Shown piece by piece: positions 1-64,000 of a stretch of 64,000 nt of DNA (position 1 is its first letter; each line of letters begins with the position of its first letter). The DNA lies in NCBI RefSeq assembly GCF_019968905.1, contig NZ_CP079946.1, forward strand, positions 1,922,001 to 1,986,000. The letters are read 5' to 3'. A model generated the notes under the pieces. That model was given only the letters and a program-made list of their open reading frames with translations. It made no database searches and was not told the DNA's origin. A program made the translations under genes and the position numbers. Origin of the DNA: Corallococcus sp. EGB. GTDB lineage: Bacteria; Myxococcota; Myxococcia; Myxococcales; Myxococcaceae.

Positions 1-1533
1 GGCCCGGATGGCCGTCTCCATCTGCCTCGCCAGGTGTCCGCCCCGTGAGGTGTTGTTGCAGATCGCGACGTACAGGTGGGTGTTCCCCGGCTGGAGCGTG
101 ACGTCGAGCGCGTCCTCGTCGCAGGGCTTCACGATGAACCGGGTGGCACCTCCCAACTCCTCCGCGCTCACCGTGAGGCCCCAGTCGAGCAGGGCTGCGA
201 TGTCCGCGTCTCCCTCCGGCACACGCTCCTTGAACCGGGCCTTGAAGTCGGTCCAGGCCTGGTCCAGGTCCGGCGTCGCGGGCGGCAGGGAGACGGGAGT
301 CGCTGCCGGAGACCTGTTCTTCTCCGGCAGGGGGAACGTCGCAGGCAGCCTGCCGTCCTGGATGCCACGCTCGCGGTAGCGGTGGCAGGCGTTCAGGATG
401 TCGCGCGGGCGCAGGCCGCTCAGCTGGTCGAAGCCTTGGGACGGGATGGGGTAGGTGGGCTGGGCCGGGTTGAAGGTGATGCCCTGCTGCTCGTACAGGG
501 ACTTCAGCCGGCGGGCCGCGATATCCCGCGCCGTCTGCGCGGTGACGTTGACCTCCAGGTCCACGGGTTCGGGGTTGCGCTCGATGCGGTCGATCATCGC
601 GCGATTGAGCCGCGTGCGCGTCGCCGTCCAGAAGTCGGAGAGGCAGCAGACCACCACGATGGCCGTGGGCACCTGCGCCGCCAGCGACACCAGCGTGCTC
701 ATCGCCCGGCGGAAGGAGGGCTCCATCTGGGGCTTCTGCTCGAAGTCGAGCATGTCCTCCACCTGGTCCACGCAGAGGACCAGCGCCTTCCCGAAGATGC
801 CCATGAGCTGGCCCAACTGGATGAGCATCCGGCTGGGAGAGTCCTCGGTGTTGCGCGGCACCAGGTTGCCGATGATGGCCCGGTCCTCCGGTGACATCTC
901 CTCGCAGCGCAGCCACTGGACGATGCGATGGTGGAAGCGGGCCTCTCGGCGTTGGAGGCACAACAGGGCGCGCAGCAGATTGACGTCAATCTGCCGGAAC
1001 TCGGGATCCGCGTGCAGGTCGTCCGCGACCGCGCGGATGTTGCCGTGCAACTCCTCGTCGCTGAGGAGGTCCTCTCCGGGAATGTTGGCCGCGAAGATGT
1101 TCGTGCAGCGCTGCAGCACGGCCTCGGACAACAGCATCAGTCCCGTGTCGTCAACGTGACCATGGTCATACGGCTTCTCCAGCGAGTCGATGACCTCCGA
1201 CAGGATGTACCGGTCGTAGTGCGTCACATCCACGGTCATCGGCAGGTAGCCGACGTAGCCCTTGCGGCCCTCGTGCACGCTGTTGCGGAAGGCCCGCACC
1301 AGGTGCGTCTTGCCGCTGCCGGAGTCTCCTTGCAGCAGGAGGATCTTCCCGTCCTCGGGACGGACCTTCGAGGTGGCACGATTCACGAGCCGCTCGAACG
1401 CCGTGCGCGCCGGCGCATTGATGGAGGGGACGTCGAACGGATCCCGCTTCCACAGCGTCTGTCCCTGCTGGACGCTGTTGAAGATCTCGGGGCCATCAGA
1501 CAGGAACGCTTTCAGACGGGCGTCTTTGGACAT
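1..1533 (-). CDS. AAA-family ATPase, 3' end beyond the window
   Basis: The minus strand is open for 511 codons from ATG at 1533 to the left edge, so the C-terminus is missing. The Walker A loop GDSGSGKTH lies at residues 69-77 and a Walker B-like strand LVLCVDQVED at 251-260. A lid-like segment GLRPRDILNACHRYRE follows, as in Orc1/Cdc6-like AAA proteins. It should bind and hydrolyse ATP in the cytoplasm; the substrate is unknown. It is the third visible gene of an operon, 26 bp after a possible winged-helix protein and downstream of a DUF559 nuclease-like gene, a setting that suggests nucleic-acid processing or defence. That role is inference. No named BREX, DISARM or Dnd component could be assigned. 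Confidence 0.85.
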   Translation of the reverse strand, partial: MSKDARLKAFLSDGPEIFNSVQQGQTLWKRDPFDVPSINAPARTAFERLVNRATSKVRPEDGKILLLQGDSGSGKTHLVRAFRNSVHEGRKGYVGYLPMTVDVTHYDRYILSEVIDSLEKPYDHGHVDDTGLMLLSEAVLQRCTNIFAANIPGEDLLSDEELHGNIRAVADDLHADPEFRQIDVNLLRALLCLQRREARFHHRIVQWLRCEEMSPEDRAIIGNLVPRNTEDSPSRMLIQLGQLMGIFGKALVLCVDQVEDMLDFEQKPQMEPSFRRAMSTLVSLAAQVPTAIVVVCCLSDFWTATRTRLNRAMIDRIERNPEPVDLEVNVTAQTARDIAARRLKSLYEQQGITFNPAQPTYPIPSQGFDQLSGLRPRDILNACHRYRERGIQDGRLPATFPLPEKNRSPAATPVSLPPATPDLDQAWTDFKARFKERVPEGDADIAALLDWGLTVSAEELGGATRFIVKPCDEDALDVTLQPGNTHLYVAICNNTSRGGHLARQMETAIRA

Positions 1534-1559
1534 GGGGAGGCTCCTGAGAGGGGATCCGG

Positions 1560-2576
1560 CTAGAGGACGACGAAGTGGAAGGTGGCGCCGACGGTGCGCA
1601 CTTCGGACTCGGTGATGTCCCGCGGGCTCATGGCCGCCAGCAGGTCCGCCCGGCCCAGGGACAGCTGACGCGCGCGGTTCGCTTCGAGCAGCGCCTCGTT
1701 GAACGCCGGGCGGTCCGCCCACTCCGGCTGCAACGCCTTCCACACGTGCGAGATGAAGACCTTGTTGTCACCGAAGCGGCCCGTGGGCGGGACGCTCTTC
1801 GCCGCGTCCAGCACCCTCCGGGCGAACGAGGCCGAGCCCACGGGCGGCGCCGGGGGCGCTGACTTCACGGGCGCCTCCACGGGCGCGTGCGCCGGAGCCG
1901 CGGCGTCCTCCGACAGCACCCACTTCCGGAGCGCCGCCATCCGCACCACCTCCGCGTCCACCCGCGGCGCCCCCACCGCGCGGGCGGCCAGCTGTTCCAC
2001 GCCGCGTTTCGGGTCGCGGACCTCCTGCTCCAGCAGCTTGCCCAAGAGGTGCGCCTGCACCGCGCGCAGCGAGAACGGCTCATCCGTCTCCACGCCCAGC
2101 TGCCGCCACAACAGCCGGTCGCGCACCTGCGCCAGCGTCGGCGTCTCCGGCCCTTCCACCTCGTGCGCCCGCTTGAGCACCAGCGCTCGAACTCCGTCCG
2201 CGTCCGCCAGGCGCCCCAGCGCGGACTTGGAGCCCGGCACGCCCAGTCCCTTCGCCAGCAGGTGCTGCTGCTTCACGCGCTTCCACGTGAGCCCCTTGGG
2301 CGAGTCCACCCGCAGGAACTTCAGCGCCTGCTGACGCCCCGGCCCCGTCAGGGCGAGCCCCGAACGGCCCCGGGCCTCCACCTGCTTGCCGTCCAGCAGC
2401 TCCGTCAGCAGCGCGTCGAACCGCCCGGTCCATTCACCCCGGCTCCAGCGGTGCTCCACGAAGGCATGCAGCGTCTTCGCCAACTCATTGCGCGTGCCGG
2501 CCTTCTTCTCCGAGCGCGTCGCCAGCCAGGCCAGGGCCAGGCCCCGGAGCCGGGTGTCAGGAGTGTCGGTGTCCAT
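1560..2576 (-). CDS. hypothetical protein, possible winged-helix partner of ATPase and nuclease
   Basis: This 338-residue protein starts at ATG 2576, inside the last 20 bases of the upstream nuclease-like gene, which suggests translational coupling. An in-frame start at 2618 is possible but lies deeper in that gene. The N-terminal ~90 residues read like a helical winged-helix fold with a basic wing (EARGRSGLALTGPGRQQAL). A Pro/Ala-rich linker follows at about 240-265, and then a C-terminal block beginning FGDNKVFISHVW that ends in hydrophobic FHFVVL. I do not recognise a family. Its place between a PD-(D/E)XK-like protein and an AAA ATPase suggests an adaptor or DNA-recognition subunit, which is inference. 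Confidence 0.75.
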   Translation of the reverse strand: MDTDTPDTRLRGLALAWLATRSEKKAGTRNELAKTLHAFVEHRWSRGEWTGRFDALLTELLDGKQVEARGRSGLALTGPGRQQALKFLRVDSPKGLTWKRVKQQHLLAKGLGVPGSKSALGRLADADGVRALVLKRAHEVEGPETPTLAQVRDRLLWRQLGVETDEPFSLRAVQAHLLGKLLEQEVRDPKRGVEQLAARAVGAPRVDAEVVRMAALRKWVLSEDAAAPAHAPVEAPVKSAPPAPPVGSASFARRVLDAAKSVPPTGRFGDNKVFISHVWKALQPEWADRPAFNEALLEANRARQLSLGRADLLAAMSPRDITESEVRTVGATFHFVVL

Positions 2577-3774
2577 GTCGTGGCTCCCGCCCGGCGAGCT
2601 CGCGCCCGCGGGCTTCAATCAACGTGTCGAGGGTGTGGAGGATGTGTTCCAACTGGGACAGCACGTCGTTCGCGAGCAGCCGGTACACCCAGTAGCCCTC
2701 GCGCTGCAGGTCCAGGTCCTTGCGCCGGTCGCGGCGGAACCGCTCCGGATCCTGGAAGTGGTAGTAGCCGTCGATCTCCACCGCGATGCGGAAGCGCCGG
2801 CACAGCAGGTCCACCTCCCAGGAGCGCTTGTCCCCGGGATGCAGCCGGGCGTTGAGCTCGAAGAGCCCAGAAGTTCGCGGGTGCTCCTCCAGCCGGTCGC
2901 GCAGATAGGCCTCCGCCTTGCTCCGAGCGCGGTCCGCGCCCGCCGCGCCCGCGCCCGTCAGCACCGCCAGCGCCACCTCCGCGGCGCTTACCCGCTGCGC
3001 GTCGGAGGCGCCGTCGCGCTCCAACTTCCGGAGCGCCGCCACCGCGCTCGAGGACTCGGAGGGCTCCGCCGGAATCTCCAGCACGCCCTCGCGCACCAGC
3101 GCCTTCAGCCGCGTCTCCCCGCCCGAAAGGAACGCCCCCAGCGCCTCGCTGGACACCACGCACGCCACCGCGAGCGCCGGCACCGCGTTGCTCAACACCT
3201 CCGCCACCCGCAGCCCCCGGCACGACGGCGCCGCCCCCGCGGGCACCCGCACCACCGGCGCCTTCCCGGGCGGCACCAGTGCATGCAACGCGCGCAGCCC
3301 CGCGTTCAGGTTCTTCTGGAGCGCGGTGCTCACCGCGTCCGGCAGCGCGCCACGCGCCACCGCCTCCCGCCCCATCACCAGCTCCCGGCACAGCGCCCAG
3401 GTGGCCTCCGGCAACATCGCGGGCGGCGGCAAGGCCTCCAGCAGCACCCGCCGCTCATGCGCTGTCTTTCCCCGAAACACAGGCGCATGTCTGGGATTCG
3501 CCGCCGTCAGGCTGAACGTCGCCAGCGCCTCCGCGTCCGCCCCCAGGTCCCGCGCCGTCGCGAGCGCCCGGGCCCACTCCAGCGCCGCCGTTCGCGGGTC
3601 CTCCCCGGACACCTCCACCACCGTCAATCCCTGCCGCGCCGCCCACCGCTCCCAGAGGGTCCCCCCCAGCGCCTCCGGCCCCTCCAACACGCTCAGCGTC
3701 GCGATGCCTTCCGCCCGGCGCCGGGCCTGGCGGTCCAACGCATCCAGCAGCGCGACTTCCCCCGCCAATGGCAA
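2557..3774 (-). CDS. DUF559/VSR-like nuclease-domain protein
   Basis: The protein has 405 residues from a TTG start at 3774; a stop lies two codons upstream, so the start must be TTG 3774, TTG 3768 or internal. The last ~115 residues match the DUF559 (VSR/PD-(D/E)XK-like) pattern: SKAEAYL with E288, then SWEVDLL with E320 and D322, then AVEIDG with E333 and D335, then a basic helix and VYRLLANDVL. This is the arrangement of a metal-dependent nuclease core. The N-terminal ~280 residues are unassigned. It is the first gene of the operon with the wHTH-like and AAA proteins. The fold call is fairly safe; actual cleavage activity and a defence role are inference. Confidence 0.82.
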   Translation of the reverse strand: MPLAGEVALLDALDRQARRRAEGIATLSVLEGPEALGGTLWERWAARQGLTVVEVSGEDPRTAALEWARALATARDLGADAEALATFSLTAANPRHAPVFRGKTAHERRVLLEALPPPAMLPEATWALCRELVMGREAVARGALPDAVSTALQKNLNAGLRALHALVPPGKAPVVRVPAGAAPSCRGLRVAEVLSNAVPALAVACVVSSEALGAFLSGGETRLKALVREGVLEIPAEPSESSSAVAALRKLERDGASDAQRVSAAEVALAVLTGAGAAGADRARSKAEAYLRDRLEEHPRTSGLFELNARLHPGDKRSWEVDLLCRRFRIAVEIDGYYHFQDPERFRRDRRKDLDLQREGYWVYRLLANDVLSQLEHILHTLDTLIEARGRELAGREPRHGHRHS

Positions 3775-3911
3775 GCACTACCCCCCGGGAGTGAAGGCTT
3801 CACCGCCCCTCGTGAGCAAAAGCCTGCTCCCGCAGGTCGTGCGAAGACAAGCCCCCCAAAGGAGGTAGCGGGTTGCCGGGAAGGAAGGGACCCGGGTGGG
3901 TCTGAAAGGCT

Positions 3912-5141
3912 TTAGCGCCCTGTGTCGTCCCCGGTTTCCCGATGGAGAAGGACCCCCAATCCCGCCGCCGCGAGCGCCGCGACCATGCCCGTCAGGAAGG
4001 GGGCCTGGGTGCTCCACGACGCATACATCCAGCCCGTCGCCACCGGACCGACCGTGCGGGCAAGTCCCCCGCACGACTGCGCCAGACCCAGCACGGCGCC
4101 CTGCTGTGCCTGCGGCGCGACCTGCGAGGCCTGGCTCGAAATCAATGGCTGCAGGAAGCCCATTCCCCCACCCACCAGCACCACGGCGGCCATCATCGGA
4201 ATCGCCTGGTGCGACAGCGCGATCCCCACCATGCCGCACGCCAGGAGGAGCGCCCCGGCGATGAGCAGCCGGAACTCGCCCACCGCGCGCGCCAGGGGGC
4301 CAATCAGCCCGCCCTGGATGACCAGCCCCAGCCCGCCCACCACCGCGAAGGTGTAGCCCACCTCCTTGGAGCCCCAGCCCAGCCGCGCCTGCACCAGCAG
4401 CGCGAAGGCCACCTGGAGCGTGGTCATGGACAGGAACACCGCGAAGAACAGCCCCAGCACCATCCCCAATGCCTTGCGCCGGGGCGAGTCCTTCAGCGCG
4501 GCCCAGCGTGTCTGGGATTTCGTCTCCATGCGCTGCTCCACCGGGTGCGTCTCCGGCATCGCCAGCAGCGCGCCCAGGAAGCCCACCAGCGCCAGGCCTC
4601 CGGCGAGCAGCGGCGGCACCCACGGGCCCAGCCCGGAGAACAGGCCGCCCAGCGTGGGCCCCAGCACCATGCCCAGGCCAATGCCCGCGCCGATGCGGCC
4701 CATGGCCCGGGCGCGCGTCTGCTTCGTCGTCACGTCCGCGAGCGCCGCCTGACACGCGGCGATGTTGCCGGACGTCGCCCCCGCCAGGATGCGCGACGCG
4801 AACAACAGCGGCAGCATCCGGTGGTAGCTGGCCAGCGAGAACAGCGCCATCGCCACCGCGTTCGCCAGGAGGCTCAGCAGGATGACCGCCCGCCGCCCGT
4901 GCCGGTCCGAGTACCGCCCGAGCAGCGGCGTGGCGAGCAGCTGCGTGAAGCTGAAGCACCCCAGGAGGATGCCCACCGTGCGCGCCGAGCCGCCCATGGA
5001 CTGCACGTAGAAGGGCAGCATCGGGATGACGATGCCGAAGCCCACCAGGTCCAGGAACACGGTGAAGAACACCACCGCCTCCACCCGGCGCAACAGGCCC
5101 GGCGAGGCGGCGGACGGCGCGCCCACGGTCTCAGCCACCAT
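3912..5141 (-). CDS. MFS transporter (TetA/DHA1-like)
   Basis: This 409-residue major facilitator transporter has about 12 hydrophobic segments. The N-terminal signature FLDLVGFGIVIPMLPFYV and the loop 2-3 motif GRYSDRHGRR are typical of drug:H+ antiporters of the TetA/DHA1 type, and the G-rich helix GAGIGLGMVLGPTLGGL resembles motif C of exporters. ATG at 5141 is chosen because it overlaps the end of the upstream SDR gene by 11 bp; an in-frame start further upstream would lie deeper in that gene. It is the last gene of an acyltransferase-SDR-MFS operon, so the substrate may be a lipid-like product rather than a drug, but nothing in the sequence shows this. Confidence 0.88.
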   Translation of the reverse strand: MVAETVGAPSAASPGLLRRVEAVVFFTVFLDLVGFGIVIPMLPFYVQSMGGSARTVGILLGCFSFTQLLATPLLGRYSDRHGRRAVILLSLLANAVAMALFSLASYHRMLPLLFASRILAGATSGNIAACQAALADVTTKQTRARAMGRIGAGIGLGMVLGPTLGGLFSGLGPWVPPLLAGGLALVGFLGALLAMPETHPVEQRMETKSQTRWAALKDSPRRKALGMVLGLFFAVFLSMTTLQVAFALLVQARLGWGSKEVGYTFAVVGGLGLVIQGGLIGPLARAVGEFRLLIAGALLLACGMVGIALSHQAIPMMAAVVLVGGGMGFLQPLISSQASQVAPQAQQGAVLGLAQSCGGLARTVGPVATGWMYASWSTQAPFLTGMVAALAAAGLGVLLHRETGDDTGR

Positions 5142-6072
5142 GGACCGCCCGGTCCACCGGCAGCGAGTCCGCGTAGGCGCGCAGGATGCGGCCCTCGTCA
5201 TAGGCGGCGTGGAAGCCCGTGGCCTCCAGGAAGCGCTTGTTGTCCACCACGATGGGGTAGCGCAGGTGGTCCGTGGCCCCCACCGACAGGCGGGGGAAGC
5301 CCGCGCGCCCCATCAGCACCGACAACAGCGGGGAGGGCAGCGGCACCGGCGTGCGGCCCGTGCCCTTGATGATGACCGACAGCGGGATGGGCGCGGGCCC
5401 CGCGACGTTGAAGATGCCGCGCACCTTCTTCTCCAGCGCCAGCTGCAGCGCCGTCACCACGTCCTCCTCCTGGAGCACGTGGAAGAGCGGGTCGTAGCCC
5501 AGCACCATGGGCACGCGCTTGCCGCGCAGCAGGTTCGCGAGCGTGCCCGTGCCTGGCGTGCCCAGCGTGTACACGAGCCGCAGGACGGCCGTGGTGACGT
5601 CCGGCAGCCGCCACAGCGCCGTCGCCGCGTACAGGTCCGCGGCCACCAGGTCCGCCAGCTCGGGAATGGCCTCCAGCGCGCGCGGGGGCTCGTCCTCGGA
5701 GTGGTACAGCGGCGAGTCCGGCGCCGCGCCGTAGAACGTGTGCCTTCCAACGAAGAGCACCTGCTTCACGCCGTGCGCCGCGCAGTGGTCGAACAGCGCC
5801 TTGGTGCCGTCCAGGTTGATGCGGCCGCGCTCGCGGCCCTGCACGGTGAACGCCGTCACCGTGGCCATGTGGATCACCGCGTCCGGCCTCCAGCGGCGGA
5901 AGACGTCCTCGGCGGCGCGCTTGCGGATGTCCACCGCGTGGACCTCGATGTCCCTGGGCGCGTCCCGCCACGGCCGGATGTCGATGCCGGCCACTTCATG
6001 GCCGCTGTCGCGCAGCTTGTGCGCCAGCCTGCGCGCGATGCCGCCAGAGATGCCCGCGATCAACACCTTCAT
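5131..6072 (-). CDS. NAD(P)-dependent SDR/epimerase family protein
   Basis: This 313-residue extended-SDR protein starts at ATG 6072, which overlaps the acyltransferase stop as ATGA. The Rossmann glycine motif is atypical (IAGISGGIARRL), followed by GHEVAGID for the nucleotide and HMATVTAF at the usual strand-4 position. A clear Tyr-x3-Lys catalytic pair is absent: the expected region reads DLYAATALW. It may therefore be an atypical SDR that binds the cofactor without classical chemistry. Its neighbours are a PlsC-type acyltransferase and an MFS transporter, and the tight overlaps indicate co-translation. The substrate is unknown. Confidence 0.85.
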   Translation of the reverse strand: MKVLIAGISGGIARRLAHKLRDSGHEVAGIDIRPWRDAPRDIEVHAVDIRKRAAEDVFRRWRPDAVIHMATVTAFTVQGRERGRINLDGTKALFDHCAAHGVKQVLFVGRHTFYGAAPDSPLYHSEDEPPRALEAIPELADLVAADLYAATALWRLPDVTTAVLRLVYTLGTPGTGTLANLLRGKRVPMVLGYDPLFHVLQEEDVVTALQLALEKKVRGIFNVAGPAPIPLSVIIKGTGRTPVPLPSPLLSVLMGRAGFPRLSVGATDHLRYPIVVDNKRFLEATGFHAAYDEGRILRAYADSLPVDRAVHGG

Positions 6073-6887
6073 GGCAACAGCCTCCGGGCCCGGCGCAGGT
6101 TGCGCTCGGCGCGATTGTCCTCGATGAGCCGCTGGATGCGGGCCTTCACCTGATCCACGTAGCCCTGGATGATGTGGTCCTCCTCGTCGCCCGTGCCCTC
6201 GAAGAGGAGCGGCTCGCCGTAGTGGATTTCCAACCCCACCGGCAGGGGCAGGGGCAGCAGGTACGGCGTCAGCGGCACGTACGGCACGCCCAGCAGCTTG
6301 CCCAGCGCGTAGGCGTTGGTGACCGTGGGGATGGCCGCGCCGCCGCCCAGGAAGGCGAACGGGATGATGGGCGAGCGCGTCTGGAGCGCCAGCCGGATGA
6401 ACCCCGTGCCGAAGTCCACCAGCGAATAGCGGTCCGGGTAGAGCTTCGCGGTGCCGCGGGCGCCCTCCGGAAAAATCATCAGGAGCCGGTCGTCCTCCAG
6501 CAGGCGCACCGCGTGCTCGGGCAGGCCGGTGAACTGGCCGGTGCGGCTGGCCCACAGCGAGGCCACGGGGAACTTGTGGATGAAGCGCTCCACCATGCCC
6601 TGGGCGAGCCGCGGCGGGTCCATCTCCAGCATGGTGGAGGTGAGCACCATCATCCCGTCCACCGCGACGCCGCCGGAGTGGTTGCCCACCAACATGCCCC
6701 GGCCCTTCCGGGGGATGTGCTGCACGCCGGTGCAGCGCACCCGGAAGTAGTTCCGGTAGAGGAAGGCGAAGAACTCCAGCGCCAGCTTCAGGTGCTTCTT
6801 GGAGATGCCGTACGGGTCGACGCCGTACTCGTTGAAGGGCAGCTCCAACCGCTCCACCCGCTCCGACAGGGATTCGCTCTGGGACAC
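6069..6887 (-). CDS. PlsC-type lysophospholipid acyltransferase
   Basis: The protein shows the two hallmarks of glycerophospholipid acyltransferases: NHSGGVAVDG (the N-H-x4-D active-site block with spacing of this subfamily) and FPEGARG for glycerol-phosphate binding. A hydrophobic LALEFFAFLYRNYF stretch precedes the domain and probably associates with the inner membrane. It should transfer an acyl chain to a lysophospholipid or similar acceptor. A GTG start at 6887 gives 272 residues; another GTG at 6923 adds 12 residues, and neither has a good ribosome-binding site. It leads the operon with SDR and MFS genes. The acceptor cannot be named from sequence. Confidence 0.88.
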   Translation of the reverse strand: MSQSESLSERVERLELPFNEYGVDPYGISKKHLKLALEFFAFLYRNYFRVRCTGVQHIPRKGRGMLVGNHSGGVAVDGMMVLTSTMLEMDPPRLAQGMVERFIHKFPVASLWASRTGQFTGLPEHAVRLLEDDRLLMIFPEGARGTAKLYPDRYSLVDFGTGFIRLALQTRSPIIPFAFLGGGAAIPTVTNAYALGKLLGVPYVPLTPYLLPLPLPVGLEIHYGEPLLFEGTGDEEDHIIQGYVDQVKARIQRLIEDNRAERNLRRARRLLP

Positions 6888-7009
6888 GGGGGCGCACCGT
6901 AGCACCGCGCGTGCGCTTTGCACCGGGGGCCCGCGTCCCCCATTGTGCGCCCGTCGGGTGCCCCACGCCGGGAGGCGGGAAGGCGGGCCTCGCAGGAGGG
7001 TGACGCGCG

Positions 7010-7627
7010 ATGGCGGGGCAGTCGTTGACCGGAATGCTGGACGGGGTGCTCGCGTGGGCCCGGGCCCTGCCGGAGGGGCTGTCCAACCAGGTGGCGGTGG
7101 ACGTGGGGGGCCGGCGGGTGCGCCTGTCGCACGCGCGGGTGGAGGCCCTGTCGCGCGGCGTGCTGGGCCGCGTGAAGGGGCTCACCCTGCGCGGCTGGGA
7201 CAGCGGCGCCACCGTGTACGACCTGCGGCTGGACGTGCGCGGCTGGAAGCTGCGGGTGGAGACGACCCCCCAGCGCGTGGAGCTGGCCCGGGGGCGCTAC
7301 ACGCTGTGGCTGGCCACGCCGGGCCGGGTGGAGCTGGAGGGCTCCCCGGGCGCGTCCTCCCTGCTCATGGGCGCGCTGCGCACGGGGGCCGGGAAGGCCA
7401 CGCTCCAGGCCCTGGCGCGCCGGCTGCTGCCGCCGGAGCTGGCCTGGGACGGACAGGTGCTCCGGGTGGAGGGGAGGTTGCCCGGAGACGGCGCGCTGGC
7501 GGCCCGCCTCTTCGAGTCCTCCTCGCTGATGATGACCGCGGCGCACGCGCCAGAGGGGCTGTGGCTGTCCGCGGAGGAATGGCCGGGGCTGGTGGACCTG
7601 CTCCAGGCCGCGCTGGGGGCGGGGTAG
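7010..7627 (+). CDS. conserved-looking hypothetical protein
   Basis: This 205-residue protein starts at ATG 7010 behind a good AGGAGGG ribosome-binding site. It has no signal peptide or transmembrane segment. It alternates short basic and hydrophobic strands (VAVDVGGRRVRLSHARVEAL; GATVYDLRLDVRGWKLRVET), which suggests a beta-rich fold of the lipid- or scaffold-binding DUF2993 kind, although that match is weak. It is transcribed divergently from the acyltransferase operon and convergently with the VOC gene, with only 10 bp between the stops. No function is assigned. Confidence 0.7.
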   Translation: MAGQSLTGMLDGVLAWARALPEGLSNQVAVDVGGRRVRLSHARVEALSRGVLGRVKGLTLRGWDSGATVYDLRLDVRGWKLRVETTPQRVELARGRYTLWLATPGRVELEGSPGASSLLMGALRTGAGKATLQALARRLLPPELAWDGQVLRVEGRLPGDGALAARLFESSSLMMTAAHAPEGLWLSAEEWPGLVDLLQAALGAG

Positions 7628-7637
7628 GGCGCCCGCC

Positions 7638-8027
7638 TCAGCGGCCCTCGCCGTCCCACACGTTGGCGCGGCCCTCCAGGGGGCCGCGCTGCGGGCGGAC
7701 GATGCAGAAGCGCTGCCCGGTGGGGGACTCCATCACCCACCAGCGCTTCACGTAGGCGATGCGCTTCGCGCCCAGCGCCTCCAGCCGCTCCAGCTCCGCG
7801 TCCAGGTCGTCCGACTCGATGTCCAGGTGGATGCGGCTCTCGTGCTCCACCTGCTGGATGAGCAGCATGGGCTCGTGGTCCTTCACCTCCAGCTCGCGGT
7901 ACGTGGGCGAGCCCGGATCCACTGGCTTCAGCGCCCGCCCCAGCGCCCCGCTCCAGAAGCGTGCGGCGGCGTCGAGGTCCTCGACCTTGCAGTCGATGAC
8001 GAACGTGCTGAGTCGGCTGTGGTGCAT
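7638..8027 (-). CDS. VOC/glyoxalase-like domain protein
   Basis: This 129-residue single-domain member of the vicinal-oxygen-chelate superfamily is a Glyoxalase_6-like type. It begins STFVIDCKVEDLDAAARFWS and ends RWWVMESPTGQRFCIVRP, the usual first and last strands of the fold. Candidate metal ligands include the early acidic residue and the Glu in the MESPTGQ segment. Such proteins act as small dioxygenases, isomerases or resistance binders; the substrate here is unknown. It is monocistronic and cytosolic. Confidence 0.85.
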   Translation of the reverse strand: MHHSRLSTFVIDCKVEDLDAAARFWSGALGRALKPVDPGSPTYRELEVKDHEPMLLIQQVEHESRIHLDIESDDLDAELERLEALGAKRIAYVKRWWVMESPTGQRFCIVRPQRGPLEGRANVWDGEGR

Positions 8028-8269
8028 GGCTGCGCTCCTGTGGGCCGGGCAGGGGGGGAAGCCCGTTGGGGGGGAGCCAGGGATACACCGAAAAGCATGA
8101 GGAAGGTACGACGGAGTGAAGGACGACGGGATGTGCGGTTCACGCCACTTCGCGCCGCTGGAAGCTCCAGCAGGAGGCCGTGGGCGGCGCCCGGAGGGAG
8201 CAGAATGGCCCGCCCGTGACGGCGCCTCATGGCGCTGGCGACCTTCCCTGACGCTCGAGGAGCCGACGC

Positions 8270-8689
8270 ATGCAGCCCTTCCGCTTTCCCTCCGCCGGCC
8301 GGGTGGCCCTGACGCTCATCGCCGCGCTGACGCTGGCGCTGCCAGGACACGCCGGGCCACCCGCGGCCGCGCCCAGGCCTCCGCAGGGCGACGGCGTGGT
8401 GATGCTCACCGTCTTCCTCCGGCACGACCAGACGAAGACGCTGGAGGAGATCAACGCGCAGTTGGACCGCACCGGCTTCCGGAAGAACTTCCCGCCGGAA
8501 GGCGTGGAGGTGGTGTCCTGGTACGTGATGATGGGCGTGGGCCAGGTCGTCACGCTGCGCTTCCCGCCAGAGAAGCTGCGCACGGTGAACCTGGCCCTCG
8601 AGAAGGGCGCGTGGGGCGCGTTCCGCACGGAGATGTACGCCACCTACGACTACCGCCCCGTCTGGCAGGAGCTGCGGAACGCGAAGTGA
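8270..8689 (+). CDS. small secreted hypothetical protein
   Basis: This 139-residue protein starts at ATG 8270 with a GAGGAG ribosome-binding site nine bases upstream. The first ~28 residues form a Sec signal peptide (basic MQPFRFPSAGR, hydrophobic ALTLIAALTLALPG, then A-x-A-like HAG). The mature part has one small alpha/beta domain with GDGVVMLTVFLRHDQTKTLEEI and MMGVGQVVTLRFP, which looks like a ferredoxin-like fold. No cysteine lies in the mature part. No family is recognised. It ends just before the convergent SRPBCC gene. Confidence 0.7.
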   Translation: MQPFRFPSAGRVALTLIAALTLALPGHAGPPAAAPRPPQGDGVVMLTVFLRHDQTKTLEEINAQLDRTGFRKNFPPEGVEVVSWYVMMGVGQVVTLRFPPEKLRTVNLALEKGAWGAFRTEMYATYDYRPVWQELRNAK

Positions 8690-8698
8690 ACCCCCGGC

Positions 8699-9190
8699 TC
8701 AGTGGGGCCGCGCGAGCAGCCTGTCGAGCGCCGCGTAGGTCTCGTTGAGGCCCTGCTCCATGCCGGCGCCGACCATGCCCTGGAGGTCCTCGGCGGTGTG
8801 GAACAGCGACCGGGTGACGAGCTTCGTGCGCCCGTCGCCCAGGTCCTCCAGGGTCATCGTCTCCACGGTCACGTGGCCGGGCGCGCCGTCCCACTCGAAG
8901 GTCTGTTCGATGAGCTCCATGGGCTTCAGCTCGCGGTAGCGCCCCTCGAAGCCGTGCGTGCTGCCGTCGGGCGCGTGCTCGACGAAGCGCCAGTGGCCGC
9001 CGCGCTGGACGTCCATGCGCTCGACGACCACCTTGTTGCCCCGGCCCCACCACTGGGCGACGAGCGCAGGGTCGGTCATCGCCCTCCACACCCGCTCTCG
9101 GGACGCGTTGAAGATGCGCTCGATGCGCAGCTCCCGCTCCGAGGTCTGGGTGACGAGGGCCTTGGGTGAACTCGCGACTTGGGTCGTCAT
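8699..9190 (-). CDS. SRPBCC (AHSA1/START-like) domain protein
   Basis: This 163-residue member of the activator-of-Hsp90-ATPase-1-like group carries IERIFNASRERVWRAMTDP and VAQWWGRG near the N-terminus and DLGDGRTKLVTRSLF in the C-terminal half, the standard AHSA1 signature. It forms a hydrophobic ligand pocket; the ligand is unknown. ATG 9190 overlaps the end of the ArsR-type regulator by four bases (ATGA). The ArsR-SRPBCC pairing is a common autoregulated two-gene unit, so it is probably controlled by the upstream repressor. Confidence 0.9.
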   Translation of the reverse strand: MTTQVASSPKALVTQTSERELRIERIFNASRERVWRAMTDPALVAQWWGRGNKVVVERMDVQRGGHWRFVEHAPDGSTHGFEGRYRELKPMELIEQTFEWDGAPGHVTVETMTLEDLGDGRTKLVTRSLFHTAEDLQGMVGAGMEQGLNETYAALDRLLARPH

Positions 9191-9525
9191 GGTGTTCCTT
9201 TCGTTCGCTCGAGGAAGTCCTCGAGGTGATCCAGGCGCTGCTCCAGCAAGGTCCGGTACGTGTCCATCCACCTGGCCACGTCCTCCAGCCGCTTGGGCCC
9301 GAGCCTGCAGTGGCGCACCCGTCCGACCTTCTCCGTCGTGACGAGCCCTGCCTCCTCCAGGATGCGCACGTGCTTCTGGAAGCCCGTGAGCGTCATCTCG
9401 AAGTGTTCGGACAGGCTGCCGATGGACGCACCGGCCCCGCCCCCCAGTCGCAGGAGGATGGCCCGGCGCGTCGGGTCCGACAGCGCCGCGAAGGTACGGT
9501 CGAGGGCGGCTTGAGACTGAACCAT
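9187..9525 (-). CDS. ArsR-family winged-helix transcriptional regulator
   Basis: This 112-residue ArsR/SmtB-type repressor has the core LDRTFAALSDPTRRAILLRL and a recognition region of the LTGFQKHVRILEEAGLV type that matches the family consensus. No metal-binding ELCVCD motif is present, so it belongs to the large non-metal group linked with SRPBCC genes. It heads a two-gene operon and probably represses its own promoter in the 9526-9609 gap, where an AT-richer segment near 9523-9540 with AACCATTTGGTT-like dyad symmetry is a candidate operator. Confidence 0.92.
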   Translation of the reverse strand: MVQSQAALDRTFAALSDPTRRAILLRLGGGAGASIGSLSEHFEMTLTGFQKHVRILEEAGLVTTEKVGRVRHCRLGPKRLEDVARWMDTYRTLLEQRLDHLEDFLERTKGTP

Positions 9526-9535
9526 TTGGTTCAGT
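9524..9535. promoter_or_regulatory. 12-bp dyad at the ArsR start codon, candidate operator
   Basis: The segment AACCATTTGGTT forms a near-perfect inverted repeat (AACCA/TGGTT around a TT centre) that covers the ArsR start codon. ArsR-type repressors bind short dyads at their own promoters, so autoregulation is plausible. This rests on position and symmetry only. Confidence 0.35.
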
Positions 9536-9609
9536 GTTAGCGCCTGGGGCCCGCGACGTCAAGGGCCAAGGCGGGGGCGGTGGAGTGGGGGCTTCCGAGG
9601 GAGGAAGCC

Positions 9610-10135
9610 ATGTCCCACCTGTTTGGCGGCGGCGGTGAGCTGGGCTGGACGGCGCTGAAGGCCCTGCTGCTCTACGTCACCGCGATCGCGGGGTTCCGGG
9701 CTGGGGGAGCGTCGGACGCTCGCGGAGATGTCACCCTTTGACTTCGTCGCGGCCGTCGCCGTGGGCGCCATCGTCGGACGCGTCCCGAACGCGGACACGA
9801 CCAGCTACCTGGAGGGTGCAATCACCCTGGTGACCCTGCTGGCCGCGCACCGGCTGCTCATGTGGCTGCGGTTCCGTCCCGGCTTCGCACGGCTCATTGA
9901 CCATTCTCCCCGGGTGCTGGTGACGCGAGGGGAGGTGCGCGGGCGGGAGCTGCGGCGGTGCGGGTTGACCGCGGAGGATCTGCACAGCCTGCTGCGCCAG
10001 CAGGGCGTGGGCGACCTCGAGTCCGTGCGATACGCCATCTACGAGAAGCGCGGCCAGCTCCCCGTCATCCGCCAGGGCGGCCCGGACGGCGGCGGGCCGC
10101 CCCCGCTGGTGGAGGACGTCGTGGCACGGCAATGA
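9610..10135 (+). pseudogene. DUF421 (YetF-like) membrane protein, frameshifted
   Basis: ATG 9610 opens a frame reading LKALLLYVTAIAGFR that then leaves the family pattern and stops. The other frame, in phase from 9701, reads LGERRTLAEMSPFDFVAAVAVGAIVGR and continues to the stop at 10135 with the soluble YetF C-terminal domain (LVTRGEVRGRELRRCGLTAEDL; LESVRYAIYEKRGQLPVI). Removing one G from the GGG run at 9698-9700 joins both into a single ~174-residue DUF421 protein with the expected N-terminal membrane helices. It is either a recent single-base pseudogene or a sequencing error in a G run. ATG 9728 alone would give a 135-residue remnant. Confidence 0.75.
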
Positions 10136-10138
10136 AGG

Positions 10139-11014
10139 CTACTTGCGCTGCTTCGACATCGAGCGGACGAAGATGGAGTCGATGCCGTGGATGCGCATGG
10201 AGACGAAGTCGTCCGCGGTGGCGTTCGTGTAGCCCAGGCCGCGCATCTCCTTCACGAAGGCGGGCGTGACGCCGTGGATGCGCATGGAGATCAGGTTGTC
10301 CGCGCTCAGGTCCGGGAAGCCCAGGCCGCGCATCTCGCGGATGAAGTCCGGCGTCACGCCGTGGATGGACATGGACATGAGCGTGTCCATCGGCAGGCCC
10401 TTGAAGCCCAGCGCCGCGAAGCCCTGGATGCGCTCCGGCGTGACGTTGTGGATGCGCGAGCTCACCAGCTGCTGGATCGTCAGCTTCGGGTAGCCCTCCG
10501 CGGCCATGGCCCGGACGTATTCCGGCGTCACGTTGAAGATGCCCACGTGGACCAGCTCATCCACGGTGGTCACCTTCTGGCCCACCGCCGCGAGCCCCTG
10601 GACGCGCTGGAGGCCGGCGTTCACGCAAGCCAGGAGGAATTGTTCGTCCGCGTCGGGCTTGGGAATGCCCAGGTCCGCCAGCTTCTTCGGGAAGCTTGCG
10701 TCCGGGCTGAAGCGCCAGGTGCCCACGCCCTGTCCGTCGTTGAAGCGGCCCTCGAAGTCGAACGTCCCCGCCTCACGCACCAGCTTGAAGGGGGCGCTGC
10801 TTCCGTCCGCCGTGGAGAGCCCCTGGAAGTCGGACAGGGGAGCGGAGAAGCCGTGCTGCGAATCGGGACGGTCCTTGGGATGCAATGACAGGTACAGCTG
10901 CTGCTCCTTCACGGACGCGCCCCACGTGCCGGTGCGCTGCGCGTCGGCGGCGAGGACGGGGAGGGCGAGGAACATCACGGCCAGGGTGAGCCACGGAGAC
11001 AGGCGCGACGTCAT
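10139..11014 (-). CDS. exported protein with ~28-residue 'VTPEYV' repeats
   Basis: This 291-residue protein has a Sec signal peptide (LSPWLTLAVMFLALPVLAADA). After a ~100-residue beta-rich region, five tandem units of about 28 residues follow, each of the form L-x-S-x-x-I-H-x-V-T-P-x-F-I-x-E-M-R-G-L-G-F/Y-x, from VDELVHVGIFNVTPEYV to the C-terminus. The same unit forms the C-terminus of the neighbouring M56 protein. It is the third gene after blaI-like and M56-like genes, separated from the latter by 89 bp, so it is probably co-regulated. It may be an extracytoplasmic partner or substrate of the sensor protease; that is inference. Confidence 0.8.
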   Translation of the reverse strand: MTSRLSPWLTLAVMFLALPVLAADAQRTGTWGASVKEQQLYLSLHPKDRPDSQHGFSAPLSDFQGLSTADGSSAPFKLVREAGTFDFEGRFNDGQGVGTWRFSPDASFPKKLADLGIPKPDADEQFLLACVNAGLQRVQGLAAVGQKVTTVDELVHVGIFNVTPEYVRAMAAEGYPKLTIQQLVSSRIHNVTPERIQGFAALGFKGLPMDTLMSMSIHGVTPDFIREMRGLGFPDLSADNLISMRIHGVTPAFVKEMRGLGYTNATADDFVSMRIHGIDSIFVRSMSKQRK

Positions 11015-11103
11015 GACGGCGACTCCTTTTCGGCAAGGCGCGGCCCTCCCGCGTGCTCGGGAGGGAGCACGCGGTGGGGCCGCTTGGGAGAGTGAGAGGG
11101 GGA

Positions 11104-13176
11104 TTACTTCTTGGGCTTCTGCATGCGGCGGATGAAGTCCGCGTCCACGCCGCTGGTGCGCAGGCGCACCACTTCATCCACGGTGGTGGGCTTCACGCCC
11201 GCGGCTTCCAGCTCGCGCAGGAAGTGGGCGTCGACCCCCAGCGCGCGCAGCTGCGTGGCCTCATCCAGCGTCAGGTTGCCGAAGCCCGCGGCCTTCAGCT
11301 CGTTGAGCCAGGTGGCGTTGATGCCCAACGCCTTCGCGGCCAGCAGGTCGTCGGAGTCCTCCTTTCCGAAGCCCAGGGCCGCCATCTGGCCCAGCCACTC
11401 CGGGGTGACGCCCAGGTGCTTCATGGCCACCAATTGCTTGGTGGGAATGGACCGGCCGAAGCGGTCCGTCATGGCCTTCACGTACTCCGGCGTGATGCCG
11501 GCGTGCTGGAAGCCCACCAGCGTGTCCACCGTGGGCGCGTAGCCCATGGCGGACACGCGCTCGACGATCTCCGGGGTGACGCCCGCGACCTTCAGCGCGA
11601 CGAGCTGTTCCACGCTCAGCGGATCCACGCCCACGCGGGTCTTCTCGTCGGCGTCGTCCGACTCCTTCCTCTCCGCGCGGGCCTTCGCCTTGTCGGAGGG
11701 CGCGGGGGCCGGTGCGGACGCGGGAGCCGGAGCTGCCGCAGCGACAGGCGCGGGGATCGGCTTCGGGCCGGATGCCGCGGCGTTGACTTGCGCGGAAGCG
11801 GACGCCGGAGCGGGAGCCGCCGCGACGACCGCGAGCGGAGTGCCCGTAGGAGCGGCGAGCGGTGCCGACGCGGAGCTCCGAGCGGACGGAAGACCCGCAA
11901 GCCGCGCGGACGCCGACGAAGCGACTGGCGCGGCCTGGGCGCTGGCGGGCGGCACGGAGGTCGCAATCGACGTGGACGCGGAACCGGTCGGTGAGGACAT
12001 CGGCGCGGAGCCCGTCGGGTCCACGGACGTGCCGCCCCCCGGATGGGCCGAGGTCGTGGGCTCGTTGCTCCCGGCGGAGGCGACCGGGGCCTTCGCCCCG
12101 TGCGCCTTCGCGGGCTGCACGGCGAGCGCCGTCAGCGGAGCCGCCAGGGCCAGGCTGCTGGCCAGCGTGACGATGGAGACCCCCGCCGCCCAGTGCGACG
12201 AGCACCGCGACGCAGGCGCCACCACCAGCCGCCGCACGCGGTCCTTCAGTGAACCGCCCAGCGCGGACATCGCGGGACCGCTGGCGCCCATGCCTTGCAG
12301 CCGCAGCGCCTCCAGCGCGGTGAGGGCTCGGGCGTAGGGGAGGGCGCCGGGGCCCTGTCGCACGGCGAGGTCGTCACAGCAGTTCTCCCGCTCCACGCGG
12401 ATGACCTGGGACATCCACCACACGGCCGGGTGGTAGAACAGGAGCGTCTCTACCAGCGTCTGCACCATGTTCACCGCGAAGTCGTGACGGCGGATGTGGG
12501 CCAGCTCGTGGGCCAGGACCAGCTCCAGCTCCCGGACGGACAGCCCGGTGAGCGTGGCGGCGGGAACCAGCACCACCGGCCGCAGCCAGCCCAGCGTGGA
12601 CGGCACATCCAGCTTCGGCGACACCAGCAGGCGCACCGGACGCGAGAGGTTCAACCGCCGCGCGAGCACCTCCAGCCGCTGCTGCCATTCCCGCGACGCG
12701 TGCACCGCCTCATCCACCTGGCGCCGCAGTCCCACCCAGCCCTTGAGCAGGCGCAGCGAAGACGCCGCCACACCCAGTCCCCACGCCAGCACCAGCCAGG
12801 GCAGGCGCTCGCCCACCTGCTGGAACAGCTCGTCCAGCCGGGGCAGCGACGCGGTCTCCCTCACGGACAGGATGCTCGGCGTGGGCATCATCACAGGGGG
12901 ACGGGGCACGGGGTGCTGCACGGACGCGGAGGTCCGCGCGATGGCCACCGTGCGCACCGGGCGCGTGTCCACCGCACGCGAGGCATGACGCCACGCGGTG
13001 GCCACCGGCAGCACCAGCATGATGCCCAGCGCGCCGCATGCCAGCGCGTAGCGCAGGTTCGCCGAACGCCGGCCCACCCACCGGAGCGCCAGCGCCAGGG
13101 CCGCCGCCACGAGCAGCCCCTGCCACACCAGGTGCACGAGCGCCCAACCCACCGCTTCCAGGACGAGACCGTTCAT
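11104..13176 (-). CDS. M56-family (BlaR1-like) membrane metallopeptidase with C-terminal repeats
   Basis: The protein has 690 residues. The N-terminal half has hydrophobic helices at about 5-35 and 42-60 and another near 125-145. The zinc site LAHELAHIRRHD lies at 221-232 and the downstream RVERENCCDDLAV supplies the third ligand, as in BlaR1/MecR1. A transmembrane helix near 330-350 leads into a ~165-residue Ala/Pro/Ser-rich extracytoplasmic linker. Six tandem ~28-residue units follow (GVTPEIV, GITPEYV, GVTPEWL and so on) in place of the penicillin-binding sensor domain. ATG 13176 overlaps the BlaI-like gene by four bases. It probably senses an external signal and cleaves the BlaI-like repressor; the signal is unknown. 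Confidence 0.9.
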   Translation of the reverse strand: MNGLVLEAVGWALVHLVWQGLLVAAALALALRWVGRRSANLRYALACGALGIMLVLPVATAWRHASRAVDTRPVRTVAIARTSASVQHPVPRPPVMMPTPSILSVRETASLPRLDELFQQVGERLPWLVLAWGLGVAASSLRLLKGWVGLRRQVDEAVHASREWQQRLEVLARRLNLSRPVRLLVSPKLDVPSTLGWLRPVVLVPAATLTGLSVRELELVLAHELAHIRRHDFAVNMVQTLVETLLFYHPAVWWMSQVIRVERENCCDDLAVRQGPGALPYARALTALEALRLQGMGASGPAMSALGGSLKDRVRRLVVAPASRCSSHWAAGVSIVTLASSLALAAPLTALAVQPAKAHGAKAPVASAGSNEPTTSAHPGGGTSVDPTGSAPMSSPTGSASTSIATSVPPASAQAAPVASSASARLAGLPSARSSASAPLAAPTGTPLAVVAAAPAPASASAQVNAAASGPKPIPAPVAAAAPAPASAPAPAPSDKAKARAERKESDDADEKTRVGVDPLSVEQLVALKVAGVTPEIVERVSAMGYAPTVDTLVGFQHAGITPEYVKAMTDRFGRSIPTKQLVAMKHLGVTPEWLGQMAALGFGKEDSDDLLAAKALGINATWLNELKAAGFGNLTLDEATQLRALGVDAHFLRELEAAGVKPTTVDEVVRLRTSGVDADFIRRMQKPKK

Positions 13177-13559
13177 GACTCCGACTCCTTCTCGAGCGAA
13201 TCCAGCAGCTGGCGCAGCTCCGCCAGCTCCTCGGGGGATGTCTTCTTCGTGGACAGGGCCTGCAGGGCGAGCCGACCCGGCGAGCCGCCAAACACGCGGT
13301 CCATCAGGTCGGCGACCAGCTGCTGCTGGGTGCTCGCCTGAGGGAGCCGGGCACTGTAGACGTGCGCGCGCTGGGACTCGTCGCGCGTCACCAGCCCCTT
13401 CTCCGTCATGATCTGCATCGTCTTCAGGACGGTGGTGTATCCGCTCCCGTCCTGGAGCGTCTCGTGGACCTCACGCACGGTGCGTGCCCCCTGGTCCCAC
13501 AGCACCCGCAGGATGGCCAGTTCGGCATCCGTGGGTCGCGGCGGCTTTCCTCGGCTCAT
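13173..13559 (-). CDS. BlaI/MecI/CopY-family repressor
   Basis: This 128-residue winged-helix repressor has the family opening PTDAELAILRVLWDQGARTVREV, the recognition helix region GYTTVLKTMQIMTEKGLV, and a C-terminal dimerisation part ending SPEELAELRQLLDSLEKESES. It is normally inactivated by proteolysis by its M56 partner, which is the next gene and overlaps it by four bases. Palindromes at 13591-13613 just upstream are candidate operators, so it probably represses the whole three-gene operon. Confidence 0.93.
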   Translation of the reverse strand: MSRGKPPRPTDAELAILRVLWDQGARTVREVHETLQDGSGYTTVLKTMQIMTEKGLVTRDESQRAHVYSARLPQASTQQQLVADLMDRVFGGSPGRLALQALSTKKTSPEELAELRQLLDSLEKESES

Positions 13560-13590
13560 GGCTCCCTCTCGCCTCTAAGGTTCCCTGCGC

Positions 13591-13613
13591 ATACGTATAC
13601 GAACGATTTCGTA
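13591..13613. promoter_or_regulatory. candidate BlaI-type operator
   Basis: Two dyads sit 32-54 bases upstream of the blaI-like start: ATACGTAT (13591-13598) and TACGAA-CGAT-TTCGTA (13598-13613), both perfect. Further TTTCGTAC follows at 13628. The region is the most AT-rich for several hundred bases. BlaI/MecI dimers bind short dyads of similar size in their own promoter. The assignment rests on symmetry and location, not on a consensus match. Confidence 0.5.
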
Positions 13614-13754
13614 GATGTCAACGAAGCCTTTCGTACTTCATGGGCAGGGGGCCCTCTGGGGAGGGGGTGGCCGTCGGGCGCGGGGATGCCCCTGGGGGGC
13701 GGTTGCCTTGAAAGGTCGCGTGCGCTGCACACCCTGGATGGCAGGGGGCGGGCG

Positions 13755-14642
13755 ATGATTGAAGCGGTGAAGCTCTGGAACGAGCCGAACAACAAGTCCC
13801 ACTGGGACTTCGAGCTCGACAAGGACTGGCGCATCTATTCGAGGATGGTGCGGCTGGCGGGGGAGGCGGTCCGCGCGGAGTACCCGCTCCTGCCCCGGGT
13901 GCTGGGGGGCATGTCGCCCATCGACCCGGGCTTCCTGGAGCACCTGGATCGGCAGGGCGTTCTGGACGCGGTGGACGTCGTGGCGGTGCATGGCTTCCCG
14001 CTGGACTGGAACCACTGGCCCATCGACGAATGGCCCCAGCGCATCGCGGAGGTTCGCGCGGTGTCCCGCCATCCGGTGTGGGTCACGGAGGTGGGGGTGT
14101 CCTCCTTTGGCGCGGAGGAGGTGCAGCAGTTCGGCCTCCGGCGCACCGCGGAGCTGCTGCTGGGGCGGGTGGAGCGGGTCCACTGGTACAGCCTCTATGA
14201 CCTGCCCGCCACGTGGCCCGCGACGACGCGCCACCGCGAGGCGGAAGGGTCCTCGTACTACCGGCACTTCCACATGGGGCTGCTGCGCGAGGACGGCACC
14301 CCCAAGCGCGCGCTGCGCCACTTCGCGGACTACACGCCGGAGCTGGGCATCTGTCAGTGGTTCCACTTCGAGGACCCGCGGCTGGATGATGCCGTGGCGT
14401 GGTTGAAGAAGCTGGGGGTGCGCCGCTTGCGGACGGGGTTGAGCTGGGCGGACAGCCTCCGGCCCGGAGCGGAGGAGTGGTTCGACCGGCAGATGCGCGC
14501 GCTGGAGGATTTCGACGTGACGCTCACCTACTGCTTCACCCCGGAGTCCTGCGGCATGGCCGCGCACCACACCAGTCCGCCGAACCATGTGGAGGAATAC
14601 GCGGACTTCTGCGCGAGGATGACCCGGCGCTACGCGAAGTAG
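13755..14642 (+). CDS. GH39-like TIM-barrel glycoside hydrolase
   Basis: This 295-residue protein starts at ATG 13755. The block IEAVKLWNEPNNKSHWD carries the Asn-Glu-Pro acid/base motif of clan GH-A, and HPVWVTEVGVSSFG carries the candidate nucleophile Glu. It then has WYSLYDLPATWP and a second segment resembling the start of another barrel (VAWLKKLGVRRLRTGLSWAD). It has no signal peptide. The acid/base motif lies only eight residues from the start, so either the protein is a short family member or its N-terminus is missing; no earlier in-frame start with a convincing ribosome site was seen. Its 3' end overlaps the convergent GntR gene by 13 bases. The substrate is unknown. Confidence 0.75.
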   Translation: MIEAVKLWNEPNNKSHWDFELDKDWRIYSRMVRLAGEAVRAEYPLLPRVLGGMSPIDPGFLEHLDRQGVLDAVDVVAVHGFPLDWNHWPIDEWPQRIAEVRAVSRHPVWVTEVGVSSFGAEEVQQFGLRRTAELLLGRVERVHWYSLYDLPATWPATTRHREAEGSSYYRHFHMGLLREDGTPKRALRHFADYTPELGICQWFHFEDPRLDDAVAWLKKLGVRRLRTGLSWADSLRPGAEEWFDRQMRALEDFDVTLTYCFTPESCGMAAHHTSPPNHVEEYADFCARMTRRYAK

Positions 14643-15913
14643 GCCGCCAGCAGTTCGTGGGCACGGCGGGCATGCGCACGTGCTCCGAGGGTGCAGGCAA
14701 CGGAACCCCAGAGGCGCGCGGTCCACCGGACCAGTCGGTTCTGGATGCCGTGCCGGGGGCCTCGCACCATGTGCCCCGGCTCGGGATCGCAGGTGGGGGA
14801 AGCCTCGGGCTGAACCCCATCCGTCCGAGAGTCGGCCAGGGTTCCCGGGGCCACGCCCAGCGCGGTCGTGGCACATTCTCCAAGGGTTTCGCACTCGGAT
14901 GGCCCGGTGGTGGCGGATGCCCGTCGTGGTCTGCTGTCAGGGGCCTCCGAATGGAGGTCCTGGGCAACCCCGAGCGTTTCGGCGACCTCGGTGGAAGGCG
15001 CACCGCCGCCAGGGCTCCATGCCCCGACGCCAGAAGCAGCCTCCAGTGCACGGCCCAGCTCGGCGACCGGTTCCATCCGGCCAGGGGCACGTTCCTCCAC
15101 GCGGGGAAGTGATTCCTGTGCTTCATCCTGCGTGGGGGCTGACACGGGGGCATCAATGCGGTGGGGCGCGACGCGAAGGGCCTCAAGGGATGCGGGCTCC
15201 GAGGGGGCGGGCGCGAACTGTTCGAGCAAGCGCTCATCGCAAGCCTTCATGAGCGTGGGCAGGTCCTGTTGGAGCGCCCGCGTGTCACGCTCCCTCAGGG
15301 CATCCGTCGCGCAAATGACCCACTGGCGCAGTGCTTCCCCTTCCATGAAGGACAGCAGTCGGGCCGGGCCGCCCAGGAAGGCACGATGCAGGGATTGAAC
15401 GAGGAGCACATGCCCGGGCCGCTCCGCCACCCGGGCCGCCAGCCGCAGCAGCTCGAATTCCACCTGGGCGCACTGCTCTCCCGATTCCCACTTCGCCGCG
15501 TCCCAGAGCCCGAAGCAGAGCCTCCCCAGCGAGTCCAGGTCTCGCTCGGAGGCCTTCACGCAGCAGTCGACGAGGAGCTCCACCATCACCTGCCGCCGGA
15601 GGCTGAAGTAGCCCTCCAGGAGCCACCGGGCCTCCGGCGAGCGCGCGTCATGCAGCGCCAGCCCCAGGTTCTCCAGTGTCAGCGACTCATCCAGTGGTAC
15701 CGCGCGCGTCTTGCGGCCGGAGCGCTGCACCACCAGGCCCCGCGCCGCCAGCCGCCGCAGCGCCTCGCGCATGGTGCCCCGACACACCTTCATGCGACGC
15801 GCCAACTCCGCTTCCGAGGGGAACTGCCCGCAGGGCGGCAATCGTCCCAGAGCGATATCGCGCTCCAACTCCGTCTCGACATACGCCACGAGTCCACCCC
15901 GCCCCATCTCCAT
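14630..15913 (-). CDS. GntR/FadR-type regulator with long C-terminal extension
   Basis: The protein has 427 residues from ATG 15913; ATG 15907 is equally possible. The N-terminal winged helix (LPPCGQFPSEAELARRMKVCRGTMREALRRL) is a clear GntR domain and is followed by an all-helical FadR/FCD-like region to about residue 245 (LDSLGRLCFGLWDAAKW). The last ~180 residues are low-complexity, Pro/Ala/Glu-rich and unlike a folded domain, ending in a basic patch (RLVRWTARLWGSVACTLGARAHARRAHEL). It probably responds to a fatty-acyl or small organic-acid ligand, but this cannot be read from sequence. The leader of palindromic array 1 begins 35 bases upstream of its start. Confidence 0.82.
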   Translation of the reverse strand: MEMGRGGLVAYVETELERDIALGRLPPCGQFPSEAELARRMKVCRGTMREALRRLAARGLVVQRSGRKTRAVPLDESLTLENLGLALHDARSPEARWLLEGYFSLRRQVMVELLVDCCVKASERDLDSLGRLCFGLWDAAKWESGEQCAQVEFELLRLAARVAERPGHVLLVQSLHRAFLGGPARLLSFMEGEALRQWVICATDALRERDTRALQQDLPTLMKACDERLLEQFAPAPSEPASLEALRVAPHRIDAPVSAPTQDEAQESLPRVEERAPGRMEPVAELGRALEAASGVGAWSPGGGAPSTEVAETLGVAQDLHSEAPDSRPRRASATTGPSECETLGECATTALGVAPGTLADSRTDGVQPEASPTCDPEPGHMVRGPRHGIQNRLVRWTARLWGSVACTLGARAHARRAHELLAAYFA

Positions 15914-15947
15914 CCCCTTCCTCGTCCTCGCCCCAGCATCGCCATCC

Positions 15948-16029
15948 AACCACAGGGGTCTGACATCGAAGCACGTGCCCACCGTCCGAATTGCCTACGT
16001 CACCGACGCGGCCCCGGGGCGCGGGCTGC
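15948..16029. repeat. conserved leader of palindromic array 1
   Basis: This ~80-base segment aligns with 40456-40540 before the second array. Shared blocks include GGGTCTGACAT, CCACCGTCCG, CCCCGGGGC and CGGGCTG, each in the same order and followed by GAAAAC and the first palindrome. It overlaps the promoter region of the GntR gene. Its conservation next to both arrays suggests it is a functional part of the element. Confidence 0.7.
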
Positions 16030-16569
16030 GAAAACTTGTCCGACTGTCGGACAGGTTCGAGGACTTTGACCTCATGCGGTGAAAACCGGTCTGACTGTCG
16101 GACACGTCTGGGGCACGGGTTTCAGACTGAGAAAACCAGTCCAACAGCCGGACAAGCGCGCGGCCCCTGTTGTCATGTGGCGAAGACCCATCCGACAGTC
16201 GGACAAGCGCGCGGCCCCAGGCGTCATCGGGCGAAAGTCTGTCCGACAGTCGGACAAGCTCGTGCGTCATTCCTCGTGCTGCGAAACCCCTCCAACAGCT
16301 GGACACGTTCGCAAACTCGGCCTTCGTGTCGCGCAAGCCCGTCCGAGTGTCGGACACCTTCGTCGGACACCTTCATGGGCCCGAGCGTCGTCCGGCGTAA
16401 ACCTGTCGGACAGGTTCATGGGATTGAGCATCGTGCAACTTGACCCAGTCGGACAGTCGGACAGGGGGGGCACGGGCTTGGGCATCGCGCGGCGTGGACC
16501 TGTCGGACAATCGGACAGGTTCACTGGGCGGGCGTCCTGCGGCGTAGACCTGTCGGACAGTCGGACAGG
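16030..16569. repeat. palindromic repeat array 1 (11 degenerate units, ~50-bp period)
   Basis: Eleven units begin at 16035, 16086, 16136, 16187, 16238, 16288, 16338, 16402, 16444, 16499 and 16549. Each usually starts with GAAA-rich sequence followed by a ~21-base core built from the half-site GTCGGAC. Spacing is 50-51 bases except around the truncated eighth unit (13-base core at 16402). Units 1-7 hold the half-sites as an inverted pair (GTCCGAC/GTCGGAC); units 9-11 hold them as a direct pair (GTCGGACA GTCGGACA). Spacers differ in sequence but keep length. No protein-coding interpretation is credible. Confidence 0.9.
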
Positions 16570-16764
16570 TTTTCGGAAAGCGTGCCCGGCGGGCGCTGCC
16601 CTTGGTCATGCATGGCTGTCCGCGCAATCACATGGCCGGGGTCTATTTCTGGTCCTGGCCTTGGTGGACCTTCGTGGCTACCTGCGCAGGCACAACGTCG
16701 GCGGATCACCGCTGCGCTTCGCAATGCGCGCATCCTCGCGAAGGACTTTGCGCCGAAAGGTGGG
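16570..16764. other. intergenic trailer of array 1
   Basis: The first ~30 bases (GTTTT, GAAAG and GTGCCCGGCGGGCGC) match the trailer at 40814-40840. The rest, to the stop of the next minus-strand gene, shows no convincing gene. It may hold the transcription terminator of the gene ending at 16765. Confidence 0.5.
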
Positions 16765-19206
16765 TCAACACATTGCGGGCGACCTGTTCAGGACCTCTCT
16801 GAGTCGCGTGGCGTAGCGGGCCGCGGCAGCGTGCAGCCGGGTGGCTTCTTCGGGAACCACGCTCTCCAGTGCGGCCGCGGCCAGGGTGTGATGACCGCAT
16901 TGGAAGGCGAGGTAGCAGGGCCGATAGAAGCGCAACAGCCCCGGGGACACGCGATGGCCGCAGTTGTGCTCGACGCGCGTGGCGAGCGCGGGTTCGCTCA
17001 GCTCCAGCTCCACGGCGGCGCCAACGATGTCCCAGGCCACGTCCTGACAACCCACGAGGTCGAGCCCGGCGTGATGGTCCACTGCGTCCGTCTTGAGCAC
17101 CGGACCTCCGGGAAGGATGAGCCATTCCCAGGCATGGAGCTTGTGGTCTGTCTCCACGGGCCGCGCGGCTTGTGTGAGCGCTGCCAGGTGGGGCGTCCAT
17201 GCGTCGAGGGCTCGCGCGAGTCCTTCGCCCAGGGCCTGGGCGGTGTTGTAGCGCGCCATCTCCAGCAGCCGGCACATGGAGGCTCCACGTCCGGGCTCCG
17301 GCGCGGAGAAGGAGCGTGCTCGGAAGCCGAGGTAGCGCCCCGCCTGTCCCAGTAGCGCGGTGCGGTCCTGCTCGCGTGCGACTGTCAGAGGACGAGACCG
17401 CTTCATCCAGGGCTGCACGAGGAACCCGTGGCGCAGTCCCAGGACGGGAGGCGTGAAGCCGGCTTCCGCGAGCTGACGTGCCCGGTGGACCCGGTGCTCC
17501 GCGGGCACGCCGAGGCCCGCGAATCGGAGCAGGAACGTGCCGCGCTCCGTGGTCAGCAGGTACTTGCGACGCTCCTGCTGGACGTGAACCGCTGGCCAGT
17601 CTCGTGGATCCGGGAAGAGGTGCCGACGCCATGCTCCCGCACCAATGTCCTCCAGCGGGCCGATGGCCGGCCCCGTGAGGTCTTCCACCCAGGACGCGAG
17701 TCGTGCCGCGCAGGTATCGAAGTCCGGCGGGTGGCGGTGGACGTGGGCCCAGCGTGTACGGTGATGCTCGCTGGCCATCGGACCTGGAGCGCCCGCGTGG
17801 CTGGGGAAGAAGTGCAGCCGCTCGCGGGCCATGCCCCGAACCTCCAGGAAATCCGCCACCGCGCCGAAGGAGCTGCCCGACAGCCCAGGGCCTTCGTCCA
17901 CGATGGCGACCGCGTCCGCGCTCGCCATGGCTTCCAGTTCGCGGGTGAGCCGGGGGCCTGGACACAGACGGCGCTCGAACGGAGGGCCCACGGGACGGAC
18001 CGTGACGGGCGGCATGTCCGAACCAAGGCCCGAGGCAATGATGCACGCGAGCCCGGTGCCGATGCTGCGCACGCCCACCACCCGGGTCGAACCCGCGAGC
18101 CGAGCGGACCGCACGGCCTCCAGGTACAGCTCCGGGTACAGCGCGAAGTGCGCGTAGCCCTCCGGCTCCTTGAGCGTCACACGCGAGGGTAGGGCACTTT
18201 GTTCCAGCGATTTGATCGGTGCGGACAGGGCACTTTGTTCCAGCGATTTGATCAGTGCGGACAGGGCACTCTGTTCCTGCGATTGGAGCAGTTCGGGCAG
18301 GCTGTCCCGTTCCGGGAGGGGGAGCATCGTGGGCAGGCTGCTCCGTCCCAGGGATTTGAGCAGCGCACGTAGGGCACTCCATTTCAGGGAATCGAGCAGT
18401 GCGGGCAGCGCGGGATGTTGTCGCGATTCGAACTGCGTGGGCCGTGCGTTCAATCGCAGTGATTCGGGCTGCGTGGACCGTGTGTTCAGTCGCAGTGATT
18501 CGGGCTGCGTGGGCCGTGCGTTCAATCGCAGCGATGCGAAGTGTTTGGGCCGGATGCTCCATCCCCTTGATTCGAGCCGCGTGGATGGGACGCGCTGATG
18601 CAGCGATTCGAGCTGCGCGAACCAGACGCTCCATCTTCTCGACACGGGCCGCGTGAGTCGCACGCTCCATTTTCTCGATTTGGGACGCGTGAGCCGGACG
18701 CTCCATCCCCTTGATTCGGGACGCGTGGGCAGGACTTGCTGTCGCAGCGATTCGGGCCATGGGGGTGGTGAACTCAAGCCCAGAGATTCGAACTTCGTGG
18801 CCCGTACGCCCTGTTCCGCCGGTTCGGGCAGGGTGGACCATGGGCCCTGGTTCAATGATTCGGACGGGATGGGCCGGGGGCTCTGCCCCCGGGTCTCACT
18901 CCGCTCGAGCGATGCCGTGACCTGTCGGGTGACGCCTGTCCACGATTCCGCCAGGAGCTTCGCCAGTGCCAGAGGCAGCGCGAGCCAGGATTGGCTCCCG
19001 GGACCTGCTTCGTCCTCACCCGCGGCCTCCGCGTCCGCATCGAGCAGACCCTGCGCGAGCACGCTCGCTTCAATGAACAGGGTCACCAGCTCCGCGTGCC
19101 ATTCGAGCCCCGGAGGCAGCGTGTCCAGCCGCCGCAGGCGGACTTTCAGCGCTCCGAGGACTTCCGCGGGCGGCAGCGTTCGCGGGTGGTCGCCGTAGAC
19201 CAGCAT
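16765..19206 (-). CDS. PRTase-like plus phosphotransferase-like protein with repetitive linker
   Basis: This 813-residue protein starts at ATG 19206, six bases after the phosphatase stop. Residues 1-100 form a helical N-terminal domain. Residues ~117-342 consist of degenerate 12-14-residue repeats (PESLRLN, SLEQSAL types). Residues ~350-510 contain AIVDEGPGLSGSS (434-446), the PRPP-binding loop pattern of type I phosphoribosyltransferases, after a GTGLACII segment. Residues ~520-813 resemble a protein-kinase/aminoglycoside-phosphotransferase fold (KYLLTTERGTFLLRFAGLG; DHHAGLDLVGCQDVAWDIVG, with D in the metal-binding position). It probably forms a two-gene unit with the phosphatase. The function is unknown; the domain calls come from motifs only. 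Confidence 0.78.
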   Translation of the reverse strand: MLVYGDHPRTLPPAEVLGALKVRLRRLDTLPPGLEWHAELVTLFIEASVLAQGLLDADAEAAGEDEAGPGSQSWLALPLALAKLLAESWTGVTRQVTASLERSETRGQSPRPIPSESLNQGPWSTLPEPAEQGVRATKFESLGLSSPPPWPESLRQQVLPTRPESRGWSVRLTRPKSRKWSVRLTRPVSRRWSVWFAQLESLHQRVPSTRLESRGWSIRPKHFASLRLNARPTQPESLRLNTRSTQPESLRLNARPTQFESRQHPALPALLDSLKWSALRALLKSLGRSSLPTMLPLPERDSLPELLQSQEQSALSALIKSLEQSALSAPIKSLEQSALPSRVTLKEPEGYAHFALYPELYLEAVRSARLAGSTRVVGVRSIGTGLACIIASGLGSDMPPVTVRPVGPPFERRLCPGPRLTRELEAMASADAVAIVDEGPGLSGSSFGAVADFLEVRGMARERLHFFPSHAGAPGPMASEHHRTRWAHVHRHPPDFDTCAARLASWVEDLTGPAIGPLEDIGAGAWRRHLFPDPRDWPAVHVQQERRKYLLTTERGTFLLRFAGLGVPAEHRVHRARQLAEAGFTPPVLGLRHGFLVQPWMKRSRPLTVAREQDRTALLGQAGRYLGFRARSFSAPEPGRGASMCRLLEMARYNTAQALGEGLARALDAWTPHLAALTQAARPVETDHKLHAWEWLILPGGPVLKTDAVDHHAGLDLVGCQDVAWDIVGAAVELELSEPALATRVEHNCGHRVSPGLLRFYRPCYLAFQCGHHTLAAAALESVVPEEATRLHAAAARYATRLREVLNRSPAMC
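18180..18858 (-). repeat. 36-42-bp coding repeats inside the PRTase-like gene
   Basis: Within the 813-residue gene the DNA repeats with a 42-base period (for example 18196-18290 and 18440-18540) and a 36-base period near 18655-18720. Neighbouring copies are nearly identical at the DNA level. The frame is kept, giving 14- and 12-residue units. Such repeats can expand or contract by slippage, so the linker length is likely to vary between strains. Confidence 0.8.
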
Positions 19207-19211
19207 GCCAT

Positions 19212-19769
19212 TCAGCTTCCGCCCGTCGTTTCCATGCTCGCACGCAGATGCCGGTACGCGATGGTGCCCAGGGCTTCGAGCGTGGGGATCGTCCAGGCGA
19301 CGTTCGTCCTCTCGCTCACGTCTTGCATGTAGGTGATGAAGGCCTTCAGCTGCTCCGGACTGGGTGATACGCGCGGCCTCCGTGTCTTCGCCAGCTCCAG
19401 CGCTTCGAGCGGCTCCATGCCTTGATCCACCAGCACGCACAACGACAGCAGCGCGCTCCGCCCGATGCCGTGCTCGCAGTGGATGAGGACCTTCTGCCGC
19501 CTCGCAAGCCGCTCGCGCACCCATGCGACTCCGTCGTGGAGCATCTTCAGCTGGATGGCTCGCATGTCCACCGTGGGCAGGTGCAGGAACGTGATGCCGT
19601 GCTTTCGCAGCACCTGTTCGTCGTCCCGACACTCCACCCGGACATCCACCACATGACGCACGCCCAGCTTCTGGGCCAGATGCGCCGCCGCATCCATGGG
19701 ATAGCTTCCGCCCACCGCCAGCAGCGGCGTCACCCAGTCGAGGTTGAGCTCCCGCTCCTTCACGCGCAT
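19212..19769 (-). CDS. dual-specificity/tyrosine protein phosphatase
   Basis: This 185-residue cysteine-dependent phosphatase has its P-loop in LIHCEHGIGRSALL, with catalytic Cys98 and Arg104 in C-x5-R. Candidate general-acid aspartates lie at VDVR (~42) and TVDMR (~68). ATG 19769 precedes the first family residues closely. It is cytosolic and the first gene of a pair with the PRTase/phosphotransferase-like protein, which suggests a phosphorylation-dephosphorylation partnership. It is transcribed divergently from the glycan cluster; the 136-base gap at 19770-19905 should hold both promoters. Confidence 0.9.
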   Translation of the reverse strand: MRVKERELNLDWVTPLLAVGGSYPMDAAAHLAQKLGVRHVVDVRVECRDDEQVLRKHGITFLHLPTVDMRAIQLKMLHDGVAWVRERLARRQKVLIHCEHGIGRSALLSLCVLVDQGMEPLEALELAKTRRPRVSPSPEQLKAFITYMQDVSERTNVAWTIPTLEALGTIAYRHLRASMETTGGS

Positions 19770-19905
19770 GCGCACTCCCTTCTGCTCCAGGGCCGCGAGG
19801 CCGCGGAGGAAAGATAGCGCCCCGCGGTGAGGGACGGCCGGGCGGCCTGGAGCGAACCCCGGGCGCTCGGCCCGCTGATTGGCGCCAGCACAGAGGGGGA
19901 GGGAC

Positions 19906-21588
19906 ATGGGGCCATTCACGAGGCGCTGGCCGGTGTGGCTGTGGATGTTGCTGCTCGCGGGCTGCGCGGCCTCCCGGCCTCCGCCCGCCACCCTGGCTCC
20001 AATCCAGGAGGTGGAGCGCTTCGCCCGGTTCGAGGTCGGCTTCACCGTCCCCGGCAGCACGAGCGCCCCGGACGACATCCCCGTGCGCGCACGCTTGGTG
20101 GCGCCCTCCGGACGGGAGATCGAAGTGGGCGGCTTCCCCGTGACGGGCGGCGGCTTCCGCGTGCGCTTCACGCCCCAGGAGGTGGGCGAGTACCGCTACC
20201 GCGTCCAGGCGGGAACGCGCGAGGTCGCGTCAGGCCGGTTCCTGTCCCGGCCCTCGCCGCGCCGGGGCTTCGTGCGCCGGAGCACGGTCTCCACGCATCA
20301 CCTGGCCTGGGAGGACGGCACGACCTTCCTGCCGCTGGGCGAGAACCGCTTCAACGTCTACGACCCCACCTGGAACTACGGACGCCTGTCCGCCACCGAC
20401 TACATCGCGGGCATGGCCGCGCGCGGGATGAACACCCTGCGCGTCTTCATCTTCACCGACTGCGAGCAGGAGGAGCCGGTGCCCGGCGCCCAGCCCGGTT
20501 GTCTGGAGCCCCGGCCCGGCGTCTTCGACCCGGAGGCCGCCGCCCGCTACGACGCCATCCTCGACGCGGCGGAACGGCACGGCCTCCAGGTCATCCTCAC
20601 CCTCTTCGCGGTGGGCTTCACGCCCGGCGAGACGTGGAAGAGCTGGGAGGACAACCCCTACAGCACCGCGCGCGGCGGTCCCTCCGCCACGCCCAGGGAC
20701 TTCTTCGCCCGGCCGGAGCTGGCCGAGCGGCGGCTGCGCTACGTGCTCGCGCGCTTCGGCGCGTCACCCGCCCTGCTGGCCGTGGACCTGCTCAACGAAC
20801 CGGAGTGGGACGGCAACATCGGCGAGGCGACGTGGATGCCCTGGGCGGAGCGGCTCGCGGCGACGTGGCACGCGGAGGATCCGTATGGACACCTCGTCTC
20901 GGTGGGCTCGGTGGGGTTGCACTGGAACGTCGAGGGCGATGAGCGCCCCTGGTACGCGAGCCCACAGGACGACCTCCTGCAATGGCACCTCTACGGCAAG
21001 GAGTTCTACGAGGTGCATGCGCTCGCGGCGGAGCTGACGCGCAAGGTGGCGGAGACGTGGGGCTACGACAAGCCCATCCTCCTGGGAGAGTTCGGCTACG
21101 GCGGCGACGACCGCCGGACGTATGACCACACGCACGTGGGCATCTGGGTCACCACCTTCTGTGGCGCGGGGGTGCTCGCGCACAGCGCCCCGCCCTTCAC
21201 CGAGGACTCCGACCTGCCGATGACGCCGGAGCGCGGTCATCATTTCCGCGTGCTGGCGGATTACCTCGCACGGCTGTCTCCGGGACCGCCGCTGTTGCCG
21301 CGGGAGCCACCCGCGGTGTCCCCCGCCGGCACGCGGGCCTGGGCCATGGGCCGCCCGGGACTCCTCGCGCTGTGGGTGATGGGCGCGAAGGAGGGCTACG
21401 GCGAGCCCGTGTCCGGAGCCCAGGTGCGCCTGCGGCTCGCGCCCGGTGAGTACCGCGTCACCTGGTGGAACGATGTGACGGGCGCGGTGGTGTCCCGCGA
21501 GCAGCGGCTCGTGGTGGGGCCGGAGGTGTCGCTCCCCGTGCCCCCGTTCGTGCGGCACGCGGCCGGTGTGTTGGAAGCCGTGCGCTGA
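19906..21588 (+). CDS. DUF5060/GH5-like glycoside hydrolase lipoprotein
   Basis: The protein has 560 residues. The signal peptide ends in the lipobox LLLAGCAAS, so it is predicted to be lipid-anchored. Residues ~35-120 form a DUF5060-type Ig-like domain (VGEYRYRVQAGTREVASGRF). A TIM barrel follows with acid/base Glu in AVDLLNEPEWDG and nucleophile Glu in ILLGEFGYGG, and a C-terminal beta domain runs from ~480. ATG 19906 follows GAGGGGGAGGG. It should cut a polysaccharide at the cell surface. As the first gene of the plus-strand glycan block it may trim or release the product; that is inference. Confidence 0.85.
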   Translation: MGPFTRRWPVWLWMLLLAGCAASRPPPATLAPIQEVERFARFEVGFTVPGSTSAPDDIPVRARLVAPSGREIEVGGFPVTGGGFRVRFTPQEVGEYRYRVQAGTREVASGRFLSRPSPRRGFVRRSTVSTHHLAWEDGTTFLPLGENRFNVYDPTWNYGRLSATDYIAGMAARGMNTLRVFIFTDCEQEEPVPGAQPGCLEPRPGVFDPEAAARYDAILDAAERHGLQVILTLFAVGFTPGETWKSWEDNPYSTARGGPSATPRDFFARPELAERRLRYVLARFGASPALLAVDLLNEPEWDGNIGEATWMPWAERLAATWHAEDPYGHLVSVGSVGLHWNVEGDERPWYASPQDDLLQWHLYGKEFYEVHALAAELTRKVAETWGYDKPILLGEFGYGGDDRRTYDHTHVGIWVTTFCGAGVLAHSAPPFTEDSDLPMTPERGHHFRVLADYLARLSPGPPLLPREPPAVSPAGTRAWAMGRPGLLALWVMGAKEGYGEPVSGAQVRLRLAPGEYRVTWWNDVTGAVVSREQRLVVGPEVSLPVPPFVRHAAGVLEAVR

Positions 21589-21691
21589 GCCCCCGAGTGG
21601 CGGCGAGTCCACAGCGTCCAGCCCCCTGGCGCCGGGTCCCGTGTGGCGGGCGCGGTTCTAGCTTGGGGCGATTCTCCGGGGAGGGCGGTCC

Positions 21692-22666
21692 ATGGATGGC
21701 GCGGCGGTGGGCACGATGCGGGCGGCGGTGGTGGGCGGACCTCGGGGCATCCGCGTGGAGCGCGTGGCCCTGCCTGAACCCGGCCCCGGCCAGGTGCGGG
21801 TGCGGATGGAGGGCTGCGGCGTCTGCGGCTCCAACCTCCCCGTGTGGGAAGGCCGCGAGTGGTTCCGCTACCCCCTGCCGCCCGGCGCTCCAGGACACGA
21901 GGGCTGGGGCGTGGTGGACGCGCTGGGCCCGGACGTCTCCAGCCTGAAACCCGGCGACCGCGTGGCCATGCTCTCCTCGGCCGCCTTCGCCGAGTACGAC
22001 CTGGCGGACGCGGCCTCCGCCGTGGTGCTGCCGCCGTCGCTCGCGGGCAAGCCATTCCCCGGCGAACCCCTGGGCTGCGCGATGAACATCTTCCGGCGCG
22101 CGGACATCCAGCCGGGCCAGACGGTCGCCATCATCGGCATCGGCTTCCTGGGCGCGGTGGTGACGCGGCTCGCGGCCAACGCGGGCGCCCGGGTGCTCGC
22201 CATCGCCCGCAGGCCCTGGGCGCTGGAGGTGGCTCGCAGCCAGGGCGCCGCCGAGTGCATCCCCCTGGAGGACCCTCACCGCATCATCGAGCGCGTGAAG
22301 GCCCTGACCGGCGACGCCCTCTGCGACCGCGTCATCGAGGCCGTCGGCACGCAGGGGCCGCTGGACCTCGCCGCGGAGCTGACTCGCGTGCGCGGCAAGC
22401 TGCTCATCGCGGGCTACCACCAGGACGGCCCCCGGCAGGTGAACCTGCAGCTGTGGAACTGGCGCGGGCTGGATGTCATCAACGCCCACGAACGCGACCC
22501 GAAGGTCTACGTCGAGGGCATCCGCATGGCCGTGGATGCTGTCGCCTCCGGCCGGGTGGATCCGTTCCCCCTCTTCACGCCCTTCCCGCTGGCGCAGATG
22601 GACCGCGCCTTCGAGGCCCTGCGCTCGCGTCCGGAGGGCTTCCTCAAGGGGCTTGTCACCCCATGA
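21692..22666 (+). CDS. zinc-type medium-chain dehydrogenase
   Basis: This 324-residue MDR enzyme carries GCGVCGSN with the catalytic-zinc Cys, GAPGHEGWG with the following His-Glu pair, and the NAD(P) Rossmann motif IIGIGFLGAV. The loop that carries the four structural-zinc cysteines in classical alcohol dehydrogenases is absent, which explains the short length. It probably oxidises a sugar or polyol hydroxyl. Its stop overlaps the start of the Gfo/Idh/MocA gene (ATGA), so the two oxidoreductases are likely to act in sequence. Confidence 0.88.
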   Translation: MDGAAVGTMRAAVVGGPRGIRVERVALPEPGPGQVRVRMEGCGVCGSNLPVWEGREWFRYPLPPGAPGHEGWGVVDALGPDVSSLKPGDRVAMLSSAAFAEYDLADAASAVVLPPSLAGKPFPGEPLGCAMNIFRRADIQPGQTVAIIGIGFLGAVVTRLAANAGARVLAIARRPWALEVARSQGAAECIPLEDPHRIIERVKALTGDALCDRVIEAVGTQGPLDLAAELTRVRGKLLIAGYHQDGPRQVNLQLWNWRGLDVINAHERDPKVYVEGIRMAVDAVASGRVDPFPLFTPFPLAQMDRAFEALRSRPEGFLKGLVTP

Positions 22667-23658
22667 GCGCCGCCCCTGGAGCGAAGCCCCGCGTCGGCTT
22701 CCTGGGCGTGGGCTGGATTGGCCGCAACCGCATGGAGGCCATCGTGCGCTCGGAGCAGGTCCAGGTGGTGGGCGTGTGCGACCCCTCCGCCGACGCGGCC
22801 CGCGAGGCGCGAGCGCTGGCTCCCGGCGCGAAGTGTGTCGGGTCGCTGGATGCGCTGCTCGACCTGGGGCTCGACGGGCTGGTCATCGCCACGCCCAGCG
22901 CGGTGCACGCGGAGCAGTCCCTGCGCGCGCTGGAGCGGGGCGTGGCCGTGTTCTGCCAGAAGCCGCTGGGCCGCACGGCCCCGGAGGTGCGCCGCGTGGT
23001 GGACGTGGCCCGCGCGAAGAACCGGCTCCTGGGCGTGGACCTCAGCTACCGCTTCACCACCGGCGTGCGCCAGCTGCACGAGCGCATCCGGGCGGGCGCG
23101 CTGGGCCACGTCTACGCCGTGAACCTCGTGTTCCACAATGCGTACGGCCCGGACAAGGCGTGGTTCTACGACCCGAAGCAGGCGGGCGGCGGCTGCGTGA
23201 TGGACCTGGGCATCCACCTGGTGGACCTGGCGCTGTGGACGCTCGGCTTCCCGGCGGTGGAGGCGGTGTCCTCCCGGCGCTTCGCCGGAGGGCACCCCCT
23301 GGCCTCGCGCGAGGACGTGGAGGACTTCGCCGCCGCGCAGCTCCTCCTGGGCACGGGCACCACCGTGCAGCTCGCCTGCTCGTGGAACCTGCCCGCCGGG
23401 TGCGACGCGGTCATCGAGGCGGCCTTCTACGGCACGCGGGGCGGCGCCGCGTTCCGCAACGTGGACGGTTCGTTCTACGACTTCACCGCGGACCTGTTCC
23501 AGGGCACGCGGCGCGAGCGGCTGAGCGCGCCCCCCGATGCCTGGGGCGGACGGGCCGCCGTGGCATGGGCCGCCCGGCTGGCGAACGGCGAGCGCTTCGA
23601 CGCGGAGGCCGAGCGGCTCGTGGACGTGGCCGCCGCGCTGGACCGCCTCTACGCCTGA
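22663..23658 (+). CDS. Gfo/Idh/MocA-family oxidoreductase
   Basis: This 331-residue protein has an N-terminal Rossmann domain (GFLGVGWIGRNR) and the family motif seen here as CQKPLGRT, where Gln replaces the usual Glu of E-K-P. The C-terminal signature GGGCVMDLGIHLVDLALW follows, with the conserved Asp and His. It should oxidise or epimerise a sugar or sugar nucleotide with NAD(P). It is translationally coupled to the MDR gene and precedes the ABC exporter by 52 bases. The substrate is not determinable here. Confidence 0.9.
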   Translation: MSAAPGAKPRVGFLGVGWIGRNRMEAIVRSEQVQVVGVCDPSADAAREARALAPGAKCVGSLDALLDLGLDGLVIATPSAVHAEQSLRALERGVAVFCQKPLGRTAPEVRRVVDVARAKNRLLGVDLSYRFTTGVRQLHERIRAGALGHVYAVNLVFHNAYGPDKAWFYDPKQAGGGCVMDLGIHLVDLALWTLGFPAVEAVSSRRFAGGHPLASREDVEDFAAAQLLLGTGTTVQLACSWNLPAGCDAVIEAAFYGTRGGAAFRNVDGSFYDFTADLFQGTRRERLSAPPDAWGGRAAVAWAARLANGERFDAEAERLVDVAAALDRLYA

Positions 23659-23710
23659 GCCCCGAAGGCCGAGCGGAAGGGGAGGGGCGGGCAGCGCGTT
23701 CCTGGCGCTC

Positions 23711-25510
<1,800 letters not shown>

Positions 25511-25656
25511 GCGGATCCACCTGCCTTGTTGCCCGCGCGGGCGCGCATCCAGGCAAGCCATCAGGGTGGGGTGCCCCGTGCGGTGGGGTGGTTACCGTTT
25601 CCTGCGGACAGGCAGAGGGCCGCGCGCGTGGATGCGGCCTGGGGACGGGAGGGCCC

Positions 25657-26778
25657 ATGGGCCGCAAACACATCCTCATCACCGGGGGGGCGGGCTTCAT
25701 CGGTTCGCACCTGGCGGATGAGCTGCTTTCGCACGGCCACCGCGTGCGGGCGCTGGATGCCCTGGTGCCGCAGGTGCACGGCCCCGGACGCGAGCGCCCC
25801 GGCTACCTGTCGCCGGAGGTGGAGCTTCACGTGGGGGACGTGCGCGACGCGCAGGCCGTACGCCGGGCGCTGGAGGGCGTGGACTCCGTCGTGCACCTGG
25901 CCGCCGCGGTGGGCGTGGGCCAGAGCATGTACGAGGTGGCCCACTACACGTCGGTGAACAACCAGGGCACCGCCGTGCTGCTCCAGGCCCTCATCGAGCA
26001 CCCGGTGGAGCGGCTCGTGGTGGCCTCCAGCATGAGCGTCTACGGCGAGGGGCTGTGCCTCACCCCGGACGGCCGCACCGTGCCGGGGCCGGAGCGTTCG
26101 CTGGCGCAGTTGCAGGAGGGGGACTGGGAGCTGCGCGACGCGCTCGGCACGCGCCTGACGCCCGTGCCCACGCCCGAGGACAAGGCGCCCGCGCTGTCGT
26201 CCGTCTACGCCCTGTCCAAGTTCGACCAGGAGCGGCTGTGCCTGCTGGTGGGGCGCGCGTACCGCATCCCCACCGTGGCGCTGCGCTTCTTCAACGTCTA
26301 CGGCCCTCGCCAGGCCCTCTCCAATCCCTACACCGGCGTGCTGGCCATCTTCGCGTCGCGGCTGCTCAACGGAAACGCGCCGCTGCTCTTCGAGGACGGC
26401 CTTCAGCAGCGCGACTTCGTGAACGTGCGCGACGTGGCGCAGGCCTGCCGGCTGGCGCTCCAGGTGGCGGCCGCGGATGGACAGGTGCTCAACGTGGGCA
26501 GCGGCCGGGCCACCACCGTGCGCGAGGTGGCGCGCGCGGTGGGCGAGGCGATGGGCCGCTCCCGCATCCGGCCCGCCGTCACGGGGAAGTACCGCATGGG
26601 CGACATCCGCCACTGCTTCGCGGACATCACCCGCGCGCGCGAGGTGCTGGGGTACGCGCCCCGCGTCGGGTTCCAGGAGGGGCTCCTGGAGCTGTCGCGG
26701 TGGCTCGTGGGGCAGGTGGCCCAGGACCGGGCCGCGGAAGCGCGCGCGGAGCTGGACGCGCGGGGGCTCACCGTATGA
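25657..26778 (+). CDS. NAD-dependent nucleotide-sugar epimerase/dehydratase (1)
   Basis: This 373-residue extended SDR has GGAGFIGSH, the catalytic SSMSVYGEG serine region and Tyr-x3-Lys in VYALSKFDQE. FFNVYGPRQALSNPY is typical of UDP-sugar 4-epimerases and dehydratases. A ~30-residue insertion (about 140-180) lies between the Ser and Tyr motifs. ATG 25657 follows GGGAGGG. The 3' end overlaps the second epimerase gene by four bases. It probably makes the activated sugar that the downstream transferases use; the exact nucleotide sugar is unknown. Confidence 0.9.
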   Translation: MGRKHILITGGAGFIGSHLADELLSHGHRVRALDALVPQVHGPGRERPGYLSPEVELHVGDVRDAQAVRRALEGVDSVVHLAAAVGVGQSMYEVAHYTSVNNQGTAVLLQALIEHPVERLVVASSMSVYGEGLCLTPDGRTVPGPERSLAQLQEGDWELRDALGTRLTPVPTPEDKAPALSSVYALSKFDQERLCLLVGRAYRIPTVALRFFNVYGPRQALSNPYTGVLAIFASRLLNGNAPLLFEDGLQQRDFVNVRDVAQACRLALQVAAADGQVLNVGSGRATTVREVARAVGEAMGRSRIRPAVTGKYRMGDIRHCFADITRAREVLGYAPRVGFQEGLLELSRWLVGQVAQDRAAEARAELDARGLTV

Positions 26779-27872
26779 GGTCAGGGCGCGAGGAGGGCAC
26801 GGTCGTCGTCTTCGGGGGCGCGGGCTTCATCGGCTCCAACGTGGCGGACCACTGCCTGCGGGAGGGGCGCCGCGTGCGCGTGTTCGACAACGTGTCGCGC
26901 CCGGGCGTGGAGCGGAACCTGCGCTGGCTGCGCGAGCGCCACGGGGAGCGGCTGCGCATCGACGTGGCGGACACGCGCGACCTGCCCTCGGTGCGGCGGG
27001 CGGTGCACGGCGCGAGCGAGGTGTTCCACTTCGCCGCGCAGGTGGCGGTGACGCACAGCCTCCAGTCCCCGCTCCACGACTTCGACGTCAACGCGCGCGG
27101 CACGCTCCACGTCCTGGAGGCGCTGCGCGGGATGGAGACGCCCGCGCCGCTGGTGTTCACCTCCACGAACAAGGTGTATGGCGGCCTGTCGGGGCTGGAG
27201 CTGGAGGTCCGGGGCCAGCGCTATGCGCCGACGGACGCGCGCACGCTCGCGCATGGCATCAGCGAGGCGTGCCCGCTCGACTTCGAGAGCCCCTACGGGT
27301 GCTCAAAGGGGGCGGCGGACCAGTACGTGCTGGACCACGCGCGCAGCTTCGGCCTTCCGACGGTGGTGTTCCGGATGAGCTGCATCTACGGGCCCCGGCA
27401 GTTCGGCACGGAGGATCAGGGCTGGGTGGCGCACTTCCTCCTGCGCGTGCTGGAGGGCAAGCCGCTCACGCTCTATGGCGACGGCATGCAGGTGCGCGAC
27501 ATCCTCTTCGTGGAGGACCTGGTGCGCGCCTTCCGGCTGGCGCAGCAGGCCATGCCGCGCATCCGGGGCCGGGCCTTCAACATCGGCGGCGGGCCCGGGC
27601 AGACGGTGAGCCTGCTGGAGCTCTTGGCGCTCATCCAGCGCCGCACCGGCCGCGAGCCTCGCGTCGGCTTCGAGGACTGGCGCACGGGGGACCAGCGCTA
27701 CTACGTCTCCGACACGCGGGCCTTCACGCGCGCCACCGGCTGGATGCCTCGCGTGGGCGTGGAGGAGGGGGTGGCGCGGCTGGGGGACTGGCTGGAGGAG
27801 CTGCGGGGTGGACGGGCGCGACAGGCCCGGGGGCAGGGGGGGATGCTTGAAGCCATCGAAGGCCAGCGCTGA
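26775..27872 (+). CDS. NAD-dependent epimerase, CDP-paratose 2-epimerase-like
   Basis: This 365-residue extended SDR starts at ATG 26775, overlapping the previous stop. It has GGAGFIGSN, then FTSTNKVYGGLSG, then SPYGCSKGAADQYVLD with the catalytic Tyr and Lys, then SCIYGPRQFGTEDQGWVAHF. This motif combination is characteristic of the RfbE/CDP-tyvelose (CDP-paratose 2-) epimerase group. No CDP-glucose cytidylyltransferase or 4,6-dehydratase is visible nearby, so the true substrate may differ. The last ~65 bases overlap the start of the glycosyltransferase gene. Confidence 0.88.
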   Translation: MRSGREEGTVVVFGGAGFIGSNVADHCLREGRRVRVFDNVSRPGVERNLRWLRERHGERLRIDVADTRDLPSVRRAVHGASEVFHFAAQVAVTHSLQSPLHDFDVNARGTLHVLEALRGMETPAPLVFTSTNKVYGGLSGLELEVRGQRYAPTDARTLAHGISEACPLDFESPYGCSKGAADQYVLDHARSFGLPTVVFRMSCIYGPRQFGTEDQGWVAHFLLRVLEGKPLTLYGDGMQVRDILFVEDLVRAFRLAQQAMPRIRGRAFNIGGGPGQTVSLLELLALIQRRTGREPRVGFEDWRTGDQRYYVSDTRAFTRATGWMPRVGVEEGVARLGDWLEELRGGRARQARGQGGMLEAIEGQR

Positions 27873-29109
27873 GGCCCTGCCGCATGCACCGCCCGTACGC
27901 CGGGTGTTGATGACCGCCGACACGGTCGGCGGCGTCTGGTCCTACGCGCTGGAGTTGTGCCGGGCGCTCTGTGCCCGGGGCGTGTGCGTGGACCTGGCCA
28001 CCATGGGCGGCTCGCTGTCGCCCGCGCAGTGGCAGGAGGCGCGTGAGCTGTCCGGGCTCACGGTGCATGAGAGCACCTGGCGGCTGGAGTGGATGGACGC
28101 GCCCTGGGACGACGTGCGCGCCGCGGGCGAGTGGTTGCTCGCGCTGGAGGCCCGGTTGTCGCCGGACGTGGTGCACCTCAACGGCTATTCCCACGGCGCG
28201 TGGCCCTTCCGCGCTCCGGTGGTGGTGGTGGCGCACTCGTGCGTCCTCTCCTGGTGGGAAGCGGTGAAGGGCGCGGACGCACCGGCCTGCTACCGCCGCT
28301 ATCGCGAGGAGGTGGCGAAGGGCCTCCATGCGGCGTCCCGGGTGGTGGCGCCCACGCGGGCCATGCTCGATTCCATCCGGCGGCACTACGGCGCGCTTCC
28401 GTTCCCGCGCGGGCGCCTGGAGGGAGCCGAGGCCTGCCGAGGCGGCCCCCTCGCCCGCCAGCGCTCCGCCTTGCGTGCGAGCCCCACCGCGCGCCACGAC
28501 CCGAGCGGCGACTCCCATGCGTTCCCCACCGCGCGGGTCATCCCCAACGCGCGGTGCCCCACGCGCTTCCCGCCCTCCCGCAAGGAGCGCTTCGTGCTCG
28601 CGGCGGGGCGGTTATGGGACGAGGCGAAGAACCTGGCCGCGCTGGAGGCCGTGGCGCCGGGGCTGCCCTGTCCCGTGCATGTCGCGGGAGACGCCCTGCA
28701 CCCCGGAGGCGGCGCCGCGGCGACGACGCGGAGCACGCGGCCCCTGGGACACCTTCCACCTCCGGTGCTCGCGCGGTGGATGGCGCGCGCGCCCGTGTAC
28801 GCGCTGCCCGCGCGCTACGAGCCCTTTGGCCTGTCCGCGCTGGAGGCCGCGCTCGCCGGCTGCGCGCTGGTGCTGGGGGACATCCCCAGCCTGCGCGAGG
28901 TGTGGGGGGACGCCGCGTGCTTCGTGCCGCCCGAGGACCCCCGGGCGCTGGCGCGGGCCCTGCGTTTTCTCATCAACCACCCGAAGGAGCGCAGGGCGCT
29001 GGCGGCGCGGGGCCGCGCGCGCGCGCTCACCTTCAACCCCGGCCGGATGGCGGAGGCATACCTGGAGCTCTACGCGAGCCTCGCCCGGCTCGAGCGCCGC
29101 GTGTCCTGA
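27808..29109 (+). CDS. GT4-type glycosyltransferase
   Basis: This 433-residue GT-B glycosyltransferase shows RVLMTADTVGGVWSYALEL at the N-terminus, HLNGYSHGAW in the acceptor domain, and the nucleotide-sugar site YEPFGLSALEAALAGCALV (E-x7-E form) in the C-terminal domain. The GTG start at 27808 has a perfect GGAGGAG site seven bases upstream, inside the preceding gene; TTG 27847 and ATG 27910 are weaker alternatives. A basic low-similarity insert (~residues 200-250) separates the two domains. It probably transfers the sugar made by the two upstream epimerases. Confidence 0.87.
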   Translation: MDGRDRPGGRGGCLKPSKASAEALPHAPPVRRVLMTADTVGGVWSYALELCRALCARGVCVDLATMGGSLSPAQWQEARELSGLTVHESTWRLEWMDAPWDDVRAAGEWLLALEARLSPDVVHLNGYSHGAWPFRAPVVVVAHSCVLSWWEAVKGADAPACYRRYREEVAKGLHAASRVVAPTRAMLDSIRRHYGALPFPRGRLEGAEACRGGPLARQRSALRASPTARHDPSGDSHAFPTARVIPNARCPTRFPPSRKERFVLAAGRLWDEAKNLAALEAVAPGLPCPVHVAGDALHPGGGAAATTRSTRPLGHLPPPVLARWMARAPVYALPARYEPFGLSALEAALAGCALVLGDIPSLREVWGDAACFVPPEDPRALARALRFLINHPKERRALAARGRARALTFNPGRMAEAYLELYASLARLERRVS

Positions 29110-29132
29110 CGAACCAAGGAGTCTGTTCACCC

Positions 29133-30272
29133 ATGCGCGTCATCCTCTTCTGCCACTCCCTGCTGTCGGACTGGAACCATGGCAATGCCCACTTCCTGCG
29201 CGGCGTGGTGACGGAGTTGACCGCGCGCGGCCACACCGTGCGCGCGCTCGAAGCCTCGGACGCGTGGAGCTTCCAGAACCTCCTGGAGGAACCCCACGGC
29301 CTGGCCGCGCTCAACGAGCTCCGCGCCCTCTACCCGCACGTGCGTCCGGAGCGCTACACCCCCGACGCGCTGGACCTGGAGGCCGTGCTCGACGGCGCGG
29401 ACCTGGTCCTGGTCCACGAATGGACGCCGCCGGACCTGGTGCGCCGCATCGGGGAGCACCGCCGCGACGGCGGCCGCTTCCGCCTCCTCTTCCACGACAC
29501 CCACCACCGGGGCGTCAGCTCGCCCGGCGGGATGGCCGGCTACGACCTGTCGCGGTACGACGGCGTGCTCGCCTTTGGAAACGTGCTCCGCGACCTCTAC
29601 CTGGAGCGGGGCTGGGCGGCGCGCGCGTGGACCTGGCACGAGGCCGCCGACGTGCGCGTGTTCCACCCGCACCCGCGCAACCGCGAGGTGCGCGACCTGG
29701 TGTGGGTTGGCAACTGGGGCGACGACGAGCGCACGAAGGAGCTGGAGGCGTTCCTCCTGGAGCCGGTGCACGCGCTGGGGCTGACCGCGCGCGTGCATGG
29801 CGTGCGCTACCCGGCCCCCGCCCTGCGCGCCCTCTTCGACGCCGGCATCGAGTACGCCGGCTGGCTGCCCAACCACCGCGTGCCGCTGGCCTTCTCCCAG
29901 GCGCGCGTCACCGTGCACATCCCCCGCCGGCCCTACGCCACGCTCTTGCCCGGCATCCCCACCATCCGCCCCTTCGAGGCGCTGGCGTGCGGCATCCCGC
30001 TGGTGTCCGCGCCCTGGGGGGACGCGGACGGACTCTTCACCGCGGGCCAGGACTACCTCGTCGCCCGCGACGGGGCGGAGATGCGGCGCCACCTGTCCGC
30101 GCTCGTCGCGGACGCGGAGATGCGGCATGCCTTCGCGATGGCCGGCTTGCGCACGGTCCTGTCGCGGCACACGTGCGCCCACCGCGTGGAGGAGCTCCTG
30201 GGCATCTGCCAGGAGCTGGGCATGCCCGGGGACGTCCTCCATCCGCAGTCCCCTGAAAGGGTCCTCGTATGA
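29133..30272 (+). CDS. CgeB-like glycosyltransferase (1)
   Basis: This 379-residue GT-B protein belongs to the CgeB/DUF3880-like group: RVILFCHSLLSDWNHGNAHFLRG at the N-terminus (with conserved W-N-H-G-N), TWHEAADVRVFHPHP in the middle, and TIRPFEALACGIPLVSAPW for the donor site. CgeB of Bacillus acts on the spore surface, and myxobacteria also make spore-coat glycans, but no direct link can be shown. Its stop overlaps the next gene by four bases. Confidence 0.87.
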   Translation: MRVILFCHSLLSDWNHGNAHFLRGVVTELTARGHTVRALEASDAWSFQNLLEEPHGLAALNELRALYPHVRPERYTPDALDLEAVLDGADLVLVHEWTPPDLVRRIGEHRRDGGRFRLLFHDTHHRGVSSPGGMAGYDLSRYDGVLAFGNVLRDLYLERGWAARAWTWHEAADVRVFHPHPRNREVRDLVWVGNWGDDERTKELEAFLLEPVHALGLTARVHGVRYPAPALRALFDAGIEYAGWLPNHRVPLAFSQARVTVHIPRRPYATLLPGIPTIRPFEALACGIPLVSAPWGDADGLFTAGQDYLVARDGAEMRRHLSALVADAEMRHAFAMAGLRTVLSRHTCAHRVEELLGICQELGMPGDVLHPQSPERVLV

Positions 30273-31369
30273 GCCATGGCCTCCGCATCGCCTTCTTTGG
30301 TTCCAGCCTGGTGTCCGCCTACTGGAACGGCGCGGCCACCTACTACCGGGGCCTCATCCGCGCCCTGCACGCGAGAGGACACCAGGTCACCTTCTACGAG
30401 CCGGACGCCTATGGCCGGCAGGAGCACCGCGACATCCAGGACCCGGACTGGGCCCGCGTCGTCGTCTACGCCAACAACCAGGGCGCGGTGGATGACTGCC
30501 TGGATGACGCCTTCGGCGCGGACGTGGTGGTGAAGGCCAGCGGCGTGGGCACCTTCGACGCGTACCTGGAGGCGCGCGTGCCGGAGCTGCGCCGCGCCGG
30601 CACGCAGGGGGTGTTCTGGGACGTGGACGCGCCCGCCACGCTGGAGCGCGTGATGAAGGACGCCCGCGACCCCTTCCTCCCGCTCATCCCGCGCTACGAC
30701 CACATCCTCACGTACGGCGGCGGCGCGCCGGTGGTGAACGCGTACCGCGAGCTGGGCGCGAAGCAGTGCGTGCCCATCTACAACGCGTTGGATCCAGCCA
30801 CGCACCACCCCGTGCCCACGGACTGGCGCTTCGCCTGCGACCTGTCCTTCCTGGGCAACCGGCTGCCGGACCGCGAGGCGCGCGTGGAGGACTTCTTCTT
30901 CAAGGCCGCGGAGGCGCTGCCCCGCTCGCGCATGCTCCTGGGCGGCAGCGGCTGGGAGGGCCGCGCCCTGCCCGCCAACGTCGTGCGCCTGGGCCACGTC
31001 TACACGCAGGACCACAACGCGGTGAACTGCTCGGCGCGCGCGGTGCTCAATGTCCACCGCGACAGCATGGCGCGCTTCGGCTTCTCCCCGGCCACGCGCG
31101 TGTTCGAGGCCGCCGGCGCCGGCGCCTGCCTCATCACCGACGCCTTCAAGGGCGTGGAGCTGTTCCTGGAGCCCGGCCGCGAGGTGCTGGTGGCCCGCTC
31201 CGGCGAAGAGGTCGCCGAGCACCTGCGGCGCCTCACCCCGGAGGGCGCCCGGCGCATCGGGCAGGCCGCGCTCCAGCGCGTGCTGGCCGAGCACACGTAC
31301 GCGCACCGCGCGGTGGAGGTGGAGGCGGCGCTGGGCTACCGCGCGCCTTCGCGGGGAGGGGCGGTGTGA
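30269..31369 (+). CDS. CgeB-like glycosyltransferase (2)
   Basis: This 366-residue paralogue of the previous protein has LRIAFFGSSLVSAYWNGAATYYRG at the start, PIYNALDPATHHPV in the middle and the donor-site block FSPATRVFEAAGAGACLITDAF. A second part reads LSFLGNRLPDREARVEDFFF, typical of CgeB proteins with the Glyco_trans_1_2 domain. It starts four bases before the upstream stop and ends one base into the next start codon, so the three transferases are translated together. Confidence 0.88.
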   Translation: MSHGLRIAFFGSSLVSAYWNGAATYYRGLIRALHARGHQVTFYEPDAYGRQEHRDIQDPDWARVVVYANNQGAVDDCLDDAFGADVVVKASGVGTFDAYLEARVPELRRAGTQGVFWDVDAPATLERVMKDARDPFLPLIPRYDHILTYGGGAPVVNAYRELGAKQCVPIYNALDPATHHPVPTDWRFACDLSFLGNRLPDREARVEDFFFKAAEALPRSRMLLGGSGWEGRALPANVVRLGHVYTQDHNAVNCSARAVLNVHRDSMARFGFSPATRVFEAAGAGACLITDAFKGVELFLEPGREVLVARSGEEVAEHLRRLTPEGARRIGQAALQRVLAEHTYAHRAVEVEAALGYRAPSRGGAV

Positions 31370-32469
31370 TGGAGCCCCAGCGCATGCACATCGTCATCCT
31401 GGGGCTGTCCATCACCTCCAGCTGGGGCAATGGCCACGCCACCACCTACCGGGCGCTGGTGCGCGAGCTGGTGCGGCGCGGACACGACGTGCTCTTCCTG
31501 GAGCGGGACGTGCCCTGGTACGCCGCGCACCGGGACCCACGCGGCACCTGGGCCGGGCGCACGGAGCTGTACGCGAGCCTGGACGACCTGCGCGAGCGCT
31601 TCACCTCCGAGGTCCGCAAGGCCGACCTCGTGGTGGTGGGCTCCTACGTCCCGCAGGGCGTGGACGTGGGCGCGTGGGTGCAGGGCACCGCGAAGGGCGT
31701 CGCGGCCTTCTACGACATCGACACGCCGGTGACGCTGGCGAAGCTGGAGCGCGGGGACTTCGAGTACCTCGCGCCCCACCTGGTGCCGGGCTACCAGCTC
31801 TACCTGTCCTTCACCGGCGGGCCCACGCTCCAGCGCCTCGAGCGGGAGCTGGGCTCGCCCGCGGCCCGGCCGCTCTACTGTGGCTGCGACCCGGAGCTGT
31901 ATGGCCCGTGCGCGGGGACGCAGCGCTGGGACCTGGGCTACCTGGGCACGTACAGCCACGACCGGCAGCCGGTGCTGGAGCGGCTGATGCTGGACGCGGC
32001 CCGGCGCATCCCCGAGGGCCGCTTCGTGGTGGCCGGGCCCCAGTACCCCGAGCACCTCGCCTGGCCGCGCAACGTGGAGCGCGTGCAGCACCTGGCGCCG
32101 CCGGAGCACGCGGCCTTCTACACCGCGCAGCGCTTCACGCTGAACGTCACCCGGGCGGACATGGCGCGCGCCGGGTACTCGCCGAGCGTGCGGCTGTTCG
32201 AGGCGGCCGCGTGCGGCGTGCCCGTCATCAGCGACGCGTGGGAGGGGCTGGACACCTTCTTCACGCCGGGCGCCGAAATCCTGGTGTCGCACGACGCGCA
32301 AGAGACGCTGCGCTACCTGCGCGAGCTGCCGGAAGCAGAGCGCCAGGCGGTGGGGCGGCGGGCGCGGGCGCGGGTGCTCGCCGCGCACACGGCGGCGCAC
32401 CGCGCGCGGACGCTGGAGCGCTACGCGCGCGAGGCCGCGTCCGGCCGAGCGCCCCATGCGGAGCCGTAG
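31369..32469 (+). CDS. CgeB-like glycosyltransferase (3)
   Basis: This 366-residue third paralogue in a row starts at ATG 31369 in a TGATG junction; Met at 31384 is an alternative. It carries IVILGLSITSSWGNGHATTY, FYDIDTPVTLAKL, the YLGTYSHDRQPVLERL block and YSPSVRLFEAAACGVPVISDAW. Its greater similarity to the second than the first copy (Phe-Tyr/Trp-Asp-x-Asp motif and Y-L/F-G block) suggests stepwise duplication. The set could add three residues of a repeating or branched glycan. Confidence 0.88.
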   Translation: MEPQRMHIVILGLSITSSWGNGHATTYRALVRELVRRGHDVLFLERDVPWYAAHRDPRGTWAGRTELYASLDDLRERFTSEVRKADLVVVGSYVPQGVDVGAWVQGTAKGVAAFYDIDTPVTLAKLERGDFEYLAPHLVPGYQLYLSFTGGPTLQRLERELGSPAARPLYCGCDPELYGPCAGTQRWDLGYLGTYSHDRQPVLERLMLDAARRIPEGRFVVAGPQYPEHLAWPRNVERVQHLAPPEHAAFYTAQRFTLNVTRADMARAGYSPSVRLFEAAACGVPVISDAWEGLDTFFTPGAEILVSHDAQETLRYLRELPEAERQAVGRRARARVLAAHTAAHRARTLERYAREAASGRAPHAEP

Positions 32470-32484
32470 AGGGGGAGGAGCGCC

Positions 32485-33783
32485 ATGAGGATCGCCGTCA
32501 TCGGGACGGGCTACGTGGGGCTGGTCGCGGGCACGTGCCTCTCCGAAACCGGACACGACGTCACCTGCGTGGACGTGGAGCCGGCGAAGGTGGCGATGCT
32601 CCGCCGCGGGCAGCTGCCCATCTACGAGCCGGGCCTGGAGGAGCTGGTGCGCCGCAACCGCGATGCCGGGCGGCTGCGCTTCACCACGGACCTGCCGTCG
32701 GCCGTGGGGGGCGCGGCGGTGGTGTTCATCGCGGTGGGCACGCCCATGGGCGAGTCCGGCGGCGCCGACCTCCAGTCCGTGCTCGCGGCGGCGGAGGACG
32801 TGGGCCGGGCGCTCCAGCACTACACGGTGGTGGTGGACAAGAGCACCGTGCCAGTGGGCACCGCGGACAAGGTCCGGGAGGTCATCGCCCGCAACACCGA
32901 GCACGCCTTCGACGTCGTCTCCAACCCGGAGTTCCTCAAGGAGGGCGCCGCGCTGGAGGACTTCCTCAAGCCGGACCGCGTGGTGATTGGCGCGGACTCC
33001 GAGCGGGCCCGCCGCATCATGGGCGAGCTCTACGCGCCCTTCGTGCGCACGGAGAACCCCATCCTGTTCATGGACACGCGCTCCGCGGAGCTGACGAAGT
33101 ACGCGGCCAACGCGATGCTCGCCACGCGCATCTCCTTCATGAACGACATCGCCGCGCTCTGCGAGAAGGTGGGCGCGGACGCGGACCACGTGCGCCGGGG
33201 CGTGGGCGCGGACCGGCGCATCGGCTACGCGTTCCTGCACCCGGGCGTCGGCTACGGGGGCAGCTGCTTTCCCAAGGACGTGCGCGCGCTGATGGCCACC
33301 GCGCGGGACGTGGGGCTGGAGTTCGACCTGCTGCGCGCGGTGGAGGCCACCAACGCCCGGCAGAGGAGGAGCCTGCTCGCGAAGGCGCTCCGGCACTACG
33401 GGGACGTGTCCCGCCACACCTTCGCGGTGTGGGGCCTGGCCTTCAAGCCGAGGACGGACGACATGCGCGAGGCCCCGTCCGTGGAGCTCATCGAAGGGCT
33501 GCTGGCCGCGGGCGCGCGCGTGCAGTGCCACGACCCGGTGGCGGGCGAGGCCGCGCGGCGCTGCTTCGCGGATCGCGTGTCGTACGCCAGCACCTGCTAC
33601 GACGCGGCGGAGGGCTCGGACGGCCTCTTCCTCGTCACCGAGTGGAGCGAGTTCCGCCACCCGGACCTGCGCCGCCTGAAGTCGCTGATGCGGCGCCCGG
33701 TCATCTTCGACGGCCGCAACGTCTTCGACCCGGAGCAGGCGCGCGGCGCGGGCTTCACCTACTTCGGCGTCGGCCGGGGCTGA
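32485..33783 (+). CDS. ugd: UDP-glucose 6-dehydrogenase
   Basis: This 432-residue enzyme converts UDP-glucose to UDP-glucuronate with two NAD. It has the N-terminal Rossmann motif IGTGYVGLV, the conserved VSNPEFLKEG, and the active-site cysteine in GYGGSCFPKD. The C-terminal UDP-binding domain carries WGLAFKPRTDDMREAPS. The length is typical. It lies 15 bases after the third CgeB-like gene behind GGGGGAGG and closes the glycan operon, which implies that the glycan contains a uronic acid or a sugar derived from it. Confidence 0.95.
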   Translation: MRIAVIGTGYVGLVAGTCLSETGHDVTCVDVEPAKVAMLRRGQLPIYEPGLEELVRRNRDAGRLRFTTDLPSAVGGAAVVFIAVGTPMGESGGADLQSVLAAAEDVGRALQHYTVVVDKSTVPVGTADKVREVIARNTEHAFDVVSNPEFLKEGAALEDFLKPDRVVIGADSERARRIMGELYAPFVRTENPILFMDTRSAELTKYAANAMLATRISFMNDIAALCEKVGADADHVRRGVGADRRIGYAFLHPGVGYGGSCFPKDVRALMATARDVGLEFDLLRAVEATNARQRRSLLAKALRHYGDVSRHTFAVWGLAFKPRTDDMREAPSVELIEGLLAAGARVQCHDPVAGEAARRCFADRVSYASTCYDAAEGSDGLFLVTEWSEFRHPDLRRLKSLMRRPVIFDGRNVFDPEQARGAGFTYFGVGRG

Positions 33784-33880
33784 ACACCGCGCCCGCGCAT
33801 CATGGAATCCCGCTTGCGCGCACATGGAGGCTCCGGCTACGCGCTCGGGCTCCTGACCCTGAGTTGAGTCCGAGGCCGCC

Positions 33881-34483
33881 ATGTCCTGGAAGTGTTCGCG
33901 GTATTCCGTGGGTGCCGTTGCGGGGGTGCTGCTGGTGGGCTGCGGAGGCCTCCCTCCCGAGGACGCGGAGGCCTTCGCCACGTCGAGCGCGGGCCTCACG
34001 GACGTGAACGCGGTGCGCCCGGACGCCGCCGTGGCGCGCTCCGGCGTGCGCGGCGTCCCGGACGACGTGGACCTGGTCAACGACGTGAAGGACACCGCGC
34101 AGCCGGACTTCGACGCGACGTACATCGAGGGCAACGGCTCCAGCAGCTCCGTCGACTTCAGCTACCCGGCCCTCGCCTCGGGCGAGGTGCTCGTGGCCTA
34201 CGTCAACGTGAAGTACTTCATGCGCAACGCCAGCTGCACCGCGCCGCTCATGTGCGGCAAGGGCGGCAGCATGCTCCTGCGCGGCAACACCGTCATCGCC
34301 CAGTCGACGGTGACCCACGACCTGCCGGACATGACGCAGGGCTGGTACCTGTTCAACGACACCTACACCCTGTCCCCGCCCGTGCCCCTGTCGCAGCTGC
34401 GCACCCGCGTCACGATGACGTGGCCGGGGCGCTCCACCTATGGCATGCGGCTGTCCACGGTGGCGGCGGACTTCCGCTACTAG
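33881..34483 (+). CDS. hypothetical lipoprotein
   Basis: This 200-residue protein has a type II signal peptide with lipobox VLLVGCGG, placing it on a membrane, probably the outer membrane or periplasm. The mature part is beta-rich with VNVKYFMRNASC and MTWPGRSTYGM and contains two further cysteines (NASCTAPLMCGKGG) that could form a disulphide. No family is recognised. It is followed after nine bases by the saccharopine-dehydrogenase-like gene. Confidence 0.72.
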   Translation: MSWKCSRYSVGAVAGVLLVGCGGLPPEDAEAFATSSAGLTDVNAVRPDAAVARSGVRGVPDDVDLVNDVKDTAQPDFDATYIEGNGSSSSVDFSYPALASGEVLVAYVNVKYFMRNASCTAPLMCGKGGSMLLRGNTVIAQSTVTHDLPDMTQGWYLFNDTYTLSPPVPLSQLRTRVTMTWPGRSTYGMRLSTVAADFRY

Positions 34484-34492
34484 GAGACCCTC

Positions 34493-35755
34493 ATGGCCCA
34501 CGACACGAAGGCCGAATTCGACATCCTCCTGTGGGGCGCCACGGGATTCACCGGCCGCCTGGTGGCCGAGTACCTGGCGCGCACGCAGGACACCCACAAG
34601 GCGAAGTGGGCCATCGCCGGACGCGACGATGCGAAGCTGGATCAGGTCCGCTCGGAGCTGGCGAGGGTGCGGCCGGACTTCGCGGACCTGCCGGTGGTGC
34701 TCGCGGACGCGAAGGACGCGGCCTCGCTGGACGCGATGCTCGCGCGCACGCGCGTCATCATCTCCACCGTGGGCCCCTACGCCCGCTATGGCGAGGAGCT
34801 GGTCGCGGCCTGCGTCCGCGCGGGCACGGACTACTGCGACCTCACGGGCGAGGTGCAGTTCATGCGCGGGACCATCGACGCCCACGACGCGCGGGCGCGC
34901 GAGACGGGCGCCCGCATCGTGCACACCTGCGGCTTCGACTCCATCCCCTCCGACCTGGGCACGCTGATGGTCCAGGACTACATGCGGGAGAAGCACGGCG
35001 GCCACTGCGACCAGGTGCGCTTCCACCTGACGCGCATGCGCGGCGGCTTCAGCGGCGGCACCATCGCCAGCATGATGGACACCCTGGCGGCGGTGAAGGC
35101 GGAGCCGTCCCTCAAGAAGGTGCTCACCAGCGCCCACGCCCTGGACCCGGAGCCCTCTCGCGGCACGAAGGAGGAGCGCGACCTGGCCACGGTGAAGAAG
35201 AGCCCGGACACGGGCACGTGGACCGCGCCCTTCGTGATGGCGTCCGTCAACACGCGCGTCGTGCGGCGCTCCAACGCGCTGTTGGGCTACCCGTGGGGCC
35301 GCGACTTCTTCTACTCGGAGGTCTCCGACTTCGGCCCCGGGCCCAGGGGCCTGGCGCTGGCGGTGGCCACCACCGCGGGGCTGGGCGGCTTCATGGCCCT
35401 GTCGAACGTGGACGTCGCGCGGAAGCTGCTGGAGAAGCACGTGCTGCCCGCGCCGGGACAGGGCCCCTCCGCCACCGTGCGCGAGCGCGGCCTCTTCGAG
35501 GTGAAGCTGTTCGGCGAAGGCCACTCGCCCAAGAGCGGCCAGCGCGTGAAGGTGGAGGGCAAGGTCGCGGCGAAGGGAGACCCGGGCTACGCGGCGACGG
35601 CGCGCATGCTCGCCGAGTCCGCGCTGTGCCTCGCCTTCGACCCCATCCCCAAGCGCGGCGGCGTCCTCACCCCCGCATCCGCCATGGGCATGGTGCTGGT
35701 GGAGCGCCTGCGCAGGGCGGGCATGACCTTCGAGGTCCACGACCGCGCCGCGTGA
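34493..35755 (+). CDS. saccharopine dehydrogenase-like (trans-acting enoyl reductase-type) protein
   Basis: This 420-residue protein opens with DILLWGATGFTGRLVAEYL, the Rossmann motif of the Sacchrp_dh_NADP group to which mycobacterial trans-acting enoyl reductases belong. ISTVGPYARYGEELVAACV and TCGFDSIPSDLG match the same group. A hydrophobic stretch near 285-305 (GLALAVATTAGLGGFMALS) may touch a membrane. It probably reduces a lipid or polyketide-like intermediate rather than acting in lysine metabolism. Confidence 0.87.
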   Translation: MAHDTKAEFDILLWGATGFTGRLVAEYLARTQDTHKAKWAIAGRDDAKLDQVRSELARVRPDFADLPVVLADAKDAASLDAMLARTRVIISTVGPYARYGEELVAACVRAGTDYCDLTGEVQFMRGTIDAHDARARETGARIVHTCGFDSIPSDLGTLMVQDYMREKHGGHCDQVRFHLTRMRGGFSGGTIASMMDTLAAVKAEPSLKKVLTSAHALDPEPSRGTKEERDLATVKKSPDTGTWTAPFVMASVNTRVVRRSNALLGYPWGRDFFYSEVSDFGPGPRGLALAVATTAGLGGFMALSNVDVARKLLEKHVLPAPGQGPSATVRERGLFEVKLFGEGHSPKSGQRVKVEGKVAAKGDPGYAATARMLAESALCLAFDPIPKRGGVLTPASAMGMVLVERLRRAGMTFEVHDRAA

Positions 35756-35774
35756 CGGCGCGGCGGGCCGTTCT

Positions 35775-36956
35775 TCAGTCGCGCAGGTAGTGGCAGGTGT
35801 AGCCGCCGGGGTTCTTCACCAGGTAGTCCTGGTGGTAGCCCTCGGCGGGCACCCACGGGCCGGCGGGGACGATCTGCGTGACGACGGGCCGGGACCACTT
35901 GCCGGACCTGTCCACGCGGGCCTTCACCGCCTCCGCTGTCCGGTGCTGCTCCTCGGACAGATAGAAGATGGCGGAGCGGTACTGCGTGCCCACGTCGTTG
36001 CCCTGGCGGTTGAGCGTCGTCGGGTCGTGCATGCGGAAGAACCACTTCTCCAGCAGCGCCTCGTACGTCAGCAGCTTCGGGTTGAAGACGACGCGCACCG
36101 CCTCCGCGTGCCCCGTCTCCCCGGTGTGCACGTCCTCGTAGGTGGCGTCCCTCTTCGCGCCGCCCGTGTAGCCGACCTCCGTGTCGATGACGCCCGGGAT
36201 CTTCCGGAGGATGTCCTCCATGCCCCAGAAGCACCCACCTGCCAGGTACGCCGTCTCACGCGGGGCCTCCGTGGGGCCGGGGGCCTTCGCCAGCATGGCG
36301 GCGCCCGCGGCGGGGGCGAGCGAGCCCTGGGGCCCGCTGGGGGCCGCGCGGCCGAACGCCGGCAGCCACGCGCCGTAGCCCTGCTCGGCCAGCGCGTTCA
36401 CGGGGATGAAGCGCAGCGACGCGGAGTTGATGCAGTAGCGCAGGCCCGTGGGCTCCGGACCGTCCTCGAACACGTGGCCCAGGTGCGAGTCGCCGTCCTT
36501 CGAGCGGACCTCCACGCGCTCCATGCCCAGGGTGCTGTCGCGCTTCTCCACCACGTGGGCCTTGTCCAGGGGGCGCGTGAAGCTGGGCCAGCCGGTGCCG
36601 GAGTCGAACTTGTCGCGCGAGGAGAACAGCGGCTCGCCGCTGACCACGTCCACGTAGAGCCCCTCCTCGTGGTTGTTCCAGTACGCGTTGCGGAAGGGCG
36701 GCTCGGTGCCCTCGTGCTGGGTCACCTGGTAGGCCAGCGGGGACAGGGTGCGCTTCAGCTCCGCGTCGGACGGCTTCGTGTACGCGCGGCCGTCCCGCAC
36801 GGGGGCGGAAGCGGTGGCCTCGGGCTTCGCGCCGGGCGGAGCGCCGCGGGCCTCGGTGCACGCGCTCAGCGCGGCGGCCAGCACCAGCACGGCGGGCCAC
36901 AGCCGGCGGGCCACCGGGTGCCGGGTGGGAGAAGACACGGTTCGGGCGGACGACAT
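35775..36956 (-). CDS. msrBA: MsrB-MsrA methionine sulfoxide reductase lipoprotein
   Basis: This 393-residue exported fusion starts at ATG 36956 with a lipobox-like AALSACTE. The MsrB domain comes first (~70-195) and has catalytic Cys in [11 protein letters not shown] and GTGWPSF; its zinc cysteine pair is replaced (expected CVVCG reads DVVSG), so it is the Zn-free type. The MsrA domain (~225-393) has the active site [15 protein letters not shown] and GHAEAV. It repairs both stereoisomers of methionine sulfoxide in envelope proteins. It faces the saccharopine-type gene across a 19-base gap. Confidence 0.93.
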
Positions 36957-37147
36957 GGGTCGCGAAGCCTCCGGGCGCCTTCGAAGTGGGCGCTCTCCCT
37001 GGTACGCGGGACCCCGGTGGGCGGTTTCAGTGTTTCGTGAAGACCGGCCGGCCGGGCAGGCCCCGCCAGGGTCCTCCGGGGGGCCGGGCTGTGGCCGGCG
37101 GGGGCCCGGAGGCGCTACGGTTCCCTTCGAGCAGCGGGAGGGAACCG

Positions 37148-37483
37148 ATGAGCCGGGCACGCGGGCCGCGAGGTCCAATCGGGCGGGTGACGGGCATCTC
37201 GCGCGCGGAGGGCGCGAACGTCATCCTCCGCATCCGGGCACTCCAGGGGGTGGAAGGCGCCGCGCCGGTGGCGGAGCGCAACGCGCCCCAGCGCTCCTTC
37301 GCGGAGGTGATGGAGCGCCACGCGCAGGGGCTGCACAGCTCGGAGCCCCTGCCGTTGCCCGTGGCCCCCAAGCCGCTGCCGCCTCCCGTGCGCGGCCACG
37401 AGGACGCGGAGTTGATGACCGCCGAGCCCGCCCCCGACACCTTCGTCGGGCTCATGTGGTCCAAGCTGAAGCGTCCCCGCTGA
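37148..37483 (+). CDS. hypothetical protein, 111 residues
   Basis: The frame starts at ATG 37148 behind GGGAGGGAACCG. The protein is basic at the N-terminus ([18 protein letters not shown]), has a proline-rich middle ([15 protein letters not shown]) and ends [12 protein letters not shown]. No signal peptide, membrane helix or known family is visible. The coding bias fits the genome, so it is probably real. Confidence 0.6.
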
Positions 37484-37489
37484 AGCGTC

Positions 37490-37503
37490 CCCGCAGAAGC
37501 GGG
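37490..37503. terminator. hairpin between convergent genes
   Basis: CCCGC-AGAA-GCGGG forms a short GC stem just after the 111-residue gene, itself preceded by a 15-base direct duplication (GCTGAAGCGTCCCC twice) that covers the stop codon. It sits 28 bases from the convergent FG-GAP gene end and could stop transcription from both sides. No T-run follows. Confidence 0.4.
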
Positions 37504-37530
37504 CCCGTCCGTGTGCCGGGCGGGCCGCGC

Positions 37531-39033
37531 TCACCACGTCGCCGCGAGTCCCCCCAGGGACGCGTAGTCCTGGCTGGCGACGTCGTTGGCGGACTGGGGG
37601 TCCGCCGGGACGCTGAACGTCCGCATGGCGGTGATGCGGTAGGACAGGCCCAGGCTGGAGCGCGGCAGCGGCGCGCTGAAGTGCACGAGGGCGCTGTCGC
37701 CCACGGCCAGCGGGCCCACCTCGCACTGGAGCGCGCCGGCGGACACGTGGCAGTCCCGGGTGGTGGCCTCGAGTCCCCGGGGCAGCGCCACGGTGATGAC
37801 GGCCCGGCTCAGCGGATCCGGCCCGTGCTGCGTGACGGTGAGCGTGTAGTCGATGCGCGGCGTGGACTCGCCCGCCCGGGGGACGGCGGTGAGCGTCACG
37901 CCCACGTCCGCGGAGGCGGCGGCTCGCAGCACGGACACGTCATTGCCCCGGGTGTTGGCGGTGATGACGTCCGGCTTCAGGTCACCGTCGATGAGGCCCA
38001 CCGCCACCGCCGCGGGCCCCTCGCCGGTGGGCAGGCGCGTGGGCGCGCCGAAGGCTCCGTGGCCCTGTCCGGGCAGGAGGGACACGGTGTCGTCGGTGAA
38101 GTTCGCGGTGACCAGGTCCAGCGTCCCGTCGCCGTTGAAGTCGCCGGACGCGACGAAGTACGGCGAGCCCTGCACGGGGAAGTCCGCGCGCGAAAGGAAC
38201 GCGCCGGTGCCGTCGCCGTGCAGCACGGACACGCTCCGGCCCCGGAAGTTCGCGGTGACCAGGTCCAGCGTCCCGTCGCCGTCCACGTCCACCGCCGCGA
38301 CCGAGTAGGGCGCGTTGCCCGTGGTGAAGTCCCTGCGCGGCTGGAACGTCCCGTCCCCATTGCCGAGCAGCACCGACACCGTGTCCACGTAGTTCGCGGT
38401 GACCAGGTCCAACTTCCCGTCGTGGTTGACGTCGCCCACCGCCACCGCGAACGGGTTGGTGCCGGTGGCGATGTCCTCCTGGGACACGAACCGGCCTTCG
38501 CCCCGGTTCAGCAGCACCGACACGGAGTCGTCGAGCGCATTGGCCGTCACCACGTCCAGGCGTCCGTCGCCATCGAAGTCGCCCACGTCTACCGCCGAGG
38601 GCTCCGCGCCCACGGAGTGCTCGCTCCGCGCCTGGAACGTCCCATCGCCGCGCCCCAGGAGCACGGACACCGTGCCCCCGAAGTGGCTGGTGACGGCGTC
38701 CAGGTGGCCATCCCCGTTGAAGTCGCCCACCGCGACCGCGCCGGGCAGGGCCCCGGTGCGCTCCTCCAGGCCGGGCGCGAACGTGCCGTCCCCCAGGTTC
38801 CGCAGCACGGACACGGTGCCCGCCGGGTGGTTGGCCGTGATGACGTCCAGGTGTCCGTCCTCGTCGAAGTCACCCAGGGCGACGGCGCGAGGTCCCCTCC
38901 CCGTGGGAGCCGCGCTGGGGATGTCCAGCACCGGCCGCACCGGGGGCTCCGCCATGCGTGGCAGGGCCAGGGTCATCAGCCCCGCCATGCTGAACAGCAG
39001 CACGCTCGCATGGGCCATTCGTGGATGTCGCAT
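37531..39033 (-). CDS. secreted FG-GAP/VCBS repeat protein
   Basis: This 500-residue protein starts at ATG 39033 with a signal peptide (VLLFSMAGLMTLALPRMA). Seven or eight ~45-residue FG-GAP/VCBS units follow, each with the Ca-binding loop D-x-D/N-x-D-G-x-x-D (DFDEDGHLDVI, DFNGDGHLDAV, DVDGDGTLDLV and others), making a beta-propeller to about residue 370. The C-terminal ~120 residues form a DUF11-like beta domain (YTLTVTQHGPDPLSRAVI). It should act outside the cell in adhesion or matrix binding. It is monocistronic. Confidence 0.9.
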   Translation of the reverse strand: MRHPRMAHASVLLFSMAGLMTLALPRMAEPPVRPVLDIPSAAPTGRGPRAVALGDFDEDGHLDVITANHPAGTVSVLRNLGDGTFAPGLEERTGALPGAVAVGDFNGDGHLDAVTSHFGGTVSVLLGRGDGTFQARSEHSVGAEPSAVDVGDFDGDGRLDVVTANALDDSVSVLLNRGEGRFVSQEDIATGTNPFAVAVGDVNHDGKLDLVTANYVDTVSVLLGNGDGTFQPRRDFTTGNAPYSVAAVDVDGDGTLDLVTANFRGRSVSVLHGDGTGAFLSRADFPVQGSPYFVASGDFNGDGTLDLVTANFTDDTVSLLPGQGHGAFGAPTRLPTGEGPAAVAVGLIDGDLKPDVITANTRGNDVSVLRAAASADVGVTLTAVPRAGESTPRIDYTLTVTQHGPDPLSRAVITVALPRGLEATTRDCHVSAGALQCEVGPLAVGDSALVHFSAPLPRSSLGLSYRITAMRTFSVPADPQSANDVASQDYASLGGLAATW

Positions 39034-39240
39034 GTCCGTCCCCTCTTCGTCGTCTGACTTCGGCCCTGAACCGGCAAGGCCGTATGAACGCGGTTTTCGA
39101 GATATCCCCGCCTGATGACGAAGAGGTAGGAAGCCCCGCCGAGGGGGGCCATGCGGCCGGGGGGGCGGATGGGTGACGGGCGGTGGACAGCCACAGGCCC
39201 CGGAGGGACGGCTTGCGCGCGGGGTAGGCTGCACTGGTCC

Positions 39241-40083
39241 ATGTTCCTTCCGTCCGCGCCCCTGCCTTCCGCCCGCAAGCCGTTGGTGGTCACCACGTCG
39301 GACCGGGTGGATGCGCCGCTCGCACAGCGTGCGTGGAGTGCGGCGGAGGCGGTGGGCGTGCCGTATGTGGAGCGTCACCACAAGCTGCCCCTGAAGAAGC
39401 TGCTCACCGACATGGCGGACGCGCTGGTCGTCTTCGAGTCCACGGCGGTGTCGCTGGTGGACGCGGAAGGGACGCTGCGCTTCTCGCCAGGGCTGGCGCA
39501 CCTGCGGGTGAAGCAGCTGGACGCGGGCGTGACGGAGGACCAGCTCGTGCGGGTCGCGGGCCTGCGCGAGGGGGAGCGCGTGTTGGACTGCACGCTGGGA
39601 TTGGGCGCGGATTCGCAGGTGGCGGCGCGCCTGGTCGGGCCGGGCGGAAGCGTCACCGCGCTGGAGAAGAGTCCGGCGCTGTACCTGCTGGTGCGGCACG
39701 GGCTTGAGGGGCTCGAGCGCCACCCGGCCGCGTGCGCGGTGGACGTGGTGCACGCGGACGCGGCGGAGTACCTGCGCACGGTGCCGGACGGCGCGTTCGA
39801 CGTGGTGCTCTTCGATCCGATGTTCGAGCGCGAGCGCAAGTCCTCCGCCGCGTTTGAAGCGTTGCGCCGCCACGCGGACTATTCGCCGCTGACGCGCGAG
39901 ACGGTGGACGAGGCCCGGCGCGTGGCCCGCCGCGTGGTGGTGCTGAAGGGGTCGCGCTACTCGAAGGACTTCAAGAAGCTGGGCATCACCCCGGAGCCCG
40001 CGAGGCCCAACGCCACGGTGTTGTGGGCGCGACTGCCGGGCCTGGGCAACCCCGGGAATCCTGGTGAGCCCGGGAGCGACTGA
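39241..40083 (+). CDS. RsmJ-like SAM-dependent methyltransferase
   Basis: This 280-residue methyltransferase starts at ATG 39241. The SAM site VLDCTLGLGADSQVAARL, EKSPALYLLVRHGL and the catalytic-type motif VVLFDPMFERERKSSAAFEA correspond to RsmJ, which methylates G1516 of 16S rRNA. The N-terminal ~75 residues (VVTTSDRVDAPLAQRAWSAA) are an extension not seen in the enterobacterial enzyme. The group is fairly certain, the exact rRNA target less so. Confidence 0.82.
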   Translation: MFLPSAPLPSARKPLVVTTSDRVDAPLAQRAWSAAEAVGVPYVERHHKLPLKKLLTDMADALVVFESTAVSLVDAEGTLRFSPGLAHLRVKQLDAGVTEDQLVRVAGLREGERVLDCTLGLGADSQVAARLVGPGGSVTALEKSPALYLLVRHGLEGLERHPAACAVDVVHADAAEYLRTVPDGAFDVVLFDPMFERERKSSAAFEALRRHADYSPLTRETVDEARRVARRVVVLKGSRYSKDFKKLGITPEPARPNATVLWARLPGLGNPGNPGEPGSD

Positions 40084-40124
40084 TAGCGTCCCGGACGGCT
40101 CTGACTCACCACCGGGAGCGGCAC

Positions 40125-40409
40125 ATGAAGACGCTGAAGCGGGGACTGTTGCTGGCGGCCTGTCTGCTGGGGACCGTGGGCTGTGGCGTGGAGGCCCCTG
40201 AAGAGGGTACGCCGGTGCAGCAAGACACGCGGGAGGTGTCCGCGCAGGCCGGCTGCATCCCGGGCCAGACGCGCACCATCAAGGTGGGCTGCTGCACGCC
40301 CACGCTGGAGCGCCGGCAGGACCAGATCTGCACCAACTCCGCAGGCTCCTGGAGCAACTCCGGGTCCAGCTACTGTGGCGGGTCGACCCTGAACTGTTAC
40401 GGCGGCTGA
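40125..40409 (+). CDS. small cysteine-rich lipoprotein
   Basis: This 94-residue protein starts at ATG 40125 with GGGAGCGG upstream. The signal peptide ends in lipobox GTVGCGVE. The mature ~75 residues hold six cysteines including an adjacent pair (VGCCTPTLERRQDQIC; SSYCGGSTLNC), suggesting three disulphides. No family is recognised. Array 2 begins shortly after its stop. Confidence 0.7.
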   Translation: MKTLKRGLLLAACLLGTVGCGVEAPEEGTPVQQDTREVSAQAGCIPGQTRTIKVGCCTPTLERRQDQICTNSAGSWSNSGSSYCGGSTLNCYGG

Positions 40410-40455
40410 GCAAGCCGTCAGGGGTCGGAAGCACGGAATCCCCCGCGTCACCACT

Positions 40456-40544
40456 CAACCCCACGGGTCTGACATGCGAGCGTAGGTCCACCGTCCGCGT
40501 TGCTGGCCAGTCGGGAGGCACCCCCGGGGCACGGGCTGTGAAAA
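40456..40544. repeat. conserved leader of palindromic array 2
   Basis: This segment aligns with 15948-16034 before array 1 over its whole length (blocks GGGTCTGACAT, CCACCGTCCG, CCCCGGGGC, CGGGCTG). It contains no open frame of interest. The distance from its start to the first palindrome is 89 bases, against 87 in array 1. Confidence 0.7.
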
Positions 40545-40813
40545 CCTGTCCGACAGTCGGACAGGTCCGCGGGCCCGCGACTCGGGTCGAAAACCTGTCC
40601 GACAGTCGGACAGGTCCGCAGGCCCGCGGTTCGGGTCGAAAACCTGTCCGACAGTCGGACAGGTCCGCAGGCCCACGGCTCGGGTCGAAAACCTGTCCGA
40701 CAGTCGGACAGGTCCGCAGGCCCGCGACTTGGGTTGAAAACCTGTCCGACTGTCAGACAGGTTCCGCGGGCCCGGGCTTCAGGTGGCGCAAACCTGTCCG
40801 ACAGTCGGACAGG
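40545..40813. repeat. palindromic repeat array 2 (6 units, 49-bp period)
   Basis: Six 21-base palindromes begin at 40545, 40594, 40643, 40692, 40741 and 40793. Five are identical: 10-base arms CCTGTCCGAC around a central A. The fifth has two changes (central T, CAGAC). The first four spacings are exactly 49 bases and the last is 52. The 28-base spacers are near copies of each other in units 1-4 (GTCCGC-A/G-GGCCC...TCGGGTC) and diverge in the last two. The final unit extends to AAACC...GGTTT. The arms would form strong hairpins in RNA and a dyad binding site in DNA. Confidence 0.95.
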
Positions 40814-40981
40814 TTTTGAAAGACAGTGCCCGGCGGGCGCCTCTGCTCTCGGTCCGGCCTTTGCACTGGTAGCCGCATTTGGCGTCCGCCAGCGTCGTCT
40901 CCGTTCGCGGCGGCTCCGCGGGGCTCCCCGTGGAGCATTGAGCTGGCGCCTGCCTTCTGTTGGCTGCGGGATGGGGTGGTG
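40814..40981. other. trailer of array 2 and intergenic region
   Basis: The bases to ~40840 (GTTTTGAAAG...GTGCCCGGCGGGCGC) match the trailer of array 1. The rest, up to the stop of the DUF1501 gene, contains GC-rich dyads such as CTCCGCGGGGCTCCCCGTGGAG near 40913-40935, a candidate terminator for that gene. No gene is seen. Confidence 0.5.
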
Positions 40982-42520
40982 TCAGGCGCGCTTGAAGGCG
41001 CTCGCGTCCGGGAGGCCGCTGCCGCTCAGGTCCGCGCCCATGGCCGTGAGGACGCCCGAGAAGATGTCCGGCTCGTTGGACGTCAACTTGCCCTGTTGGG
41101 GTTCTCCGGTGCGCGCGTCGAAGCCGTAGGTGAGGGTGGTGTTGGGGTCCACGCCCCCCAGGAGGGTGTTGCCCTTCACCATGGGAGACAGCAGCAGGAA
41201 GCCGTTGTTGAGGTCGTGGCCCGAACCGAACTCCGTGGCGCCCGAGGGACGCGGGCGCGTGCGGCCGAACTCCGTGGCCACGTAGATGAGCGTGCGGTCC
41301 CACATGGACTCCCCCGACTCCGCGTCGAACGGCTCCGCCTTGAGCAGCGTGATCAGCGAGTCCACCGTGGACAGGATGCGCGCCCACATGAAGGCCTGGC
41401 CGCCCCGGTGGTCGTTGTGGCTGATGTCGAACGCGAGCGGCGGATTGGCGATGCCATTGGGCCCGCCCACCGCGACGTTGAAGTCCGGCCCCAACGTCAC
41501 CGACACGGACACCCGGTACTTGAGCAACAGGAACGCGAGCGCCGCCTGGCCCTGCACCGGGTCGGTGAAGAAGCCGGGGAACGCCTCTCGCAGGCGTGCT
41601 CCGTCCGGTGAGCCCTCCAGCCCGTACTTCGACAGCGGAATGGAGGGCAACTCCGGGAGGATGTTGAGCTTCGTGATGAGGTCCATCGCCTCCAGCTTCG
41701 GCTGCTGCACGCCGCGCTGTTCACTCCAACGCTTCAGCGCCGCGCTGTCCTGGAACGTGCGGCCGAAGATGGACTTCTCGTCCAACGCATTCCGGGTGCT
41801 CCGGGCCAGCGCGATGACGTCCTTCGACGGCGCCCCGGCGATGCCTCGCGAGCCATCCAGGCCCAGGGGCCACAGGGACGGATTGACCACCGGCTCTCCG
41901 AAGCAGGACAGGGGCAGGCTGTCGTCGGTGCCACGCTCGGCGTAGCCGCCGGTGCCCATGTTGACGTTGGGCAACGGCGTGCCGCTCCCCCACTGGAGCG
42001 CGACCGCCTCCTGGAGCGTGCGGCCCCGCCACGCGCCATTGCCGGTGAGCGAGCGCTTCTGCGCGATGCCATGGTTCACGGACGTGCCCACGGAGGTGGC
42101 CACCAGCATCTCGTGCGCGTGCTTCTTCACGAACGCCAACTGGTCCGTGTTGACCGGGATGTTGATGCTGCCCAGTCGCGAGTTGCTGTACTTCACCGCT
42201 CGGAAGGGGCTGCCCGCGACGGACTGCACCTGCGCATCCGGGAAGGTGTTGAGGGTGGCGGCGTTGGCGGACTCGGACTGTCGCACCGCGAGGAAGCTGT
42301 CCACGATGGAGGCGCCCCCCGCCGCCCCGATGACGATGAGGAACTTCGGCTTGCCGTCGAGCGGATCCCGCTGGCGGCCCAGCTTCTCCAGCGACTCGGG
42401 TGTCTGGAGGGTGTCGCGGCAGCCGGAGAGGAAGGGGGCCAGCGTGGTGCCCGCTGCGCAGAGCGACAGCGCCCGCAGCAGCTCCCGGCGCGACAGCCGG
42501 CCCGTGGTCTTGAGGGTCAT
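40982..42520 (-). CDS. DUF1501-family exported protein
   Basis: This 512-residue protein has a Tat-type start (LSRRELLRALSLCAAGTTLAPFL) with a lipobox-like LSGC just after it. The mature part carries LIVIGAAGGASIVDSF, SHNDHRGGQAFMWARI and YVATEFGRTRPRPSG, features of DUF1501 (alkaline-phosphatase-superfamily-related) proteins. These normally pair with cytochrome-like DUF1800/DUF1587-type exported proteins, and here the gene follows two such partners, 12 bases after the lipoprotein gene. The role is unknown; the twin-arginine signal suggests folding with a cofactor before export. Confidence 0.87.
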   Translation of the reverse strand: MTLKTTGRLSRRELLRALSLCAAGTTLAPFLSGCRDTLQTPESLEKLGRQRDPLDGKPKFLIVIGAAGGASIVDSFLAVRQSESANAATLNTFPDAQVQSVAGSPFRAVKYSNSRLGSINIPVNTDQLAFVKKHAHEMLVATSVGTSVNHGIAQKRSLTGNGAWRGRTLQEAVALQWGSGTPLPNVNMGTGGYAERGTDDSLPLSCFGEPVVNPSLWPLGLDGSRGIAGAPSKDVIALARSTRNALDEKSIFGRTFQDSAALKRWSEQRGVQQPKLEAMDLITKLNILPELPSIPLSKYGLEGSPDGARLREAFPGFFTDPVQGQAALAFLLLKYRVSVSVTLGPDFNVAVGGPNGIANPPLAFDISHNDHRGGQAFMWARILSTVDSLITLLKAEPFDAESGESMWDRTLIYVATEFGRTRPRPSGATEFGSGHDLNNGFLLLSPMVKGNTLLGGVDPNTTLTYGFDARTGEPQQGKLTSNEPDIFSGVLTAMGADLSGSGLPDASAFKRA

Positions 42521-42532
42521 GGGTGGGGTTCC

Positions 42533-43192
42533 TCAGTAGAAGACGGCTTCAGCGGAAGAGAAGACAGCGAGACACGCGGCCTGCATCCAGGCGACGCCTG
42601 GAGCCGCCGCGCCCGTGGCCTGCACTTCCGCGGCGAGGCGCACCAGCGTGTCGCGCTCGTCGACGGTCGGGTCACGCAGCCACGCGCGGCGCACCAGGGA
42701 CGTCACCGCCGTGGCGACGGCGGGGCTCGCGGCGTCGGCCAGCTTGCCGTCCGCCGTGAGGAGCACGCCCTTGAACACCACCGCGCTGGCGGGTGTGTTC
42801 ACGTCCAACGCGATGCGCGCGTTGCAGGCGGAGAGCATGATGCGCTCCACCGCGATGGGCGTGGTGGCTCCCGTGGTGGAGGCCGTCTCGTAGACACTGT
42901 GCTCGTAGGGATCCACGCCGCCCAGCGCGACGCCGTGCACGTTCTGGCAGGGGTACTGGCCCAGCTCGTTGCACACGGAGGCCGCGGGCAATTCCAGCGC
43001 CTGGGCCAGGTCGAGCGACAGACGCTCAGGGCCCTTGAAGCGCAGGTTGCCCTTCTGGGACTTCGCGACGCCGCCGTCCCACCCGGGCGTCACGCCGGCG
43101 TCCGCGCCCGGTCCCAGGTCGACGGCGATGGGGAGCTTCTCGGAGCAGCCCGTGAGGAGCAGGCAGGTCAACAGCAGGCGTTCAGGGCGCAC
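42533..43192 (-). CDS. hypothetical lipoprotein
   Basis: This 219-residue protein has a lipobox in CLLLTGCSEK. The mature part holds cysteines in SVCNELGQYPC and MLSACNAR. It has repeating hydrophobic helices toward the end (ATAVTSLVRRAWLRDPTVDE), the latter resembling the helical region of DUF1592-type haem proteins. Its start overlaps the previous gene by 11 bases. It lies between the c-type haem-like protein and DUF1501 and is probably part of the same envelope complex. Confidence 0.75.
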   Translation of the reverse strand: MRPERLLLTCLLLTGCSEKLPIAVDLGPGADAGVTPGWDGGVAKSQKGNLRFKGPERLSLDLAQALELPAASVCNELGQYPCQNVHGVALGGVDPYEHSVYETASTTGATTPIAVERIMLSACNARIALDVNTPASAVVFKGVLLTADGKLADAASPAVATAVTSLVRRAWLRDPTVDERDTLVRLAAEVQATGAAAPGVAWMQAACLAVFSSAEAVFY

Positions 43193-44606
43193 CGTAGGCC
43201 TCCGTGCGGATGAGGTCGTGAAGCATCTTCTGCACGCGGTACGCGTGCGTCGTGCGGAAGGCCTGCCAGGTGCGGACGAACTCCTCGTTCTCCTCCGGCA
43301 GGGGCGCGTGCCCGACGAGCAGCTTCCAGTAGTCCGTGACGGTGGAGATGGCGAAGGCGTCGCTGTTGGCCGCGACCTGGGCCCACTCCATCAAGGTGTT
43401 CACCGGCTGGCCCAGGATGACGCCCTGTTCGGGCGTGTTCTTCAGCGTGGCCACTTCGTTGGGGAAGAGCAGCTCCAGGCGATTGGGCACGTAGCGGTTG
43501 GGAAGCGGCCCCAGGCCGTTGTAGTTGCGGAACGGGTACGCCAGGGGATCCAACGTCGCGTGGCACGCGGCGCACTGGGCCGCCTGGACGCCCTTGGCAT
43601 CGTAGTCACGTGGCTCATTGGGGACGCTGTGCAGTCCCTCCTGTTTCGCGATGTCCAGGCCCAGGTACGCGCGGTACATCTGCGACGCGGCGTTGCGCGG
43701 CAGCGCGGTGAACATGACGAACGAGGTCAGCGTCCACGCGCTCGTCATGTTGCCGGCGCGGCGCGAGGCCTCCACGAACTGCGATGACAGGCTGTTGGTG
43801 GCGGTGTACGTCGTGGGGCCCGCGCCCGAGCGCTTCACGTAGAAGTTGGCGGTGAGGACGTCGCGCGCGTCGTGGTCGTCCGTCTGGGACCACGCGAAGA
43901 GGGCGTAGTCATCGAAGTAGTCCGCCAGCGGGATGATGCCCGCGTCCTCGCCGGACTTGATGGAGCCGACGGGACGGATCTTCGGGTGGGCGACCTTCCA
44001 GAGCTGCCCGTTCTTGCCGCGCCAGAAGTCGGACTGGAGGCAACGGTCCAGCTCCTGATGGATGAAGGCGCGCTGCTGCTCCTCGCTGCCCAGCGCCAGG
44101 AAGGCGGTCAGCTGGGCGTAGGTGGGGGACGTGCCGCAGAAGTCGCTGAGCATGCGGCGGTACGCGAAGCGCGGGTCGTACTGGCAGACCTTGAACTGGG
44201 GATTCGCTCCGCCGCCACAGACGCCGCTCGGCGGGACGCTGGCGGCGTCGCCGGGGAGCGAGCCCTGCTCGATCTCGAACTGGTTGGGAGCGCCGTCGCC
44301 GTCGGCGTCTCCGGTGGCGGTGGCGCGGAGCGCGGCGGGGAGGGCGGCGGCGAAGTCCGCGTCGGACAGGGGGCGGGGCTTGCCGGGGGCGAGGTGTGCC
44401 TCCAGCGCGGCGCCGTAGCCGTTCCGCTGGGGCGGGGCCACGTGACAATAGGTGCACGCGGGCTGGGTGCCCTGGCACGCGGGCGCGGTGGGATATTCCG
44501 CGCAGAAAGCGCCAGGGCCGGTGGGCATGGCCACGGCGGGGGACGCGAATCCCAGCAGCAGCCCGAGCAGCAGCCATCGGCTCGGGGATGGGAGAGGTGG
44601 GGGCAC
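43182..44606 (-). CDS. exported protein with c-type haem-binding motifs
   Basis: This 474-residue protein has a Sec signal (WLLLGLLLGFASPAVA). Two C-x2-C-H motifs, ACTYCHVAPP and QCAACHATLDPLAYPF, indicate covalent haem c sites. The second, with its LDPLAYPFRNYN tail, is the DUF1588-type signature of planctomycete-like cytochromes. An acidic Ca-type loop, DADGDGAPNQFEIEQG, lies between them. It leads the operon with the lipoprotein and DUF1501 genes. It probably works in the periplasm in electron transfer or oxidation of a polymer; the substrate is unknown. Confidence 0.83.
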   Translation of the reverse strand: MPPPLPSPSRWLLLGLLLGFASPAVAMPTGPGAFCAEYPTAPACQGTQPACTYCHVAPPQRNGYGAALEAHLAPGKPRPLSDADFAAALPAALRATATGDADGDGAPNQFEIEQGSLPGDAASVPPSGVCGGGANPQFKVCQYDPRFAYRRMLSDFCGTSPTYAQLTAFLALGSEEQQRAFIHQELDRCLQSDFWRGKNGQLWKVAHPKIRPVGSIKSGEDAGIIPLADYFDDYALFAWSQTDDHDARDVLTANFYVKRSGAGPTTYTATNSLSSQFVEASRRAGNMTSAWTLTSFVMFTALPRNAASQMYRAYLGLDIAKQEGLHSVPNEPRDYDAKGVQAAQCAACHATLDPLAYPFRNYNGLGPLPNRYVPNRLELLFPNEVATLKNTPEQGVILGQPVNTLMEWAQVAANSDAFAISTVTDYWKLLVGHAPLPEENEEFVRTWQAFRTTHAYRVQKMLHDLIRTEAYGAP

Positions 44607-44687
44607 ACGGGCTCCGGGGACGGGTGCTGTATGGACACACCAGCCCGGAGGATTTGAAAGGGCTTCAGGAATTCGTGAGCGCCAGGC

Positions 44688-45746
44688 TCACCACGGCCGC
44701 CGTTCGATGAAATGGCGGGCCTGCGGCGCGGGGAAGAGGTGGGACGTGGGCGCACCCGCGACGCGTTCCAATTCCTCCAGGTGGTGACGGGCCGCGTCGG
44801 TGAGCTGGTCGAAGCGCCGCGCGTTCCAGTTGGTCCGGGCCAGCTCCCCCGCGAGCGTGACGGCCAGGTCCGTAGGGGCGCTGAGGGTGGCCGCTTCGCG
44901 AAGCCGCACCCAATCGAACGCGAGGCCCTCCGTGCGGCACACCATGACGGTCCGCCGCACCCGGCCTGGGGCAATGCCCGCGGCCACGAGGCATCCACCT
45001 GCCGTCGTCCCGGCACCTTCGATGAGCACGCGACGGCCCTGGGCGAACGCGTCCTCCAACTCCTCACGAGAGGGCTTCCGGTCTGGTCCGCCCACCTTGA
45101 GGAGCACGTCGTAGTGAGGCGCGAGCTGTGCCGTGAGGAGGTGCATGTGCTCATCACCGTGCGGTCCCGGGATGATCAGGTCCACCCGCCGTTCTCCGGA
45201 CCGGCCGTACAGCCCGAGCCGGCTGGCCACTCGCACGAGCACCGCTTCAGGCGAAGTCTTCCCCGTGTCCACTACGAGGTCCGCCAGCGAGGCCAGTTCA
45301 TGAACCGCGCGCTCCGCGGGATGCGCCCAGGCCTCCTCGAAGGTGTCAGGCTCCGCGTCGCGCCGGGCCTGCTCCGGCTCGGACGCCTCCAGGTGGATGT
45401 GCACGACGCGGAGCTCCGGGCTCGCGCGCAGGCCCTCCAGTTGCACGGCGCTGTGCGCCGCATCCATGACGATGCACGTGGAGGTCCGCGGCTCCCGACG
45501 CACGGTGTTCAACCCGTGTTCCTGACGCGCGGCGAGCACCCCATCCGCCAGCCAGCGCCCACCCGTCACGTGGTCCAGCGAGAGGCTCCGGTCCTGGCGC
45601 GAACGCCGTGAGTCGCTACCGCCGTGCTCGTGCAGCAGGTCCCGGGAGTGGAGATGCAGCGCGCCGAACCGCCGCGTGAGTCCCTGTGCGAGGGCCGTCT
45701 TCCCCGCCCCGATGGGCCCTGACACCACCACCACCGTGACCGCCAT
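44688..45746 (-). CDS. P-loop kinase fused to an adenylosuccinate-synthetase-like half
   Basis: The protein has 352 residues from ATG 45746 (GGAGGAAC eight bases upstream). Residues 1-175 form an adenylate-kinase-like domain with Walker A VVSGPIGAGKTALAQGL and a lid-type R-rich segment. After a linker, DLIIPGPHGDEHMHLLTAQL with HYDVLLKVGGPD and RRVLIEGAGTTAG echoes the opening of PurA (G-D-E-G-K-G and V-R-x-G-G motifs), but the catalytic Asp-Glu-Gly-Lys is degenerate. It probably binds nucleotides; a real synthetase activity is doubtful. It follows the GH16 operon across a hairpin and is likely a separate unit. Confidence 0.75.
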   Translation of the reverse strand: MAVTVVVVSGPIGAGKTALAQGLTRRFGALHLHSRDLLHEHGGSDSRRSRQDRSLSLDHVTGGRWLADGVLAARQEHGLNTVRREPRTSTCIVMDAAHSAVQLEGLRASPELRVVHIHLEASEPEQARRDAEPDTFEEAWAHPAERAVHELASLADLVVDTGKTSPEAVLVRVASRLGLYGRSGERRVDLIIPGPHGDEHMHLLTAQLAPHYDVLLKVGGPDRKPSREELEDAFAQGRRVLIEGAGTTAGGCLVAAGIAPGRVRRTVMVCRTEGLAFDWVRLREAATLSAPTDLAVTLAGELARTNWNARRFDQLTDAARHHLEELERVAGAPTSHLFPAPQARHFIERRPW

Positions 45747-45798
45747 GGCTTGTTCCTCCAGTACGAGGAACACCCTAGGAATCCCGGCCCGGCGCGAA

Positions 45799-45820
45799 CC
45801 ATCCCCCGGGAGAGGGATGG
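45799..45820 (-). terminator. hairpin after the GH16 gene
   Basis: CCATCCC-CCGGGAGA-GGGATGG is a perfect seven-base stem with an eight-base loop, three bases after the GH16 stop on the minus strand and 53 bases before the next start. It fits the end of the laminarinase operon. There is no clear T-run. Confidence 0.5.
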
Positions 45821-45822
45821 CG

Positions 45823-46677
45823 TCAGCGCTTCTGGGACACCCGCACCCAGTCCACTTCCATCGTCTGTGGCGCGGTGCGCACCAGCTCCACCGTGGATTG
45901 CGGCACGCCGAAGTACGGCTCCTTCGTCTGGTTGACGCCCTCCGGGTAGCCGCCGCCCACCGCGAAGTTGAAGATGATGAAGAGCGGCTTGTCGTAGGCC
46001 CACGCGCCGTGGCGCTCGACCTCCTCGCGCGTGGACGTCTTCACGCGCTCTCCATCGATGTACCAGTGGATGGCCTCGGGCGAGGTCTCCACGCGGTACT
46101 CATGCCAATCACTCACGGGCGTGCGCGGATGGAAGCGGCCGTTGATGGGCGTGTTGCCGCTGTAGCCCGGCCCATGCAGCGCGACGGACACCCAGTCGCC
46201 GTAGCCGACGTTCTCCATGATGTCGAGCTCCCCACACGCCGGCCATCCCTTCGCCTGGATGTCCGCGCCCAGCATCCAGAACGCCGGCCAGAGCCCCACG
46301 CCCACCGGCAGCCTGATGCGCGCCTCCACGCGGGAGTGCGTGAACTCGCGCTTGCCCGCGCTCTCCACGCGGCCCGACGTGAACGGATACCCGTTCACCT
46401 CCCGCAGCCGCGCCGTGAGCTTCAGCGTGCCGCCGCTCACCGACACGTTGTCCGGCGACGCCGTGTACTGCTGCTGCTCGTTGTTCACGTGCACGTCGGT
46501 CTGGATGCGCCAGTTGCTCGTGTCCACCTCCGTGCCATTGAACTCGTCGCTCCACACCTGGACCCAGCCGTCGTCCCGGGGAGCCACGCCCGCCTCGCGC
46601 AGAGGTGCCCCCGCGCACGCCGTCAGCCCCGCCGCCAGCGCCCACGCCGCCACCGTCCAGCCCGTTGTCGTCGCCAT
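45823..46677 (-). CDS. GH16 endo-beta-1,3-glucanase (laminarinase), short form
   Basis: This 284-residue lipoprotein (LAAGLTACAGA) has a GH16 domain. The catalytic signature GELDIMENVGYGD supplies the nucleophile and acid/base Glu (E-x-D-x-x-E). VGLWPAFWMLG and the C-terminal MEVDWVRVSQ also match. It should cleave beta-1,3-glucan in the periplasm or at the surface. It is closely related in the catalytic half to the second GH16 gene at 47458-48774 but lacks that protein's N-terminal trefoil-like domain. It lies 23 bases after the S51 peptidase gene in one operon. Confidence 0.93.
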   Translation of the reverse strand: MATTTGWTVAAWALAAGLTACAGAPLREAGVAPRDDGWVQVWSDEFNGTEVDTSNWRIQTDVHVNNEQQQYTASPDNVSVSGGTLKLTARLREVNGYPFTSGRVESAGKREFTHSRVEARIRLPVGVGLWPAFWMLGADIQAKGWPACGELDIMENVGYGDWVSVALHGPGYSGNTPINGRFHPRTPVSDWHEYRVETSPEAIHWYIDGERVKTSTREEVERHGAWAYDKPLFIIFNFAVGGGYPEGVNQTKEPYFGVPQSTVELVRTAPQTMEVDWVRVSQKR

Positions 46678-46700
46678 CGTCGTTCCTCGCCAGGGAGTCG

Positions 46701-47447
46701 TTACTGGAGCGTCCGCCGGTCCACCGGCGCCTCGGGGGACTCGCCCCGGTACGGCGTGGCCGGAGGCAGCAGCAGCGATTCGTGCAGCCGTCCCTCCACG
46801 TCCACCGTCACGTCCACCACGGGCTGGCGCACGGGCTCCACGCTGCCGTCCTCGTGCAGCAGCACGCCGCCCCCCTTCGGAATCCCCAGCCCCCGCGTGG
46901 GCAGCCCCATGCGCCTCAGGGCGAGCTTGAGGCCGGGCCACTCGGGAGGCTCATGCACGCCGATGAGGTAGGGCGCGAGGCCCAGCACCGGGAAGGGCTC
47001 ACCCTCGCCGGGCAGGTCGTCGCGCCATGCGCCCAGGCCCAGGTGCATGGCCCCCGCGGACACGCCCATCAGCATGGCGCCGGCCTGGCGCCTTTGACGC
47101 AGAAGCGCGTCCACGCCGTGCGCCTGGAATGCGTCCCAGCCCACGCGCGGGTCGCCGCCCGCGAGGAGGATGACGTCGGCGTCCTTCAACCACGCCAGGT
47201 CCTCGCCGGAGGGCGCGGCCGGGATGCTCCGGCAGCGCGTGAGCCCGATGCCCTCCATGGCCGCGACGAAGATGTCGTAGAACTCCGGCACGTCGCCGTT
47301 GGACGCGCCCAGGTACGCGGCCCGCACCGGCGGCACGCGCAGCTCCGCGCCGGTGAGCACGCGCACGCAGTCCAGGAAGGGGCGCCCCTCCACGCGCCAG
47401 AACAGCGGAGCGCTGTCAGCCAGCAGGAGGAGGGGAGGAAGCGGCAT
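46701..47447 (-). CDS. S51-family (peptidase E/cyanophycinase-like) protein
   Basis: This 248-residue class I glutamine-amidotransferase-like serine peptidase has VILLAGGDPRVGW and the nucleophile elbow MGVSAGAMHLG with Ser in G-x-S-A-G. No signal peptide is seen, so it is predicted cytosolic even though its neighbours are exported. Peptidase E cleaves N-terminal Asp dipeptides. Its position 10 bases after one laminarinase gene and 23 before another indicates co-transcription; the functional link is unknown. Confidence 0.87.
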   Translation of the reverse strand: MPLPPLLLLADSAPLFWRVEGRPFLDCVRVLTGAELRVPPVRAAYLGASNGDVPEFYDIFVAAMEGIGLTRCRSIPAAPSGEDLAWLKDADVILLAGGDPRVGWDAFQAHGVDALLRQRRQAGAMLMGVSAGAMHLGLGAWRDDLPGEGEPFPVLGLAPYLIGVHEPPEWPGLKLALRRMGLPTRGLGIPKGGGVLLHEDGSVEPVRQPVVDVTVDVEGRLHESLLLPPATPYRGESPEAPVDRRTLQ

Positions 47448-47457
47448 GCCCGTCAGC

Positions 47458-48774
47458 CTACCGCCACTGGTAGGCGCGCACCCAGTCCACTTCCAGGGTC
47501 TGCGGCGCGTTGCGCACCAGGTCCACCGTGGACTGCGGCACGCCGTAGTACGGCGTCGAGGCGCCGTTCACGCCGAAGGGATAGCCGCCGCCCACCGCCA
47601 GGTTGAGGATGATGAACAGGGGCTTGTCGTAGACCCACGCACCGTAGCGCTGCACCTCCGCGCGCGTGGTGGTCTTCACCAGCGCCCCGTCGATGAACCA
47701 CTTGATGTCCGAGGACGAGTACTCCGTGCGGTACACGTGCCAGTTGCTCACGCTGGACGCCGGATAGAAGCGGCCGTTGATGGGCGTGTTGCCGGAGTAC
47801 CCCGGGCCATGCAGCGCGCCGGACGTCCAATCGCCGTAGCCGACGTTCTCCATGATGTCGAGCTCCCCGCACGCCGGCCATCCCACCGTGTTGATGTCAT
47901 TGCCCAGGAGCCAGAACGCCGGCCACAGGCCCGCGCCCACCGGCATCTTGATGCGCGCCTCGATGCGGCCATGGCCGAACTCGCGCTTGCCCGCGCTCTC
48001 CAGCCGGCCCGAGGTGAACGGATAGCCGTTGTTCCACTGCAGCCGCGCGGTGAGCTTCAGCGTGCCGTTGCTCACGGAGATGTTGTCCCCGGACGCCGTG
48101 TACTGCTGCTGCTCGCTGTTCACGTGCACGGTCGTGTTGGGCGTCCAGTTGGCGGCGTTGACGCTGTCGCCGTCGAACTCGTCGGCCCAGATCTGCACCC
48201 AGCGGTCCTCGCCGCCTCCCACGATGCCGAAGGAGAACGCCTCCCAGCACCCGGCCGTGGCGCGGTTGGCGTACAGCGGCGCGCTGGCGCCCTGGTTCAC
48301 GTCCGCGGACACGTACTGTCCCGTGCTCTTCGCGCGCAGCCCCACGGAGCCATCCGCGAAGGGCACCCACGTGAAGCGCTCCCAGTCCCCCACCGCCGTG
48401 CGGAAGCCCGTCACCTGACCGCCCGCGTTCGGATCCGCGGACACGTACAGGCCCGTCTCCACCACGCGCAGCGAGATGAAGTCATTGCCCGCGTCCGCCA
48501 CCTGGAACTGCTCCCAGCCCTGCGCGCTGTCCCGGCTGGCCACCAGCGGCGCGGTCGTCCCCAGGTTCCGGTCCGCGGACACATACTTCTGCGTCGCGCA
48601 CGCCTTCAGCCACACCGTCTGCCCCACGGGAGCCGCCGTGGCGGACTGCTCGCGCTCCGCCACCACCGGCGCCGGAGGCGCCGCGTCCCGCGAAGCCGCG
48701 GTGTCCCCGCCACAGGCCGTCAGCCCCAGCACCGCCGCCAGCATCCCCAACGCCTTCACGGCTCTCGTCGCCAT
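47458..48774 (-). CDS. GH16 endo-beta-1,3-glucanase with N-terminal beta-trefoil-like domain
   Basis: This 438-residue lipoprotein has the lipobox LGLTACGG. Residues ~50-175 hold repeated Y-V-S-A-D segments (KYVSADRNLG, LYVSADPNAG, QYVSADVNQG), a fascin-like beta-trefoil that may bind glycan. The GH16 domain follows with GELDIMENVGYGD and GLWPAFWLLG. It should bind and cleave beta-1,3-glucan, useful against fungal walls. It heads the GH16-S51-GH16 operon and is divergent from the LamG gene across 91 bases. Confidence 0.93.
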   Translation of the reverse strand: MATRAVKALGMLAAVLGLTACGGDTAASRDAAPPAPVVAEREQSATAAPVGQTVWLKACATQKYVSADRNLGTTAPLVASRDSAQGWEQFQVADAGNDFISLRVVETGLYVSADPNAGGQVTGFRTAVGDWERFTWVPFADGSVGLRAKSTGQYVSADVNQGASAPLYANRATAGCWEAFSFGIVGGGEDRWVQIWADEFDGDSVNAANWTPNTTVHVNSEQQQYTASGDNISVSNGTLKLTARLQWNNGYPFTSGRLESAGKREFGHGRIEARIKMPVGAGLWPAFWLLGNDINTVGWPACGELDIMENVGYGDWTSGALHGPGYSGNTPINGRFYPASSVSNWHVYRTEYSSSDIKWFIDGALVKTTTRAEVQRYGAWVYDKPLFIILNLAVGGGYPFGVNGASTPYYGVPQSTVDLVRNAPQTLEVDWVRAYQWR

Positions 48775-48828
48775 CCGTGCTCCTCGAAGGTGTGTCCAGC
48801 CCCGACAGGGAGCGGGAACCCGGCCCGC

Positions 48829-48858
48829 TTCGACCCGGGATGGGAATTGGTTTAATCT
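48829..48858 (+). promoter_or_regulatory. candidate promoter of the LamG gene
   Basis: A -35 like TTCGAC (48829-48834) and -10 TAATCT (48853-48858) are separated by 18 bases. Transcription from this -10 would start about at the ATG 48866, so the mRNA could be leaderless; no Shine-Dalgarno sequence precedes the start. The stretch is clearly AT-rich compared with its surroundings. Confidence 0.45.
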
Positions 48859-48865
48859 AGATTTC

Positions 48866-51445
48866 ATGAAAAACCTACTTAGTGTGAGCCTCGGTGTCCT
48901 GCTGGGGACCGCGCTCGGGGGCCTCCCCGGGGCGGCGTTCGCGGACGGACGGCCGTCGCTGGTGAACACGCGCATCGGGACGCCGTTCGGAGCGAACGGG
49001 CACTCGTCCACGGTGGACGGGCGCATCTTCGTGGGCAACATCCGCGAGGACCACGCGACGACGACCACGACGTGGATCGCCCGGGTGTTCCGGCCGGAGG
49101 CGGTGACGTACGACGCCTCGGGCAAGCCGTCCTTCGCGGGGGCCTTCTCCGCGGGCCGGACGCTGGACGTGCATGATGGAGAGAACGCGCTGGCGTTCTG
49201 CTTCACCAACCCCGCCCAGCCCTACGCGCTGTCGGCCGGCGTCGCGGTGTACCAGCCGTTCCTCTTCGACTCGAAGATGTTCAACGGGGACAACGTCTTC
49301 CGGCGGCGCACGTCGGACATCCGCGTGTCCCAGCCCTTCACGACGGCGGCGGAGGTGGCGTCGTTCTCCACGGGTCCGCTGGAGACGCTGCGCACCGTCA
49401 CCGGCGCCACGCTTCGCGGCATCGAGCCGACGATGACGTCCGACGGCCGGCTGCTCATCTTCCAGGGGGCGCCCGCGAACAACGGCGACATCGACCACAT
49501 GATGTACGCGTACAACCCCACGCCGTGCGCGGCCACGGGCTGGAGCACCCCGCGCCCGCTGTCGATGATGTTCAACGACCCGAACGCCGGCGTGAAGAGC
49601 TACCCGCTCGCGTGGAAGCGGCTGAAGGCGGCCACGGGCGAGGACTTCGGCGACACCCCCTCCGGCGCCATGGTGCGCGGCGCCTACGCGTGGGTGGACC
49701 ACGAGGGCCGCAACCTCGTCTACGTCGCCGTCACCTACACGGACGGCGCGCGGCGCGAGGCGGTGAGCCTGGTGGGCGCGGACACGAACTGGACCGCGTA
49801 CCACATCGACGGAGCCATCAACACGGACCGCATGGACATCGCGCACCTCTTCTACTCGGGGCCCATGTGGAACTTCGAGCAGGAGCGCCTGCCGTCGCGG
49901 AGCTTCCCTCCCGGGCAGAGCAACGGGGCGCACTACCTGCCCGTCACCAAGACGCACGACGTGCTGGCCCTCTTCGGCAGCAACACGGCCGACTACAACG
50001 AGGTGGACCTGGGCGAGCTGATGGACCCCTTCCACCTGCTCTTCCTGCCCATGAACGAGCTCGTCACGCGCGCGGGCGCGTACGATTTGACGCGCACGCC
50101 GGACCTGTCCGGCCACTTCTTCACCGGCACGCTGGTGGGAGGCGCCTCCATCTCGCCGGGCAACGCGCTGACGCGCTCCTCGCCGGACTCGCTGTGGCAG
50201 CCGCACGGCAAGGGCAAGGCGCTGGTGCTGCCCGGTGGTGGCGCGCTCAAGGTGGACCTGGCGGGGGCCTCGACTCCCGGCGTGGGCACGGCCGTGCGCG
50301 GCCTGTCCGTGGAGTTCGCGGTGCGGCCGGACGCGGACATCCAGCAGGGGTGCACCACCGGCAATCCCTACCGCTACCTGATGCAGAAGGCGGGCGGGCT
50401 GGACATCATCTACGAGGCCAGCAACCAGCCGCACTTCTCGCTGGTCGTCAACGGCCAGCGCGTGCGGCTGGGCTTCGGTCCGGTGCTGCCGGTGGGGCAG
50501 TGGAGCCACCTGGCCTATACGTGGGACGGCACCACCGGCGTCTTCCAGGAGTACCTCAACGGCGTGCCCACGAACCGAGCGTTGCCCGTCGCGCCGGGAA
50601 CGGCGCAGCTGGGCGCGGGGGCGCTCTACATCGGCGCGGGCGCGAACCTGGACACGCAGCGCTGCCCGGCCAACGGCGAGGGCTCGTTCCGGGGCGCCAT
50701 CGACGAGGTGCGCATCTTCACGCACGCGCGCTCCAACCGGAGCATCTGCCTGACCGCGCACGGCGCCAACTGCCGCGAGGAGGCCATCCAGCACACGCCC
50801 TCCGCGGGCCAGTTCGTGCTGAGCGCCCAGGCGCCCGCGTGCAATGGCACGAGCGCCCTGAACTCCGCCGCATGCCTGTCCGCGATGCACCGCGTGTGCG
50901 CACAGCGGGGCGCCGGCGACGCGATGGCGAACACCACCAACACCTGGGACACCATCCTGCAGCTGGTCAGCAACCGTCCGCCCATCTCGCTGGCGGGCGT
51001 GCCGGTGGCGTCCACGTCCACGGACCTGACGGTGGCGTGCGCGCCCATCCAGCATGAGAGCGTGGCCGTGACGTTCGAGGAGCTGGCGCGCATCCACGCG
51101 GGCTGCACCGACGAGCGGGGCGTGACGAGCACCCATTGCTCCGCCGCCGCGCACCGCTTCTGCAACAGCCAGGGCTGGACGACGGGGCAGGTGTTCGAGG
51201 TCACGTCCCGGCCGTGGGTGGGCTGCTTCAACTCCGGGCTCCAGACGAACGTGGAGAAGTCCGTGCTGGGGCCGGTGTCCAACCTGGGCGACTACACCGC
51301 TCCGGGCTCGCGCCTGGAGGTGAGCCAGTGGTGCCGCACGCAGGGCTACGGGGCTGGCGTGGTCCAGGAGATTCCCAGCGCCACCCAGGCCCACGTGCAC
51401 TGCTTCCAGCCGGCGGTGACGGCGGCGTGGCGGTATCTGCCGTAG
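48866..51445 (+). CDS. secreted LamG-domain protein
   Basis: This 859-residue protein starts at ATG 48866 with signal peptide NLLSVSLGVLLGTALGGLPG and cleavage after AFA. Residues ~30-450 form an unassigned beta-rich region (STVDGRIFVGNIREDH; MIAHLFY-like segments). Residues ~460-640 are a LamG/concanavalin-like domain (AVRGLSVEFAVRPDADIQQG; LYIGAGANLDTQ; IDEVRIFTHARSN). The C-terminal ~200 residues carry many cysteines and a duplicated unit (LNSAACLSAMHRVCAQRG; THCSAAAHRFCNSQG), suggesting a disulphide-stabilised domain. It probably binds a glycan outside the cell. Confidence 0.83.
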   Translation: MKNLLSVSLGVLLGTALGGLPGAAFADGRPSLVNTRIGTPFGANGHSSTVDGRIFVGNIREDHATTTTTWIARVFRPEAVTYDASGKPSFAGAFSAGRTLDVHDGENALAFCFTNPAQPYALSAGVAVYQPFLFDSKMFNGDNVFRRRTSDIRVSQPFTTAAEVASFSTGPLETLRTVTGATLRGIEPTMTSDGRLLIFQGAPANNGDIDHMMYAYNPTPCAATGWSTPRPLSMMFNDPNAGVKSYPLAWKRLKAATGEDFGDTPSGAMVRGAYAWVDHEGRNLVYVAVTYTDGARREAVSLVGADTNWTAYHIDGAINTDRMDIAHLFYSGPMWNFEQERLPSRSFPPGQSNGAHYLPVTKTHDVLALFGSNTADYNEVDLGELMDPFHLLFLPMNELVTRAGAYDLTRTPDLSGHFFTGTLVGGASISPGNALTRSSPDSLWQPHGKGKALVLPGGGALKVDLAGASTPGVGTAVRGLSVEFAVRPDADIQQGCTTGNPYRYLMQKAGGLDIIYEASNQPHFSLVVNGQRVRLGFGPVLPVGQWSHLAYTWDGTTGVFQEYLNGVPTNRALPVAPGTAQLGAGALYIGAGANLDTQRCPANGEGSFRGAIDEVRIFTHARSNRSICLTAHGANCREEAIQHTPSAGQFVLSAQAPACNGTSALNSAACLSAMHRVCAQRGAGDAMANTTNTWDTILQLVSNRPPISLAGVPVASTSTDLTVACAPIQHESVAVTFEELARIHAGCTDERGVTSTHCSAAAHRFCNSQGWTTGQVFEVTSRPWVGCFNSGLQTNVEKSVLGPVSNLGDYTAPGSRLEVSQWCRTQGYGAGVVQEIPSATQAHVHCFQPAVTAAWRYLP

Positions 51446-51587
51446 GGCCTCCGGAGCCTCAGCGGCGGGAGGCGATGGCGCGGACCGCGTCCACGAGGTC
51501 CGCGCGGTTCGCCTCTTCGGCGTCACGTTCAGGAACACGAATGAGAGGGGCCAACGGTGGCGGCCGTGCCCGCCGTGACGCCCGGGC

Positions 51588-52889
51588 TCAGACGGAGTGG
51601 AGGAGGGCGTCGAAGACCATCAGGTTGAGTCCCACGCCCACCAGCCCCACCACCGCCACGGCCAGGAGCGCGGTGGACACGCGGCGCCGGAAGGATGCCT
51701 CCTGCGCCATGCTCCGGATGAGCGGGATGTTCACCACGATGCTGGTGAGGCTGGAGAGGATGACGCCGTTGACGCCCGTGGCCGCTGAAATCTCATGGTG
51801 GCTGATGAGCGTGGCGGCGGACGCGATGGACGACGCGCTCGACAGGAAGCCCCCCAGGATGCTGACGAAGTAGAAGCTCGCGGAGCCGAAGTGGCGCTGC
51901 GCCAGCGCCCCCGCGACGTTGAGCCCCAGGAACACCGCGCCGAACTTGAGCGCCGCCATCAGGCGGAAGGGGGACTCCAGCGCCAGCCGGGGCGTGCCCT
52001 CCGCGGGCGCCTGCACGGGTGAGCGCCGCCACAGCACCGCGCTCACCAGCAGCATCAGGGTGAAGGGGATGGCGCAGTGCACGGCGGCCTGCGAGGCGAA
52101 GATGACGACGATGAGGCCGTTTCTGAGCAGCATCGCGACGGTGGCCAGGAGGATGCCCCGGTAGGCGGAGGGCAACAGCGGCGCGCCCACCTCCTTCAGG
52201 CGCGTGGCCAGCTCCACGATGACCTTGCGGCTGTTCACCAGCCCGCCGAAGAACGCGGTGACCTCCATGCCCCGAGGCCCCAGTGTCTTCAGGAGCATGT
52301 AGTTCACGAAGCCCACCGCCGCGATGATGATGACGCTGGCCCAGTTGGACTGGGGCTCGATGAGGCCCCACGGGTCCACCGGGTGCGCGGGCAGGATGGG
52401 GAGGACGACGAACGTCAGCACCGCGAGCAGGATGGCGGACCTCAGCTCCTTGTCCGACAGGCCGCCCACGAAGCCCGCGATGGACTGCTTCCAGGCGAGC
52501 AGCGCCGCCGTCAGGACGCCCACGACGATGGGCGTGAACGTGTGGCCCATGCCGCACAGGATGCCGCAGAAGGTCACCACCATCAGCGCGGTGGAGGTGG
52601 TGAGCGCCAGGCGCCGGTGGAGCAGGAGCTCCCGGCCGTTCATCAGCAGCACCAGCAGCGTGACGAAGCCCGCCGCCACCAGCGCGAACGCCTGGCCGGT
52701 GAGTCCGCCCAGGCAGCCCATCAGCGCGGTGAGCGCGAAGGTGCGCACGCCCGTCTTGCGGCTGTGCTCGCGCTCCAACCCGATGAAGAGCCCGATGGCG
52801 ATGGCCAACCCCACCCGGGTGAGCACGGGCACGACGGGCCAGTGTGACGCCTGGGCGAGGAAGGAGGGCAGCTCGGTGGGGGCATCCAT
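51588..52889 (-). CDS. MgtC/DUF4010-type membrane protein
   Basis: This 433-residue inner-membrane protein has about 12 hydrophobic segments. The N-terminal part is MgtC/SapB-like: GLFIGLEREHSRKTGVRTFALTALMGCLGG. The rest matches DUF4010 (TFVVLPILPAHPVDPWGLIEP; AFFGGLVNSRKVIVELA; ILGGFLSSASSIASAATL). Such proteins are often linked with magnesium or stress adaptation, but this one's function is unknown. It is monocistronic; the 166-base gap to the J-domain gene should hold divergent promoters. Confidence 0.9.
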   Translation of the reverse strand: MDAPTELPSFLAQASHWPVVPVLTRVGLAIAIGLFIGLEREHSRKTGVRTFALTALMGCLGGLTGQAFALVAAGFVTLLVLLMNGRELLLHRRLALTTSTALMVVTFCGILCGMGHTFTPIVVGVLTAALLAWKQSIAGFVGGLSDKELRSAILLAVLTFVVLPILPAHPVDPWGLIEPQSNWASVIIIAAVGFVNYMLLKTLGPRGMEVTAFFGGLVNSRKVIVELATRLKEVGAPLLPSAYRGILLATVAMLLRNGLIVVIFASQAAVHCAIPFTLMLLVSAVLWRRSPVQAPAEGTPRLALESPFRLMAALKFGAVFLGLNVAGALAQRHFGSASFYFVSILGGFLSSASSIASAATLISHHEISAATGVNGVILSSLTSIVVNIPLIRSMAQEASFRRRVSTALLAVAVVGLVGVGLNLMVFDALLHSV

Positions 52890-53055
52890 GGGGCGCTCCA
52901 GTCTGGCTTCACGGCCAGCGAAGACGTCTGGACCGCGCGCCCCGGTGCTTGCAGGAGCGACCTTTCCTCATGTCGGAGACGGACGCTCCTGTCAACGCGT
53001 CCGCCCGAGGGGGCCGCGAGGCATTTGCGGGCTTTGGGCTATCGTCGCCGCCCGC

Positions 53056-54558
53056 ATGGATTTCCAGGAAGCGCTCCGGGAGTTGGAGGTGGATGCCGAT
53101 CCCGGTGGGGACGTCATCCGCCGCGCGTATCTGCGCAAGCTGAAGACACGCAAACCGGAGACGGACCCGGAGGGCTTTGCCCGCCTGCGTGAAGCCTACG
53201 AGACCGCGCTCGCGCGCCGCGAAGGGCGCGAGGCCCCGCGCACCCAGGCGGAAGCTCGGGACGACGCCGCGAAGCAGCCCCCCGAGACTGCGCTCCCCCT
53301 GAATACGCTGGAGCGCTTCCGCGCGGAGTTCCGGGCACTCCCTCCGGATGCGCCTCCAGAGGCGCCGGTGGAGGTGGCGCGCCGCGCGGTGGAGGCGCTC
53401 CAGGATGCCGTGGAGCCCCGGCAATGGCTGGTGGAGGCGCTGCTCGCCGCGGATCGCATCCCGGAGGCCCTGGCCGCGTACCGTGATGCGTACCGGCAGG
53501 GCCTCCGCGGGTTCCTGGCGGAGCTGGCGCAGCGCTTCCCCCGCGCGCTGGAGGACGCGGAGATTGCGCTGCTGGGACGCGAGGCGCCGCACCGGTTCCT
53601 CTGGATGCTGGCGAACCAGTTGCTCGAGCTCGACGAGGTGGAGCGCGCGTGGAAGGTGGCGCAGGTCGCCTTCGAGCGGATGGGGAAGAACCCCGAGGAA
53701 CCGCCTCCGCCGCCCGGCTGGTTCGTGCAGTTCGTGTTGCTGTTGCACCTGAAGGTCCATCCGGGTCCCGGGCGGGACCTGGCCGGGCGCTATGTGGCCT
53801 GGATGAAGTCGGAAGACCTGGCGGACGCCTTCGCGTCCGAGGGCGTGGCCGTGCTCTGGCCGCTGGTCCTGGAACTGGGGGCTCTTCCGGACACCTTCAA
53901 CGGCACGCTGCGCTCAAGCCTCGCGAAGGCCGTGCTCCAGGGGCACGCGGAGAGCGCGCGGTCCGCCTTCCTGGCGCTGTCGGAGGCCCAGCCAGGGGAG
54001 GCCTCGGAGGCGGTGTTCCTTCTGCGCCAGCATGCACCGCTCCTTTACCAGGTGCTGGACTCCCCCGCGCCGCCGGATGGGAAGGAGCGGGTGGCCCACG
54101 CGCCGGATGGCACGGCCGTTCCGTTGGCCCCGGTCCATCCCGCGGCGGCGTTTCCCTCCGCGGGGTTCAAGGTGGCGCTGGGTGTGCTGGGAGTCGTGGC
54201 GCTGTTCGTGGCGGCCATGCTCATTCAAGGCTTCCTCTCCCGGCCGAACGGAGGAACGCGCGTGCCGGGGCAGGAGCGGGTGGAGACCGCCCGGAAGCAG
54301 GCGGAAGTCCTCTGCGCCCGGTTCTCCGGCCTGGATCGCCAGAGGGGCTGTGTGCACCTCCGGGAGTTGGTCGCGCTGGGAGACGAAGGTGATTGCAGTC
54401 AGCTGTATGCAGAGCGCATCAAGTTGAGGAAGCGGCTGGCGGATCAACTGACCGTCTTCGGCGCGGACGAGGATCCGGCGCGGCAGGAACGCCAGCGCCA
54501 TCTGGACGAGGCCTTCACGGCCTTCGAGCAGGCGCTGGGGAACATATGTCAGGGGTGA
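53056..54558 (+). CDS. membrane-anchored J-domain-like protein
   Basis: This 500-residue protein starts at ATG 53056. The first ~60 residues follow a J domain ([32 protein letters not shown]) but the His-Pro-Asp loop reads Lys-Pro-Glu (RKPETDPEG). A long helical, TPR-like region spans ~90-330, a transmembrane helix lies at ~375-397 ([20 protein letters not shown]), and a ~100-residue external tail follows. The gene ends four bases before the HscC-like Hsp70 gene. It resembles the E. coli DjlB/DjlC partners of HscC in arrangement. The missing HPD suggests weak or altered stimulation of the ATPase. Confidence 0.82.
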
Positions 54559-54562
54559 GACG

Positions 54563-56302
54563 ATGAGCGGTGGTGCGGGCCACAAGCCCATCCTGGGCAT
54601 CGACCTGGGGACAACGTACTCGCTGGTGGCGGTGCTGCGCGATGGCCGTCCCACCGTTCTGCCCAACGCATTGGGCGAAATCCTCACGCCCAGCGCGGTG
54701 AGCCTCAACGCCGCGGGCGAGGTGCTGGTGGGCGCGGCGGCGAAGGCCCATGCGGTGCTGGACCCTGTCTCCGGCGCGGTGGCCTTCAAGCGCGACATGG
54801 GCACGGACCGTCAGCGCGTCATCGGAGGCCGGAGCTTCTCGCCGCAGGAGTTGTCCGCGTTGGTGCTCGGCTCGCTGAAGCGGGACGCGGAGGCCGCGTT
54901 GGGCATCGCCATCGAGGAGGCAGTGGTGACGGTGCCCGCCTACTTCGGAGACCTCCAGCGACAGGCCACCCGTGACGCGGGCGCCATCGCGGGCCTGAAT
55001 GTCGAACGCATCATCAACGAGCCCACCGCCGCAGCGCTGGCCTACGGCCTCCACGAGCGCGACCGTGAGATGCGCGTGGCGGTGCTGGACCTGGGCGGCG
55101 GTACGTTCGACGTGACGGTGCTGGAGATCATCGAAGGCGTCATTGAAATCCAGTCCTCCGCCGGAGACGCGCGGCTGGGCGGTGAGGACTTCGACACCGC
55201 GCTGGCGCGCCACATGGCGCACCTGTTCCGGGAGAAGCAGGGCGTGGACCTGGAGGAGCACGCAGCCGCGTGGTCCCGCTTGCGAGAGGCCTGCGAGGCC
55301 GCCAAGCGCCGGCTGTCCGCCTCCGAGCGCACGCGCGTGGTGCTGCCGGAGCTGCCGCTGGAGACCGGCCGCCGGCTGACGCTGGACCTGGAGCTCACCC
55401 GCGATGACGCGGAGCGCGCCTGGGCCTCCGTGCTGGAGCGCGTGCGTGGCCCCATCCGTCAGGCGCTGAAGGACGCGTCGCTCCAGGCGAAGGACGTGGA
55501 CGAGGTGCTGCTGGTGGGAGGCTCCACCCGAATGCCCTGCGTGGCGGCGATGAGCGCGGAGCTGTTCGGCCGGCTGCCCCTGCGCAAGCTGCCGCCGGAC
55601 GAGGCCGTGGCGCTGGGCGCCGCGGTGCAGGCCGCGATGAAGGGCGGGGACCGGGCCGTGGAAGACCTGGTCGTCACCGACGTGGCGCCCTTCACGTTGG
55701 GCGTCGCCACCCTGGCGCGGGCGGGCCGCCAGCACGTCAGCGGTGTCTTCAGCCCCATCCTGGAGCGAGGCACGGTCATCCCCGCCAGCCGGGTGGAGCG
55801 CTATTACACGAGCAGCGACTTCCAACGGGAGATCAAGCTGGAGATCTACCAGGGCGAACACGCCCGCTGCGAGGACAACGTCAAGCTGGGCGAATACCAC
55901 TTCCAGGGACTGCCGCCCGCGCCCGCGAGCGAGCAGGCCGTGGACGTGCGCTTCACCTACGACCTCAACGGCATCCTGGAGGTGGAGGTGACGGTGGTGG
56001 CCACCGGGCGCAAGGAGGCCTTTGTCATCGAGCAGCGCCCCGGCCGTCTCACGCCCGCGCAGATTGAAGAGGCGCGCCAGCGGATGTCCGCGCTCAAGCT
56101 GCACCCGCGCGATGCGCTGCCCAACACCACCGTGCTCGCTCGGGCCGATGCGCTGTTCGTCCAGCTCACCGGCCTGCCGCGCGAGGAACTCGCGTCCGTC
56201 ATCGCCGCCTTCCGTCTGGCGCTGGAGGCCCAGGAGCCCGGGCGCATTGCGGAGGTCCGCGAGCGCCTCAATGCGATGGTGCGTGCCTTCCGGGAGCGTT
56301 AG
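54563..56302 (+). CDS. hscC: HscC-type Hsp70 chaperone
   Basis: This 579-residue Hsp70 is shorter than DnaK (about 640). The nucleotide-binding domain has [48 protein letters not shown] and LVGGSTRMP; the linker reads [14 protein letters not shown]. The substrate-binding beta domain is present, with a short helical lid and no GGMP-type C-terminal tail. It matches the HscC subgroup. Its pairing with a membrane-anchored J-like protein fits E. coli hscC with djlC. Its client is unknown; the name is by similarity only. Confidence 0.88.
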
Positions 56303-56329
56303 GCGCGCTCCTGGAGCGAGCGCCGAGCG

Positions 56330-57565
56330 CTACACGCGCTCGATGATGGTGGCGATGCCCTGGCCGCCACCGATGCACATGGTGATGAGCGCCGTCCCCT
56401 TGCCCGTGCGCTCCAGTTCATCCAACGCCGTGCCCACGAGCATCGCGCCGGTGGCGCCCAGCGGGTGGCCCAGCGCGATGGCGCCGCCGTTGACGTTCAC
56501 CCGCTCCGGGTCGATGCCGAGCGCGCGCGTCGTCTGGAGGACCACGGCGGCGAAGGCCTCGTTGATCTCCCACAGGTCGATGTCGCCCGCCTTCATGCCG
56601 GCCATGCGCAGGGCCTTCTCGCTCACGGGCGCGGGGGCGGTGAGCATGATGAGCGGCTCGGTGCCCAGCGTCGCCATGGCGCGGATGCGGGCGCGGGGCT
56701 TGAGGCCCTTCTCCTTCACGTAGCGCTCCGACGCCAGCGCCACCACGGCGGCCCCGTCCACGATGCCGCTGGAGTTGCCCGCGGTGTGCACGTGCTGGAT
56801 GCGCTTCGCCTGCGGGTAGGCGGCCAGCGCGATGCCGTCCAGCGTCTCGCCGTTCGGGCCCACGACCGTCTCACCCATGGCGACGAACGCGGGCTTGAGC
56901 GCGGCCAGCCCCTGCGCGGTGGTGTCCGGGCGCGGGTACTCGTCGCGCTCCAGCAGCACGGCGCCGGTGGCCGGGTCCTTCACCGCGAAGAGGGACCCCG
57001 CGAAGCGGTCCTCCTCGATGGCGCGAGCCGCCTGGCGCTGCGAGCGAAGGGCCCACGCGTCCACGTCCTCTCGGGTGATGCCCTCCAGCGTCGCGATGAG
57101 GTCCGCGCTGATGCCCTGGGGCACCTGGTAGACGCGCTCGCGCAGCCGCACGTTGCCGCCGTCCTGGCCGCCGCCGTCCGCGCCCAGCGACAGGTGCGAC
57201 ATGCTCTCCACGCCGCCCGTCACCACGAAGTCCATGGCGCCGGAGGCGACGCCCATCGCGCCGAAGTTCACCGCCTGGAGCCCGGAGCCGCAGAAGCGAT
57301 TGAGCGACACGGCGGACACGTCCTGCGGCCACCCCGCCGCCAGCACCGCGTTGCGAGCGATGTTCGCGCCCTGCTCGTTCACCTGCGACACGCACCCCGC
57401 GATGACGTCGCCCACCTCGCGTGCATCCCAGCCACCCCTGCGCTGGAGCGCGTTGAGCGTCTGCGCGAGCAGCTCCTGCGGGTGCAGACCCGTCAGGGCT
57501 CCCTTGCCCATCTTCCCGCGCCCACGCGGGGTCCGGACGGCGTCGACGATGTAGCTGGCGGTCAT
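56330..57565 (-). CDS. acetyl-CoA C-acyltransferase (thiolase)
   Basis: This 411-residue thiolase has nucleophile Cys in [11 protein letters not shown], the His block [13 protein letters not shown] and the second Cys in CIGGGQGIA. It opens [17 protein letters not shown]. It should cleave 3-ketoacyl-CoA in fatty-acid beta-oxidation, or condense in reverse. ATG 57565 follows AAAGGAG with seven bases between. It is monocistronic, with a recognisable promoter upstream, and the gene is probably not part of the lanthipeptide locus. The particular chain length cannot be told. Confidence 0.95.
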
Positions 57566-57591
57566 GTGTGGCTCCTTTGATTTCGACCGTA

Positions 57592-57618
57592 ATATTATCT
57601 GCGTAATTTCGAAGTCAA
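57592..57618 (-). promoter_or_regulatory. candidate promoter/operator of the thiolase gene
   Basis: On the minus strand a -35 TTGACT (57613-57618) and a -10 TAATAT (57592-57597) lie 15 bases apart, about 27 bases before the start codon. A direct repeat CGTAAT occurs at 57588 and 57602 within an AT-rich segment unlike the surrounding DNA, a possible operator for a fatty-acid-responsive regulator. No regulator is encoded next to it. Confidence 0.5.
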
Positions 57619-57740
57619 GGCGACCTGGGGTGGGAGCGCACGGCGGGCCCTGCGCGTGTCCTGGCGCAGGGCCCGAGCGGGTGTGCGATGGCGTTGGCCT
57701 CCGGCACCGCATCGGGAGGCCGCGGGCCGGACGGGGCGTG

Positions 57741-60700
57741 TCAGGACTTTTTCCGCTCGCGAGCCAGCCGGGAGGCGTAGAGGCGGTGGAGGAGGTCGTA
57801 GAGGACCAGCTCCTGCGCTCGGGCGGCGGTGCGCAGCATCCGGTTGGTGTGCATGTGGACGAGGCTCGCGGCCACGCGGTCCAGTGGTTGGGTGAGCAGT
57901 CCCTGATCCGCGCAAGCGCGCAGCCGTCCCAGCACCGGCCCCTGCCGCTCCGCGCGGCGCCGCAGGGCCGCGAACCCCGGCGCGAGCGGCCCTTCATCAA
58001 GCCACGGCCGCCACAGCAGGGACTCCAGCTCCTGGCGGTGCGTGCGGAACCGTTCGCCCAGCCGCCGCTCGACGGCGCCGTCCACGGAGAACTCCTGGCC
58101 GTAGCCCTGGCGCAAGCCTTCGAGCAGCCGGCCGCGGCCCTCCAGGTCGAAGCCCAGGTCCGTCAGCACCGAGTCGATGCCGCACAGCACCAGCCGCCAG
58201 CGTGCGTCCGCGCCGCCATCCTCCGCGACGGTGTCGAGCAGCTCCAGCGCCGCCTCGCTGTCCGCGTGGAACCACTGCTCCGCGAGCGGCAGGCCGGCAT
58301 CTCCGCCGTAGCGCTCGATTTCGCGCTCGTAGGTGTCCACCTGCACGCGGTGGACGAGCCCGTCCCGCTGGAGGGGGCGCACGAGCGTGTGCAGGTGCTC
58401 CAGCACCTCACCGTGCAGCCGTCGCGGGTCGCCGTGGAGTCGCACGCGCAGGTGCCAGTCCGGGTCTCCGTAGCGCAGGAAGAACCACTGGCTCACGGCG
58501 CCGGACGCCAGCGCCTGACGGACCAGCGGCGCCACGGCATCCTTCAGCACGCGCTCCGCGAGCGCCGTGCCCGTGTAGAGCTTGAGGTACAGCCACTCGG
58601 AGCCGGGAGGGAACGAGCGCTGGAGGCGCGGCGGCCGGGGCACGTGCACGGCGGGCGCGGGCACCGCTGACGCGTCGCGCACGAAGGGCACCACCACCTC
58701 GTGGACGAAGCGGCCTTCGGGGCCTGTGACGCAAAGCCCGTCGTCCTCCAGCAGCTCCACCAGCACCGCGTCCGTGCGCTGCCGCACCAGGTGGACGAAG
58801 GTGTCCAGGCTGAGCACGTTCTCCAGGTCCACCGGCAGCACGTTGTCGCGGTCCTCCAGGCCCACGAAGCGAGGGAGCCGCAGCCGTTCGCGCAGCCGCT
58901 GCGCTTCGCGGAAGCGCTCGGCGCCTTCGCGCTCACCGAGCGCGTGGAGCGTGGACGCCGTGAGCCGCCAGCGCGCGCGGTGGAGGATGAGCCGGCCCAT
59001 CGTCACGCGCGGAAGGAACGCGCTGCTGGCGAGCGGACCCCACTGCCAGCGCAGGCCGGGGCTCGCGCCCTGCTGCTGGAGCGTGCCCAGGAAGGTATAG
59101 GGCCGCAGGTGCGCGCGGCCGAAGTTGTGGACGTGGGTGACGCGCGGAAGCACCTCGCGCCCCAGGCTCGCGGAGCGCAGGACGATGCGCCGGCCCTGGA
59201 CGGAGAGGGACAGGTCCGTGAGCGGGAGCTGCTGCTCCGGCGGCGCGCCCGAGCGCCCCAGGTACACCAGCTCGTGCGCGCGCAGCACGGGGCGGCACAG
59301 GATGTTGCCGACGCGTCCCTCCGGCAGGTGCACCACCTCCGCGAAGGTGGCCTCCGGGCGCAGGGCCTCCTCCGCGCGCAGGTGCGCCGTCACGTGGCGC
59401 AGCAGCTCCGGGTCGCCGTGGCAGAAGCGTCCGAGGAGCGCCGCGCCAGAGGGGCCAATCATCGACTCGAAGACGAACCGGAAGCGCCCCGCGTCGACGT
59501 CCTCCTGTGATGCCGCGAGCACCGTGCCCAGGACGGAGAACGCATCCGGCAGCGGCCCCGGTCGCGGGTGGGCGAGCGCCTCCACGTCGGCGGCGTCCAG
59601 CTCCAGGGGACCGCCTGTCCGCAGCACCTCCGACAGCCGGTATTGCAGGTGGGCCTGCGCCTTGCCCCACGCGACACGTTCCTCGGAGCGGGGCGCGGGG
59701 AGGGCCAGGTCGCGCAGGAGCGGCGCGTCCTCCGCGGCCTCGGGGCTGGCCAGCTCGAAGCCGATGCCCACGTCCTCGTCGAGCGCCTCCAGCAGTGGCA
59801 CTTCGCGCGCCTCGTAGCGCTGCACGAAGGCTTCACGGAAGCGCCGCAGCGTGGGGGACTCGGAGGCGGCGCTGAGGCGGTGCAGCAGGGTGACGCCCTG
59901 GACCATCGCGTCCACCACGGCGGGCCCCAGCGTCAACGCTTCGGCGGGCTTGCGCAGATCCACCTGGAACAGGCGGCTCAGGTCGACGGGGGAGGGCAGG
60001 GCCTCCAGCCCGCGAGCCAGCGCGCGGTAGCGAGCCGGCTCCGCGCCCGGCGGCGAACCCTCCAGCTCCGTCAACGCGCGCTGCACGTGCTCGAGGACGC
60101 GGTGGGACTCGCGCATCGCGGGTACGCTCTCCAGGTGCGCGAGCAGCGCGTGGAGCGGCTCCGGTCCCGTGACGGGAGGCGCCAGGTCCGGCACCAGGAG
60201 CTGGCTCTCGACGAGCATGTCCACGTACTCCGTGGCCTCGTCGAGCGACACCTCGGCATCCGCCTCCACCAGCGCCCGCGCCAGCGAGGAGAGCGAGGCT
60301 CCCGCGCGGGCCCGCTCCAACGTGGCCTCCAGGTACGGCGTGGGCTCCACGCCGACGAGCTGGTGGGTCCGCGAGCCACCGTCGCGCCGCGACTCGGCGT
60401 AGCGCAGCCGGCCCGCGGCCCGGTACAGGCTGGAGTTGGGGCGGTAGCGCAGGGCCTCGCGAAGCGCGGGCAGCCCGGCGAGCTTCTCCATCAACGCGTC
60501 GACGTAGTCCGTGTCCAACCGCGTGTGGCGCCGGTACGTCTCACGGGCGGACAGCCGAAGCCGCGTCGCCGGAGCGAACAGGCCCAGGCTGTTGCCCGCG
60601 AAGAGGCCGAAGGGCGTCGCCCGCGCCGACATGCGCTGCCAGTAGCGCACGAGCGTCCGCTCCAGCTTCTCGCCGTGGGGACTCTCCGGCGCGGACGTCC

Positions 60701-60956
60701 ACGCGGGCAGGTGCTCCTCCAGCGAGGGTGACGCGAGGAACAGCGCCTCCCGCACCTCCGGCCGCGCCATCACGGCCCGAAGCCGTTCACGCAGCAGCAG
60801 GCGGTCCCGGCCGAGCGCCGCCTCCAGCTCCGGGGCAGGGGCCGCCAGCGAGGAGGACGCGCAGAGCCCCTGGCTCCAGGCGCGCAGCTCGTCGAAGGGC
60901 AGCAGCGGGGTGCGGAGGACGAAGAACCCCGAGGGAGCGAAGCCCGGCGGTGTCAT
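57741..60956 (-). CDS. lanB: class I lanthipeptide dehydratase LanB
   Basis: This 1071-residue protein is full length for a LanB. The N-terminal ~700 residues form the tRNA-Glu-dependent glutamylation (Lant_dehydr_N) domain: [36 protein letters not shown] with the conserved Arg-x-Thr-P-F-G-L-F block, and [10 protein letters not shown]. The C-terminal ~330 residues are the elimination (SpaB_C/thiopep_ocin) domain: [47 protein letters not shown]. It should glutamylate Ser/Thr of the precursor and eliminate to Dha/Dhb. ATG 60956 overlaps lanC by four bases, so lanC is transcribed first. The natural substrate is most likely the peptide at 62369-62518. Confidence 0.93.
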
Positions 60957-62233
60957 GGGGCGTCCAGGGAAGAAGAGGGTCGCAGGGACATGAGCAGCAT
61001 GCGGTCCCAGGAGGGCTCCACGGAAGAGGTCGCCGCGAGGAGCGCCAGCGCGATGCCCGTGGCGCCCGCGAGCAGACCGGCGTTGTCCGTCCACCCCTCG
61101 GTGCCGTCGTCGAACTGCTCCAGCGTGCGGAACCCGGCCACGCCCAGGCCGGGCTGCCGGTGCACGGTGAGCAGCTGCTGGAACCAATACCGGGAAGCGG
61201 TCTCGAAGGCGGGCTCGCCCGTGGCCTGGAACAGGCGGTTGTAGAGGTGCGCGAGCCCCGCGGATCCATGGCAGAGCCCGCCGTCCTTCACGGAGGCGGC
61301 GTCCTTCCAACGTCCGGCGGCCTCCCGGCAGAGCGCGAGGGCCTGCGCCTCCCACGCGGCATTCCCCACCGCGCGAGCCAGCGAGTGCAGCCCGAGCGCC
61401 ACGCCCGGATCCCCGTAGCACCACGCCGGACGGCGCGGCCACGTGAGAGGTTCGTTCCCGGCCCCCACGCGCGTGGGAAAGCGAGCGGGAGCGGAGTCCG
61501 CTCCGCGCCGGGCCATGAACCACGTCCAACCTCCATGAAGCAGCTCGCGAGCCGCTTCAACGCCCGAGGCCACCGCGCCGCCCAGCAGGATGAGCACGCC
61601 CGCCATGCCGTGCGCGACGCCCAGGTTGAAGCTGCCCTCGGGCTGTTCACCCTGGAGCCGCGCTTCCACATGGCCAGCCTGCGTCCGCCAGCGCAGTCCC
61701 TCGGGCGTCCGCTCCGCCAGCTCTCCGAGCCGCGCCACCACCGCCTCCAGGCAGTGTCGCGCCCCGTCGCGCGGCAGGCGCTCCAGCGCGTACGCGCCCA
61801 TGCCCACCAGCCCGCTCACCAGGTCGTGGCGGTGGGGCCACGGGCGCGTCTGGAGGAAGTCGCCGAGCGCGGCGTCGATGTCCGTGAGCGGATCCTCCTC
61901 CGGTGATTCAGAAGGGCGCTGCACGTGCTGCACGGCCCACGCGATGCCCGTGAAGCCATCATAGAGGTCCGGCCCCAGTGTCTCCGCCCCGAGCGCCTCC
62001 GTGGCGCGCTCCAGCAAGGCCTCCGACCTCGCACGATGCCCCGCGTCACCGTGGGCCCGGGCCAGCGCATCGAAGAGCACCGCGCGCCCCGCGTCACCTC
62101 GCGCGAGGGACGCCAGGGAAGGCACCTGGGAGGGAGGGTCCGACAGCGCATCGACAAGCATTGCGAGCACTTGCACCGCCGCCGTGTGCTCGACGCCTTG
62201 CAGCAAGGGGTTCCATGGGAGCGCGCGTCGCAT
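60953..62233 (-). CDS. lanC: lanthionine synthetase C-family cyclase LanC
   Basis: This 426-residue LanC has its zinc ligands in AWCYGDPGVA (Cys272) and GGLCHGSAGLA (Cys321, His322), and conserved GVAHGMAGVL and GWTDNAGLLAGATGIALAL segments of the alpha/alpha-toroid. It should activate precursor Cys thiols for addition to Dha/Dhb, forming (methyl)lanthionine rings. It is coupled to the lanB gene by a four-base overlap. The start at 62233 has a weak ribosome site. The divergent gap to the precursor gene (62234-62368) is AT-richer and should hold both promoters. Confidence 0.93.
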   Translation of the reverse strand: MRRALPWNPLLQGVEHTAAVQVLAMLVDALSDPPSQVPSLASLARGDAGRAVLFDALARAHGDAGHRARSEALLERATEALGAETLGPDLYDGFTGIAWAVQHVQRPSESPEEDPLTDIDAALGDFLQTRPWPHRHDLVSGLVGMGAYALERLPRDGARHCLEAVVARLGELAERTPEGLRWRTQAGHVEARLQGEQPEGSFNLGVAHGMAGVLILLGGAVASGVEAARELLHGGWTWFMARRGADSAPARFPTRVGAGNEPLTWPRRPAWCYGDPGVALGLHSLARAVGNAAWEAQALALCREAAGRWKDAASVKDGGLCHGSAGLAHLYNRLFQATGEPAFETASRYWFQQLLTVHRQPGLGVAGFRTLEQFDDGTEGWTDNAGLLAGATGIALALLAATSSVEPSWDRMLLMSLRPSSSLDAP

Positions 62234-62368
62234 GTGGGGGGAACGCTGGAGGAAATGAATTTAAGGGCCTTGCTGTTAATGCGTGGAGCGCTTGTTTGCT
62301 CGGGAAGCAGCTGTTTGGCTTGGAGTTGCAGTCAACGCCGTCAAGGGTCGCAACGAGAGGAAGCTGCC
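62234..62368. promoter_or_regulatory. divergent lanC/lanA promoter region
   Basis: The gap contains an AT-rich island at 62253-62280 (TTAAAT on the minus strand at 62259-62264 could be a -10 for lanC). Toward lanA, the GAGAGGAAG ribosome site lies six bases before the start. No clear -35 partner was identified, so the exact promoters are uncertain. Confidence 0.4.
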
Positions 62369-62518
62369 ATGGACAAGCAGGACATGCAGAAGCCCAAGAA
62401 GCTGAGCCTGAAGCGTGAGACCGTCCGCCTCCTGTCGGGCGCGGGAGCGGAGCAGCAGGAGCGCAAGGAACTCACCTCGCCGCTCTGCACGGAGCGTGGC
62501 CCGAAGTGCGATTTCTGA
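62369..62518 (+). CDS. lanA: class I lanthipeptide precursor LanA
   Basis: This 49-residue peptide starts at ATG 62369. The leader holds KLSLKRETVRLL (residues 11-22), like the L-S-L-x-K/R-E-T-I/V motif found in class I lanthipeptide leaders of Bacteroidota and other groups. The C-terminal core TSPLCTERGPKCDF has Thr36, Ser37, Thr41 and Cys40, Cys47. Ser37 to Cys40 would give a small ring in the S-P-x-C pattern of nisin ring B, and Thr41 to Cys47 a larger ring. A Gly-Ala-Gly-Ala stretch (24-27) may be the leader/core boundary. No dedicated LanP or LanT gene is visible. Confidence 0.85.
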   Translation: MDKQDMQKPKKLSLKRETVRLLSGAGAEQQERKELTSPLCTERGPKCDF

Positions 62519-62523
62519 TGGAC

Positions 62524-62547
62524 CTCACGGACCTTCGGGTCTGTGAG
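62524..62547 (+). terminator. UUCG hairpin after the precursor gene
   Basis: CTCACgGACC-TTCG-GGTCtGTGAG forms a ten-pair stem with one mismatch and a stable UUCG loop, starting six bases after the lanA stop. A second stem, GGAGCC-ATCA-GGCTCC, follows at 62561-62576. They probably protect or end the short lanA transcript, separating it from the downstream exporter. No T-run is present. Confidence 0.65.
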
Positions 62548-62667
62548 CCCTCGCCGGTGGGGAGCCATCAGGCTCCTCGCTGGTTTCCGGGTGTCGTCCG
62601 CTGGCTGACGTCCCGTGGGTCCTACCGGGTGCGCGGGTCGGCGGCCTCCGGAAGAGTCGCGGCACCG

Positions 62668-64000
62668 TGACTTCTCCACAGCGGCTGGTCCTGGGAATCG
62701 CCGTGCTCGCCTCGCTCGTCACGTTCCTGGACGGGGCGATCATCAATGTCGCGTTGCCGGCGATGGTACGGGAGCTGGGTGGAGGGCTCACGCTCCAGCA
62801 GTGGGTGGTGGATGCCTACCTCATCACGCTGGGCGCGCTGATGCTGGCCGCGGGCTCGCTGTCGGATGCGTTCGGGCGCAAGCGCATCCTGCGGCTGGGT
62901 CTGCTCGGCTTCGGGGCCACGTCGCTGCTGTGCGCGGTGGCGCCGACGGGCGCGGTGCTCATCCTCGCGCGTGCGCTGCAGGGGGCCGCGGGCGCGCTCC
63001 TGGTGCCGGGCTCACTGGCGCTCATCCTGTCCTTCTTCTCCGGCCCCGAGCAGGCGAAGGCCATTGGCGCGTGGACCGGCTGGACGGGCGGTGCGTTCAT
63101 CGCGGGGCCTCTGGTGGGCGGGCTGCTGGTGGACACGGTGGGGTGGCGCTGGATCTTCGGCATCAACGTGCTGCCCATTGCGCTGACGCTGACGCTGCTC
63201 GCACGCATGGAGGAGCCCGCCCGTCCGGAGGGCGCGCGCATCGACCTCCCGGGGGCCGCGTTGGCGTGTCTGGGGCTGGGCGGCACGGTCTACGCGCTGA
63301 TTGAACAGGGGACGGTGGGCTGGACGCATCCCACGGTATTGGCGTCGCTGGGCGTGGGCGTGCCGGCGTTCCTCGCGTTCCTCTGGCAGGAGCGGCGCTC
63401 GTCGCACCCGATGATGCCCCTGTGGCTCTTCCGGGCGCGGAACTTCTGGGCGGGCAACCTGGCCACGACGTTCATCTATGGGGCGCTGGCGCTGAGCGAG
63501 TTCGTCATCACGCTGTTCCTCCAGCAGGTGGGCGGCTTCCGAGCGACGACGGCGGGGCTGTCGCTGATGCCGACGACGATCATCATGTTGCTGCTGTCGC
63601 CGGTGTTCGGCGGGCTCGCGGGCCGGTTCGGTCCGCGCCTGTTCATGACGGTGGGGCCGTGGGTCGCGGGCGCCGGGTTCCTGCTCCTGCTGCGCGCCAG
63701 GACGCCCGTGAACTACTGGACGCAGATGTTGCCGGGTGTGCTGGTGTTCGGGCTGGGGCTGACGACGACGGTGGCGCCGTTGACGGCGGCGGTGCTCGGG
63801 TCCGTCCACAAGGAGCAGGCGGGCATCGGCTCGGCCATCAACAACGCCATTGCCCGGGTGGCGGGGCTCATCGCCATCGCGTTCACGGGGCTCATCGTGG
63901 GCCCGCGACTGGACGTCGCGGGCTTCCACCGGGTGATGGAGGTCACCGCCGCGCTGCTGGTGCTGGGCGGAGTCATCTCCGCCCTGGGCATCCGCAATCC
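62668..64000 (+). CDS. DHA2-type MFS exporter, 3' end beyond the window
   Basis: The frame is open from GTG 62668 to the right edge (444 codons). It starts LVLGIAVLASLVTFLDGAIINVALP, the DHA2/EmrB motif, and has GSLSDAFGRKRIL as the loop 2-3 motif and GWTGGAFIAGPLVGGLLVDT as motif C. More than 12 hydrophobic segments are visible, consistent with a 14-helix drug exporter. It lies 150 bases downstream of the lanthipeptide precursor on the same strand, separated by two hairpins. It may export or give immunity to the peptide or be unrelated; the sequence does not decide. Confidence 0.88.

Follow-up and report, generated by a model that had tools for sequence, protein, structure and literature searches.

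Two arrays and a GntR-family gene in the window

The DNA analysed here, referred to as the window, is a stretch of 64,000 nucleotides that covers positions 1,922,001-1,986,000 of a single-contig genome of 9.43 Mb. Genes were predicted with a simple codon-score script. One of them, on the reverse strand at 14630-15913, encodes a GntR-family protein (Pfam GntR, 4.9e-13) of 427 aa as called, the longest open reading frame (ORF) comprising 450 aa and extending to 15982. The region upstream of this gntR gene (15943-16036), delimited by BLAST comparison of flanks and by alignment, is a leader, designated B1, that is common to 11 arrays; it continues into the gntR 5' end, and the gene is transcribed away from the array. 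On the gntR strand at 15957-15965, in the 5' region of the gene, lies a TGTCAGACC element that is a candidate promoter or operator, inspection by eye having shown similar elements ahead of gntR both in this genus and in others.

Array 1 begins directly beyond the leader. A core search located, at 16037-16567, nine cores that differ from TGTCSGACNGTCSGACA at no more than three positions: the gntR-proximal core, TGTCCGACTGTCGGACA, at 16037-16053; cores 2 to 5 at 16088-16256 (17-mers starting at 16088, 16138, 16189 and 16240); a further core at 16340-16356; and the last three, of the direct form described below, at 16447-16567 (17-mers starting at 16447, 16501 and 16551). Reading of the sequence added two decayed units, one at approximately 16289-16305 and the other a lone TGTCGGACAGG near 16404, and the eleven cores counted in the preliminary description thereby resolve into nine and two. 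Core spacing is 50-54 bp, with the exception of intervals of 100 and 107 bp, each of which spans a decayed unit. A trailer, B2 (16568-16615), follows the last core and belongs to a cluster of eight flanks in the BLAST comparison.

Array 2 consists of a leader (40454-40546), six cores spaced 49-52 bp apart (40547-40811) and a trailer (40812-40859), the two flanks being defined by BLAST and alignment as before, and has no adjoining gntR. The leaders of the two arrays are identical at 74 of 88 aligned positions (score 53, against a best score of -15 in 400 random pairs) and the trailers at 38 of 43 (score 26, against a best of 6). The earlier proposal of a conserved leader and trailer on both arrays is thus upheld far above the random pairs, and the objection that the leader alignment might be no better than chance failed to refute it, here and in the genome-wide comparison of flanks given below. 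Array 1 is a real, defined element composed of leader, array and trailer.

Core structure and distribution across genomes

Each core contains two adjacent GTCSGAC sites, arranged either in an inverted form, GTCCGAC-N-GTCGGAC, or in a direct form, GTCGGAC-A-GTCGGAC. The core is indeed built from the 7-base GTCGGAC reported previously as a half-site, but GTCSGAC is itself palindromic about S and is, therefore, a whole site. Searching the entire genome with TGTCCGACAGTCGGACA at no more than one mismatch returned 148 matches on the forward and 130 on the reverse strand, a site often being scored on both, and none for the reversed control; a looser 15-mer at no more than two mismatches returned 340 against 98. 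The genome contains 55 core clusters with 251 cores, 18 of the clusters having a single core and the largest having 19. These clusters were drawn from regions fetched around exact core matches, so arrays without an exact core were missed.

The families recognized among the array flanks are leader A, with 15 members by BLAST clustering and 17 by alignment, leader B1 (11 flanks) and trailer B2 (eight flanks). Leaders A and B occur in both orientations, and both window arrays are of type B, a subfamily of 11. BLAST-matching pairs numbered 92 among the 110 array flanks and four among 110 control flanks taken 2 kb away. The genome-wide count suggested in the preliminary description has found a core far above chance and a leader family of 11 flanks. 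Median spacings of the arrays cluster near 38, 50, 58, 69, 82 and 92 bp, which is nominally significant. Helical phasing was considered as an explanation of these periods and is not relied on, because arrays share periods by descent and 45-bp spacings recur in two further genomes (G077 and G087).

Among 195 sampled genomes of the phylum, TGTCSGACNGTCSGACA occurs exactly in 22, including 16 of 16 genomes of the genus, at 5 to 210 copies per genus genome, figures that fragmented drafts may undercount. Core numbers are, hence, very uneven between species. Of 27 genomes of a second genus (g19), the exact motif is present only in G138, whose 12 exact cores are all of the direct form and whose flanks, in several instances, look type-A-like by eye. 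In G065, of genus g3, 11 exact cores are present (locus L011), singly scattered among those listed, together with only a weak gntR match. A literature search with three core 15-mers returned no paper containing any of them and, within titles and the openings of abstracts, no description of such arrays was found.

Association of cores with a FadR-like regulator

Nine full gntR copies are present in the genome and each adjoins a type-B array. Conversely, gntR is found at nine of the 11 B1 arrays, the exceptions being array 2 and the array of locus L047. Thirteen of the 55 clusters are located at the nine gntR genes and 42 are elsewhere.

The association extends well beyond this genome. In a first set of gntR copies (from the own genome, 14 other genus genomes and G138), a core with at most two mismatches lies upstream of each of the 24 copies whose identity is 65% or more, the nearest core being -115 to -164 from the match start, while distant copies (54% identity or less) have an upstream core in only one of 17 cases. 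A second set, composed of the matches listed for four genomes (12 from G077, eight from G087, 15 from G081 and five from G075), added 40 of 40 further copies with a core at -95 to -185 from the match start; 38 of these cores have at most two mismatches and two have three, and none of 20,000 random windows reached the two-mismatch level. With the three genes found in both sets counted once, all 61 distinct close gntR copies, from 16 genomes, are preceded by a core. In several species, the one gntR copy read has a single core upstream; the arrays therefore look like expansions. Among the g19 genomes, a close gntR, like the exact motif, is found only in G138. Over 16 genomes, the number of gntR matches, weak ones included, correlates with core counts (Spearman 0.82); in the seven least fragmented genomes the correlation is 0.47 and non-significant (p 0.29).

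G096, from another genus, has 29 gntR matches representing many dispersed genes, and the copies read there have no cores; the notion that gntR always brings cores is thereby ruled out for distant gntR. The unit shared among these loci mostly extends from about -90 to +1100-1290 (12 loci: L133-L142, L151 and L152) and resembles a single-gene mobile element.

The product of the window gntR gene comprises a FadR-like N-terminal portion of 236 aa and a C-terminal extension; a Pfam search matched the GntR domain and no C-terminal family. Its AF2 model has a pLDDT of 85, the best Foldseek match to this model in the PDB is the FadR-DNA complex 1hw1 (TM 0.68/0.70), and sequence profiles match PdhR, NanR and FadR. 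The GntR winged helix detected by Pfam and the FadR-type C-terminal fold suggested by Foldseek for the model together place the protein in the FadR subfamily. The only named relative found for its GntR domain is from Corallococcus exercitus, with 70% identity, and Corallococcus is the probable genus. A simple count gives a dN/dS of approximately 0.22-0.36 for the window gntR against the other eight copies in the genome and, judged by these sequence comparisons, the gntR copies look to be under purifying selection.

Genomic setting and insertion states

Twenty of the clusters lie between convergent genes, 23 between tandem and ten between divergent genes, while two are inside called genes. Convergent gaps accordingly house 20 of 53 intergenic clusters as compared with 16 of 145 other gaps, an approximate comparison given that some clusters share a gap and that the genes are those predicted by the simple script. 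One coding array (locus L052, 4743-5446; genome position 4,360,742) places 13 cores in frame in an NRPS gene, within the adenylation (AMP-binding) domain and just before the YTSGSTG motif; its units of 57 or 60 bp amount to 19-20 codons specifying an EPVGQSDR-like peptide, and the reading frame is open.

The site orthologous to that of array 2 exists in several states across genomes. It has gntR and cores in G087 and G079, two cores without gntR in G081, and neither gntR nor cores by eye in G078; the flanking matches nearly touch in G080, G083 and G085. The comparison excludes the larger gaps of G075, G076, G077, G082, G084 and G089. Array 2 looks like a remnant, and no clean target duplication was identified at this site. 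At the other window locus, G084 lacks the equivalent of 14650-19240 (gntR, array 1 and the next gene), its flanking matches lying about 74 bp apart. Elsewhere in the genome, at L048 (2,018,439-2,021,043), an insertion-sequence-like segment with the end CTGAAGGATCCCCTCATC splits one array in two. The trailer at L051 borders an insertion-sequence-like segment in the same manner, and a related ORF of 386 aa is present at both loci.

Replication polarity of the central base

The central base is the only asymmetric position of the inverted-form core. On the leading strand it is A in 43 arrays and T in nine, with three undecided (p 2e-6, arrays taken as independent); these numbers use a replichore boundary at 5.5 Mb that was set from the polarity itself, and placing the boundary at half the chromosome gives 41:11. 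By distance from dnaA, the gene with which this genome starts, the ratio is 32:4 within 3 Mb and 11:5 beyond. In G087 the polarity switches sign between 1.94 and 2.13 Mb, and dnaA, located afterwards, is at 2,029,624; the ratio is 23:1 (two ties) within 2.5 Mb of dnaA and 8:4 farther out. In G077, whose dnaA lies at base 90, the first 2.5 Mb gives 26:3 (four ties), the segment at 2.5-5.04 Mb is reversed at 2:7 (two ties), and the left arm gives 9:3 among the sites listed (100 of 135, to 6.89 Mb), the other 35 sites comprising, by subtraction, ten forward and 25 reverse. Because some array sites are shared between them, the three genomes are not independent tests of the polarity.

Several ordinary causes of this bias were considered and rejected. 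It is independent of gene direction, being 12:1 for clusters between tandem genes transcribed with the fork, 9:0 for those against the fork and 14:5 for convergent settings. The orientation of insertion was rejected for type A arrays, which score 14:2 in the replication frame and 8:8 in the leader frame; since the polarity is independent of leader-A orientation, it seems, for this type, to arise after insertion. For type B arrays the ratios are 8:3 in the replication frame and 3:8 in the leader frame, and the two frames are inseparable. As for a general strand skew, AT skew in the fetched loci is small (-0.08 to 0.07 by 0.5-Mb bins), and that in the spacers of near arrays is -0.18, opposite to the central-base polarity, although spacers are tandem copies and thus non-independent. 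No polarity was detected at GACWGTC outside arrays in the 0.62 Mb fetched (15:18). The type-A polarity, then, seems not to be ordinary strand bias.

Interpretation

We consider it probable, on the evidence of sequence, that the arrays are amplified operators of FadR-like GntR paralogues. The consensus given for the FadR subfamily in the available part of one study is GTM-N0-1-KAC, and the direct repeats of NanR, TGGTATAW, form an 8-letter unit (PMC4494728); three NanR dimers bind that repeat cooperatively, according to the portion available of a second study (PMC8012715). GTCSGAC, present twice per core, fits the FadR-subfamily consensus, and each core would thus consist of two operators 8 bp apart. 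The ancestral unit may have been one such core, with the centres of its two GTCSGAC operators 8 bp apart, situated some 100-180 bp upstream of gntR, bound cooperatively by the GntR protein and probably serving gntR autoregulation. Tandem multiplication of this core would then have followed in some members of the genus, and the cores found at dozens of places remote from gntR could provide additional binding sites or form a sink that titrates the regulator.

Across 253 unique cores, the two arms vary mostly independently, with complementarity close to column expectation. The pair at +-4 is C-G in 165 cores, C-C in 39 and G-G in 31, and pairing is lost at +-4, +-8 and +-9 in 34-38% of the unique cores. 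The pairs at +-3 and +-7 show a nominal covariation excess that comes from two doubly changed cores in the former and one in the latter, and a symmetric change, GGTC..GACC, appears in 11 of the 40 gntR-proximal cores of the second set, where it may represent one inherited event. Outer-arm complementarity is 5.67 within and 5.65 between arrays (6.28 in singletons), and inner-arm complementarity is 2.92 and 2.70. The independence of the arms argues, on balance, against a hairpin or structured RNA, despite the small excess at +-3 and +-7 and the symmetric cores. Among the three natures first offered for the element, a protein-binding array is accordingly favoured by the independent arms, by the core before every close gntR copy read and by the FadR-like fold, and a structured RNA source is not. 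The third, a mobile element, is partly borne out by the dispersed cores, the states differing between species at the array-2 site and the array inside a gene, but no transposition signature was recognized and no Y1 transposase was found in this genome.

Certain observations do not sit easily with operators. Most clusters (42 of 55) are away from any gntR gene, G084 has six exact cores without a close gntR, G065 has its 11 beside only a weak match, an excess between convergent genes is odd for operators, and operator binding leaves the polarity of the central base unexplained. Another protein could be the core binder. The excess between convergent genes, together with AAAACC/GGTTTT flanks, would suit tandemly amplified bidirectional intrinsic terminators (AAAACC-stem-GGTTTT); this is very improbable in light of arms whose complementarity is near expectation save at +-3 and +-7, is broken in a third or more of unique cores at three pairs and is no greater within arrays than between them to any real extent (5.67 and 5.65 for the outer arms), and of cores upstream of gntR and inside the NRPS gene. 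Selfish, dispersed REP- or MITE-like repeats, one copy of which became fixed by chance in front of gntR and was amplified along with that gene, would account for the mostly intergenic dispersal with its convergent-gene excess, for the two orientations of leaders A and B, for the differing states at the array-2 site, for the in-frame NRPS array and for the uneven core numbers. Yet neither a target duplication nor a terminal repeat was identified, a PF01797 search of the genome returned no Y1 transposase (the same search was positive in five of 14 controls), a core before each close gntR copy read is no necessary outcome of selfish spread, and the central base follows replication (14:2) while leader A orientation does not (8:8). 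We regard such an origin as unlikely. Evenly spaced units bounded by a leader and a trailer invite comparison with a CRISPR-like or structured-RNA locus, but the spacers are alike between units, the arms covary little, the window has no Rfam match at the gathering threshold and no cas domain appeared among 12 protein queries near arrays; this reading is scarcely credible, and the CRISPR resemblance, already doubted in the preliminary description, does not extend to the spacers.

The polarity admits readings of its own. An ordinary binding site would not be expected to have a central base oriented by replication near the origin. Tentatively, and as a possibility rather than a preference, the core may be a replication-polarised site in which a leading-strand A is held at an otherwise palindromic sequence, either read by the FadR-like complex or rewritten after insertion by a replication-coupled process; arrays with opposite leaders would then all point away from dnaA throughout the first 2.5-3 Mb. 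A related reading, in which the central pair is selected or written by fork direction and the arrays serve replication, segregation or repair, draws on the prevalence of leading-strand A (43:9, and 32:4 near dnaA; 23:1 in G087 and 26:3 in G077) and on a bias that is independent of gene direction, absent outside arrays and opposite to spacer AT skew. Against it, the bias weakens far from dnaA (11:5; 8:4 in G087) and is reversed (2:7) in part of G077, the type-B frames are inseparable, some array sites are common to the genomes compared, a lone base within an otherwise palindromic sequence makes a poor signal of direction, and AIMS strengthen toward the terminus, the opposite trend, as far as the available text of PMC5993296 describes them. 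We judge this reading decidedly doubtful.

Amplified operators remain our preferred reading, and the arrays constitute a real, genus-wide family of operator-like elements tied to FadR-like regulators. If it is correct, a transcription-factor operator has turned into a chromosome-wide array family, the likely binding protein is in hand, and the species extend from those with one core per gntR to those with nineteen-core arrays. Should the direction of replication truly fix the central base, that would amount to a strand signature of a new kind.

Comparison with known systems

CRISPR loci share with the arrays their regular repeats and leader; here, however, the spacers are repetitive between units rather than unique, no cas was found nearby and the cores are bipartite and degenerate. 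KOPS and AIMS are alike in the leading-strand bias of an 8-bp unit, here GTCSGACA, but only the central base is strongly oriented in the arrays and the bias is strongest near the origin (within 3 Mb of dnaA) instead of rising toward the terminus, as it does for AIMS in the part of PMC5993296 available. Rickettsia palindromic elements, as partly described in PMC10969869, likewise place a palindromic repeat in frame in a protein gene, the counterpart here being the 13 cores of the adenylation domain; this is one clear coding case, and it involves an array instead of a single insert. REP/BIME sequences are characterized, in the portion available of PMC3733652, as small palindromic repeats that are often clustered and located mostly between unidirectional and convergent genes, all of which holds for the cores. 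They differ in that no Y1 (RAYT) transposase was found in this genome, that no GTAG or CGTC tag was seen by eye, that arm covariation is slight (a nominal excess at two pairs, alongside symmetric GGTC..GACC cores) and that the cores are linked to gntR.

The FadR/NanR regulators offer a further comparison. In their case, the present family is set apart by arrays that reach 19 cores, by dozens of scattered clusters, by gntR matches numbering as many as 16 in a genome of the genus and by a C-terminal extension, whereas the FadR-like modelled fold, the fit of GTC-N-GAC to GTM-N-KAC, the location of the site upstream of the regulator gene and tandem 8-bp units comparable to the TGGTATAW repeats of NanR are held in common.
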